Assembly: GCA_947630535.1 (NCBI GenBank)
Contig: CANRHZ010000019.1
Location: 1-35,050, forward strand
Origin: Candidatus Gastranaerophilales bacterium
Lineage (GTDB): Bacteria > Cyanobacteriota > Vampirovibrionia > Gastranaerophilales > Gastranaerophilaceae
DNA: 35,050 nt
Direction of reading: 5' to 3'
Part shown: in pieces, positions 1 through 35,050 of the stretch
Layout: each line of letters starts with the position of its first letter
How positions within the stretch are numbered: position 1 is the stretch's first letter
Notes under the pieces: generated by a model
The model's input: the letters and a program-made list of their open reading frames with translations, nothing else
Told to the model about the DNA's origin: nothing
Databases searched by the model: none
Program-made: the position numbers and the translations under genes

Positions 1-24
1 GTAAGCTCCAAACAATTTAACCAT
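1..24 (-). CDS. Prepilin leader, truncated by the left window edge
   Basis: Only the first eight codons are present, reading MVKLFGAY on the minus strand from an ATG at 24. A GGGAG ribosome-binding site lies eight bases upstream of the ATG. The same eight codons start the partial gene at 35015, where they run into a poly-C tract; the G at position 1 is the first base of what would be the same tract here. By comparison with the complete gene at 275-1278, the missing part should be a type IV pilin-like protein with a homopolymer in its leader. What follows is outside the window, so the reading phase cannot be judged. Confidence 0.6.
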
Positions 25-65
25 AAATTAAACTCCCATCTATATTTTAGTACAATTTCATTTTA
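1..65 (-). repeat. Prepilin 5' module, copy 1 (upstream segment, RBS, start codons)
   Basis: This 65-bp segment is an exact inverted copy of 34974-35038. Read on the minus strand it holds an AT-rich upstream segment, a GGGAG ribosome-binding site, an ATG at 24-22 and seven further codons ending in TAC. A third copy at 1276-1310 keeps 35 bp of it, covering the upstream segment, RBS and ATG. The strict conservation of an untranslated region in front of different prepilins suggests a cassette spread by recombination. Confidence 0.85.
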
Positions 66-243
66 TCAAATTGTTTTATGGATTTCAAGACTATAGATTT
101 TTATTCTTACTAAAATAATGCAGGCAGGATGAAATTGGGGCAAAAAAATATTTATGTTAAAGTCCTAAAAATGCCATGAAAAAAATAAAAACTTTTTGGT
201 AAAAAAATTTCTAAAACCGATAACTTTTTTTAAAAGATAAAAA
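66..243. other. Non-coding gap between two prepilin genes
   Basis: This AT-rich stretch separates the left-edge prepilin start from the terminator of the next prepilin. I see no convincing reading frame in it. On the minus strand it lies upstream of the copy 1 module. Confidence 0.5.
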
Positions 244-267
244 ATCCCGCAAAATTTTTTGCGGGAT
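244..267 (-). terminator. Rho-independent terminator after the prepilin gene
   Basis: A perfect 11-bp stem with a two-base loop (ATCCCGCAAAA / TTTTGCGGGAT) begins seven bases after the stop codon of the prepilin gene. On the minus strand it is followed by a T run. If the 3' end of the gene is a DGR variable region, this hairpin also sits where known DGRs carry a hairpin that helps target mutagenesis; that second role is speculation. Confidence 0.85.
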
Positions 268-274
268 AGTACAA

Positions 275-1278
275 TTATCTTTTCACGCAGCTAACGTAGT
301 TCAAACCCGAGCGTGTGCTCCTGTAGCGGTACCCATTGGGCATGCACTGTAGCCATGCAAGGCCGCTCGCACCTGAAGAAATGACTGAGCCTGACCAGTA
401 GTAACCGGAACTTATACCAAGTAAAGAACGATTGACAAACATTGAACCAAGTTCATCAATGTCAGGAAGTCTTGCATCATCAGATTGTTGAGTACAAAGA
501 GAAGCAGCATCTTTACCATCAGTGCTATATGATTTTGCGGTTGATGTTGAAGCGTTACTTGGGAATGGGTTAGGCGCAACAACGACGCTATTGGTTCTAT
601 ATAGTACTGTGATAAATCCAACATCCTTTCCGACTTCATTCGGGCCTTTTAAACCGTTTAGGTCATATATCATATTAACGCAAGTTTTTGTTTGAACATA
701 CGACCAAGTATTTGTAACATTTGAACCGCAATTTGGATTATAAAAAAGTGCAACTGATTCACCGTTTATCGTTTCAAATGCTGCCGCTTTAATATCGGTT
801 GTAAGTTTGTAATCATCTTCTGAATAATCGTCAGGGTTAGGATATTGAGTAAAATAAGGGTTTAATTCTTTTAAACTTTTTGGAAAATCAAGATTAGTAC
901 CGTTTAGTGCAATAATGGATGATGGTATCCCGCATGCAGATAAATTATTTGAATTACAGATATTTTGTATTCTATAAACTTTTGATAGTCCATCAATTAT
1001 AAAGGCTTCTGCCGCACCATCTATGATTTGTTGTTCCGTTTCGTTATTTGATGAGCCATAACCTGCAACACTATCCATCTCTCCTATTGCTTGGCTCATT
1101 CTTGCATAAAGTGCTTTTCTTTGTGCGTTCCATGCTTTATCGTTAACATTAACTAATAAACTTGGCAACGTTATTGCTGCAACGATACCGATAATGGCTA
1201 GTGTTATCAATACTTCAGCTAAAGTAAAACCGCCTAATCCCTTGGGGGGGGGGGGTAACAACTTTTTAAAATAGACAT
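275..1278 (-). CDS. Type IV pilin-like prepilin with poly-C leader and lectin-like C-terminus; out of frame as sequenced
   Basis: This is a secreted pilin-like subunit with a type III prepilin signal: GLGG followed by FTLAEVLITLAIIG, with the conserved Glu at +5. The mature part is about 317 residues. The C-terminus (RLPDIDELGSMF, YYWSG, a terminal YVSCVKR) resembles DUF1566/Lcl C-terminal domains, which have a C-type lectin fold. The well-placed start is the ATG at 1278 with GGGAG eight bases upstream, but its frame meets 12 C and stops at TAG soon after. The pilin frame itself is open only from 1261, where the sole possible start is a TTG with no ribosome-binding site. With 10 or 13 C the leader would read MSILKSCY, a Pro run, then KGLGG. 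I read it as a phase-OFF gene. It is probably assembled by the type IV pilus machinery that includes the PilT at 21578-22675. Confidence 0.8.
278..406 (-). other. Candidate DGR-type variable region in the prepilin C-terminus
   Basis: The last 43 codons are clearly GC-richer than the rest of the gene and use codons rare elsewhere in the window (CGC, AGG, CTA, TAC, AGC). They encode the YYWSG to YVSCVKR segment of a DUF1566-like domain. Many codons are NNC/NNT of the sort obtained by substituting adenines in AAC/AAT, and this domain type is a known DGR target. No template repeat or reverse transcriptase is in the window, so the assignment is inferred from composition, position at the very 3' end, and domain type. 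Confidence 0.45.
1244..1255 (-). repeat. 12-C homopolymer, candidate phase-variation tract
   Basis: Twelve consecutive C on the coding strand lie between the ATG at 1278 and the prepilin cleavage site. In the ATG frame TAC takes the first C, and the remaining eleven shift the reading into AGG GAT TAG. Eleven C would run to a TGA a little further on; ten or thirteen open the gene. The tract encodes part of the leader peptide that is removed. Confidence 0.85.
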
Positions 1279-1310
1279 AAATTAAACTCCCATCTATATT
1301 TTAGTACAAT
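1276..1310 (-). repeat. Prepilin 5' module, copy 2 (upstream segment, RBS, ATG)
   Basis: These 35 bp are identical to the matching part of the copies at 1-65 and 34974-35038. They include ACTAAAATATAG, the GGGAG ribosome-binding site and the ATG. After the ATG the leader codons differ from the other copies until the TAC and the poly-C tract. Confidence 0.85.
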
Positions 1311-1355
1311 CTTATTTTAGCAGATTTTTAAACTGTTTTCAATAAAAATAAAAAA

Positions 1356-1375
1356 GCGGAGCTTATAGGCTCCGC
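1356..1375 (-). terminator. Rho-independent terminator
   Basis: The inverted repeat GCGGAGC / GCTCCGC has a six-base loop and is followed on the minus strand by a long T-rich run. It ends the transcript of the minus-strand genes 1395-2933 and separates them from the prepilin module. Confidence 0.85.
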
Positions 1376-1394
1376 AAATATTATGATTTTAAAT

Positions 1395-1817
1395 TTACTC
1401 TCTAAAAGACCTGATTTCTTGTCTGTATTTTTCTTCAATATTTTTCTGTTGCTCTTTTAGGGTGTTTATTTCTTTTTGTAAAAGCGTTGTTTTTGCTTTC
1501 TTTTGTGAAACAGAAAGTTTGGTATCAAAAATTGTGCTTCTCATTTGAGCTTCTTTGTTTGATATTTGTTGTTTTATGGGCGCAAGTTCTTTTTCTTTTT
1601 TTGCTTTTACTTTATCTATTTCAGCTTGAAGTGAAAGCGGGCTTGAAGTTCCTCTGAAGCTTTCGCTTGTTGTGGTTGTTTTAATGTCGTTTTTAAGTGA
1701 ATTTGCTGCATTTGAAAAATCGTTTTTGATGCCGTTCCATAAATCCTGACTGTATGAAACCTGACAAATTGATGCTATAAGAGCAATTGCACCAATAATT
1801 AGAAAGTTTTTTTTCAT
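1395..1817 (-). CDS. Secreted coiled-coil protein of unknown function
   Basis: This 140-residue protein begins with a signal peptide (MKKNFLIIGAIALIASICQ, cleavage probably near VSYSQ). A Ser/Thr/Asn-rich linker follows, then a Lys/Glu/Gln-rich helix from about residue 64 to the end. That layout recalls small periplasmic helical proteins of the OmpH/Skp type, but I see no diagnostic motif, so this is not an assignment. It lies 32 bp after the DivIVA-like gene on the same strand, ends at a strong terminator and is probably the last gene of the coaD transcript. Confidence 0.7.
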   Translation of the reverse strand: MKKNFLIIGAIALIASICQVSYSQDLWNGIKNDFSNAANSLKNDIKTTTTSESFRGTSSPLSLQAEIDKVKAKKEKELAPIKQQISNKEAQMRSTIFDTKLSVSQKKAKTTLLQKEINTLKEQQKNIEEKYRQEIRSFRE

Positions 1818-1849
1818 TTTTTTTTTACTCCTCTATAATTCAAAGGTAA

Positions 1850-2431
1850 CTATTTTCTTTGTATTTCGGCTCTGGAAACGGCATTATCCTGCTGCTCCTG
1901 AATATTCCTCATTTCATTAATATATTGCTGGCCGTTTTTTACAATTTGGAATAAATTGTTTAAATCGGATTCCAGTTTCTCTAAAATCTGTTGGGCGTAT
2001 GCTTGAGCGCCGTCTTTAAGCTTAAGAGCATCTTCGCTTGAAGAAATTCTGATTCCTTCCGCTTCTTTAAAGGCATTCATTTTAATGTTTTCACATTCCT
2101 GAATAACCTTTTCTCTGAAAGCTTTTGCCTGTTCTTCCATTTCTCGTCTCAATGATGATTCATCAAGAATTCTTCTTTTTTCGTTTTCTGCGTCCTGAAT
2201 AATTCTCTCCGCCTTATTTTTGGCATCTTGAATGACTTCTTCTTTGTTTCTTAAAATCATTTTTGCCATTTTAATTCCCTCGTCTATGGCATCAGGGAAT
2301 GAATCTATAATTCTTCCAAGCTCTTTACTTTTTACAACCATTAAATGCGAGGGTATAATGTGGAACCCTTCGTCAAAAAGCTCTTGTAGCTTGTCGTATA
2401 GCGCAAAAAGTTTTATTCCGTCCTGTACCAT
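1850..2431 (-). CDS. DivIVA-like / F0F1 subunit-b-like coiled-coil protein
   Basis: This is a 193-residue soluble protein. Residues 1-60 form a compact N-terminal part (IIPSHLMVVKSKELGRIIDSF), and residues 61-190 a long, highly charged, Ala-rich coiled coil. A similar protein, often annotated simply as ATPase or as a DivIVA/SepIVA-like coiled coil, is found next to coaD in other bacteria such as clostridia; I recall that arrangement rather than having searched for it. There is no Walker motif, so an ATPase label would be wrong. It starts 1 bp after the coaD stop, so the two are probably translationally coupled. A role in cell-envelope organisation or division is a guess from the coiled-coil type. 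Confidence 0.75.
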   Translation of the reverse strand: MVQDGIKLFALYDKLQELFDEGFHIIPSHLMVVKSKELGRIIDSFPDAIDEGIKMAKMILRNKEEVIQDAKNKAERIIQDAENEKRRILDESSLRREMEEQAKAFREKVIQECENIKMNAFKEAEGIRISSSEDALKLKDGAQAYAQQILEKLESDLNNLFQIVKNGQQYINEMRNIQEQQDNAVSRAEIQRK

Positions 2432-2432
2432 T

Positions 2433-2933
2433 TTAAATTGTACCTTTCTTATTTTGTCTTTCTAAATATTCTACCACACTATTTGGAACAAATTTTGAAA
2501 CATCCTGCCCAAACCCTGACAGTTCCTTAACTATGCCGGATGAAATAAAATTATATTTTGGCTTTGTTGTAAGAAAAACCGTTCCTATCTCAGGCGCAAT
2601 TGACATATTTGCTTGTGATAACTGCATTTCATATTCAAAATCCGATACTGCCCGAAGCCCCCTTATTAAAAATTTTGCCCCTCTCATCTTTGCGTATTCA
2701 ACCGTAAGACCGTCAAAGAAATCAACCTCGACATTGTCAAATTCTTCAACCGATTTTTTTATAAGTTCCACCCTGTCTTGAACGGGGATAAGGGCTTTTT
2801 TGTTTCCGTTTTTTAACACGGCGATAATTACCCTGTCAAACATCTTTGATGCTCTTTCAAGTATGTCTATATGTCCCTTTGTGACAGGGTCAAAGCTTCC
2901 GGGGTAAATTGCTATTTTTTCTTCACGTGTCAT
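2433..2933 (-). CDS. coaD: Phosphopantetheine adenylyltransferase
   Basis: This enzyme transfers AMP from ATP to 4'-phosphopantetheine, the penultimate step of coenzyme A synthesis, in the cytoplasm. The 166 residues are full length for the family. Motifs seen are YPGSFDPVTKGH (residues 10-21), carrying the nucleotidyltransferase T-x-G-H signature, RGLRAVSDFEYE in the middle, and the C-terminal ISSGIVKEL, where most relatives have ISSSxVKE. The ATG at 2933 gives the expected N-terminus. It is probably the first gene of a minus-strand operon with the DivIVA-like and secreted coiled-coil genes. Confidence 0.97.
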   Translation of the reverse strand: MTREEKIAIYPGSFDPVTKGHIDILERASKMFDRVIIAVLKNGNKKALIPVQDRVELIKKSVEEFDNVEVDFFDGLTVEYAKMRGAKFLIRGLRAVSDFEYEMQLSQANMSIAPEIGTVFLTTKPKYNFISSGIVKELSGFGQDVSKFVPNSVVEYLERQNKKGTI

Positions 2934-3014
2934 ATCGTCCTCAAGTTAATTATATTATCAAAATTTATAATGTGCTTATATTTAATTCTATCTTTTTAAC
3001 TTTTTGTAAATTTT

Positions 3015-3158
3015 TTGTTACATTATTCAAACGATTTTCATGACAAAACTCTAAAAATCATTAATTCGGATGATATTAAAGAAAAAATAGTGAAGTTAAA
3101 TACTATTAAGGACGATTATGTTCTTGAAAAAGCAGGGGAAAAGGTTTTAAATGTTTAA
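3015..3158 (+). CDS. Possible short coding region upstream of the flagellar operon, start unclear
   Basis: An open frame ends in TAA at 3156-3158, overlapping the ATG of the transglycosylase at 3151 by eight bases in the manner of coupled genes. Its last part, SDDIKEKIVKLNTIKDDY followed by VLEKAGEKVLNV, looks like real helical protein and faintly like the C-terminus of the anti-sigma factor FlgM. The only in-frame start is a TTG at 3015 without a ribosome-binding site. A better-looking ATG at 3040 is one base out of frame: one extra A in the run after ATGAC would give MTKTLKIINSDDIKEK. It may be a frameshifted or decaying gene, or may use an unusual start. Confidence 0.35.
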   Translation: MLHYSNDFHDKTLKIINSDDIKEKIVKLNTIKDDYVLEKAGEKVLNV

Positions 3159-3813
3159 TCCGACAATCAGAAATTACATTAATTCATCGGGCGAATCAAG
3201 CGCAATAAACAGAGCCCGCCAATTGGACGGGTATATAAGCTCTCTTTACCAAAAAAATCAAACCCCAAACGAAGTTGATAAAGAAAATCAAACCTCATTT
3301 AATGAAGTATTAAAAACGTCAATTGATGAAAATGTTCAAAATAAAAACATTTTTTCGATTGATGCACCCCCCAATATTCCTTTCGGGGTGTTATCCGTAG
3401 GTTCTAAATTAAGAGCAAGTAACGATAAAAAATATGAAAAAAACGAGCTTATGGCTCTTGTTGATATGGCTTGCGAAAAGTATGACATGGACCCAAAACT
3501 TGTAAAAGCACTTATAAAGCAAGAATCGGGCTTCAACCCGAATGCAAAATCAAAGGCGGGAGCTTTAGGTCTAATGCAATTGATGCCAAAAACCGCAGAA
3601 GCACTCGGAATTAAAGACCCTATGAATCCTGCTCAAAACATAGATGGCGGGGTAAGATATTTAAAAGGGATGCTTGAAAAATTTAACGGGAATAAAATTC
3701 TGGCGCTTGCCGCATACAATGCGGGCCCGAATGCGGTTAAAAAATATGACGGCGTTCCCCCCTATAAAGAAACACAGAACTATGTTAAATCAATTTTGAG
3801 TATGTACTTATAA
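3151..3813 (+). CDS. SLT-family lytic transglycosylase of the flagellar operon
   Basis: This protein should cleave peptidoglycan between MurNAc and GlcNAc. Residues 1-100 are a Ser/Asn/Gln-rich region without a signal peptide. Residues 105-220 form the SLT/goose-type lysozyme domain, with the catalytic Glu in KALIKQESGFN, then GALGLMQLMPKTA, NIDGGVRYL and LAAYNAGPNAVKKY. It lies 12 bp before fliE, so it probably opens the wall for the flagellar rod, the job done in enterobacteria by the different enzyme domain of FlgJ. Lack of a Sec signal fits export through the flagellar apparatus, but that is inference. A good AGGGGAAAAGG ribosome-binding region precedes the ATG. Confidence 0.9.
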   Translation: MFNPTIRNYINSSGESSAINRARQLDGYISSLYQKNQTPNEVDKENQTSFNEVLKTSIDENVQNKNIFSIDAPPNIPFGVLSVGSKLRASNDKKYEKNELMALVDMACEKYDMDPKLVKALIKQESGFNPNAKSKAGALGLMQLMPKTAEALGIKDPMNPAQNIDGGVRYLKGMLEKFNGNKILALAAYNAGPNAVKKYDGVPPYKETQNYVKSILSMYL

Positions 3814-3825
3814 AAAGGATAAACT

Positions 3826-4149
3826 ATGGATGGTATTACACCGAAAATTAATTTAGGCGAAAGGATTGAACCCGGTAAAATTTCTACATTTAACGGCCCG
3901 ACCCGTATGAAAAGTATTGAACAACCTGAAACGGCTGATTTTAAAACGGTTATGGGCGGTTTAGTGGAACAGTTGAATAGCGACTTAAATGCGCCCGATC
4001 AGCTTGTTCAAGATATGATGCTTGATAAAGCCGATATCCATGATGTTATGACGGCAATACAAAAATCGGAAATTCAACTTAACATAGCGACTACCGCAAT
4101 AGGAAAAGTCGTCCAAACGTATGAAAAAATCATGCAAATTTCAATTTAG
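3826..4149 (+). CDS. fliE: Flagellar hook-basal body protein FliE
   Basis: FliE links the MS ring to the rod and is among the first substrates of the flagellar export gate. The 107 residues match the family length. The C-terminal half is typical: a conserved ADIHDVMTAIQKSEIQLN segment followed by a helix ending VVQTYEKIMQISI. The N-terminal half is variable, as usual. It lies between the transglycosylase and fliF, and fliE-fliF adjacency is standard. An AAAGGA ribosome-binding site precedes the ATG. Confidence 0.93.
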   Translation: MDGITPKINLGERIEPGKISTFNGPTRMKSIEQPETADFKTVMGGLVEQLNSDLNAPDQLVQDMMLDKADIHDVMTAIQKSEIQLNIATTAIGKVVQTYEKIMQISI

Positions 4150-4217
4150 CACTTCCTATGACTCAAAATAAATGTATAATAGTTAAATAGCTTAACCGGT
4201 TTAGAAGATAAATTGCA

Positions 4218-5951
4218 ATGGATTTTAAAAAATTAATGGAAAATAAAACCGTTTTTTACGGTATTATAGCGGGAGCAACGGCAATATTAATTATATTTGT
4301 CATTATTTTTTGTTCCTTGATTTTTTCCGGAAATAAGAAAGTCGCAACCAAAAACGGTGAAATTAATTCACCTGCTCCTTCAAGAGTAATTCAAGAAGAA
4401 GTTTCCATAATGACAACAGATAAAATCGGCATTGCTATTGAAGTACAAGCTCTGCTTGCAAGGTACGGAATAAAGGCAAGAAGGGGGCTTGACGGTACAA
4501 ATTCGACCATTATCTTATCCCCAAAAGATAAAATAACAGAAGACCAGAGAGATATGGCAATTTTAAAAATTGTTGAATCAGGACTTGCCGATGAACATGT
4601 CGGGTTAGAGATGTTTGATAAAGGAGATTTTCAATCAACAAAAGACGATAAAAGAATTCGTCTTATGAGAGCAATTAACGGTGAACTTGCAAAACTCATA
4701 AGAAAAATTGACCCGATTGATAACGCTCAAGTTTTTATCTCTGTCCCCGAACAAACAATGTTTAGTGCAAATCAAAAACCCGTAACTGCAACAGTTCAGG
4801 TTCAATTGCCGCCCGACAGGTCGCTTGACCCAATCAAAGTTAAGGCAATACAAAACCTTTTGATGGGTGCGGTTCAGGGCCTTAAAGCAGAAAATATATC
4901 CATAACCGATACCAACGGCAGAGTTTATGCAAGCATTATAGACGGTGCAGACGATGCGCTTGCAAAAATTCAGGAAAACGATAGCTATATGCAGCAAAAA
5001 GTTTCCGCTCAACTTGACAGATTGGTAGGTAAAGGTAACCACGTTGTTACCGTATCAACTTTCTTGACGCAAGCACCCGTTGAAAAATCCAGTATAATTT
5101 ATGATCCGACTTCAAAGGCTGCCGTTTCGGAACAAGGCTTCACGGAAAAATTGGGAGATAATTCCTTTGATAACAATTCCGCAATAAATGCGGTAAGCGT
5201 GTATTTGCCATACGGTGTTCCAACCTCGGGGCAAAATTCTTCTCAGGACAGAAAATATGTTCGTCAGGCTCATGAAACTCAATACGGGGTTACAAAAACT
5301 CAAATCAATGAATATATGAGAGAAGGGGTTATAGAAGAAATATCAATCGCAGTTTCAATCGAACAGTCTGCAATTCCTATGAGTATGACCATAAACGACC
5401 TTAAAAATTTAATAGCTAAGGCAGCAAGCCCCCTTGTTGATCCCGAAAATGTTTCGATTGCCTTTGTTGAATCGACAAATCCTCTTATGGCGCCCGATAG
5501 CCCAAATAAACTCCCCAAACCCGAAGAATCAGGTAACCCTTGGTGGCTGGTCGGACTTGTTCTTCTTGTTGGCCTTTTCTTTGGTTTGAGGTATATAACT
5601 TCAAGAGTCAGAGCCGAACAGGATAAAAACAATCAGGAACTCGATTACTTAAGACAAAGAGCAAAAGAACAAGAAAAACAATTAAAAGACGTTAACTTAA
5701 AAGCTCAGGAACTCATACAAAAACAGGCACAGATGGCACAGAACCTTATCGAACAACAAAACCTGCAAAAACTTCAGGCGCAACAGGTTCAAGCAATGGT
5801 TTCTCAGGAAAAGTCCGAAGTTAAAGAAGCTAAAGACTCCAAAAAAGATTCCGATATTGAAGATGCAATAAGTGAACTTGCAATGGATTATTCCGGAGTT
5901 GATGATATAGAAGCTATAGAAAAGTTAAAAAGTTGGATTGAAGCAAGTTAA
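4218..5951 (+). CDS. fliF: Flagellar MS-ring protein FliF
   Basis: FliF forms the membrane/supramembrane ring on which the rotor and export gate assemble. Two membrane helices frame the protein, one at about residues 13-36 and one at about 440-460 (WWLVGLVLLVGLFFGLRYI). Between them is the YscJ/FliF periplasmic region with ring-building motifs (EVQALLARYGIKARR, DPIDNAQVFISVPEQTMF). The 577 residues are normal for FliF. The cytoplasmic tail is an unusually Gln-rich coiled coil ending in an acidic segment and SWIEAS, where the FliG-binding helix is expected. The gap to fliE contains TATAAT at 4175-4180 but no good -35, so an internal promoter is uncertain. Confidence 0.95.
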   Translation: MDFKKLMENKTVFYGIIAGATAILIIFVIIFCSLIFSGNKKVATKNGEINSPAPSRVIQEEVSIMTTDKIGIAIEVQALLARYGIKARRGLDGTNSTIILSPKDKITEDQRDMAILKIVESGLADEHVGLEMFDKGDFQSTKDDKRIRLMRAINGELAKLIRKIDPIDNAQVFISVPEQTMFSANQKPVTATVQVQLPPDRSLDPIKVKAIQNLLMGAVQGLKAENISITDTNGRVYASIIDGADDALAKIQENDSYMQQKVSAQLDRLVGKGNHVVTVSTFLTQAPVEKSSIIYDPTSKAAVSEQGFTEKLGDNSFDNNSAINAVSVYLPYGVPTSGQNSSQDRKYVRQAHETQYGVTKTQINEYMREGVIEEISIAVSIEQSAIPMSMTINDLKNLIAKAASPLVDPENVSIAFVESTNPLMAPDSPNKLPKPEESGNPWWLVGLVLLVGLFFGLRYITSRVRAEQDKNNQELDYLRQRAKEQEKQLKDVNLKAQELIQKQAQMAQNLIEQQNLQKLQAQQVQAMVSQEKSEVKEAKDSKKDSDIEDAISELAMDYSGVDDIEAIEKLKSWIEAS

Positions 5952-5995
5952 TATTGTATAATGCTATTGATTTTATCGGGGAGTTAAATTAATTA

Positions 5996-7027
5996 ATGGT
6001 ATCTCAACAACCGCAAAATCCAAATATGCAAAATAATGCTCAGGCGCAAAACCCCAAACAACCTCAAGCCCAAAGAACAATTGAAGGGTTCGACCCGAGG
6101 GCATTTGCAAAAAACCTTGCAATGGAAGCAAGTCAGGTTATTCCCAATAATATAAACGAAAACGACAAAAAATTTATAGTTGAAATTGTCCATAAATTTT
6201 GTCTTTTATGTGGTGATGCGCTTGTTAAGGATGCAAAATACAACCTCAATGCGCAACAAGCAAGTATAATAACCCAATTTATTGGCGAGTGGACATTCCA
6301 TAAATCCGTTGACCTTATAAATGGCGGAATTCCCCCTGAGCTTAGGGAAGGGGTTCTTCAAAAAGTTGCATTTACCGTGTTTGAAATTGCAAAGCAGGCA
6401 ATAAGCAGAAATCTTCCGCAGGAACAGATAATAAGCGTAATTGAAATTCAGGTTAAAAACTGTTTTAAGCAGGCAATGGATGAGCTTAAAGCAAAAGGCA
6501 GGATTAATGAAGAAACCCTGAACAATACTATGCACCAATCAAGCATTGATGATATGAGTCAGCAGGAATTTGACCAAGAGCAGGGACTTGGCGATGATTT
6601 ATCGGATGCCAAAATATTAAAGCTTGCATCTTTGGCGCTTTTAATGAAAAAACTTCCTCAGGAAAAAACAGAAAGTATTGTTTCAAAATTCAACCAATCC
6701 GAAGCTCAGGTTTTATTACAGTATATTAAAATGCCCAACCTTGAACAAAAAATTGATAAAAGTATAACAATCAGATGTCTTGAAGAAATAAAAGAAGTAT
6801 TGCCCGAACCAAAAAACATATCAAAAGACAGAATATATGCAAAATTGTTTAAAATTGTAAAAAGTAGTGAAAAAAATAAAATTTCAAATATTATAGATAA
6901 AGAAAGACCGCAAATAAAGAATTTTGTTCTTTCTCCCTATACGAAGGAGCCTGCCAAAATTCCGTCCAGAGTAGGTAATGTTATCTGCAAATATTTGGAA
7001 GAAAAGCTTTCAAGCGATGATAATTAA
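5996..7027 (+). CDS. Divergent FliG-like protein (position-based candidate)
   Basis: This 343-residue soluble protein lies exactly where fliG is expected, between fliF and fliH. The first 26 residues are Gln/Asn/Pro-rich, and a helical N-terminal domain follows. The C-terminal half has motifs faintly like the FliG middle and C-terminal domains: ALLMKKLPQEKTESIVSKF, SEAQVLLQYIKM and a final PSRVGNVICKYLEEKL. The canonical EHPQ motif and a clear torque helix are not recognisable. It may be a very divergent FliG or a lineage-specific protein replacing or accompanying it. The ATG follows a GGGGAG with fairly long spacing. Its stop overlaps the fliH start by 11 bp, so it is surely part of the operon. 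Confidence 0.75.
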   Translation: MVSQQPQNPNMQNNAQAQNPKQPQAQRTIEGFDPRAFAKNLAMEASQVIPNNINENDKKFIVEIVHKFCLLCGDALVKDAKYNLNAQQASIITQFIGEWTFHKSVDLINGGIPPELREGVLQKVAFTVFEIAKQAISRNLPQEQIISVIEIQVKNCFKQAMDELKAKGRINEETLNNTMHQSSIDDMSQQEFDQEQGLGDDLSDAKILKLASLALLMKKLPQEKTESIVSKFNQSEAQVLLQYIKMPNLEQKIDKSITIRCLEEIKEVLPEPKNISKDRIYAKLFKIVKSSEKNKISNIIDKERPQIKNFVLSPYTKEPAKIPSRVGNVICKYLEEKLSSDDN

Positions 7028-7847
7028 GAAAAAAAATAAGACAGAAAATGAAAATGAAGCCATAAACCAAGTTGCGCCAAAAAGTAGCGGCAATATAATT
7101 AAGGCTGCAAAAAAAGTCAACCCTCTAAAACAAAAGGCTATTGAAAAAAAAGATAAAAAAGAGACCTTTAGTGACAATAAAAAAACAGAACCTAAACAAA
7201 TAAAAAGTGAGCTTGAAATTAAACTTGAGGAGTATGAAAAAATAGATGTATCCGTTTTAGAATACAAAGAAAGATACGAAAGAAGAAGGGGGGAAAGAAG
7301 AAGGGGATTCAGAAGAATTGATGAGAGAACCCTTGTTTCCCGTGCTCAGGAAGAAGCAAGAAATATAAGAGAAGTTGCGCTTCAGGAAGGGTATAAAAAC
7401 GGGCTGAATGAAGCAAGGGGCGAAATAGAGATGCTGAAAAATTCTCTTGTCGGTTTTGTCAATTCTAAAAATGAAGTTTATGATGAACTCACCCCGCACA
7501 TTCTTGAAATTGCCCTTGAAATCGCTAAAAAAATAATTAAAAAAGAAGTTGAGTTGTCAAATGATGTATTAAAATCTGTCATAAAGGAAGTTTTTAGCGA
7601 ACTTAATGCTCAGGAAGAAAAAATTACAATTAAGGTAAACCCTGAAGATGTTGAGTTTGCAAAAGTTTCCTTACCCGAAATTCTTGAGGATGCTCAAATT
7701 GAGGCGAAAATAAGTGTTGTGGGGGATGAAACAATTGAAAAAGGCAGCTGCACCGTAATTGCAAGCAACGGTGTGGTGGATGCCAACTTTTCTACCCAGC
7801 TTTCCATTATTCAAAATGCTTTTGGCATATATAACGGGGGGCAATAA
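7017..7847 (+). CDS. fliH: Flagellar assembly protein FliH
   Basis: FliH is the stator-like regulator of the FliI export ATPase and docks it to the export gate. The N-terminal 90 residues are Lys/Glu-rich. A coiled coil (EARNIREVALQEGYKNGLNE) follows, and then the conserved FliH/HrpE domain with HILEIALEIAKKIIKKEV and EKGSCTVIASNGVVDA. I chose the ATG at 7017 (MIIKKKNK), which overlaps the upstream stop by 11 bp; the frame is open further upstream to 6978, but that would overlap the previous gene much more. No fliI follows, so the ATPase gene must be elsewhere if present. Confidence 0.88.
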   Translation: MIIKKKNKTENENEAINQVAPKSSGNIIKAAKKVNPLKQKAIEKKDKKETFSDNKKTEPKQIKSELEIKLEEYEKIDVSVLEYKERYERRRGERRRGFRRIDERTLVSRAQEEARNIREVALQEGYKNGLNEARGEIEMLKNSLVGFVNSKNEVYDELTPHILEIALEIAKKIIKKEVELSNDVLKSVIKEVFSELNAQEEKITIKVNPEDVEFAKVSLPEILEDAQIEAKISVVGDETIEKGSCTVIASNGVVDANFSTQLSIIQNAFGIYNGGQ

Positions 7848-7850
7848 CTT

Positions 7851-9941
7851 ATGGCACAGGCAAAAACAAATGTTGCAAACAATCCCGTGAGTGAAATCGC
7901 TCTTGCGTTCTTTGTAATTTCTCTTATATTAATACTTTTAATCGAAGTTCCAAACTGGGTTATAAATTTTTCAATCTCGCTTAATATAACCCTTGGAATT
8001 GTCCTTATGATGTTTTCATTATATGTGCAAAAACCTCTTGAACTTGCGTCTTTTCCTTCCATTATTCTTATCGGTACAATGTTTCGGCTTGTTTTATCCA
8101 TTGCATCAACCAGACTTATTCTTGCAAAAGGTGAAGCGGGGGAAGTAATCCATGCGTTCGGGGAATTTGTTACCGGCGGAAATATGGTTGTCGGCGGTGT
8201 TATCTTTTTGATTATTACGGTTGTACAATTTATGGTAATTACAAAAGGTGCCGAACGTATAGCCGAAGTTTCTGCCAGATTTGCACTTGATGCTATGCCG
8301 GGTAAACAAATGACAATTGATGCCGATTTTAATCAGGGGTTAATTTCTCCCGAAGAAGCGGTAAAAAGAAGGGAGGACCTCCAAAGAGAATCTTCGCTTT
8401 ACGGTTCAATGGACGGTGCCATGAAGTTTGTAAAGGGAGATACAATTGCAGGTATTTTAATCGCAATGATTAATATTATCGGGGGTTTAATTATCGGGAT
8501 TGTGCAAAACCATATGCCACCAATGGATGCGGTTTCAAAATATACCGTTTTAACAATCGGTGACGGTCTTTCATCTCAATTGCCATCCCTATTGATGTCC
8601 ATATCTTCAGGTATAGTGATGACCCGATCAACAGGTGCAAGCACATCTTTGGGCAAGGACGTTTCGTTTCAAATTTTATCTAAACCGCAAGCGCTTTTTC
8701 TTGCTTGTACATTTTTGATGTTTATTGCCCTGACAAGCGGTGTGACGGGGTTACCCTGGTGGCCTTTTGTACTGTTTTCCGCAATATTAATATTTGGCGG
8801 CATATCCGTTCTTGTAAATCAGGATGTACAGGCGCAATTAGGACAACTTGAATCCGTAAGAAAAAATATGCAAGACCTTGTTAACCCGAATAAAATGTAC
8901 GAACGCTTAGGGGTGGACGTTTTGAGTTTGCAAGTCGGTTCGGGACTTTTAATTATAGCAGACCCCGATCAGGACGGACAGTTGCTCGCAAAGATTGCCG
9001 CCCTTAGGCAAAGGGTAACGGACGAACTTGGGTATATTATTCCTAATATAAGAATTATGGACTCATCCGCTATAAAAGATAACGAATACCTGATTTCAAT
9101 AAGAGGCAACACCGTTGCAACGGGTGTTGTTTATCCTTCTAAATTTATGGTCATTGCCGACCAGTGGGAAGCATTGGGCAAAAAAGTTCCCGATAATGTT
9201 ATAGTATCGGTTGATCCTACCTATCAATCACAAGCATATTGGATTGATCCTCAGTATATAGACAGAAATACAAAGGTAGTTGCGGTTGATGCGGTTGACG
9301 TTATTGTTACTCACCTTCAGGATTGTGTGAGAAAGTATGTAGATGAAGTCATGACAAAAACCGATGTGTTAAAACTTATGGAACTTGTAAAATCTCAAGA
9401 CCCGACACTGGTTAATGACCTTGTGCCAACTATCATTTCAACTTCGGATTTAAGGAAGATTTTTGTTAATTTAATCAGGGAAAAAGTTTCCATCAAAGAT
9501 ATTATCTTTATTTTTGAAAGACTTTGCGATTATGCAAGATTTTCAAAGGAACCCGATATTTTATCCGAAAGATTGAGGGCGGCTCTCGGGCGCCAGATAT
9601 GCCTTCAAAACTGTAATAAAGATAAAGTCTTATACGCACTTACGCTTTCCGGAGAATGGGAAAAAACTCTGGATGATTCTTGCCAGAGAACCGAACTTGG
9701 TACAATGTTTTTATTGAACCCCATGCAGGTTCAGGAATTAATTGAAACAACCGCAAATACGCTTATGAAAGCGCATCAGGCAGTGGGTGTTCAGCCTGTT
9801 ATATTGTGTTCGCCAAGAATAAGGCTTCCTTTATATCAAATGCTTGAAAGACATATACCCACAATTGTTGTTATATCTTATTCGGAACTTATAACCGATA
9901 TAAGAGTTGAAGCAATTGATACCATAGGTGAGGGGTATTAA
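7851..9941 (+). CDS. flhA: Flagellar type III export gate protein FlhA
   Basis: FlhA is the large membrane component of the flagellar export gate. It uses the proton motive force and binds chaperone-substrate complexes. The 696 residues are full length. About eight membrane helices fill residues 15-330, and a large cytoplasmic domain follows. The FHIPEP-family signature ARFALDAMPGKQMTIDADFN lies in the loop between helices 4 and 5. It starts 3 bp after fliH and ends the operon, overlapping the convergent gene at 9938-10999 by four bases. I see no terminator at this junction. Confidence 0.97.
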   Translation: MAQAKTNVANNPVSEIALAFFVISLILILLIEVPNWVINFSISLNITLGIVLMMFSLYVQKPLELASFPSIILIGTMFRLVLSIASTRLILAKGEAGEVIHAFGEFVTGGNMVVGGVIFLIITVVQFMVITKGAERIAEVSARFALDAMPGKQMTIDADFNQGLISPEEAVKRREDLQRESSLYGSMDGAMKFVKGDTIAGILIAMINIIGGLIIGIVQNHMPPMDAVSKYTVLTIGDGLSSQLPSLLMSISSGIVMTRSTGASTSLGKDVSFQILSKPQALFLACTFLMFIALTSGVTGLPWWPFVLFSAILIFGGISVLVNQDVQAQLGQLESVRKNMQDLVNPNKMYERLGVDVLSLQVGSGLLIIADPDQDGQLLAKIAALRQRVTDELGYIIPNIRIMDSSAIKDNEYLISIRGNTVATGVVYPSKFMVIADQWEALGKKVPDNVIVSVDPTYQSQAYWIDPQYIDRNTKVVAVDAVDVIVTHLQDCVRKYVDEVMTKTDVLKLMELVKSQDPTLVNDLVPTIISTSDLRKIFVNLIREKVSIKDIIFIFERLCDYARFSKEPDILSERLRAALGRQICLQNCNKDKVLYALTLSGEWEKTLDDSCQRTELGTMFLLNPMQVQELIETTANTLMKAHQAVGVQPVILCSPRIRLPLYQMLERHIPTIVVISYSELITDIRVEAIDTIGEGY

Positions 9942-10999
9942 AATCGCGTATTAGCAACATTTCTATTTACCACGGGATGATTTTCAATAACCACTCTGGT
10001 CTGACCGTTAGCATCTCTGAATCCATTTTGCATAAAGGGATAATGAAGCTCTACACCGCAAATACTTTCCGGCAGGCCTTTATTATCGACTTTTCCATAG
10101 CTTTGATCAAATGTATCGAGATTTCCGGTGTAATCTTCCACGTATGTTTCATAACCGTAGTATGGCCCCCTTGATATAAGTTTATCCGCATGGATGCTTG
10201 TCAAACAAAAAGGCATGGGGTATTTTGGTACGTATCCTTTTGCATATACTTCAAGTTGAGGAACAATTTTTGCTTCTCCGTTTTTATTTTTGGCAGCAAA
10301 CCTTACCTCAAGATAACTGTCATCTTTTCTGGTTTTGCCGTATTCAATTCTTGTCATATAAGGAGGACAAGCATCTTTACTCCATGTTATGCCGGGTTTT
10401 GAGTGGTTATATACATAAGTTTCGGCTTTAACCTCATTTGTTGTTGCATCATATTCGGTCATTTTATATGAATAAGAGTAGTCCATTGTCATAGAATCTC
10501 TATGTCTTTTTCTTGGTATATAGCATTCGTTGCCGTTATCTAAGACCTTTTCTAAAAACTCGTTGCCATTTTCATCTTTTACAATTTTTCCGTTTTTAGT
10601 ATCTTCAATAAACCACTGGTCCTCAAGTTCAAATTTTATGATAGTATTCGTTTTTTTATCATAGATTTGTGACGTATCGCCCGTCATAAACATATTTTCT
10701 ACTTTTTTATTTGCTTCAAGAAGTTTTGATATTGCTTCATTTCTTAATTCAAGGTAATTTTTTCCAAGTTCCGAGTTATCAATTTCAGGAAACATTTTTC
10801 CTATTTTGTTCGAAGCGTTGCACTTACAATACCTTAATCCGGGTATTTGTGCACGTTGAGCTTCCGCAGTTTCTTTAGAGTACACACCTTCAAAACTTAT
10901 TTGATGATTATTTTGATTATTCTGTTGCTTTTCTTTTGGCGAAGCAACTTCGGTATAATTGTATTTGGGACTTACATTTGACGCTGATAAAATGTTCAT
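9938..10999 (-). CDS. Uncharacterised 353-residue protein
   Basis: I do not recognise a family. The N-terminus (MNILSASNVSPKYNY) has no signal peptide and is followed by a Gln/Asn-rich linker and the short motif HQISFEG. The rest is mixed alpha/beta with many aromatic and charged residues (DQWFIEDTKNGK, DSMTMDYSYSYKM, RGPYYGYETYVEDY) and an isolated CKCN near residue 60. No membrane segment is visible. It is probably monocistronic, with its own promoter at 11023-11051 and an AAAGGTGA ribosome-binding site. It is convergent with flhA. Confidence 0.75.
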   Translation of the reverse strand: MNILSASNVSPKYNYTEVASPKEKQQNNQNNHQISFEGVYSKETAEAQRAQIPGLRYCKCNASNKIGKMFPEIDNSELGKNYLELRNEAISKLLEANKKVENMFMTGDTSQIYDKKTNTIIKFELEDQWFIEDTKNGKIVKDENGNEFLEKVLDNGNECYIPRKRHRDSMTMDYSYSYKMTEYDATTNEVKAETYVYNHSKPGITWSKDACPPYMTRIEYGKTRKDDSYLEVRFAAKNKNGEAKIVPQLEVYAKGYVPKYPMPFCLTSIHADKLISRGPYYGYETYVEDYTGNLDTFDQSYGKVDNKGLPESICGVELHYPFMQNGFRDANGQTRVVIENHPVVNRNVANTRF

Positions 11000-11022
11000 A
11001 AAAATTCACCTTTAATTTAAAG

Positions 11023-11051
11023 CTTATAAGTTATAAAAGTATTTTTAACAA
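11023..11051 (-). promoter_or_regulatory. Sigma-70-type promoter of the 353-residue protein gene
   Basis: On the minus strand a TTGTTA -35 (11051-11046) is followed after exactly 17 bp by a TATAAG -10 (11028-11023), about 25 bases upstream of the ATG at 10999. Confidence 0.5.
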
Positions 11052-11067
11052 AAAAAATTGACAGACC

Positions 11068-11712
11068 TTATATGTTTTTTAAGAAACTTTTCCTGTGTTC
11101 TTTTGTTGTTCCATACTGTTTTATTGCGCAAATATGCTCTTTTGTCAGATATCCTTTATTTTTTTTAAAGTTATAGTTTGGATACTTTTTATCCAGTTCA
11201 TACATGTAATTATCTCTTTCAACTTTTGCAAGAATGCTTGAAGCCGCAATGGATGCGGATAATAAATCTCCTTTTATAATTGTTTTTTGCGGATAGTTAA
11301 AGTTTTTTATAAGTCTGTTTCCATCCACCAATACAAGCACGTTTTTGTTGTCCAATTTTTCTATAACATCCTCTGTTGCCTCTTTCATACATAAAAGTGA
11401 AGCGTTTAGTATGTTTATTTTTTCAATAACTTCAACCGATGCAAATTTAATTGAAAAGTAAGAATTTTCTTTAATTACGGGATAGAGTTTGTTTCTTGTT
11501 TTTTCGCTCAACTTTTTTGAATCGGTTAACTCAGGCATAAGTCGAGATAAATTTTTTGCTTTGAAACAGACGGCAGATGCGTAAACCCTTCCTGCCGCAG
11601 GTCCTCTCCCCGCTTCATCTGTTCCTATTATATAGTCATATTTTCCAGATAAAAGCGTTCTTGAATTTAATCTTTCAAACTCATCAAAATCAAAAATCGT
11701 TCGGCTCATCAA
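11068..11712 (-). CDS. rnhB: Ribonuclease HII
   Basis: The enzyme cuts RNA in RNA-DNA hybrids and at single ribonucleotides embedded in DNA. Active-site residues are visible: Asp32 and Glu33 in GTDEAGRGP, Asp130 in VLVLVDGN, and the downstream Asp in SSILAKVERDNY. The C-terminal KNKGYLTKEH motif is also typical. The 214 residues are full length. The start could be either of two adjacent Met codons. The gene overlaps rbgA by 23 bp and follows rplS-rbgA, the order known from Bacillus subtilis. Confidence 0.96.
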   Translation of the reverse strand: MMSRTIFDFDEFERLNSRTLLSGKYDYIIGTDEAGRGPAAGRVYASAVCFKAKNLSRLMPELTDSKKLSEKTRNKLYPVIKENSYFSIKFASVEVIEKINILNASLLCMKEATEDVIEKLDNKNVLVLVDGNRLIKNFNYPQKTIIKGDLLSASIAASSILAKVERDNYMYELDKKYPNYNFKKNKGYLTKEHICAIKQYGTTKEHRKSFLKNI

Positions 11713-12532
11713 GGGTTACTTTTCCTATTTTTCCGCTTCTGAAATTTGTTAAAATAAACTGTGAAGTTCTTGTAATATCAGGTTTTGAGTTTTTTATTAT
11801 CCAGTTTCTTTTAAGAGCAATATCTTCAATTGTCAGTTTATCCGTTTTATAATAGTTTTTCGTAATTTCGGGGTAGTATTCATCAAGAATTTTTAAAAGC
11901 TCCCCTGCAACGTATTCGTTATCGTAGGCATTCTCTGAAATCGAATTTATCATAGCAAGTTTTGTTGCTTTTAATTGGTTTTTTTGAACCATGGGTATAA
12001 TGCCCGGTGTATCGAGCAATTCTACTTTATCATGGACTCTTACCCACTGTTGAGTTCTTGTTACGCCTGCCTTTGCTCCCGTTTTTGCTTTTGAGCTTCC
12101 TGTCAGTTTATTTATTATGCTTGATTTTCCCACATTTGGCATACCGATAACCATTGTCCTTATAGGACGAATAAGAAGCCCTCTTTGTTTTAATTTTTCA
12201 AAGATTGGTTTTGATACCTCCAAAATTTTATTTATTATTATTTTTGTATCCTTTTGGTTCCTTGAAGTTGTAATAAGACAGGGGCAGCCATACTTTTTTT
12301 CAATTTTTTGCGCCCAAATTTTTGTTTTGTTCTCATCTGCCATATCCGATTTATTTAATAGGACTATTTTTAATTTGTTCTTTGTTAAAGTTTCTATATC
12401 CTCGTATGCGCTTGAATAAGGTATTCTTGCATCTATAATTTCAAGAATGACATCAATTTGGCTTAACTTTTCTTTTAGTTGTTTTTCTGCCTTTGCAATA
12501 TGCCCGGGGTACCAGTGAATATGATTATTCAT
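11690..12532 (-). CDS. rbgA: Ribosome biogenesis GTPase RbgA (YlqF)
   Basis: RbgA is a circularly permuted GTPase needed for late assembly of the 50S ribosomal subunit. The motif order shows the permutation: G4 LNKSD (residues 59-63) comes before G1 GMPNVGKSS (130-138), G2 GVTRT (156-160) and G3 DTPG (174-177). The N-terminal HWYPGHIAKAEKQL is family-typical. The C-terminal domain from about residue 190 fits the RNA-binding part. A GAGGT ribosome-binding site precedes the ATG. It lies between rplS and rnhB, which fits its role with the large subunit. Confidence 0.96.
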   Translation of the reverse strand: MNNHIHWYPGHIAKAEKQLKEKLSQIDVILEIIDARIPYSSAYEDIETLTKNKLKIVLLNKSDMADENKTKIWAQKIEKKYGCPCLITTSRNQKDTKIIINKILEVSKPIFEKLKQRGLLIRPIRTMVIGMPNVGKSSIINKLTGSSKAKTGAKAGVTRTQQWVRVHDKVELLDTPGIIPMVQKNQLKATKLAMINSISENAYDNEYVAGELLKILDEYYPEITKNYYKTDKLTIEDIALKRNWIIKNSKPDITRTSQFILTNFRSGKIGKVTLDEPNDF

Positions 12533-12558
12533 TTTTTACCTCTGTTTTGAGTAAAAAT

Positions 12559-12585
12559 GCGCCGAATACTATTTGTAATCGGCGC
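12559..12585 (-). terminator. Hairpin between rplS and rbgA, terminator-like on both strands
   Basis: The stem GCGCCGA / TCGGCGC encloses a 13-base loop. On the minus strand it is followed by ATTTTTAC; on the plus strand by CGTTTTTTAATT. It lies after the rplS stop and just before rbgA, so it may terminate part of the rplS transcripts and lower rbgA-rnhB expression relative to L19. Confidence 0.6.
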
Positions 12586-12621
12586 CGTTTTTTAATTAAA
12601 AAGTGTTTTAAAAAAATATTT

Positions 12622-12975
12622 CTATCTTTTTTCCATTTTTTCTCTAATACGTGTAGCCTTACCGGAGCGTTCTCTCAAATAATAGAGTTTTGAACGTCTT
12701 ACATCCCCTCTCCTTAAAACTTGGATTTTTTCAATTCTGGGTGAGTAAATTGCAAATACACGTTCAACACCTATTCCTTGAAAAACTTTTCTAACGGTTA
12801 CGGTTTTGTTAATTCCTGAGCCGTGTTTTTTAATAACCGTTCCTTCAAAAGCCTGAATACGTTCTTTGTTGCCTTCAATAATTCTGACAAACACTTTAAC
12901 TGTGTCGCCGGGGTTCATTTCGGGCATTTCTTTTTGTGTATATTCTTTTTCTAACTCGTCAATAACAGGATTCAT
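12622..12975 (-). CDS. rplS: 50S ribosomal protein L19
   Basis: L19 lies at the 30S-50S interface. The 117 residues match the family from [12 protein letters not shown] through [31 protein letters not shown], the [13 protein letters not shown] segment and the basic end [20 protein letters not shown]. The ATG follows an AAGAAGG ribosome-binding site six bases upstream. It is the first gene of the minus-strand group rplS-rbgA-rnhB. trmD, often just upstream, is absent here; the divergent region 12976-13145 follows instead. Confidence 0.98.
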
Positions 12976-13080
12976 TTTATACCTTCTTTACTAGTCTTAT
13001 TATCAGTAATAACAATGCTAACTTAAAAAAAATTTATATTCAAGTCTTTTTTTATTTGTCTTAACAATCCGCTTCATAAT

Positions 13081-13109
13081 TTGCATAAGAGCTTTTTTGT
13101 TGTTAGAAT
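13081..13109 (+). promoter_or_regulatory. Sigma-70-type promoter of the 13146-16399 genes
   Basis: TTGCAT (13081-13086) and TAGAAT (13104-13109) are separated by 17 bp. They lie about 37 bases upstream of the small ORF at 13146, in the region divergent from rplS. Confidence 0.5.
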
Positions 13110-13145
13110 ATTATAGATAAAAAATATAAAATCTAGGAAATATTT

Positions 13146-13253
13146 ATGGAATTTTTCAGGAAAAACAGACGTATTATAGTTGCCGTTATTGCCGCAGTTG
13201 TTTGCTTCTGGCTGTTGGGAGCAACTCTTTTAATACCTATTCTTGCAAATTAA
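13146..13253 (+). CDS. Small single-pass membrane protein, 35 residues
   Basis: This short gene encodes a basic N-terminus (MEFFRKNRR) followed by one long hydrophobic helix (IIVAVIAAVVCFWLLGATLL) and a short IPILAN tail. Support comes from an AGGAAA ribosome-binding site about eight bases before the ATG, a promoter further upstream, and its position six bases before the M23 gene. It could be an anchor or regulator of the envelope proteins encoded downstream. The N-terminus resembles membrane-anchor starts of SurA-N/PpiD-type proteins, but there is no further domain. Confidence 0.65.
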   Translation: MEFFRKNRRIIVAVIAAVVCFWLLGATLLIPILAN

Positions 13254-13259
13254 ATCTAT

Positions 13260-14399
13260 ATGAAAAAAGATAAAAAAATATTTTTAATAACCATACTTAT
13301 ATGCTTTATGGTAAATATCTGCATCCCATGTGTGTATGCAGACAACAATAATGCTCAGCAAATCGAAAAGAAAAGAACCGAAGCAAAAAATAAAATAAAA
13401 AATTTAAAGCTTCTTGAAAGAATTGAAACAGGAAAACTATACGACAATCAAAAAAAACTTGAAAAAGCGGAAAATAATTTAAACAACAACAAAGTTCAAT
13501 ATGAAAACGCAAAAAACGAACTTGAAAGGCTTCAATCAGAGCTTCAAGTTCAACTTAGAGAGTATGATGCTTATCAGCAAAACACGAGCAAAAGAATTGT
13601 GCAAATTTATAAGTCAAAAAGGTTGGGATATATACAATTTCTTTTATCCGCAGGAGATATAAACGACTTTTTGGATAGGATTTATTATGAGAACATAATA
13701 ATGGGCATAGATAAAAAGAATATGGAAAATGCCAAGGCAAGAGCCTTAACTATCAGAAGATTAAAACAAGAGATGGAACGGAAAAAATCCTATTTGGCTT
13801 CCGCCATCGAATCAATCGGAAGGCAACAGGAAAATATTCAAAGTGCCATAAATAAAAACGAAAGAATGATAAACAGGCTTAAAACTGACCGTGCCGCATG
13901 GGAAAAATCCGAAAGAGAACTTGCAAAGCAATCCGAACAGTTGAGTAAATTCATTACAAAAACCGTAAAAAATGAAAGCACAAAGGTTACAACCGCAACG
14001 GGAGGTTTCTTAAGACCTGTTTCAGGGCCCGTAACTTCGCCTTTCGGTTCGAGAATGCACCCTATATTTAAGCGGGTCATTAACCATACGGGAGTTGACC
14101 TTGGCATGCCAATGGGTTCAAAAATCAAGGCGGCAAATTCGGGCAAAGTAATTTATGTGGGCTGGTATGGCGGATATGGTAAGGTTGTTATTATAGACCA
14201 CGGTAAGATTAACGGTATTCCCGTTACAAGTTTGTATGCTCACATGTCAAGTTATTGTGTATCAAACGGCTCGTCGGTTTATAAGGGGCAAATTATAGGT
14301 AATGTAGGAACAACGGGTTATTCAACCGGCCCCCATCTTCATTTCGAAGTCAGGGAAAACGGAAAGCCTGTTAATCCCGCAAAATATGCTCCTATATAA
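13260..14399 (+). CDS. EnvC/NlpD-like M23 peptidase with coiled coil
   Basis: This is a secreted peptidoglycan hydrolase or amidase activator. A signal peptide (about residues 1-27, ending near CVYADN) leads into a coiled-coil region at about 30-110 and 150-235. The LytM/M23 domain fills residues 248-379. The zinc and catalytic residues look intact: His276 and Asp280 in HTGVD, His328 in YAHMS, and His359/His361 in GPHLHFE. True EnvC-type activators often lose these, so this copy may be an active endopeptidase. It follows the small membrane protein and precedes the LptD-like gene, forming an envelope-biogenesis group. Confidence 0.92.
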   Translation: MKKDKKIFLITILICFMVNICIPCVYADNNNAQQIEKKRTEAKNKIKNLKLLERIETGKLYDNQKKLEKAENNLNNNKVQYENAKNELERLQSELQVQLREYDAYQQNTSKRIVQIYKSKRLGYIQFLLSAGDINDFLDRIYYENIIMGIDKKNMENAKARALTIRRLKQEMERKKSYLASAIESIGRQQENIQSAINKNERMINRLKTDRAAWEKSERELAKQSEQLSKFITKTVKNESTKVTTATGGFLRPVSGPVTSPFGSRMHPIFKRVINHTGVDLGMPMGSKIKAANSGKVIYVGWYGGYGKVVIIDHGKINGIPVTSLYAHMSSYCVSNGSSVYKGQIIGNVGTTGYSTGPHLHFEVRENGKPVNPAKYAPI

Positions 14400-14449
14400 A
14401 ACGAATTTACAATTTGCACTTAAAGATGTTAAAATATTGTCGAGAAGAA

Positions 14450-16399
14450 ATGAAAATCAACATAAATAAAATTTTATATTATTTAACATTCGGTGTATTT
14501 ATCACCTCTCTTGTTCCGCATGCCTTTGCAGCTGAAGTTATAAGGTCTGAAGAAATAATGCAAAAAGGGACTATTGAAGAAAACAGTCCCATGAATAGTT
14601 TCCATAACATAAACGGACTCGGGCAGGATTATTATAAAAGACAGATTAATGCGGACAAACCCGAAATACATATTAAAAGCATAGGCGAAATAAGAGAAGA
14701 AAAAAAACTGGAAAAACAAAATAAAGCCATTCAAAAAGAAGAAAAAACGGCCGACCTTCAAATTTTTTGTAACGAGATGGAATACTTTGAGGACAGGGGC
14801 GAGCTTGAAGCAAGAGGAGATGTTCAAATAACTTCTCCTTCGGGAGTTAAGATTACTTCGGATAATGCCTTATACAATAAGGCGGATAATACCTTGAAGC
14901 TTACGGGCGATATTGAGATGGTAAACGGAAACACAACCGTATCCGGAGAGTATATGTTTGTAGACTTAAATGAAGAAAATGCTCTTATGGATGATCCCAT
15001 AACAAGGATAGATAACCTTGTAATTAACGCAAAAGAAGGTTTTGCATATTCTGATAGAATAGAAAATCTTAACGGAAATGTTGCTCTTGATAAACAGGTT
15101 GAAATGGAATTGTATTCGCAAGGCTTTACAAGGTTTGGCAGAGCAATTAACGACACAAGGCTTGTTGACTTTGAATTAAAAAAACAAAGGTCAAAACCTT
15201 ATAAATTTAAAACTAAAGAAATTGTCATTCGTCCTCAAATAAACCATGATTCTCTTGTTATGAAAGATGTGGACATTTATTACGGCAAAAGAAAAATATT
15301 GAATGTTCCATCCGTTGAAATATTTTCAGACAAGGAAATGAGCTATTCCGAGGTAAATTTCCCGCTTGAATTCGGTTCAATAAAAGGCATGGGGACGTAT
15401 CTCGGTATGGGATATACCTTTAAACTTCCAAAAACTTACACTTTAAGATTAACTCCCGCAATTACATACGGAGAAGATGAAGTCGGGGTTGGACTTATGG
15501 GAAAATTAAAATCCAAAAGAATGGATTTAGAAGCAGGTTGGGCAACTTCTACCAACGACTTAATAGTTGACGGGTATTACAACTTATCTGATAAGTTAAG
15601 ACTGGACATTGGCAGACACGTATATAAAAACGAGTGGTTTCTTGGCGGCACAAGGGCAGGATACATAGGGCAACTTGTTTATGATGATTCGTACTATGTA
15701 AAAGAGCTTGCCGATTCAATTTTCAGACACAGAATTTCAGGCGGTTACGTTGCCGACTATAAAAGAGAACATCAGGAAGATGACATAAAAGACGGATACA
15801 GATACCGTTATCAGGCAGAGCTTTTAAAACCGATAAAATCTTTTGGCAATGAGGAACAGGATTTATTTATCGACTTTTTTGCATTTGCACAGACAATGGC
15901 AACTTTATATACGGAAACCGGTGATACAACCGCACTTATCAGAGTCGGCCCAAGAATTGCATCAAGAGTTAAAAGATGGAATTCTATAATCGAAGCTTCT
16001 TTAAGCGGTGTCCATGGACAGAGCCCTTATCTTTTTGATGAGTACAGATACGGGCGCCAAACCATATCGTTTGATGAAAGCGTTATTTTAAACAGGTTTA
16101 TATCACTTGGATACAAGGGAACAATTACCCCTCAAAAAGATAACAGAAAGGGCGATTTACTAACCGAAAACAGGGTTTATGCGGTAGTCGGGCCTGAAGA
16201 TTTTAAAGTTGCATTTTCTTATGATATGTACAGACAAAACATGCACTTTGACTTTTTGATACTTTTGGGTACGGACAATTTGGATATGCAGTATGAAAAA
16301 ATGACCATATTAAATCCGGAACGACTTGGAAATAAACAACAAAAACCGTCCGATTTGGATTTATACAAAGTTAAAGTACCCGATATGGAAGATTTATAG
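14450..16399 (+). CDS. LptD/OstA-like outer-membrane LPS-assembly protein
   Basis: The 649-residue product starts with a signal peptide (MKININKILYYLTFGVFITS, cleavage after HAFA). An OstA/LptA-like beta region follows (NEMEYFEDRGELEARGDVQI, ITSDNALYNKADNTLKLTGD). The rest is rich in alternating polar/aromatic strands as in a beta-barrel. LptD delivers lipopolysaccharide to the outer leaflet, so this supports a diderm envelope. It is shorter than E. coli LptD and lacks its disulphide cysteines, so a related OstA-family role is possible. I prefer the ATG at 14450 over an in-frame TTG at 14414 because the signal peptide starts there. The end overlaps the convergent gene by six bases. Confidence 0.78.
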   Translation: MKININKILYYLTFGVFITSLVPHAFAAEVIRSEEIMQKGTIEENSPMNSFHNINGLGQDYYKRQINADKPEIHIKSIGEIREEKKLEKQNKAIQKEEKTADLQIFCNEMEYFEDRGELEARGDVQITSPSGVKITSDNALYNKADNTLKLTGDIEMVNGNTTVSGEYMFVDLNEENALMDDPITRIDNLVINAKEGFAYSDRIENLNGNVALDKQVEMELYSQGFTRFGRAINDTRLVDFELKKQRSKPYKFKTKEIVIRPQINHDSLVMKDVDIYYGKRKILNVPSVEIFSDKEMSYSEVNFPLEFGSIKGMGTYLGMGYTFKLPKTYTLRLTPAITYGEDEVGVGLMGKLKSKRMDLEAGWATSTNDLIVDGYYNLSDKLRLDIGRHVYKNEWFLGGTRAGYIGQLVYDDSYYVKELADSIFRHRISGGYVADYKREHQEDDIKDGYRYRYQAELLKPIKSFGNEEQDLFIDFFAFAQTMATLYTETGDTTALIRVGPRIASRVKRWNSIIEASLSGVHGQSPYLFDEYRYGRQTISFDESVILNRFISLGYKGTITPQKDNRKGDLLTENRVYAVVGPEDFKVAFSYDMYRQNMHFDFLILLGTDNLDMQYEKMTILNPERLGNKQQKPSDLDLYKVKVPDMEDL

Positions 16400-16822
16400 G
16401 TATTCTATAAATTTTTTGCTTACCCCAAATTCATATCCACAGTTATCAAGGGTTACTCCCCCCATTTCAATAAATTTCGGGTTAATTGCGGGATAGTCCC
16501 TGCAAAAAAACGGTCTTATAAAATAAATTGAACATTTGTTATTTTTTAAGTGCTTGCATTTAAAAAGTATTGCCCCCTCAAGTTCTTTTCCTTCCCCTGA
16601 TACGTTTCCGTTCGGGGTAAAAAAATTATAAATTAAATGCTTCCTTTGGAGCTTTTTAAAATCTTCTGTTGTCTTGATATACCCGTTCTCATCTGAAAAT
16701 AAAATGCACGTACAACACTGACCGCACATTTTACACTTTCCTTTTATTACGTATTTTGAGGATGTTAATTTGTTTTTAAGGAAAAGAAAAACATCCTCAA
16801 TAAGATTTTTAATTTTATTCAA
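16394..16822 (-). CDS. YkgJ-family cysteine cluster protein
   Basis: This 142-residue protein carries the metal-binding Cys pattern of the YkgJ (UPF0153) family: CKMCGQCCTC near residues 33-42, then CKHLKNNKCSIYFIRPFFC, followed by RDYPAI. The family is predicted to bind zinc or an iron-sulphur cluster and its function is not known. It overlaps the upstream lipoprotein gene by eight bases and ends the six-gene minus-strand operon that starts with pilT. Confidence 0.85.
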   Translation of the reverse strand: MNKIKNLIEDVFLFLKNKLTSSKYVIKGKCKMCGQCCTCILFSDENGYIKTTEDFKKLQRKHLIYNFFTPNGNVSGEGKELEGAILFKCKHLKNNKCSIYFIRPFFCRDYPAINPKFIEMGGVTLDNCGYEFGVSKKFIEYL

Positions 16823-17219
16823 CCTTTATAACTCCAATTACAACGGGCTTTAAGAAATCTGTATAATCAAAGACCTGAAAGATATAATAACCCTTATTAT
16901 TTATTACAATATAGTCTGTATATGCGTTTTTATTTGAAAGTTCAATTGCTCTGTTATAAAGATATTCATACCCGAAGAATTCTGATTTTTCACTCTCTTT
17001 TTTAAATACCTGTAATTTTAGAAGCCTTGTTTTAAATCCGTCGGGGTTATAAATTGCATAGTAGATTTTTTCTTTTGTGTGAAAAGTATTGGTAATATTA
17101 TAGTGCCCCTGACTATTAAAAGGGGTTTTTGAAAAAGCAATTTGGGGTTTTTCTTTGTCGCAGCCTGTTTGAAACAAAAGAGTTATAAATAATATAAAAA
17201 TGACGGCAAGTTTTTTCAT
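16815..17219 (-). CDS. Probable lipoprotein of unknown function
   Basis: The 134-residue product begins MKKLAVIFILFITLLFQTGC, a lipoprotein-type signal peptide. The Gln at -3 is unusual for a lipobox, but Gly-Cys is in place. The remainder has beta-strand-like segments (KIYYAIYNPDGFKTRLLKLQ, YIVINNKGYYIFQVF) and no recognised domain. It lies one base after the TPR protein gene and overlaps the YkgJ gene, so all three are co-translated. Its partner may be the periplasmic TPR protein. Confidence 0.75.
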   Translation of the reverse strand: MKKLAVIFILFITLLFQTGCDKEKPQIAFSKTPFNSQGHYNITNTFHTKEKIYYAIYNPDGFKTRLLKLQVFKKESEKSEFFGYEYLYNRAIELSNKNAYTDYIVINNKGYYIFQVFDYTDFLKPVVIGVIKVE

Positions 17220-17220
17220 T

Positions 17221-19239
17221 TTAATCGGTTAACCCCTTATATAAGGAGTCTGTTTTTAATTTTGCCTGTTCTTTCAGTTCTTCGTTATCCGATGTTTCTA
17301 TGAATTTTTCATAGTAGTAAATTGCGGAATTTTTTATATTCTGTTTTTCATAAGACTTTGCGCATCCCCAGAGTGCGTAAGAATATTTTGGGTTAATATC
17401 AAGTGCCTTTTTAAAGTTTTCAATAGCGCTTGTATAGTCATTCACATCAAAATCGCACAACCCCAAATTAAAATAAGCGTTTTCATTTTTTGGATTAATT
17501 TCAAGTGCTTTATTGTAATATTCTTTTGCTTTATCGTTATTTTTTAAGTATTTGTGCATAGAACCTGCTTTAACATATAAATTGTCGTCATTGGGACTTG
17601 ATTGCAAAAGATTTTCATATATATTAAGGGCATCAAGGAAATTTCCCGTTTTTGTGTAGCTATCTGCTAAGAGTTCTGCCGATTCATTATCTGAAGTGTC
17701 TAATTCGTAAGCCTTTTTAAATGCACCCTGAGCGCCCTGTTCTTCGTTCATTTTGCTTAAAGAAAGGCCGTAATCTTTATAGATATCTTTATTGTCAGGT
17801 GAAACCTCAAGCGCTTTTTCATAGTTTTCTACAACTTTATTCTTTGCGCCCAGTTCTTCATAGGTTTTTGCAAGACCTATATAGCCTTCATTATTTTCCG
17901 GATTGTATGAAACGGCACGTTCGTAAATTTCTTTTGCCTTTTTATATTCCTTGTTTTTTAAAAGTGAATTTGCCCATTTGCAGGTGTTTGAATAAATACT
18001 GTTTTCAATTTCCGTTGGTTTAATATCAAATTCCTTAAGGTCATCTGCATTAAAGTATGAAAGTTTTCCGTATATATTATCTGCCTTTTCAAATTCGCCC
18101 ATAGCTTCCAAGCATAAGCCCTTATTGTATAGCGCCCTTAAGTTTTTAGAGTTAGAGGAAAGTTCGTTTTCATATATCCCAATTGCTCTTTCAAACTCGC
18201 TATTTTCAAAATAGCTTTTTGCAAGTTCGTTTTTCATATCAAAATCGTTTGTTATTTGGCTTCCCTTTTCAAAAACGCTTATTGCAAAGTTATTGTTTTT
18301 ATTTTTTCTGTATAAAAGCCCTAAATTCATATATGCGTTTTTATCGTTCGGGTTTGCTTTTATATACTCTTGATAAGCTTTAATTGCTTCATCATTTTTA
18401 CCCATATTTTCAAGAAGCTTGGCATAATCAAATTTAAGACTGTCTAAATTTGGGTTTAAATTGAATGTTTTTTGATAATTTTCGTAAGCTAAATCATATT
18501 CTTTTAAGTAAGATTGAACAACCGCAAGATTTCCAAGCGCAATATAATCATTCGGGTTTAATTTAACGGCATATTCAAAATTTTCTTTTGCAAGATTATA
18601 CTGTTTATCCCTTAAATAACTTAAACCAAGTTCCGAATAGTCCTTAAAAGAGTCGGGGTTTTTAGATTTGGTAAGCTCATATTCTTTGATTGCCTCTTTG
18701 TATTCTTTTAAATTTAAGTAGCAGTTTGCAAGCAAATTACCCGCTTCAAGGTTGTTTGGATAGCTTGATAAAAACAGTTTATAGTAGTTTGCCGCATCTT
18801 CATACTGTTCGCTATAAAACTTGGCATTTGCAAGGTTTAAATAGTTGTATTTATAATCGGGCATGATTTCTTGAGCCTTCATATAAGTATCAAATGCGCC
18901 TTTATAATCTCCTTTTTGCTGATAAATATTGCCAAGGCTTACATACAAAAAAGCATCATCGGGGTTGATTTCGATTGCTTTTTTATAGTATACAATTGCA
19001 TTATCCGCCTGATTGTTTCTTGCATAAAGGCCCGCCAATTTTGTTAAAAGGGTAATGTCGTCTTTTGAGTTTGAAAGGGCTTTTTGTATTAAATCAATCG
19101 CATCTTCAAATCTTTGATTTGATTCAAAATTAATTGCCTGCATATAAAGACTGTTGGCTTCTTTTGTCATTTTTGCTACTGAAGGGGAACTTATAACCAA
19201 TAACAAAAATAATACTGTTAAGATTTTATTTTTATTCAT
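17221..19239 (-). CDS. Secreted protein with a long array of TPR repeats
   Basis: This 672-residue protein starts with a signal peptide (MNKNKILTVLFLLLVISSPS). From about residue 25 to the end it is made of about 18 tetratricopeptide repeats with the usual spacing of 34 residues (for example DAFLYVSLGNIYQQKGDYKG, NENAYFNLGLCDFDVNDYTS). TPR solenoids bind other proteins, so it is likely a periplasmic scaffold. It lies in the operon with pilT and recO, 23 bp after recO. A role in pilus assembly is possible only by association; relatives such as PilF/PilW are much shorter. Confidence 0.9.
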   Translation of the reverse strand: MNKNKILTVLFLLLVISSPSVAKMTKEANSLYMQAINFESNQRFEDAIDLIQKALSNSKDDITLLTKLAGLYARNNQADNAIVYYKKAIEINPDDAFLYVSLGNIYQQKGDYKGAFDTYMKAQEIMPDYKYNYLNLANAKFYSEQYEDAANYYKLFLSSYPNNLEAGNLLANCYLNLKEYKEAIKEYELTKSKNPDSFKDYSELGLSYLRDKQYNLAKENFEYAVKLNPNDYIALGNLAVVQSYLKEYDLAYENYQKTFNLNPNLDSLKFDYAKLLENMGKNDEAIKAYQEYIKANPNDKNAYMNLGLLYRKNKNNNFAISVFEKGSQITNDFDMKNELAKSYFENSEFERAIGIYENELSSNSKNLRALYNKGLCLEAMGEFEKADNIYGKLSYFNADDLKEFDIKPTEIENSIYSNTCKWANSLLKNKEYKKAKEIYERAVSYNPENNEGYIGLAKTYEELGAKNKVVENYEKALEVSPDNKDIYKDYGLSLSKMNEEQGAQGAFKKAYELDTSDNESAELLADSYTKTGNFLDALNIYENLLQSSPNDDNLYVKAGSMHKYLKNNDKAKEYYNKALEINPKNENAYFNLGLCDFDVNDYTSAIENFKKALDINPKYSYALWGCAKSYEKQNIKNSAIYYYEKFIETSDNEELKEQAKLKTDSLYKGLTD

Positions 19240-19262
19240 TTTTCTTCTTATTTACCCTTACT

Positions 19263-20036
19263 TTAGCTTACCTTTGTAGCTTCCATAATTATGGCAGCTT
19301 TGCTTTTTTTTGAACTTGTAAGTTCTATATATTTTTTTAGAAGGTTAAAGCATCCGTCTGCAACTTTATCGTTAATTAAAGAATCGTATTTTGTTTCTTT
19401 ATCAACGGGTGTTTTATTTAATGTTACCAGAAAATCTCTCAATTTTTCATGCAATCTTGTATAATTTGTTGTACCGCTTGAACAATCGCAACATGTTATG
19501 CCGCCCGTTTCAAGAGAAAAAAGCACTGTTCCTTCGGGTTTTTTAGAACACTTTAAACACCTTTCAAACTCTAATCCGAAACCCGATAACTTCATAAAAG
19601 CAAGCTGAAATTTTATTGCGCATAAAGTAGTTTGCGCTTTATTTTTTGAATTTTGTATGTTTTCAAGAGTTTTATATAAAACCTCATAAATGGCTTCGTT
19701 TTGTTCTTTGTCTTTGTTTTCGTCATTGCAAAACGTGTTTATAACCTCAAGCACGTAACATGCCGTTGTAAGTTTATCAAGGTTATACCTCAGTTTGTTA
19801 AAAGGGTTGATTGCACTTGCTTCTTTTATAATATCCAAGTTTCTTTTTGAATTTAAAAAAACTCTGTTTGCAACAAGAGCCTGCATTCTTGCACCAAGCT
19901 TGCTTTTTGGATTTTTAACTCCTTTGGCAATTCCCCTTATAAGTCCCATATCTTTAGAAAACATTATAACAATATTGTCATTTTCGCTCAGAGGATACGT
20001 TTTTATATTTATGGCATCTGTCGTATAACTATCCAT
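19263..20036 (-). CDS. recO: DNA repair protein RecO
   Basis: RecO loads RecA onto SSB-coated single-stranded DNA in the RecFOR pathway. The N-terminal OB fold is seen in INIKTYPLSENDNIVIMFSK and the segment to about residue 75. The helical C-terminal part carries a zinc finger (CLKC ... CCDC, at about 148-170). The 257 residues are full length. Its ATG shares bases with the stop of the upstream gene (TAATG), so translation is coupled. The position after pilT and a pilus-linked unknown gene is not usual for recO, as far as I know. Confidence 0.92.
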   Translation of the reverse strand: MDSYTTDAINIKTYPLSENDNIVIMFSKDMGLIRGIAKGVKNPKSKLGARMQALVANRVFLNSKRNLDIIKEASAINPFNKLRYNLDKLTTACYVLEVINTFCNDENKDKEQNEAIYEVLYKTLENIQNSKNKAQTTLCAIKFQLAFMKLSGFGLEFERCLKCSKKPEGTVLFSLETGGITCCDCSSGTTNYTRLHEKLRDFLVTLNKTPVDKETKYDSLINDKVADGCFNLLKKYIELTSSKKSKAAIIMEATKVS

Positions 20037-21562
20037 TAGACACTAACCTTAATTGTGGAAATTTCATTGTTGATAAAATCTTCGCAAAGAGAATCCTGAG
20101 TAATATAATCGTATTTTACGATGCAGTTTTCATCAATTTCTTTAAACATTTGCTTATAGTACTCTTTTTTGGTTATTTCTTTTGAGAGGATATAGACTTT
20201 TTTAGGTCTTGATACTTCAAATGCACACCTTAAAAATTCAACCGTAAGGGCTCTGTTGTTTTCAAGCGGAGGATTAATTAAAATCCAAGTGTCGGCTTTT
20301 TTCATCAAGTCGATTCCTTTAATGAAATAATAGGGGCTTGCATTGGTTTCAAGGTTTTGGGCTTCATATATGTCAGGGTACATTGAAGAAGAACACTTGT
20401 TGCATTGCATACTCAAGACTTTGTTGTGAAGTCCGCCAAAATATTCTCTTTGTCCGCATTTGGGGCAAACAAATATGTTTGAAAGACCAAACAGAGGAAT
20501 TATTTTTGTTGTTTTTCCTATGTATTCCTGTTTGGTAATATTCGGAATTTCAAAATTTACATCGTATTGAATAAATGTTTTTATAATATTTTCACTTTTA
20601 GAGGTAGTTATAAAATAAATATCCCCTTTTGTGGTGTTTAGCATTTTTAAAATTTCGCCTATTTCATCTGTCTGTATGTCGGCTATATTTTTTACTACTG
20701 CACAGTCCTCCATAGGATAGGATTCTTCATTCAGACTTAATTTATCAAGCTTTAATCTGTAGGCTTTATTTTTCATATAATCAACAAAAGCGGGTTTATC
20801 ATCATAAAAAACGGCAACATTTTGAAGGGTCGATTCTTTTTGTTCAAGTATAATCTTTTCTTCATTAGAGTCTATATAATTGTTTTTGCTTTCTTTATTT
20901 TCTTCATTTGAATTTAATTGTTCAATTTCTTGTCCTTCTTGCTCTTGCATTTGCTCCTTTTCATGGTGTTGTTCTTGTATTTCTTCTTGTATTTGCTCTT
21001 GTGGTTGTTCTTGTTGTTGGGGTGTAAAGATAACGGGTTTTTCTTCTATATTATTTTCAATTGTGTTTTCGTCCTGAACAAAGTTATCTTCAATTTTTTC
21101 TTCCGTATTTGAAATTCCATAGGGCATTATTACATCCGGTTTTAGTGTTTCATCGGTTGTATCTTGTTCATTTGTTTCAAAAATAGTTTGTTGGACACTT
21201 AAAATGCTTTCTTTTGCAGGATTAAATGCGTCTTTTATTATTTCTATAGGTTCTTTTTTTTCGGTTAAATCTTTTGGTTCAAAGTTTTGTTGACTATTCT
21301 CATATACAATTTCCGGTTTTTCTCCGTTTAAAATATCATTTATAGTCCTTGTAAGAAGGTCTTTTATATCGTTTGGAACGCTCTGTTCTTCAATGTATGA
21401 TAAAATCTGTCTTAAATCATCCGTTAGTTCAAATTTATATCCTGTGTGGAATTTTTCATGAAGCTTGTGCGCCCCAAGCTGCAAAAGCTGCATATCACCT
21501 CTTTTTAAGGCTACATACAGTCTTTTTATTGTCATATCTTCAGCTTCAGGAAATGGCGTCAT
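20036..21562 (-). CDS. Unknown protein with Gln/Glu-rich linker and sirtuin-like zinc module
   Basis: Of the 508 residues, 1-80 are a helical domain (TIKRLYVALKRGDMQLLQLG), 81-240 a low-complexity acidic linker with a Gln/Glu run at about 181-222, and 245-508 a globular domain. The globular part contains a Cys4 zinc ribbon, Cys366/369 and Cys387/390, with the spacing seen in sirtuins. It is preceded by IIPLFGLSNIFVCPKC and followed by SMYPDIYEA and KKADTWILINPPL, placed like ElHG, RPDVV and the late Rossmann strand of Sir2. The catalytic His is replaced (LFGL) and no GAGIS motif is visible, so a catalytically dead or reassigned Sir2-like fold is my guess. It is the second gene after pilT. Confidence 0.7.
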   Translation of the reverse strand: MTPFPEAEDMTIKRLYVALKRGDMQLLQLGAHKLHEKFHTGYKFELTDDLRQILSYIEEQSVPNDIKDLLTRTINDILNGEKPEIVYENSQQNFEPKDLTEKKEPIEIIKDAFNPAKESILSVQQTIFETNEQDTTDETLKPDVIMPYGISNTEEKIEDNFVQDENTIENNIEEKPVIFTPQQQEQPQEQIQEEIQEQHHEKEQMQEQEGQEIEQLNSNEENKESKNNYIDSNEEKIILEQKESTLQNVAVFYDDKPAFVDYMKNKAYRLKLDKLSLNEESYPMEDCAVVKNIADIQTDEIGEILKMLNTTKGDIYFITTSKSENIIKTFIQYDVNFEIPNITKQEYIGKTTKIIPLFGLSNIFVCPKCGQREYFGGLHNKVLSMQCNKCSSSMYPDIYEAQNLETNASPYYFIKGIDLMKKADTWILINPPLENNRALTVEFLRCAFEVSRPKKVYILSKEITKKEYYKQMFKEIDENCIVKYDYITQDSLCEDFINNEISTIKVSV

Positions 21563-21577
21563 ATAAAATTCTCCTTT

Positions 21578-22675
21578 TTAAATTAAATTTTCAGAATTGG
21601 GGTCGCTTAGCCCGTGGTATATACCTCGCATCATTTGATGGAGCTCTGTCGGATTATCACTGTATTCCATAGCAATTTCTTTATCCACAAGACCCAGTTT
21701 AAAGAGGTTATAAATTGAAGAATTCATTGTGCAAATCTCGGAGTTTGTAGATCTTGTAAGAATTTGGTCGATATCAGAAGCCCTGTCTTTTGCTATATAG
21801 TCTGCGATAGCGGGGGTAGTCATCATAACCTCAAGGGCAGGAACAAGCCCTCCGTCTGTTTTTGGTATTAATTTTTGAGCTATTGTGCCTTTAAGCGCAA
21901 CCGATAACCTTTTTCTTATAAAGTCTTTTTGTTCGGTATCGAAAAGTCCCACAATCCTGTTTATGGTTTGAACGGCAGAATTTGTGTGCACCGTGGATAA
22001 AACGAAGTGCCCTGTTTCTGCTGCTTGAATTGCGGCTTCTACCGTTGCTTTATCCCTGATTTCGCCTATTACTATAATATCGGGGTCTTGCCTCAGAGCA
22101 TATTTAATGCCGGATGGGAAATCTTCAACATCAATCCCCAAGCCCCTTTGAGTTATAAGGCACATTTTATCGGAATATAAAAATTCTATAGGGTCCTCAA
22201 TGGTTATTATGTGTTTTTTTTGACTTTTGTTTATAGCTTCTATCATTGAAGCAATTGTTGTGGATTTACCGGAACCCGTTGCTCCCGTTATTAGAAGTAT
22301 TCCGTTATTAAATTCCGTAAACTTTTGGATTGAGGGGGGGAGCATAAGGTCTTTAAATGTAGGTATTTCGTATGGAATAAGACGCATTGTAATTTTAGGC
22401 AACCCTAAATCCTTACAGTAATTAACCCTATACCTTGAAACACCTTTTAATTCGTAAGTAAAATCCAAATCCAGACTTTCTTTTATTTTGGGAAGAATAT
22501 CTCTGGGGAGAATTGTTTGCAAGATTGTATCAAACTCATCTTCTGAAACCGGCGGTAAATCCAGCATGGCAATTTCACCCGATATTCTTAAAGAGGGACG
22601 TTTCCCCGCCATTAAATGAACGTCTGAAGCTTTAACTTTTGCTATTTTGCTTAAAAAATTGTTTATATCAAACAT
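21578..22675 (-). CDS. pilT: Type IV pilus retraction ATPase PilT
   Basis: PilT is the hexameric motor that depolymerises type IV pili and drives twitching. The 365 residues are typical. It has an N-terminal PAS-like domain, Walker A GATGSGKST (131-139), an Asp box IITIEDPIEF, Walker B DPDIIVIGEIRD (196-207) and the His box AAETGHFVLSTVHTNSA. It heads a six-gene minus-strand operon. It is the only pilus machinery gene in the window and ties the prepilins at the two edges to a retractable pilus. Confidence 0.96.
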   Translation of the reverse strand: MFDINNFLSKIAKVKASDVHLMAGKRPSLRISGEIAMLDLPPVSEDEFDTILQTILPRDILPKIKESLDLDFTYELKGVSRYRVNYCKDLGLPKITMRLIPYEIPTFKDLMLPPSIQKFTEFNNGILLITGATGSGKSTTIASMIEAINKSQKKHIITIEDPIEFLYSDKMCLITQRGLGIDVEDFPSGIKYALRQDPDIIVIGEIRDKATVEAAIQAAETGHFVLSTVHTNSAVQTINRIVGLFDTEQKDFIRKRLSVALKGTIAQKLIPKTDGGLVPALEVMMTTPAIADYIAKDRASDIDQILTRSTNSEICTMNSSIYNLFKLGLVDKEIAMEYSDNPTELHQMMRGIYHGLSDPNSENLI

Positions 22676-22879
22676 TTAAATTTTCCTCTTTTAAAAAACA
22701 AAAATTCTTCCTATTTGATATATTACCTTATATTTGTTGAATTTGTACAATTTTTTTACAAACTTTTTGTTTAATTGTTAACAAATATTAAGAACATGAA
22801 ATATGATGGGCAATTCTCAAATAAAAAAAGTTTTTATACAAATGTAGGGTTAGTACAAAATATTTGGAAGGAAGTTTGT

Positions 22880-23611
22880 ATGGGACTAGCAGCAATTAAC
22901 AACCAATATCTCAACCTAAACGGTATTTGCGGCGGATATGGTATGGGATATGCAGGTGCAGGCTTGTATTCGGAATCTTACACAGATAATGCCAAACAAT
23001 GCATTGAAAACGGCTATGAACTTAGTGCGGTTACAAATTCATATGCAAATAAGGCTTCCGTTTCATCTTCAAGCTTTGCACAACAATGTCAAGCTATAGA
23101 GTTTCTTTTAAATCAAGGAAGAACGGATGATGCTATGGCAAAATACAACGATTTGTATAAAGATATGGCATCAAACTCTTACTATGAAGGGTATAATGAA
23201 AATGAAATTAAAACCCTGATGCAGGATAAATATTTGACTGCTACGGGAACAACAATTGTGAACGATATTGCAAATAACTCATCTTCTTCGTTTGCGGCAG
23301 GCGCTAAAAGCTCAATTCCTATTGTAGGCGCACTAAATAGCAACAATTCGTCTGATGATTTTGTAGCCGAAGCAACGGGCACAAAAAAATCGGGCTGGTC
23401 AACCGTTAAGAAAGGTGCAGGCGTTGTGGCCGGTGTCGGTGCAAGTGCAGGGGCAGTATACGGAATAACAAAACTTGCGGGCATGGGTGCATCAAGCAGC
23501 AGCATGTTGAATACTATATCCAAAAGCTCAAAAACGGCTGCAATTGCAACGGCAGTTCTTGCAATAGGCACTTTCATTGCAGGCAAAATCATAAAATCAA
23601 ACAAAGATTAA
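22880..23611 (+). CDS. Unknown Ser/Ala/Gly-rich protein with C-terminal membrane segment
   Basis: I do not recognise this 243-residue protein. The N-terminus (MGLAAINNQYLNLNGICG) has no Sec signal. Then follow a Gly/Tyr-rich stretch, a helical part (QQCQAIEFLLNQGRTDDAMA), a Ser/Asn-rich linker and a Gly/Ala-rich C-terminus with two hydrophobic segments (GAGVVAGVGASAGAVYGITK and AAIATAVLAIGTFIAGKIIK). I chose the ATG at 22880 because AAGGAAG lies six bases upstream; the frame is open upstream to 22775 without such support. The two C-terminal hydrophobic segments recall secreted membrane-inserting effectors, but this is only resemblance. Confidence 0.7.
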   Translation: MGLAAINNQYLNLNGICGGYGMGYAGAGLYSESYTDNAKQCIENGYELSAVTNSYANKASVSSSSFAQQCQAIEFLLNQGRTDDAMAKYNDLYKDMASNSYYEGYNENEIKTLMQDKYLTATGTTIVNDIANNSSSSFAAGAKSSIPIVGALNSNNSSDDFVAEATGTKKSGWSTVKKGAGVVAGVGASAGAVYGITKLAGMGASSSSMLNTISKSSKTAAIATAVLAIGTFIAGKIIKSNKD

Positions 23612-23657
23612 TAAAAAACCGATACAAACTTTTTAGACCAACTAATCCTTTTAATTT

Positions 23658-23691
23658 AAGGGCAAAAACATTGATATTTGTTTTTGTCCTT
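23658..23691. terminator. Bidirectional terminator between convergent genes
   Basis: A 12-bp stem with one G-T pair (AAGGGCAAAAAC / GTTTTTGTCCTT) and a ten-base loop lies between the ends of the gene at 23611 (plus) and the gene at 23696 (minus). T-rich sequence follows on the plus strand, and T residues within the stem can serve the minus strand. Confidence 0.75.
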
Positions 23692-23695
23692 ATTT

Positions 23696-24238
23696 TTATA
23701 TAAGTGACCATCCAAATTCAAAAGATTTAATATTTGTATCTAAAAACTTGGGGTTTTTTATCATGGATATTTCTTTAATTGCGCTTAGCACGCTTTCTTT
23801 CATTAAAATTCCGGTTTTTTTAATTAATGCACCGAGTATTACTATGTTTAAAATTAATTTTTTATTCTCTGCAACAATAATATCATTAAAAGGCTCAAGA
23901 CAATACTCCATGCCGGTTTTTCCTTCTATGTTTCCGGTAAATGAAGTATCTGCAAGTATAAAACCGTCTTTTTTAACCATGCCCATAAATTTAGATAGCG
24001 CCTGTTTTGATAAGAATACCCCGTAATCAATTGAATCAAAAATGGGAGAAGCAATACACTCATCCGACACAATTACGTAACAATTGGCCGAGCCTCCTCT
24101 CATTTCAGCTCCGTAGCTTGGAATCCAAGTTGTGTTTTTTCCTTCAATCATGGCGGCTTGAGATATAATTCTGCCTAAAAAAAGCACTCCTTGTCCGCCA
24201 AATCCGGATACTACTATATTCTTTTGTTTGTCCGCCAT
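23696..24238 (-). CDS. 2-oxoacid:ferredoxin oxidoreductase, gamma subunit
   Basis: This is the small catalytic-domain subunit of a ferredoxin-dependent 2-oxoacid oxidoreductase, which makes acyl-CoA, CO2 and reduced ferredoxin. The 180 residues contain the family start VVSGFGGQGVLFLGRI and the PSYGAEMRGGSANCYV motif. It is the last gene of a four-gene operon, nine bases after the beta subunit. Specificity (2-oxoisovalerate or 2-oxoglutarate) cannot be fixed from this subunit. Confidence 0.93.
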   Translation of the reverse strand: MADKQKNIVVSGFGGQGVLFLGRIISQAAMIEGKNTTWIPSYGAEMRGGSANCYVIVSDECIASPIFDSIDYGVFLSKQALSKFMGMVKKDGFILADTSFTGNIEGKTGMEYCLEPFNDIIVAENKKLILNIVILGALIKKTGILMKESVLSAIKEISMIKNPKFLDTNIKSFEFGWSLI

Positions 24239-24247
24239 AATTAATTC

Positions 24248-25006
24248 CTATTTAATGTCTTTAAATACCCCTAATTTGTGGGTTTTTGAAATTTCATCCT
24301 CTATATATTTCATTGATTCAACGGGTGTTTTTTTCCATCCCGTCGGGCATGGTGTTAAAACTTCGACAAAGCTGAGTCCTAAACCCTTTATTTGATTTTC
24401 AAAAGCTTTTTTAATCGCCCTTTTTGTTTGAATTATGGTTTTTGGACTTGATACAGAGCATCTTTCAACATAAACGGCCCCGTCGCACATAGCAACCATC
24501 TCAGATATTTTAACGGGATATCCGAACATTTTTGGGTCTCTGCCGAGAGGAGTTGTGGTTGTTTTTTGCCCTATAATACTTGTTGCGCTTGCTTGACCGC
24601 CCGTCATACCGAAGTTTGCATTATTTATACAGATAACGGTAATATTTTCCCCTCTTGATGCGGTATGGATAGTTTCATTCATGCCTATCGTGGCTGCATC
24701 TCCGTCCCCTTGATAAGTAAATACAATTTTATCGGGTCTTGCCCTTTTAACTCCCGTTGCAACGCAAGGGGCTCTCCCGTGAGATGAACCCACCACATCA
24801 AGGTCAAAATATTTTTCAAGACAAATTGAACACCCGACAGATGCCACCGCTATTGTATCTCCTTGGACGTTTAATTCATCCAAACATTCCGCAATTAACC
24901 TCAGCACAATTCCATGCCCGCATCCTGCACAGAATGTGTACTCGTAATCTTCTTTTATGGTTTTAGGTCTTTGAAAGACGATTTTTTCTTCTTTTAGTTG
25001 TGACAT
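24248..25006 (-). CDS. 2-oxoacid:ferredoxin oxidoreductase, beta (TPP-binding) subunit
   Basis: This subunit binds thiamine pyrophosphate and holds cysteines for an Fe-S cluster. Seen are CAGCGHG (26-32), the TPP motif GDGDAATIGMNE (100-111) with its partner INNANFGMTGGQ (127-138), and the C-terminal TPCPTGW, typical of the VOR/KOR group. The 252 residues are full length. It overlaps the alpha subunit gene by 13 bp, so the two are translated together. Confidence 0.95.
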   Translation of the reverse strand: MSQLKEEKIVFQRPKTIKEDYEYTFCAGCGHGIVLRLIAECLDELNVQGDTIAVASVGCSICLEKYFDLDVVGSSHGRAPCVATGVKRARPDKIVFTYQGDGDAATIGMNETIHTASRGENITVICINNANFGMTGGQASATSIIGQKTTTTPLGRDPKMFGYPVKISEMVAMCDGAVYVERCSVSSPKTIIQTKRAIKKAFENQIKGLGLSFVEVLTPCPTGWKKTPVESMKYIEDEISKTHKLGVFKDIK

Positions 25007-26070
25007 AATATATTCAATTCCATAACTTTTTTTACTATGTCATTCGCTCTTATCATATCTCCGCCCATTTTGGAGAGTATTTCAAGCGGAATATCATTTC
25101 TTATTGAAGCTTTAACATCAAGTGCCATCTGCCCCTCGTTCATTTCAACATCAAGAATTAATTTAACCTGATTTGCTCTTTTTCTGATAATGTCGGATGG
25201 AAATGGCCATAAGGTAACAGGTCTTATAAGGCCGATTTTTATTCCCTGCTCTCTTAAATTCATTATTGCACTTTTTGCAACTCTTGCAACTGTGCCGAAT
25301 GCCGTTATCATAATTTGGGCATCATCCATCATAAATTCTTCATAAAGGGGCTCTTTTTCTTCTATTTCTTTATATTTATTTTGAAGTTTTTTATTTAAAA
25401 CGATTAAATCGTCCCCGCCCATATGCAGAGAAACAAGTTTTCTCGGCGGACGTTTATTTTCTCCGCTTCCGACCCCCGTCAATTCCCAGTCTTTTGAATC
25501 AATTTTTCCAAAATCATAATTTTTAAATTCAACGGGCTCCATCATTTGCCCTAAAATGCCATCAGCCAGAAGCATGGCAGGATTTTTATATTTCCATGCC
25601 AGATAAAATACCCTGTGGGTATATTCAACCGCTTCTTCAATGGTGGAAGGAGCAAGCACTATTGTATGGTAATCTCCGTTTCCTCCCCCTTTTGTTGCCT
25701 GAAAATAATCTCCCTGAGAGGGGGTAATATTCCCCAACCCCGGGCCCGAGCGCATAACCGAGATAATTACTCCGGGGATTTCAGCCGTTGCCATGGCGGA
25801 TATTGCTTCCTGCATAAGGGCAATGGCACAGGAAGATGAACTCGTCATGGCTTTTATTCCGGTTGAGCATGCCCCAATTACCATATTAATTGCGGCAAGT
25901 TCCGATTCTGCATTAATGTATGTCCTGTTTAATTCGGGCATTCTTGCGCTCATAAATTCCCCAATTTCATTTTGAGGTGTAATGGGGTATGCAAAATAAC
26001 ATTGAAGCCCCGCATCAATTGCGGCACGAGCTATTGCAATATTTCCTTTCACAAGAACTCTTTTTGTCAT
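24994..26070 (-). CDS. vorB: 2-oxoacid:ferredoxin oxidoreductase, alpha subunit (VorB-like)
   Basis: The alpha subunit carries the pyrimidine-binding and domain II parts of the enzyme. The start KRVLVKGNIAIARAAIDAG, YPITPQNEI, MTSSSSCAIALMQEAISAM, RSGPGLGNITPSQGDYFQAT and ILGQMMEPVEF closely follow what I know of VorB, the 3-methyl-2-oxobutanoate dehydrogenase (ferredoxin) subunit. This suggests oxidation of branched-chain 2-oxoacids to acyl-CoA. A 2-oxoglutarate-specific enzyme of the same subfamily is the main alternative. The 358 residues are full length, and the ATG overlaps the ferredoxin stop. Confidence 0.92.
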   Translation of the reverse strand: MTKRVLVKGNIAIARAAIDAGLQCYFAYPITPQNEIGEFMSARMPELNRTYINAESELAAINMVIGACSTGIKAMTSSSSCAIALMQEAISAMATAEIPGVIISVMRSGPGLGNITPSQGDYFQATKGGGNGDYHTIVLAPSTIEEAVEYTHRVFYLAWKYKNPAMLLADGILGQMMEPVEFKNYDFGKIDSKDWELTGVGSGENKRPPRKLVSLHMGGDDLIVLNKKLQNKYKEIEEKEPLYEEFMMDDAQIMITAFGTVARVAKSAIMNLREQGIKIGLIRPVTLWPFPSDIIRKRANQVKLILDVEMNEGQMALDVKASIRNDIPLEILSKMGGDMIRANDIVKKVMELNILCHN

Positions 26071-26279
26071 TACCTTAGAACCTCTTTAATTGCAATTTCA
26101 GGGCATGATATGGCGCACATTGCACAACCTGTGCATTTATTGTCTTTATCTTTAAATTCGGCGGTAACAACCCCGAATTTGTTTGCGGTATCCGATTCCC
26201 CTATAAGGTGGTTGGGACAAACAGCCATACAAATTCCGCAGTTTTTACATTTATCCGTATCTATAATTATCCTTGGCAT
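26070..26279 (-). CDS. 2-oxoacid:ferredoxin oxidoreductase, delta (2[4Fe-4S] ferredoxin) subunit
   Basis: This 69-residue ferredoxin has two complete CxxCxxCxxxCP motifs, Cys11/14/17/21 and Cys49/52/55/59. It should carry electrons from the TPP site to free ferredoxin. It is the first gene of the operon, which runs delta-alpha-beta-gamma, all overlapping or within nine bases. The ATG at 26279 follows directly on an AT-rich leader. Confidence 0.95.
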   Translation of the reverse strand: MPRIIIDTDKCKNCGICMAVCPNHLIGESDTANKFGVVTAEFKDKDNKCTGCAMCAISCPEIAIKEVLR

Positions 26280-26347
26280 AATGTCATGCTAACACATAAT
26301 AAAAAAAGAACTCTAAATTTAAACAAATTTTACATGCGAATATATTT

Positions 26348-26375
26348 TATATATCCCAAAGTTAATCTTTGTAAA
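26348..26375 (-). promoter_or_regulatory. Possible promoter of the oxidoreductase operon
   Basis: On the minus strand TTTACA (26375-26370) and TATATA (26353-26348) are 16 bp apart, about 70 bases before the ferredoxin ATG. The surroundings are very AT-rich, so chance matches are likely. Confidence 0.35.
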
Positions 26376-26620
26376 AATTGTTTAGTTTTTGTAACAATAA
26401 TATAAACCCCAAGGCGGGGTTAGGCTTTCTTTGTATGTTAATTTTTTTATCTTTTTATCTTTAAAATTTTTTTATTATCCTGTCAGGTTTTTGACCTTCT
26501 ATATAAACATTATATAAATAACAAAATTTTAAAAAAGGTGAATAATTGTAAAATTGGCGAATTATCGCACAATCTATACTTTTTTGTATCATCCGTTTGT
26601 ATTATTTATTTTAAAATTTA

Positions 26621-26650
26621 TTGACACTTCATAATTGTTCAATGTACAAT
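26621..26650 (+). promoter_or_regulatory. Strong sigma-70-type promoter of nrdD
   Basis: A perfect TTGACA -35 (26621-26626) and a TACAAT -10 (26645-26650) are separated by 18 bp. The ATG of nrdD lies about 200 bases downstream, so the transcript has a long leader. Confidence 0.65.
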
Positions 26651-26652
26651 TA
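26632..26652. promoter_or_regulatory. Palindromic operator candidate over the nrdD -10 box
   Basis: TAATTGT and ACAATTA form a perfect 7-bp inverted repeat with a 7-base spacer, covering the spacer and the -10 box of the nrdD promoter. It does not match the NrdR, FNR or Rex consensus as I know them. The position suggests a repressor site. Confidence 0.4.
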
Positions 26653-26859
26653 ATGGAATAAATCTTTTTGGGTGTAAAACAAAATTAAAAACGTCTAAAC
26701 CCGCCAATTGCCTGAGTTTATACCATGTGCCTTTTCTTAATAATTAAGTAAAAATATATAAGTAATTAATAAAAAGAAGAATAAATGCCACGCTAAAAAA
26801 TTGGACAACAGAGATTTATAAGTTGTATACGGGTAAAATAAGGAGTAAAACAAAGCATC

Positions 26860-29010
26860 ATGCAGCAAGTAGTTAAAAGAGACGGCAAAATTGTAGATTT
26901 TAACAGTGAAAAAATTACCAATGCCATTCAAAAGGCGGCTGAAACGACCAATGAATTCAATGCGCAAACTGCAAGACAGTTGACAAGGCAAGTAATTGAT
27001 ATTACCCGCAAAATGGTTGAAAAAAAACAAGGTAACTTAAGAGCGCCTTCAATTGAAGAAATTCAAGATATAGTTGAATACGTTCTTTTGTCCTCAGATT
27101 ACAAAAAAACGGCAAAAAACTATGTATTGTATAGAGACCAACATTCTAAAATCAGAGAGTTTGTTCAAACCGCAAATGTTGATATGGTGGATGAATACTT
27201 AAAGAAATTGGATTGGCAGGTTAATGAAAACTCAAACATGAGCTATTCAATTCAGGGGCTTAATAACTATATCGCATCCAATATTTCAAAAAGCTACTGG
27301 CTGAATAAAATATATTCTACGGAAGTTAAACAGGCTCATCAAAACGGCGACATTCATATCCATGACCTAAATATCGTTTCAAGTTACTGCGTTGGCTGGG
27401 ACTTAAAAGACCTTCTTTTACAGGGTTTTACCGGTGTAAGAGGAAAGGTTCAATCAAAACCCGCTAAACACTTTAGAACCGCATTAGGACAGATAGTTAA
27501 CTTCATGTATACAATGCAGGGTGAGGCTGCGGGTGCTCAAGCGTTCTCAAACTTTGATACCCTTCTTGCTCCGTTTGTTAAATACGATAAACTTACCTAC
27601 TCTCAAGTTAAACAGGCAATGCAGGAATTTGTATTCAATTTGAATGTACCAACCCGTGTCGGTTTCCAGACACCGTTCACAAATATAACAATGGATTTAA
27701 CGGTTCCATCATACTATAAAGACCAATGCGTTATAGTTGGCGGCGAAATGACCGAAGATACATACGGAATGTTCCAAAATGAAATGAACATGATAAATAA
27801 AGCCTTCTTTGAAGTAATGATGGAAGGGGATGCGCAAGGACAAGTTCTGACTTTCCCGATACCGACATACAACATTACAAAAGATTTTGATTGGGACAAC
27901 AAAGAGCTTGACGGTTTATGGGAAATGACCGCAAAGTACGGTATTCCAAACTTTTCAAACTTTGTTAATTCCGACCTTAATCCTGAAGATGCAAGGTCAA
28001 TGTGTTGTCGTTTAAGAATTGATAACAGAGAACTTGCATACAGAGGCGGCGGACTCTTTGGTTCTAACCCGCTTACAGGTTCTATCGGTGTTGTGACGAT
28101 TAATCTTCCTAAAATCGGCTTTATTGCAAACAATGAAGATGAGTTCTTTAAAATATTAAAAGCAAGAATGGATATTGCAAAAACAAGTCTTGAAGAAAAA
28201 AGAAAAGTAATCGAACAACTTACGGATGCAAACTTATATCCTTATACAAAACACTACTTAAGAGATATCAAAGCAAGATTTGGAGTGTATTGGAAAAACC
28301 ACTTCTCTACAATAGGTCTTGTCGGGATGAACGAAGCATGTTTAAATCTTTTGGGTAAAGGAATTGCAGACCCTAAAGGTAAGGCATTTGCACTCCGTGT
28401 TATGGACTTTATGAGAGCTACAATTACAAACTATCAACAGGAAACCGGAAACAATTACAACCTTGAAGCTACACCTGCCGAAGGAACAAGCTACAGATTG
28501 GCTAAAATGGATAAACAAAACCTTGTTTCAATTAAGGTTGCAAACGACAAAGAATACTATGAAAAAGGTGCAAAACCCTTCTATACAAATTCAACTCAGC
28601 TTCCTGTAAATTATTCCGATGACATCTTTGAAGTTCTTGACCATCAGGACGAACTTCAAACGAAATACACGGGCGGAACAACCGTTCATATTTTTGCGGG
28701 TGAGAGAATTCATGACATTGAAACAATGAAAAATCTGGTAAGAAAAATATGTAATAACTATAAACTTCCGTATTTTACTTTCTCTCCGACATTTTCCACA
28801 TGTCCTAACCACGGTTACATTGCAGGCGAACATTTTAAATGCCCCAAATGCGGTGAAGAAACCGAAGTATACTCAAGAATAGTAGGTTACATACGTCCCG
28901 TTAAACAGTGGAACGAAGGCAAAAAAGAAGAATTCAAAATGAGAAAAACCTTCAAATTTGAAGAAGGGGTAAAAGAAAAAGAAATGATGAACTGCTCCAC
29001 ATGCTCATAG
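26860..29010 (+). CDS. nrdD: Anaerobic (class III) ribonucleoside-triphosphate reductase
   Basis: NrdD reduces ribonucleotides to deoxyribonucleotides with a glycyl radical, working only without oxygen. The 716 residues show an N-terminal ATP-cone regulatory domain (1-95, starting QQVVKRDGKIVDF), the catalytic barrel with ARSMCCRLRIDNREL, and the C-terminal HFKCPKCGEETEV zinc part. The radical glycine is Gly676 in RIVGYIRPVKQW. The final NCSTCS motif is typical. The AAGGAG upstream is 14 bases from the ATG, longer than usual, but the ATP-cone start supports this ATG. nrdG overlaps its end by 10 bp. Confidence 0.97.
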   Translation: MQQVVKRDGKIVDFNSEKITNAIQKAAETTNEFNAQTARQLTRQVIDITRKMVEKKQGNLRAPSIEEIQDIVEYVLLSSDYKKTAKNYVLYRDQHSKIREFVQTANVDMVDEYLKKLDWQVNENSNMSYSIQGLNNYIASNISKSYWLNKIYSTEVKQAHQNGDIHIHDLNIVSSYCVGWDLKDLLLQGFTGVRGKVQSKPAKHFRTALGQIVNFMYTMQGEAAGAQAFSNFDTLLAPFVKYDKLTYSQVKQAMQEFVFNLNVPTRVGFQTPFTNITMDLTVPSYYKDQCVIVGGEMTEDTYGMFQNEMNMINKAFFEVMMEGDAQGQVLTFPIPTYNITKDFDWDNKELDGLWEMTAKYGIPNFSNFVNSDLNPEDARSMCCRLRIDNRELAYRGGGLFGSNPLTGSIGVVTINLPKIGFIANNEDEFFKILKARMDIAKTSLEEKRKVIEQLTDANLYPYTKHYLRDIKARFGVYWKNHFSTIGLVGMNEACLNLLGKGIADPKGKAFALRVMDFMRATITNYQQETGNNYNLEATPAEGTSYRLAKMDKQNLVSIKVANDKEYYEKGAKPFYTNSTQLPVNYSDDIFEVLDHQDELQTKYTGGTTVHIFAGERIHDIETMKNLVRKICNNYKLPYFTFSPTFSTCPNHGYIAGEHFKCPKCGEETEVYSRIVGYIRPVKQWNEGKKEEFKMRKTFKFEEGVKEKEMMNCSTCS

Positions 29011-29705
29011 GCGGAATTCAAAAAAGTTCTTTAATTGATTACAAAGGAAAAATTGCAGCGGTTGTATTTTTACAGGGCTGCAATTTCTCTTGTCCTTATT
29101 GCCATAACCCCGAACTTGTTCTCGGCGGACAAAATAACTCTATTTATAAAGAAGATGTTTTATCTTTTTTAAAAACAAGAGTAAACAAGCTTGACGGGGT
29201 TGTAATTTCAGGCGGTGAACCCACATTGCATAATGACTTAGAGGAATTTATTCAACAAATAAAAAGTTTAGGGTTTAAGGTTAAATTAGATACAAACGGC
29301 ACAAACCCAAAGATACTATTCTCACTTATTGAAAATTCTCTTATTGATTATGTTGCAATGGATATTAAAAGTTCACTGGATGAGTATAAAACAGTAACAA
29401 GGAAAGATGTTGATATTAAAAAAATAGAAACCTCAAGAGAAATAATACTAAATTCAAATATTGATTATGAGTTTAGAACAACGGTTGTAAAAAATCTTTT
29501 AACATTTAATTCTTTTGTTAAAATAAATAATGAGTTTGATAAATTAAGAGGTTCAAACAAAATTAAAAGGTACTACCTTCAAAAGTTTCAAAAGTCAAAA
29601 CATGTGGATGAAAGCTATATAAATGCACAAACTTTTGATGATGAAACTTTGGATAAAGTGGTTGAACTTTTTAAAAACTCGGTTGAAACTGTTTGTGTGA
29701 GATAG
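29001..29705 (+). CDS. nrdG: Anaerobic ribonucleotide reductase activating protein (radical SAM)
   Basis: This radical-SAM activase installs the glycyl radical on NrdD using S-adenosylmethionine. The [4Fe-4S] motif CNFSCPYC places cysteines at 27, 31 and 34. VVISGGEPTLH and LDTNGTNP are the usual SAM-binding segments. At 234 residues it is longer than E. coli NrdG and belongs to the longer NrdG/PflA-like type. It overlaps nrdD by 10 bp, so the two are co-translated. Confidence 0.93.
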   Translation: MLIGGIQKSSLIDYKGKIAAVVFLQGCNFSCPYCHNPELVLGGQNNSIYKEDVLSFLKTRVNKLDGVVISGGEPTLHNDLEEFIQQIKSLGFKVKLDTNGTNPKILFSLIENSLIDYVAMDIKSSLDEYKTVTRKDVDIKKIETSREIILNSNIDYEFRTTVVKNLLTFNSFVKINNEFDKLRGSNKIKRYYLQKFQKSKHVDESYINAQTFDDETLDKVVELFKNSVETVCVR

Positions 29706-29708
29706 ATT

Positions 29709-30413
29709 ATGACAGAAGAATTCAAGCCATGTATAGTAGTGCCGACATACAATGAGGCAGCGAATATAAAATCTTTTATAGAAGAAGTTTTCAAGGTTGC
29801 TCCCGATATTTGTATTTTTATCGTGGATGATAATTCTCCCGACAATACGGCACAAATCGTTCATTCAATGTGCGATAAAAGAATTTTTATTCTCAAAAGA
29901 TCTAAAAAACTGGGGCTTGCATCCGCATATATTGACGGGTTCAGGTATGCAAAAAATAAAGGGTTTAATGCTTTTATTGAAATGGATGCGGATTTTTCCC
30001 ACAATCCCAAATATTTGCCCGTTATGATAGAAAACCTTAAAAAATACGATTTTGTTATAGGCTCAAGAAATGTTAAAGGGGGTTCGGTTGAAGATTGGGG
30101 AATAATAAGAAATTTAATTTCAAAGGCGGGCTCGATTTATTCAAGACTTGTTCTTTTTTGCCCGATTAAAGACTTAACGGGCGGTTTTAACGGGTGGAAT
30201 TTAAGAGTTATTGATAAAATCGGAATGGACAATATTATTTCAAAAGGATACTCTTTTCAAATTGAAATGAAGTATAAGGCTTATAAAAAAGGGTTCAAAT
30301 ATTTCGAATTTCCGATAGTTTTCACAAACAGAAAATTGGGTGAATCTAAAATGAGCAAAGAAATTTTCTTTGAGGCAGTTAAAAATGTTTTTAAAATCAG
30401 AAATTCAAAATAA
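29709..30413 (+). CDS. Family 2 glycosyltransferase, polyprenyl-phosphate mannose synthase-like
   Basis: This enzyme likely transfers a hexose, often mannose, from a nucleotide sugar to polyprenyl phosphate on the cytoplasmic face of the membrane. Motifs are VVPTYNEAANI, IVDDNSPDNTA, the metal-binding EMDADFSHNP and the GESKMS segment, all typical of DPM1-like GT2. The 234 residues match the soluble short form. It overlaps the next gene, a membrane glycosyltransferase that could use its lipid-linked product. The sugar is not determined from sequence. Confidence 0.9.
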   Translation: MTEEFKPCIVVPTYNEAANIKSFIEEVFKVAPDICIFIVDDNSPDNTAQIVHSMCDKRIFILKRSKKLGLASAYIDGFRYAKNKGFNAFIEMDADFSHNPKYLPVMIENLKKYDFVIGSRNVKGGSVEDWGIIRNLISKAGSIYSRLVLFCPIKDLTGGFNGWNLRVIDKIGMDNIISKGYSFQIEMKYKAYKKGFKYFEFPIVFTNRKLGESKMSKEIFFEAVKNVFKIRNSK

Positions 30414-32448
30414 AAAATTTATAAATTTTTCTTTTTTGCTCTTTTTGGTGCTCTCGTTTGTATCCTTAATCTGGACTGTTATTTATCATCAGAATGACTT
30501 TGAAATTCCGTTTATCGGACACATTAATGCAGACCTTAGAATTAATGCCGAATTTGACAGGAAACTGGTTGATAAAATTCATTTTTATACGGGAAACGTC
30601 GAGTTAAAACCTTATGTTTCGGTTACAAAAAATACATACGTCAGCTTCGAAACAGAAAGAGTTAACCTATATAACCTTTCAATTAAAATTGATGATACCA
30701 TGCCAAAAGACACAATAAGGCAAATTAAAGATATTGTGGTTTTTGTATCCGACAGAGTTTTTTATTATACAAACGAGGATATTTTAAACTTTGAAAAAAC
30801 AAAAGATAACAGATACCTTTTTCCAAAAGATTTGAAATACTCAAAAAATTCAAAATACATAACGGATAAAGGAAGTCTGACCCATTTTTCTTTGAGTTTT
30901 CTTTCAATATTTTATAATATGCAATACTATATTTTTCCAATTTTGTTCTTTGTTATTGCGCTTTCTATATATATTTTGAACAAAGATAAAATAGAATTAG
31001 GTTTTAACTTATTTAAAGCACATGCAATATGGATAATACTAATTCTTGCCTTTATAATAAGGTTTCAGGGAAGTGATTTTGATTTATGGAGTGATGAACT
31101 TTATGTTGCAACGGTTGCGGGGAATCCTAATTTACCTTTTAGTATGACATTTTATGACCCCGGAAACCCTCCTTTATTTTTTATTCTTGCAAGATACTGG
31201 CAGATGTTGTTTTCATCAACCGAATCCGTTTTAAGGCTTTTATCAAACATATTTTCAATTTTATCAATATATTTTACATACAGGTTTGTGAAAGATAACC
31301 TGACTTATAAACATGCTAATTCAATTGCTCTTTTAGTTTCGTTTATTTTAACGATTAATATTTATTCAATTCAAAACGGGCAGGAATTCAGAACCTATGC
31401 AATGTCATCTTTTCTTGCAATTTTATCTTCGTATATACTCTTTAGAATAATAAAATATAAAAAAACAAAAGACTATATATTCTATACGCTTACAATCTGT
31501 CTTATGGCAAATGCCCACTACTTTCAAATATTGATAATTGCTTCAAACTTTTTCTTTGGAATTTTTAATATAGAAGGCAAGAAAGATAAAATAAAATTTT
31601 TAACTTCAAACATTTTTGCCTTCCTTTCTTTTTTACCTTATTTTTTCTTGACTGCATTGAACCGTGCGGTTTTAGACACTTCGTTTAATCAAACTATCGG
31701 GTTGTTTCCAAATTCTGTTATCTATAAAATATTTTCACAACTTTTCTATTCAAAAATAACGGGAACTATAACTTTAGTGGTTCTTATTGCTTTAATTATT
31801 GATAAATATAAATACAAGCTTTTTAATATTGAAAAAACAAATATAAGGCTTATATATTGCTATAGTTTGTATGTTATTATCTTTGTAATGGTTTCAGCCC
31901 AAGCAATTTCATATATAAGACCTATTATAAAATCATTTTATCTTACAAATGCGGTTTGTTACAGTGCCGTTGTCATTTCTTTGATTTTTGTTCTTTTATC
32001 TTTAATAATAAAAAACTTTAAATTTTTAAAAATCATACTTTGCACAATGTTTTTTATACTGTATTTTAACGGGCACAACTTCTTTGAAAAAAAGGGGCTT
32101 TTAACCATTAATTTTGACGGCACGTTTAAATATGCTTACTTTGATTCTCCCGCATACAAAGATAAGGGGCTAAAAATAGGAATTGCAATCCATGACACAC
32201 CAAACTATGCTATGCATTATAAAGAATACCTTAAGGGGGATGAAGAAATTATAATGTATGAATTCGGGCACAGTATTTGGGAGTTTGTAGGGCATATACT
32301 AAATTCTTCCGCTGATGTTATCTATACAAGGCTGGAGCAGAGACTTTATTCTGCAACCGTTTACTTTATGAATCCTTATGCCGATATTTCATTTATAAGA
32401 GGAAAAAACGACATTATTTATGCAAGGATTGTAAAAAAAATAAAATAA
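30385..32448 (+). CDS. Multi-membrane-span GT-C glycosyltransferase (PMT/ArnT-like)
   Basis: The 687-residue product has an N-terminal membrane helix, an extracytoplasmic domain at about 35-175, and then some ten membrane helices. The first large loop holds FDLWSDELYVA, with the Asp-Glu pair of GT-C enzymes, and TFYDPGNPPLFFILARYW. It probably transfers a sugar from polyprenyl phosphate to a lipid, glycan or protein outside the cytoplasmic membrane. The start is taken as ATG 30385, overlapping the GT2 gene by 29 bp; the frame is open to a TTG at 30370. Pilin or flagellin glycosylation is conceivable, but nothing here shows it. Confidence 0.85.
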   Translation: MFLKSEIQNKKFINFSFLLFLVLSFVSLIWTVIYHQNDFEIPFIGHINADLRINAEFDRKLVDKIHFYTGNVELKPYVSVTKNTYVSFETERVNLYNLSIKIDDTMPKDTIRQIKDIVVFVSDRVFYYTNEDILNFEKTKDNRYLFPKDLKYSKNSKYITDKGSLTHFSLSFLSIFYNMQYYIFPILFFVIALSIYILNKDKIELGFNLFKAHAIWIILILAFIIRFQGSDFDLWSDELYVATVAGNPNLPFSMTFYDPGNPPLFFILARYWQMLFSSTESVLRLLSNIFSILSIYFTYRFVKDNLTYKHANSIALLVSFILTINIYSIQNGQEFRTYAMSSFLAILSSYILFRIIKYKKTKDYIFYTLTICLMANAHYFQILIIASNFFFGIFNIEGKKDKIKFLTSNIFAFLSFLPYFFLTALNRAVLDTSFNQTIGLFPNSVIYKIFSQLFYSKITGTITLVVLIALIIDKYKYKLFNIEKTNIRLIYCYSLYVIIFVMVSAQAISYIRPIIKSFYLTNAVCYSAVVISLIFVLLSLIIKNFKFLKIILCTMFFILYFNGHNFFEKKGLLTINFDGTFKYAYFDSPAYKDKGLKIGIAIHDTPNYAMHYKEYLKGDEEIIMYEFGHSIWEFVGHILNSSADVIYTRLEQRLYSATVYFMNPYADISFIRGKNDIIYARIVKKIK

Positions 32449-32467
32449 GTTATATAATTGACTAAAA

Positions 32468-33043
32468 ATGGAAGAAGAATTAAATAAAATAAAAGAAAAA
32501 TGCCTCAATTGCACGAAGTGTGCCCTTTCAAAAACAAGGAATAATGTTGTGTTTTCTGACGGAATTCCAAACGGCAAGCTTGTTCTCATAGGAGAAGCCC
32601 CCGGATATTATGAAGATATGAAAGGAATTCCTTTTGTCGGAAAAGCGGGGCAATTGTTGGATAAGATATTGGATTGTGTCGGTTTAAGCCGAAAAAATGA
32701 TATTTATATTATGAACACAATTAAATGCAGGCCTCCAAACAACAGAGACCCTGAGGACTTTGAAAAAGAAGCATGCAGAGAGTATCTTGACGGGCAGCTC
32801 AGTATTCTAAAGCCAAAAATTATTTTACTTTGCGGCAACATTGCACTTAAAAGTTTTCTTAACCTTCCCTATGGCATAACAAAGGCAAGGGGGAAGTGGT
32901 ATGATGGTCCTTACGGTTCTAAAATGATGCCGATTTACCATCCAAGCTACCTTTTAAGAAACGATTCAAGAGAAATCGGTTCTCCAAAATGGCAGATGTG
33001 GCAAGACATTAAAGAAATTAAAAAAGAGTATGATAAACTATAA
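32468..33043 (+). CDS. Family 4 uracil-DNA glycosylase
   Basis: This enzyme removes uracil from DNA. Motif A is GEAPGYYED (42-50) and motif B is HPSYLLR (158-164), as in family 4. Cysteines that can ligate the [4Fe-4S] cluster are in the N-terminal CLNCTKC, in IKCRPPNN (Cys87) and at Cys103. The 191 residues are full length. It lies 20 bp after the glycosyltransferase and 13 bp before the PDZ gene. Confidence 0.95.
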   Translation: MEEELNKIKEKCLNCTKCALSKTRNNVVFSDGIPNGKLVLIGEAPGYYEDMKGIPFVGKAGQLLDKILDCVGLSRKNDIYIMNTIKCRPPNNRDPEDFEKEACREYLDGQLSILKPKIILLCGNIALKSFLNLPYGITKARGKWYDGPYGSKMMPIYHPSYLLRNDSREIGSPKWQMWQDIKEIKKEYDKL

Positions 33044-33055
33044 AAAGGTGAAAAT

Positions 33056-33742
33056 ATGAAAAAAATTTATTTAGGGCTTATATTACTGTTTTTTACCCTT
33101 GCTCCTTCCTATTCAATGGTGCAAGAAACCTTTATGGGGGTGGATACAAACTCTCTTAAAGCGGGAATTTCAAAACACATACTAACAAGAGGGGGCAAGG
33201 TAATTCACAATAACTCATACGAAGCAAACAACTTTCAAGGGATGGAAACCCTAAGGACGGAAGATGGTATATATAACTTTTATTATTCCTTTAACCTTGT
33301 TCCCATTCAAGACGGAACAAGGCTCGATTTAATTGTATATAAAGGAATGAATGGAGATAAGCCTCAGCCTGCCGATTTAAAAACCGAGCAAAAAACAATG
33401 GAGAGAATTAAATCTTCCATTAAAGGAAGGTATTTATACGGACTGGGGTTTGAATTTGACTATTACGATACTCCAAACGGCAAGATTAAAGCACCAAAAG
33501 GAAGGGATAAAGGCATAAAACTTACCGCAGTTAAATATGATGCTCAAAAAAAAGGACTAATGGCGGGAGATATTATAACCGAAATTAACGGTGTTTCGCT
33601 GGATGAAATTCCTATTGAAAAGTATGCCGTTATATTAAATGCCAATTCTATGTCAGATTCAATTACTCTTACCTATAAAAGAAGGGGGCAAACAGGCCAA
33701 GTTACCCTAATTCCAAGGTTAAGCAACGCAAGGGTATTTTAA
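33056..33742 (+). CDS. Secreted PDZ-domain protein
   Basis: The 228-residue product has a signal peptide (MKKIYLGLILLFFTLAPSYS) and a middle region of beta strands without recognised motif. A PDZ domain at about 158-225 contains KKGLMAGDIITEINGVSLDE and the strand SITLTYKRRG. No protease domain is attached. It probably binds C-termini of periplasmic proteins. It is the last gene before the repeat region, and I see no clear terminator after it. Confidence 0.85.
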   Translation: MKKIYLGLILLFFTLAPSYSMVQETFMGVDTNSLKAGISKHILTRGGKVIHNNSYEANNFQGMETLRTEDGIYNFYYSFNLVPIQDGTRLDLIVYKGMNGDKPQPADLKTEQKTMERIKSSIKGRYLYGLGFEFDYYDTPNGKIKAPKGRDKGIKLTAVKYDAQKKGLMAGDIITEINGVSLDEIPIEKYAVILNANSMSDSITLTYKRRGQTGQVTLIPRLSNARVF

Positions 33743-33760
33743 ATTTCACTCTTGAAGAAA

Positions 33761-33824
33761 AACGAGCCTTGTAAGCCTTGAAGCATGCACTTAACAACAT
33801 TCGCTCTCCCTTGTCACCCTGAAC
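33761..33824 (+). repeat. Second short repeat family, copy 1
   Basis: This about 64-bp segment (AACGAGCCTTGTAAGCC to TTGTCACCCTGAA) recurs at 34163-34225 with a handful of substitutions. A 12-base fragment of it is also found at 33949-33960. It ends in a left arm of the palindromic repeat. Confidence 0.7.
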
Positions 33825-34162
33825 TAACCAGAAAATAGCACACAAGGCAAAATTCCCTTCGTATAAAGCATTTTATAATCAGAGCACGTAAAGCAACACA
33901 CATTAAACTTCCTTGTCACCCTGAACTTTGCAAAGCAAACAGGTGAAAAACGAGCCTTGTGCGCCTGTATCCGTAGGCGAAGCCGAAGGTGTTTCAGGGT
34001 CTGAGGGGTTGAGAATTCTACATCCCTTCTATTTGTTTAAATGCCTGTTACTTCCATTGGTAAGATGCTGAAACGAGTTCAGCATGACATTTATTAACTT
34101 AAATACAAAAATCCTTACTTAGTATACTGTCACCCTGAACTTTGCAAAGCAAATAAGTGAGG

Positions 34163-34225
34163 AACGGGCCTTGTAAGTTTTGAAGTATGTACTTAACAAC
34201 ATTCGCTCTCCCTTGTCACCCTGAA
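34163..34225 (+). repeat. Second short repeat family, copy 2
   Basis: This matches 33761-33824, including ACTTAACAACATTCGCTCTC, and runs directly into the palindromic unit that begins at 34214. It lies after a CTGAACTTTGCAAAGC segment that is also shared with the unit near 33914. Confidence 0.7.
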
Positions 34226-34327
34226 TTTATTTCAGGGTCTGAGGGATTGAGAATTCTACATCCCTTCTATTTGTTTAAATGCCTGTTACTTCCATTGGTA
34301 AGATGCTGAAACGAGTTCAGCATGACA
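34214..34327 (+). repeat. Most complete REP/BIME unit
   Basis: This copy has the whole layout: the left hairpin TGTCACCCTGAATTTATTTC plus AGGGTCTGA, the conserved centre, and the right hairpin GATGCTGAAACGAGTTC plus AGCATGACA. It is a convenient reference for the others. Confidence 0.75.
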
Positions 34328-34499
34328 TGTTGGGAAATTGTTTCAACAAGTTCAGCATGACATTTATTATTTTAAATACAAAAATCCCTACCCTGCATAC
34401 TGTCACCCTGAATTTATTTCAGGGTCTGAGGGGTTGAGAATTCTACATCCCTTCTATTTGTTTAAATGCCTGTTGCTTCCATTGGTAAGATGCTGAAAC

Positions 34500-34613
34500 T
34501 GTCTTGGATTTCCTCCACGCTCGAACAGTTCCGCAGTTGAACCTACGGTTCAAGTCCCTTTTATGTTCTCGCTATCCAGACTTGGCTTCGCCCTAGTCCG
34601 TACGGAAATCCGC
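34500..34613. mobile_element. About 114-bp insertion inside a REP right arm
   Basis: In the unit starting at 34401 the right arm is split: GATGCTGAAAC ends at 34499 and AGTTCAGCATGACA resumes at 34614. The inserted piece has GGATTTCC (34506-34513) near one end and its complement GGAAATCC (34604-34611) near the other. It also has a perfect internal hairpin, TTGAACC / GGTTCAA (34537-34553). It looks like a tiny non-coding mobile or palindromic element. Confidence 0.45.
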
Positions 34614-34841
34614 AGTTCAGCATGACATTTATTATCTTAAATACAAAAAACTCTGCCATGTATAATGTCACCCTGAACTTGTTTCAGGGTCTTACCGGCG
34701 CAAGAATATAACATGGGATTTATGCACTACTCAGATGCTGAAACGAGTTCAGCATGACATTTATTAAAAATCCCTACTCTGTATACTGTCACCATGAACT
34801 TGTTTCAGGGTCTGATACCTTTTGTATGTTATAATAAAACA

Positions 34842-34946
34842 ATGGATAAAACTTATGCCGTATATATTTTGACAAATTATAATGAAACAACTTTTTATAT
34901 AGGTGTGACAGGTAATCTGCAAAAAATCTTTTTTGTACCAATTTAA
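34842..34946 (+). pseudogene. Truncated GIY-YIG nuclease gene
   Basis: The first 26 or so codons read like the N-terminus of a small GIY-YIG endonuclease of the UvrC-N/YhbQ type: MDKTYAVYILTN, then FYIGVTGNLQ. Such proteins are usually about 80-100 residues. Here the similarity stops near 34920, and the frame ends after eight unrelated codons (KIFFVPI and stop). The catalytic Arg and Glu and the rest of the domain are missing. The break lies about 50 bp before the conserved prepilin module, so a recombination event that brought the module may have cut the gene. Confidence 0.7.
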
Positions 34947-34973
34947 ATTGTTGAAATGTATAAAATAATCTGT

Positions 34974-35038
34974 TAAAATGAAATTGTACTAAAATATAGA
35001 TGGGAGTTTAATTTATGGTTAAATTGTTTGGAGCTTAC
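34974..35038 (+). repeat. Prepilin 5' module, copy 3 (upstream segment, RBS, start codons)
   Basis: This is an exact inverted copy of positions 1-65. It holds the AT-rich upstream segment, GGGAG at 35002-35006, the ATG at 35015 and codons to TAC at 35036-35038. The identity breaks off right at its upstream edge, which marks the limit of the cassette. Confidence 0.85.
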
Positions 35039-35050
35039 CCCCCCCCCCCA
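35015..35050 (+). CDS. Prepilin leader with poly-C tract, truncated by the right window edge
   Basis: The first eight codons read MVKLFGAY and are identical to the partial gene at 1-24. They are followed by the poly-C tract and a final A, the same order as in the complete gene at 275-1278. If the sequence continues as there (AGGGATTAGGCGG), the ATG frame meets TAG and the gene is OFF with 12 C. The pilin part itself is outside the window. Confidence 0.65.
   Translation, partial: MVKLFGAYPPPP
35038..35049 (+). repeat. 12-C homopolymer in the right-edge prepilin leader
   Basis: Twelve C, the first belonging to the TAC codon, are followed by A at 35050. The length and placement equal those of the tract at 1244-1255. 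Confidence 0.8.

Follow-up and report, generated by a model that had tools for sequence, protein, structure and literature searches.

The window analysed here, 35,050 nucleotides from a Candidatus Gastranaerophilales bacterium, is the entire contig C19 of a genome (G000) of 1,851,621 bases in 72 contigs. Its NrdD protein finds its nearest matches in Candidatus Gastranaerophilales genomes, at 92% for the best of them. The arm that starts at position 1 is the reverse complement of 34974-35038, perfectly so over exactly 65 bases, and ungapped extension of the two edge arms reaches 99 nt with 91% complementarity; bases 22-56 are furthermore identical to 1276-1310, which constitute a third copy of 35 bp. 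The original prediction had described just such inverted copies at both edges together with a shorter third one, and sequence comparison bears out their coordinates. The 65-base repeat spans the region from a -10 box to the eighth codon of a leader (MVKLFGAY), and every copy in the window leads into a C tract, that of the left copy being expected to begin where the contig starts. The features are the following:

1-65, minus strand: left-edge pilin gene, 5′ part only, the contig stopping at its C tract (from the sequence)
1-65, minus strand: parts of the left-edge gene, namely -10 box (60-65), 5′UTR, ATG (19-21 region, read leftward) and codons MVKLFGAY (from the sequence)
83-88, minus strand: left-edge gene, -35 box TTGAAA at a distance of 17 bp from the -10 box (by eye; family rule)
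275-1231, minus strand: middle type IV prepilin body of 318 aa, GFTLAEVLITLAIIG..., open, out of frame with the ATG at the assembled tract length
275-406, minus strand: variable region (VR) of the middle pilin, matching the template repeat G000:C30:20268-20399 (TR-VR comparison)
1244-1255, minus strand: 12-base C tract in the leader of the middle gene (G on the plus strand), in frame if 10 or 13
1256-1278, minus strand: leader start of the middle gene, ATG at 1276-1278, codons MSILKSCY (from the sequence)
1276-1310, minus strand: third copy of the 35-bp core, 5′UTR and ATG (sequence match)
1314-1342, minus strand: promoter of the middle gene, -10 TAAAAT at 1314-1319, 17 bp, -35 TTGAAA at 1337-1342 (by eye; family rule)
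34951-34979, plus strand: promoter of the right-edge gene, -35 TTGAAA at 34951-34956, 17 bp, -10 TAAAAT at 34974-34979 (by eye; family rule)
34974-35038, plus strand: right-edge module copy, -10 box, 5′UTR, ATG at 35015-35017, codons MVKLFGAY (from the sequence)
35038-35049, plus strand: right-edge gene, tract of 12 C, after which a single A precedes the contig end (from the sequence)

Elsewhere in the window, flagellar FliF and FlhA genes are found at 4218-9941, in a gut lineage. Positions 33745-34835 are densely filled with dispersed repeats of the kind GTCACCCTGAACTTGTTTCAGGGTCT ... GTTCAGCATGACAT, and 34842-34950 hold the start of a GIY-YIG-like frame (MDKTYAVYILTNYNETTFYIGVTGN; by eye), which breaks off just before the right-edge module.

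The module is not restricted to this contig. With up to 3 mismatches allowed, the genome contains the 35-mer at 43 places and its read-backwards control at none, so that its abundance is not due to chance; a 21-base core with at most 1 mismatch is present in 46 copies, and was found in none of 8 congeners. A prepilin-family module common to the genome, as originally proposed, is thereby confirmed: promoter, 5′UTR, ATG and a short leader run into a C tract, followed by a type IV prepilin. The module is absent from the viral contigs searched (0 matches). The promoter consists of TTGAAn and TAWAAT separated by exactly 17 bp in 44 of the 45 copies for which the two boxes could be located, and the three window copies obey this spacing rule by eye. 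When the 46 copies are aligned on the ATG, identity upstream of -67 is 0.30-0.35, i.e. the flanks are unrelated, and conservation sets in abruptly at the -35 box; identity is 0.48-0.57 in the diverged promoter spacer, both boxes being kept, and 0.92-1.0 across the UTR from -30 to -1. Conservation beginning at the -35 box, together with a diverged spacer between preserved boxes, argues for selection for expression; for the constancy of the UTR, selection and gene conversion both fit. We also considered the module as a mobile element and rejected this, as no element end is seen and conservation stops at the -35 box.

Three kinds of leader (MTNLFGAY, MVKLFGAY and MSI(L/M)KSCY) precede the C run, which is followed by KGLGGFTLAEVLITL, a prepilin cleavage site. 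With the 23-base leader, an open prepilin results from 10 or 13 C and not from 11 or 12. Among the fetched loci of this genome with a visible start and a tract complete within its contig, 26 tracts of 10-13 C were counted, 17 of them with 12 C, 7 with 11, 1 with 10 and 1 with 13; the single 10-C tract sits behind a 24-base leader and is therefore out of frame. At the assembled tract length the pilin is thus out of frame in 25 of the 26 and in frame in one, these lengths being those of the assembly consensus, in which homopolymers of 12 are error-prone; with only one tract in frame, a misreading by one base would change the on/off picture. Were the three frames equally likely, at most one in-frame tract among 26 would have a probability of 3.7e-4, though the lengths are not evenly spread. 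Two members depart from the common design, one having lost its tract (L045; 2 C, out of frame) and the other carrying an interrupted tract (L172; in frame). In-frame and out-of-frame lengths thus both exist ahead of intact genes, across paralogs rather than across cells at one locus.

The genome contains 57 C runs of at least 10, against 0.08 expected from base composition, and 30 of the 58 listed tracts belong to this one gene family with its shared leader design. Tracts outside the pilin family likewise cluster near 11-13, which suggests that the leader may be phased so that the usual lengths correspond to the off state. These other 28 tracts lie outside pilin leaders (G000 C5, C7, C8, C10, C14, C16, C24, C42, C50 and others; L043, L048-L066), several of them, by eye, within or ahead of genes resembling those for glycosyltransferases, fucosyltransferases, epimerases, deacetylases and acyltransferases, reminiscent of the glycan contingency loci known from other bacteria. 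At up to 2 mismatches, a search for the tract-to-pilin junction gave 25 matches here and no match in the 190 other genomes of the family. Out-of-frame tracts ahead of open bodies have the anatomy of slipped-strand phase variation, and it is from this anatomy that we infer switching.

All 30 complete pilin bodies are open, at 303-322 aa (three further bodies, cut by contig or locus ends, are counted apart from these). N_methyl matches each of the 30 at E<=0.01 and TIGR02532 scores above its cut-off, indicating a type IV prepilin cleavage site of the G/FxxxE kind and a hydrophobic N-terminal helix. Protein identity reaches 0.88-1.00 in the best-kept stretches, and identity at fourfold sites is 0.73 in the first 20 codons and 0.37-0.61 beyond; at the nucleotide level, identity over the opening 30 nt of the body is 0.94-0.98. 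Because protein identity has been kept where fourfold sites have diverged, the comparison indicates that the pilin genes are not dead and that they are old paralogs under purifying selection. The C-termini vary within the pattern YWSGSVISSGxxGxAWxQxMxxGxRxRxxRSxxxxVRCVKR. The Lcl_C domain (which we take to be the former DUF1566) matches 21 of the 30 bodies, with 4.6e-8 as the best value; the window pilin scores 17.6 bits, below the Pfam cut-off of 34.9, and its single-sequence structure prediction has a pLDDT of 34. On this domain match, the C-terminal tip is probably C-type-lectin-like.

In a hand-compiled list, 44 of the 144 contig ends of the genome have a module or the start of a pilin body no more than about 150 bases away, so that the suspicion that the window edges are assembly breaks at the repeat holds. 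Three non-family C tracts, on C43, C50 and C65, likewise coincide with contig ends, for which reason the tract alone seems able to stop assembly, apparently through mixed lengths or poor sequencing.

Two reverse transcriptase (RT) genes were found in the genome. On contig C30, an Avd-like gene, a template repeat (TR) and an RT gene follow one another in this order, the TR (C30:20268-20399, between Avd and RT) reading SGNYWSGSVISSGASGLAWKQNMNNGNRNRNTRSNSNYVRCLRR. The C30 RT matches RVT_1 at 1.2e-18 and its closest solved structure, at 1e-35, is PDB 8ub7, presumably the enzyme of the Bordetella phage diversity-generating retroelement (DGR), with which its conserved LPIGNLTSQ and YVDD stretches align; its assignment to the DGR group is made through RVT_1 and 8ub7 rather than a DGR-RT model. 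The Avd-like protein scores 59.3 bits with bAvd (cut-off 40) and 52.1 (6.6e-14) with NCBIfam DivGenRetAVD, below the cut-off of 80 of the latter. The second RT (G000:C50, L186) was rejected as part of the system, being retron type VI-like (PADLOC RT_VI, 1.8e-79); a helix-turn-helix-like ORF lies just upstream of it (by eye).

The 3′ ends of the pilin genes match the TR, and their differences from it are concentrated at its adenines. The window pilin differs from the TR at 13 of 34 A sites and at 4 of 86 other sites, and the pilin at L167 at 18 A sites and 3 others. Ungapped identity to the TR is at least 60% in 21 of the 30 bodies, 20 of which show an A bias at p<0.05 (the exception being L045, p 0.13); the nine bodies below 60% may not be DGR targets. 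A search of the genome yielded 31 places matching the TR besides the TR itself, none of them on C30. Eighteen of the 31 were fetched as further 3′ ends, bringing the distinct pilin 3′ ends to 48 (30 bodies and 18 further); the frame is open to the contig or locus end in 18/18, and the A bias holds at p<0.05 in 16 (exceptions L331, p 0.22, and L332, p 0.059). With the TR as reference, the ratio of A to non-A differences is 2.35, compared with 1.27-1.79 when any VR serves as reference. The TR-VR differences are thus enriched at TR adenines, not confined to them. Avd, TR, RT and adenine-biased differences together point to a DGR with remote pilin targets, which may well be active at present.

The two halves of this arrangement are encountered separately in relatives. 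Congener G007 (L192, L265-L294) possesses RT genes and 126 prepilin matches, and its Avd-TR-RT locus matches pilin 3′ ends. At least 38 places besides the TR match it, a lower bound with 40 of the 49 candidates scored. At the 29 VR loci fetched from this genome, 434 of 1015 A sites differ, as against 351 of 2871 others, and a pilin start lies in the same frame at 26 of the 29; a C run of at least 9 within 1100 bases upstream was found at none of them. Congener G003 gave no RT match and carries an unrelated promoter-ATG-C tract leader (MNLKRF...) in four places (L085, L091, L103, L108), two of them at contig ends. These leaders precede another prepilin class; a pilin is visible behind two of them, once in frame and once out of frame. 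DGR-targeted pilins and leaders with a C tract thus occur apart, and are combined in the genome studied here. Avd-like genes are present in 28 of 181 family genomes. In a third congener assembly (G002), clearly artefactual C runs of 22-52 are located near N gaps.

We consider it likely that the genome of this Gastranaerophilales-like bacterium harbours a family of about 46-48 dispersed type IV prepilin genes which is both phase-switched by C tracts and mutated by a DGR. Each scored gene would be transcribed from its own promoter through a near-identical 5′UTR and start into a leader peptide containing the C run (10-13 in complete tracts), and slipped-strand mispairing in this run would move the pilin in or out of frame, leaving most pilin genes of a cell silent and a few on. 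A single DGR elsewhere, comprising Avd, TR and RT, would rewrite many members of the family at their 3′ ends, at the adenines of the template, and thereby vary the C-terminal, probably C-type-lectin-like, tip; most of this mutation would fall on silent genes. From switch and DGR together it would follow that the cell maintains a large set of pilins with mutating tips, of which few are exposed at a time. The proteins would be assembled into pili and exposed at the surface, where phage, host or ligand may select for variation. It is further conceivable, if somewhat short of an even chance in our judgement, that the family serves as a silently evolving repertoire, tips being mutated while genes with 11 or 12 C are off and rare slippage exposing an already diversified, unselected variant.

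Several other explanations bear on the same observations. Gene conversion or cassette spread might be what mainly keeps the module alike, with the C tract as a passenger or recombination site and not a switch. The type of leader is unlinked to the relatedness of the bodies (permutation p 0.59, 16 genes), as shuffling predicts, the body's first 30 nt are nearly invariant, fourfold identity falls from 0.73 in the first 20 codons to the lower values further on, and the core is missing from the congeners. However, conservation from exactly the -35 box onwards, with a diverged spacer and both boxes kept, also fits selection on the promoter and UTR, and conversion leaves out-of-frame tract lengths ahead of open bodies unexplained. 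Conversion is moreover compatible with a switch and does not exclude it; we regard this explanation as possible but less likely than not. A set level of pilin could alternatively be made by read-through, if ribosomes shifted frame or transcription slipped on the C run, the tract serving to lower expression rather than to switch it. Long C runs can in principle slip during RNA synthesis or decoding, and 30/30 complete bodies are open even though almost every leader, as assembled, is out of frame. Nevertheless, tracts of 11 C and 12 C need shifts in opposite directions, so that no single programmed shift serves both, and in some members the tract is interrupted or lost (in frame in L172, out of frame in L045), which makes this unlikely.

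If the off states were sequencing or assembly errors in tract length, the pilins would simply be expressed. The many contig ends in the family (44/144), those at the non-family tracts C43, C50 and C65 and the artefactual runs of congener G002 speak for this, but many tracts of 10-13 are internal, in unique positions whose flanks are sound, one shift cannot restore both the 11-C and the 12-C genes, and congener G003 carries tract-bearing leaders of its own; errors on such a scale appear quite improbable. Finally, the edge copies, being perfect 65-bp inverted repeats, were originally thought capable of inverting the 35-kb segment between them. This part of the earlier interpretation finds no support, unlike the family module and the assembly breaks, and the C-tract switch and the DGR had been overlooked: the two copies are located at contig ends, they are in no way special among 46, and neither a second orientation nor an invertase at the repeats is seen in the assembly, so that an invertible segment is hardly credible. 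The phase-switched, DGR-mutated prepilin family is the reading we retain.

On this reading, a hidden and changing stock could supply the cell with new surface proteins, and the scale is considerable, with 48 distinct pilin 3′ ends and 31 places matching one template. If the tips do evolve in silence, hypermutation would be decoupled from expression, like a hidden library sampled at random. Whether bacteria diversify their surface proteins during silence becomes testable, as does the question of which selection acts on pilin tips in this little-studied gut lineage, a relative of Cyanobacteria. According to a large survey of DGRs, targets not adjoining the RT would escape it (PMC8144416). This helps to explain why such families are overlooked, as does the fact that 44 of the 144 contig ends fall at this one.

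Poly-C and poly-G contingency loci are known from Neisseria, Campylobacter and Helicobacter, where the homopolymer lies in the coding start of surface genes. The tracts described here resemble them in this position and in having lengths in and out of frame; they differ in that about half of the genome's tracts (30/58 listed) belong to one family with one leader design. To our knowledge, contingency tracts on whole families of DGR targets have no precedent. In the Neisseria pilE/pilS system, silent copies without promoter and start donate to one expression locus. The two systems share many pilin sequences of which few are expressed (as we infer here), but silent cassettes of this type were rejected for the present family, in which UTR and ATG are present in every one of the 46 scored copies, and both promoter boxes in 44 of the 45 scorable ones. 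A literature search covering open-licence papers found no report of phase variation combined with DGR hypermutation.

DGRs with remote targets have been described in cyanobacteria (PMC7517822, PMC8867640) and in Thiohalocapsa (PMC10907252). As far as the cited passages go, these share with the present system the Avd, TR and RT components, a VR at the 3′ end of the target, adenine-directed differences and targets away from the DGR locus. According to the same passages, Trichodesmium has 18 loci with TR/VR homology and two DGRs, and Thiohalocapsa 15 targets for nine DGRs (PMC10907252); here, by comparison, a single template has 31 other matches, and its targets encode type IV prepilins preceded by leaders with a C tract. 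Bacteroides DGRs, as mentioned in PMC12632263, diversify tip proteins of type V pili and thus likewise concern a pilus protein in gut bacteria. In that mention, the Bacteroides pili are of the lipoprotein-derived type V, in contrast to the GFTLAE prepilins studied here, and no leader C-tract switch is mentioned for them. Phase variation and DGR hypermutation are thus each already known, and in this genome they seem to converge on one set of genes, at a large scale.

Follow-up and report, generated by a model that had tools for sequence, protein, structure and literature searches.

A poly-C tract in the predicted leader of retroelement-diversified type IV pilin-like genes, a candidate translational switch in a Gastranaerophilales genome

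Introduction

Phase variation selects the surface protein that is shown, and diversity-generating retroelements (DGRs) change what a surface protein binds. Neisseria pilC carries a poly-G tract in its signal-peptide region and, like the gene described here, has a homopolymer in a leader that is cleaved from a type IV pilus component; it differs in being limited to one or two genes that encode a tip or accessory protein with a Sec signal peptide, with no pilin family. In the opa genes of Neisseria, CTCTT repeats within the sequence that encodes the leader peptide turn expression ON or OFF by frame (PMC3960869). The likeness to our locus is close, in that a multi-copy surface family carries the tract in a cleaved leader, ON/OFF control is based on frame and the mature protein is unaffected. 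However, the opa repeat is a pentamer rather than poly-C, the product is an outer-membrane barrel with a secretion signal peptide, and diversity arises by recombination with no retroelement.

On the retroelement side, DGRs diversify the type V tip pilins of Bacteroides (Macadangdang et al. 2024, as cited in PMC12632263). There too, in a gut bacterium, the part of a pilus subunit that binds is altered by a DGR, but the subunits belong to type V lipoprotein pili rather than type IV prepilins, and no leader tract is mentioned in the citing review (PMC12632263). Other DGRs have DUF1566/CLec targets and numerous variable repeats; “putative pilin structures” are named among the DUF1566 targets (PMC6642488), and in cyanobacteria the described DGR targets are either kinase-type or single CLec proteins (PMC7517822). 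These systems share with ours an Avd–template repeat–reverse transcriptase (RT) cassette, adenine bias, a C-terminal CLec/DUF1566 target and dispersed targets, and differ in having no phase-variable leader tract.

Leader ON/OFF tracts and DGR-diversified pilus proteins are thus each already known; what appears to be new is the presence of both on the same genes. A full-text search that took in few subscription journals and no preprints found no paper joining leader-tract switching with DGR-mutated type IV pilins. Of the two halves, the DGR-diversified lectin end is more surprising than the leader tract, and the arrangement concerns a genome-wide family rather than one gene. Here we describe it from a window, i.e., the whole 35,050-nucleotide stretch of DNA analysed, belonging to a Candidatus Gastranaerophilales bacterium.

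Results

The pilin module of the window is read from the minus strand. It begins with a promoter-like site, TTGAAA-17-TAAAAT with TG before the second hexamer (1314–1342), which matches the consensus and may act as a promoter; the TG.TAAAAT portion is found again in nearly all copies of the module. A Shine–Dalgarno sequence, GGGAG (1287–1291), stands 8 nt upstream of the ATG (1278–1276), in agreement with the initial annotation, which had called this start codon well placed. A 23-nt leader start, ATGTCTATTTTAAAAAGTTGTTA (MSILKSCY.., 1256–1278), leads from the ATG to a tract of 12 C (12 G on the plus strand; 1244–1255) that puts the ATG out of frame with the pilin. Since the distance from ATG to tract is 23 nt, 10, 13 or 16 C would restore the frame. 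The computed frames reproduce the earlier statements that 10 or 13 C would suffice and that the two other frames stop soon, the open reading frame (ORF) from the ATG ending after 14 amino acids with 12 C and after 20 with 11 C. A TTG at 1261 was considered as an alternative start; it is in frame in the 12-C state, but lies at least 25 nt from GGGAG with no Shine–Dalgarno sequence at a usable distance and is unlikely to matter.

On the 3′ side of the tract 322 codons are open, and the downstream pilin gene is intact, as had been proposed. The prepilin leader ends in KGLGG (1229–1243), with predicted cleavage G^F at 1229/1228, and the intact mature pilin, FTLAEVLITLAIIG..CVKR, occupies 278–1228, followed by a stop codon at 275–277.

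Two further copies of the module are cut by the ends of the window. On the plus strand at the right end (35015–35050), an ATG and a 23-nt leader are followed by 12 C (35038–35049) and a single A, where the contig ends; the upstream module of this copy starts near 34948. At the left end (1–37, minus strand), GGGAG (37–33), ATG (24–22) and leader are present, and the contig ends at the first C of the tract. Outside the two 12-base tracts, no C/G run in the window is longer than 7. Just 5′ of the right-hand module lies the start of a short ORF that by eye reads MDKTYAVYILTNYNETTFYIGVTGNLQK, is GIY-YIG-like and is apparently cut off (34842–34947), and before it a repeat cluster (33761–34813) containing TGTCACCCTGAACTTGTTTCAGGGTCT, with 2–5 copies per family.

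The window genome is a draft of 1.85 Mb in 72 contigs, with 35% GC as estimated from the window. It contains 61 C/G runs of at least 8, whereas 2.6 would be expected if bases were independent and 16 under a first-order chain. Most of the 61 are 10–16 long; for lengths of 10 or more the same two models give 0.08 and 0.8 runs, respectively. The long pure tracts are not due to chance. More than half (32/61) belong to the same module of TG.TAAAAT, GGGAG, ATG, leader, poly-C, AAGGGATT and prepilin start, and a 33rd copy (L011) has lost its ATG at a contig end. One module (L108), with its tract shortened to CC, is the sole copy without a pure tract. Tract-free pilins occur in this genome too, e.g., C38 (L102/L132).

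ATG and tract can be read fully in 28 copies, and their lengths, like the frames that follow from them, are direct observations: 12 C in 18 copies, 11 C in eight, 13 C in one and 10 C in one. The 10-C copy has a 24-nt leader and is hence also out of frame, leaving a single in-frame copy (C7, with 13 C), fewer than a model of one third per frame predicts (1/28, p = 1.8e-4). In two pairs of tandem neighbours the tract differs by one C. Every complete tract-bearing copy (16/16) has an intact pilin ORF 3′ of the tract, and the median dN/dS of these genes outside the variable end is 0.16, which together indicate that the tract-bearing pilins are not dead genes. The family thus shows what is expected where slipped strands alter expression: a long pure tract at the 5′ end, frame shifts with early stops upon length change, and lengths of 10–13 C across paralogs.

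About 20 further poly-C/G tracts lie in or near other genes. Several of the genes that could be named concern surface glycans: GT2, GT8 and GT11 glycosyltransferases, a polysialyltransferase-like gene, and polysaccharide deacetylase, acyltransferase and epimerase genes. These non-pilin tracts form an internal control, rough in that the clear cases were picked by hand and their frames assigned from the longest open frames; 10 of 16 clear cases are in frame, as against the 1/28 of the pilins (p = 3e-5). The out-of-frame excess of the pilins is therefore not a general homopolymer error of the assembly.

The window protein has the features of a type IV pilin: a class III leader that ends in G and is followed by F, Glu at +5 and a hydrophobic helix. 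Its prepilin motif, KGLGG^FTLAE, scores above the cut-offs of PF07963 and TIGR02532, and E6 (Glu5 of the mature protein) is invariant across 60 pilin sequences. The genome holds one prepilin peptidase gene (PF01478, E = 1.6e-15). The initial annotation had placed the tract inside a leader that is to be cleaved, and this location is borne out by the motif and the peptidase gene, from which cleavage is expected.

Using 60 paralogs, we predicted the structure of the mature window pilin with a pLDDT of 88 and a pTM of 0.85. The model consists of a long N-terminal helix (residues 2–51), a beta-rich middle and a C-terminal C-type-lectin-like domain (model residues 207–318; 278–613, minus strand). 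The closest structure to this domain is the C-terminal domain of Legionella Lcl (Z = 10.1, rmsd 1.4 over 90 residues). Further C-type-lectin-like chains, mostly eukaryotic, match at Z of 6–8, and Lcl alone stands clear of them. Residues 207–318 include the variable repeat, as in DGR targets of the C-type-lectin kind. The pilin would presumably be assembled on the surface and bind a ligand through its lectin tip.

The pilin C-termini are hypervariable directly before VRCVKR, and the genome carries a DGR cassette on contig C30 (locus L085) in which an Avd gene (bAvd, E = 6e-16; 3758–4099) lies upstream of an RT gene (4429–5643), with a 137-nt template repeat between the two (4264–4400). The nearest named relatives of this RT are from Candidatus Gastranaerophilales MAGs. 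The template matches 21 of 30 pilin ends, best of all that of the window pilin, whose variable repeat, the last ~137 nt of the gene (275–411, minus strand), is 84.7% identical to it. Thirteen of the 16 mismatches before the 3′ end of this repeat fall at template adenines. When the three closest variable repeats are pooled, adenines are changed at 43/102 positions and other bases at 22/249 (p = 4e-12); these template–variable pairs show the adenine-biased differences at the 3′ end of the gene that mark a DGR target. With all 22 alignable repeats included, the bias weakens (core 294/550 versus 222/792), as expected if older copies drift too. Over the last ~20 nt the template departs systematically from the variable repeats, much as in the 3′ recognition region of known DGRs, and this segment may have the same role. 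The retroelement may still be active today. A second RT (L086, 4180–5094; contig C50 of the window genome, G000) was rejected as a DGR RT because it is of the retron type VI-like class (PADLOC RT_VI, E = 1.7e-79); small HTH genes surround it.

Homologous pilins occur in two other genomes of the genus, with 108 in G001 and 13 in G004, and none was found at E 1e-30 in the six other genomes. The G001 pilins at the loci examined begin directly with MKK..GFTLAE and have no leader tract, and this genome has its own template repeat and adenine bias. With 108 pilins and no tract at these loci, G001 indicates that the pilin family can do without the switch. G017 and G054, which come from another genus of the bacterial family, encode 121 and 92 pilins, respectively, and both have their own DGRs with adenine bias. 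In all, DGR RT homologs were found in 12 of the 98 genomes searched. The pilin leaders of G017 contain poly-G tracts of 9–14, located 27–49 nt past an ATG led by a Shine–Dalgarno sequence. Only 3 of 24 such copies are in frame, again fewer than one third per frame would give, and 18 of the 24 are exactly one base above the in-frame length despite their varied leaders, an excess that random slippage does not predict. Some leaders at the G017 pilin loci (L179–L217) have 120–183 nt from tract to pilin. Poly-G is present in pilin-like leaders of G009 and G012 as well.

The initial annotation had looked to related genomes for varying tract lengths. The strict pattern of the window module was found in 0 of 97 relatives, because the flanks differ; the design returns with poly-G of 9–14 and other leaders in G017. 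C runs of 49–51 in some relatives border on N or on the end of a contig, and we regarded them as artefacts. Searches of viral contigs for the leader and for the pilin gave no match, and there is thus no sign of a phage-borne origin.

Discussion

We consider it probable, judging from sequence evidence, that the tract switches translation of this pilin gene ON or OFF, the gene being one of a large type IV pilin-like family whose lectin tip is rewritten by a DGR. Replication slippage would lengthen or shorten the tract. At 10 or 13 C, ribosomes that start at the good ATG would read on into the prepilin, and at 11 or 12 C they would stop after 14–20 codons. Prepilin peptidase would then remove the leader including its proline run, so that the mature pilin would be unaffected by tract length, and the DGR, acting in trans with the Avd, template repeat and RT of contig C30, would rewrite the ligand-facing lectin end. 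Each cell may in this way expose few of its dozens of pilins, and every pilin would have a binding face scrambled by the retroelement. The slipped-strand switch put forward in the initial annotation gains support from the anatomy of the module, from at least 32 copies at lengths of 10–13, from the poly-G design in another genus and from the glycosyltransferase tracts. Slipped-strand phase variation at each pilin locus, combined with retroelement rewriting, appears to be the most economical reading, with slippage in vivo and its effect on expression as its presumed steps.

The excess of out-of-frame copies fits an OFF-biased design but could mask some other means of reading such copies. Because tract lengths are centred on out-of-frame values, each pilin locus may usually be silent, with about one to a few pilins shown per cell while the DGR rewrites silent and active tips alike. 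We put this forward tentatively, as a library whose chances are somewhat below even. If it is true, clonal gut bacteria would try out many binding specificities, one after another.

The alternative that fares best is slippage by RNA polymerase or the ribosome at the tract, which would yield a low, steady output from every copy, a damper with no heritable switch. In its favour, the assembled copies are mostly out of frame and yet intact and under purifying selection, and most G017 copies share a single offset. However, the window genome has both wrong frames (11 and 12 C) behind near-identical leaders, so that no single frameshift rule fits, and the long tracts in glycan genes of the same genome are mostly in frame, unlike those of the pilins. 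Because of the out-of-frame excess we keep this explanation in consideration, as an unlikely one.

A little less likely again is that the module serves mainly as a recombination site, with silent pilins swapped into an expression locus via identical promoter and leader blocks, and that the tract is incidental. The module is indeed near-identical at more than 30 places, in contrast to the gene bodies, which differ, and the differences between two closely related pilins (L017 and L019) are clustered, with long identical stretches between them, which suggests gene conversion among copies. Yet each copy has its own promoter-like site, Shine–Dalgarno sequence and ATG, which leaves no obvious single expression site, and, apart from the shortened one (L108), all modules retain a pure tract that obeys the expected frame logic.

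Least credible is that the lengths are assembly or sequencing errors in genes that are truly all in frame: homopolymers are error-prone and several of the 72 contigs of this draft end at the tract, but a long pure tract recurs at no fewer than 32 loci, each with flanks of its own, errors would have no reason to prefer out-of-frame lengths, the glycan-gene tracts of the same assembly being mostly in frame, and an independent genome of another genus has the same pattern with a different base.

If a heritable pilin switch and retroelement rewriting do act on the same genes, these uncultured gut relatives of cyanobacteria, with dozens to ~100 copies in each genome, would possess an antibody-like diversity system of two layers that could serve adhesion or phage escape.

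Tracts of 10–16 also lie in glycosyltransferase, acyltransferase, deacetylase, GDSL and epimerase genes of the window genome (L013, L025, L029, L037, L038, L045 and L050), which are likely further phase-variable surface genes.

Follow-up and report, generated by a model that had tools for sequence, protein, structure and literature searches.

A diversity-generating retroelement and leader poly-C tracts in a dispersed prepilin family of a gut Gastranaerophilales bacterium

Introduction

Surface genes of Neisseria and Campylobacter undergo phase variation at homopolymer tracts. Neisseria also varies its pilin by recombination and gene conversion among paralogues, the pilE and pilS genes. Prepilins as a class carry a leader which is removed by prepilin peptidase.

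Another route to protein variation is the diversity-generating retroelement (DGR). In its established mechanism, the RNA of a template repeat (TR) is copied with errors at adenines and the resulting cDNA replaces a variable region (VR) in a target gene (PMC12875486 and references therein). DGRs with multiple VRs are known, and DUF1566 is the commonest target domain (PMC6642488). Several targets, or targets in trans, are described for Treponema denticola (PMC4891356), and the DGRs of Thiohalocapsa PB-PSB1 have several or remote targets per TR (PMC10907252). Pseudomonas costantinii holds 91 TR-VR pairs with few A-to-N changes, including 21 merged VRs in one adhesin gene (PMC6642488). In Bacteroides, DGRs act on the tips of type V pili (Macadangdang et al., as cited in PMC12632263).

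The locus described here is from a gut bacterium, as yet uncultured, that is non-photosynthetic and related to cyanobacteria. Like the DGR of Bordetella phage BPP-1 (avd-TR-brt), it has the same three parts in the same order (PMC12875486). It also resembles BPP-1 in the adenine-specific differences between TR and VR, in target genes whose 3′ end is the VR, and in a reverse transcriptase (RT) that aligns with 8ub7. The divergent tails of the VRs may correspond to the IMH/IMH* boundary of BPP-1, and candidate stem-loops lie behind many VRs, though not all. Unlike BPP-1, the element is chromosomal, its targets are prepilins instead of tail fibres, and at least 51 of them lie remote from the cassette, none having been found near it. 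As in Bacteroides, the pilins of a gut bacterium have a putative binding part at the C-terminus that is diversified by a DGR; unlike the Bacteroides case (PMC12632263), the targets are type IV prepilins with a GFxxxE signal, dozens of them share one TR, and the leader holds a candidate homopolymer switch. One TR and RT would serve several VRs, remote sites included, as in other multi-target DGRs, and the separate target genes are more numerous than in the multi-target examples compared. Like the phase-variable genes of Neisseria and Campylobacter, these prepilins have a poly-C or poly-G tract near the gene start that would set the reading frame; unlike them, the tract sits in a cleaved prepilin leader, and a whole family with DGR-targeted 3′ ends carries it.

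DGRs, DUF1566 targets, remote targets, DGR-diversified pilins, and pilin phase variation or homopolymer switching are each known singly. The open literature yielded no report that joins a DGR with phase variation and pilins or homopolymers, or that describes a DGR in Gastranaerophilales; subscription papers lie mostly outside this search, and no priority is claimed.

Results

The window is the whole stretch of DNA analysed, 35,050 nucleotides, and corresponds to contig C19 of genome G000; its GC content is 34.8%. The genome comprises 1.85 Mb in 72 contigs, a fragmented assembly that is 98.5% complete. The following features of the window bear on the analysis.

275..1278, minus strand: type IV prepilin gene with a C-terminal Lcl_C/DUF1566-type domain (ORF 275-1261 and Pfam/NCBIfam matches)
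1276-1278, minus strand: its start codon, ATG, with ribosome-binding site GGGAG in front
1276..1304, minus strand: leader/upstream repeat CTAAAATATAGATGGGAGTTTAATTTATG (three exact copies in the window, 0 expected)
1244..1255, minus strand: poly-C tract of 12 C inside the prepilin leader (in-frame lengths 10 or 13)
1213..1243, minus strand: prepilin peptidase site KGLGG^FTLAEV (sequence and N_methyl match)
294..403, minus strand: DGR variable region core (alignment to the TR at C30:20263-20398)
275..293, minus strand: 3′ end of the VR, where the common GTTCGCTGC motif stops (GTTAGCTGC in the window copy)
244..267, minus strand: hairpin ATCCCGCAAAAAATTTTGCGGGAT followed by a T-run, directly after the stop codon (fold z -5.8)
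1..50, minus strand: 5′ part of a second prepilin gene (ATG 22-24), the leader repeat being present without mismatch at 22-50
34989..35050, plus strand: 5′ part of a third prepilin gene (ATG 35015-35017, C tract 35038-35049)
21578..22675, minus strand: PilT/T2SSE-type pilus ATPase gene (PF00437 at C19:21857-22330, E 4e-46), given for context only

The complete prepilin ORF (275-1261) carries a class III (prepilin) signal with an N-methylation motif, matched above cut-off by N_methyl (PF07963, E 2.8e-5) and by TIGR02532 (24.2 bits against a cut-off of 16.3). Its product is predicted to be type IV pilin-like, a class within which major or minor pilins and pseudopilins are inseparable by sequence in this case. 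The mature protein begins at the Phe encoded at 1226-1228. As assembled, the distance from ATG to this Phe is 50 nt, which places the ATG out of frame with the pilin (OFF). In the second prepilin a single base of the C run precedes the contig end, up to which the sequence reads ATGGTTAAATTGTTTGGAGCTTAC; the third is cut by the other contig end just after its C run. Several dispersed repeat copies, of types gtcaccctgaacttgtttcagggtctgag and gatgctgaaacgagttcagcatgaca, precede the leader of the third prepilin at 33760-34830. The genome encodes a prepilin peptidase (PF01478 at C2:9873) and has five T2SSE matches, the assembly ATPases, above cut-off.

The earlier note singled out the last 43 codons of this gene (278-406) for their high GC content, their rare Arg and Leu codons and a DUF1566-like sequence. 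The composition is indeed unusual: GC is 54.3%, compared with 36.7% in the rest of the gene and 34.8% in the window, a value reached by just 46 of about 34,900 other 129-bp windows in the stretch. The point about codon usage stands for Arg, with CGC making up two of four Arg codons here and 1.9% of those in the 23 neighbouring genes; for Leu it is only weak (CTA in one of three codons, 4.2% in the same neighbours). The domain assignment agrees with profile searches, in which Lcl_C (PF07603, formerly called DUF1566) hits 15 of the 16 aligned family members, the best of them at an E of 7.5e-8; the window copy alone matches at residues 250-327 with an E of 0.005, below the curated cut-off. The Lcl_C profile suggests a putative lectin (CLec) fold for the variable domain. 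An AlphaFold model of the mature prepilin, built on a five-sequence alignment, is poor (pLDDT 40).

Two reverse transcriptases are encoded in G000, and the one on contig C30 (L001:1273-2487) is of the DGR type, with matches to RVT_1 (E 2e-19) and PHROG 1423 (E 3e-99) and the motif IGNLTSQ. Its best solved relative by far is 8ub7, annotated 'Reverse transcriptase', which we take to be the BPP-1 DGR enzyme (E 1e-35, against 6e-8 for group II maturases). Just upstream lies an Avd gene (bAvd PF22296, E 6e-16; PHROG 3206 'Avd protein of DGR', E 6e-22). A search of the genome with the window segment located a TR of 136 bp between the two genes, at C30:20263-20398 (L006:1501-1636), 29 bp before the RT start. 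It is rich in AAC and reads ...AAC TAC TGG ... AAA CAG AAC ATG AAC AAT GGG AAC CGC AAC AGG AAC ACA CGC TCG AAT TCG AAC TAC GTT CGC TGC..., with ten codons that start with AA, nine of these ten being AAY. The earlier note had proposed that 278-406 is a DGR variable region and that a genome-wide search for an RT and a template repeat would bear this out; both are present, on another contig, and the mismatches to the window segment fall mainly at template adenines. The genome holds the parts of a DGR, namely RT, Avd, an AAY-rich TR adjoining the RT, and a 3′-terminal VR with adenine-biased differences. No target gene was found beside the cassette on C30 within the stretch covered (L041).

The second reverse transcriptase (C50, L002, G000:C50:10679-11593) was set aside, as it matches type VI retron RTs and is absent from the TR/VR matches. 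It adjoins a small HTH-like protein.

The segment that the window prepilin shares with the TR begins near 409 and has its 3′ boundary near 287, with an alignable core at 294-403. Within this core, 13 of 34 template adenines are replaced and only 3 of 76 other positions (p 1e-5). Pooling the nine VRs closest to the TR gives changes at 126 of 306 adenines (41%), 12 of 261 C (5%), 6 of 243 G (2%) and 12 of 180 T (7%). More than half of the non-A differences in these nine VRs (17/30) fall at two TR positions: at 57 all nine carry A or G where the TR has C, and at 120 eight of nine differ from the TR. The same two positions set the TR apart from nearly all VRs of the genome. The TR itself has evidently changed at 57 and 120 after most VRs were written, and the A or G at position 57 would fit an earlier TR with an adenine at this site, since lost. 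Past the shared motif the window VR departs from the TR tail, the TR reading CTCAGGAGATAA and the VR GTGAAAAGATAA; at the aligned TR positions 139, 141, 143 and 144, the VR tails differ in 42, 39, 41 and 41 of 42 VRs, respectively. A divergent tail at 275..293 is as expected for a boundary of the IMH/IMH* type. The hairpin at 244..267 is a predicted intrinsic terminator which also occupies the position of a DGR stem-loop. The downstream sequences of the targets show comparable hairpins behind many VRs, though not all.

In G000, a recognisable VR forms the end of at least 51 paralogous prepilins, spread over about 40 contigs, a lower bound given the fragmented assembly. The catalogue is the union of a DNA search and a profile search of the genome, with the loci read out and one reverse-strand false VR (C21_696) removed by eye. 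By Fisher tests, uncorrected for common descent among the VRs, 41 of the 51 show an adenine bias at p<0.05, and 17 of them at p<0.001. Twelve VRs have no more than 8 non-A differences from the TR, and the remainder are diverged. As divergence in roughly two thirds of the VRs extends to non-A positions, many may be retired; such VRs may have been targets once, or may belong to older templates. Viral contigs contain no detectable prepilin relatives, which leaves phage-borne copies unsupported.

These data also bear on whether the DGR of this species is a fossil that wrote the VRs in the past and is now dead while phase variation continues. Such a state would suit the differences at positions 57 and 120 and the mere dozen or so VRs still close to the TR, yet we consider it unlikely: the reading frames of RT and Avd are intact, the window VR holds the current TR base at position 120, and adenine differences already separate the VRs of duplicates that arose very recently. 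In duplicates with backbones at least 95% identical, the VRs disagree at 47% of template-A sites, compared with 8% of the remaining sites, many of these pairwise backbone comparisons covering just 60-180 bp because contigs end nearby.

Nearly every copy with an assembled 5′ end has a C run ahead of the cleavage site KGLGG^FTLAEV, and the exact leader pattern with poly-C occurs in 25 copies in the genome. Among the 19 copies with a complete start, the tract is C12 in twelve, C11 in five, C10 in one and C13 in one, the C10 copy having a leader one base longer. Lengths thus vary among copies, and tract length is predicted to set the reading frame. Eighteen of the 19 leaders are OFF and one, the C13 copy, is ON, a share below the one third that chance predicts (p 0.007), where lengths represent the assembly consensus and are not proof of cell states. 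Because the leader is cleaved off, every in-frame tract length would give the same mature pilin. Contigs often stop inside C tracts, as both ends of the window do.

It is conceivable that the poly-C tract is no on/off switch and instead reflects an assembly artefact, or that transcriptional or ribosomal slippage yields a low level of all copies. We hold this to be a little less probable than a dead retroelement: it would account for the breaks of the assembly at tracts and for the scarcity of ON copies, but lengths of 10-13 are also found in the interior of contigs that are fully assembled, other genes of this genome have similar tracts near their starts, and in another genus a poly-G run occupies the equivalent place of the gene.

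Further poly-C or poly-G tracts of 11-13 lie outside the prepilin family on contigs C16, C5, C7, C8, C10, C14 and C17 (L188-L195). Several are apparently near gene starts, and one precedes a glycosyltransferase-like frame (C16:14091). Switching by homopolymers may be a general trait of this genome.

A search of 58 genomes, G000 included, found a matching RT (E<=1e-30) in seven. The congener G001 has its own cassette, with a TR that matches, and no fewer than 39 prepilins with VRs, and its RT locus matches a record of Candidatus Gastranaerophilales bacterium BRZ_GD__bin71. The top eight VRs of G001 are changed at 102/224 A, 17/224 C, 6/192 G and 8/200 T. No comparable homopolymer is present in the G001 leaders examined; DGR-like VRs without any tract indicate that the switch is not an obligatory part of the system. 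G017, which represents a second genus of the same family, carries 39 or more such prepilins; many of their leaders contain poly-G runs of 9 to 14, the assignment of start codons being less certain here. In the VR beside the G017 cassette, 14 of 30 template adenines are changed and 0 of 103 other bases. The earlier note had made its proposal depend on adenine-specific variation among relatives, a pattern now seen in two related species.

Some G017 leaders (L094 and others) are very long, with about 50 residues between tract and cleavage site. Inserted sequence of a similar kind recurs in them, 'ESRARDG' for example, and may be a mobile repeat that lies within the leader.

Across the set, the association between RT and prepilin expansion is good but not perfect. 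Most relatives in which the search at E<=1e-30 found no RT have few or no prepilins of the family, and four RT-bearing genomes have none or one. Within the genus of G000, three genomes with no RT match have 14 diverged family members (G004), two (G005) and one (G006); in G028, from another genus, there are nine weak matches to the prepilin family. The G004 C-termini (L076, L084, L090, L095, L100) no longer resemble the TR. The approximately 14 diverged prepilins of G004 are possibly remains after loss of a DGR.

Ordinary recombination or gene conversion among pilin paralogues, acting in place of a DGR, is a very improbable source of the variation: near-identical paralogues abound and diverged VRs differ at non-A sites too, but the concentration of changes at template adenines (41% against 2-7% in G000, 14/30 against 0/103 in G017) largely refutes this account, a complete Avd-TR-RT cassette with a matching TR is present, and conversion may still shuffle backbones.

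Discussion

The cassette, the TR, the adenine-biased VRs, their copy number, the tracts and their frames are directly observed in G000. With high confidence, we interpret 278-406 as the variable region of a DGR in which one cassette rewrites a dispersed prepilin family in trans, with the poly-C leader deciding the frame. The earlier note guessed correctly, and the system greatly exceeds the size it had guessed. A pilin both switched and hypermutated, as that note put it, finds support in the anatomy of the gene, whose leader holds a tract and whose 3′ end is a VR. Beyond that note are the location of the cassette on another contig, the at least 51 targets, and the position of the tract in a peptide cleaved by prepilin peptidase.

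In the proposed mechanism, RT and Avd would reverse-transcribe the TR RNA, placing random bases opposite template adenines, and the resulting cDNA would replace the 3′ ends, the VRs, of many scattered prepilin genes in trans. Slippage at the tract would alter its length and thereby bring the ATG into or out of frame with the pilin, and prepilin peptidase would then cut the leader from whichever copies are in frame. The product would be a pilin with a C-terminal domain that binds a varying ligand. We infer from the sequences that retrohoming continues at present, that the tracts switch, and that the pilins are assembled, displayed at the surface and bind ligands. The outcome would be a two-layer repertoire, in which the DGR generates a multitude of receptor-binding tips, of which the homopolymers expose one or a few at once, while silent copies act as a reservoir. 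When a DGR was reconstituted in Escherichia coli, transcription of the target had only a mild effect on retrohoming, so untranslated copies could still be rewritten (PMC12875486).

A broader reading, which we favour by a modest degree, is that one retroelement continually rewrites more than 50 pilin tips, mostly while these are silent, and that homopolymers in the leaders display one or a few of them per cell. By this reading, silencing was added independently, as poly-C and as poly-G, to an older expansion of DGR-targeted pilins in gut Gastranaerophilales. The three genomes with no tract, poly-C and poly-G make the evolution of this second layer directly testable.

Surveys miss such systems because targets sit on other contigs and assemblies break at tracts. 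One survey method is blind to remote targets by its own statement (PMC8144416).

Two diversity engines, targeted hypermutation and stochastic switching, appear united here in one gene family, on a scale that exceeds the DGR examples compared. The logic resembles that of a large receptor library with few members expressed per cell. In this uncultured gut lineage, a possible role of a cellular DGR would be to vary pilus-borne binding domains for encounters with host, diet or phage.
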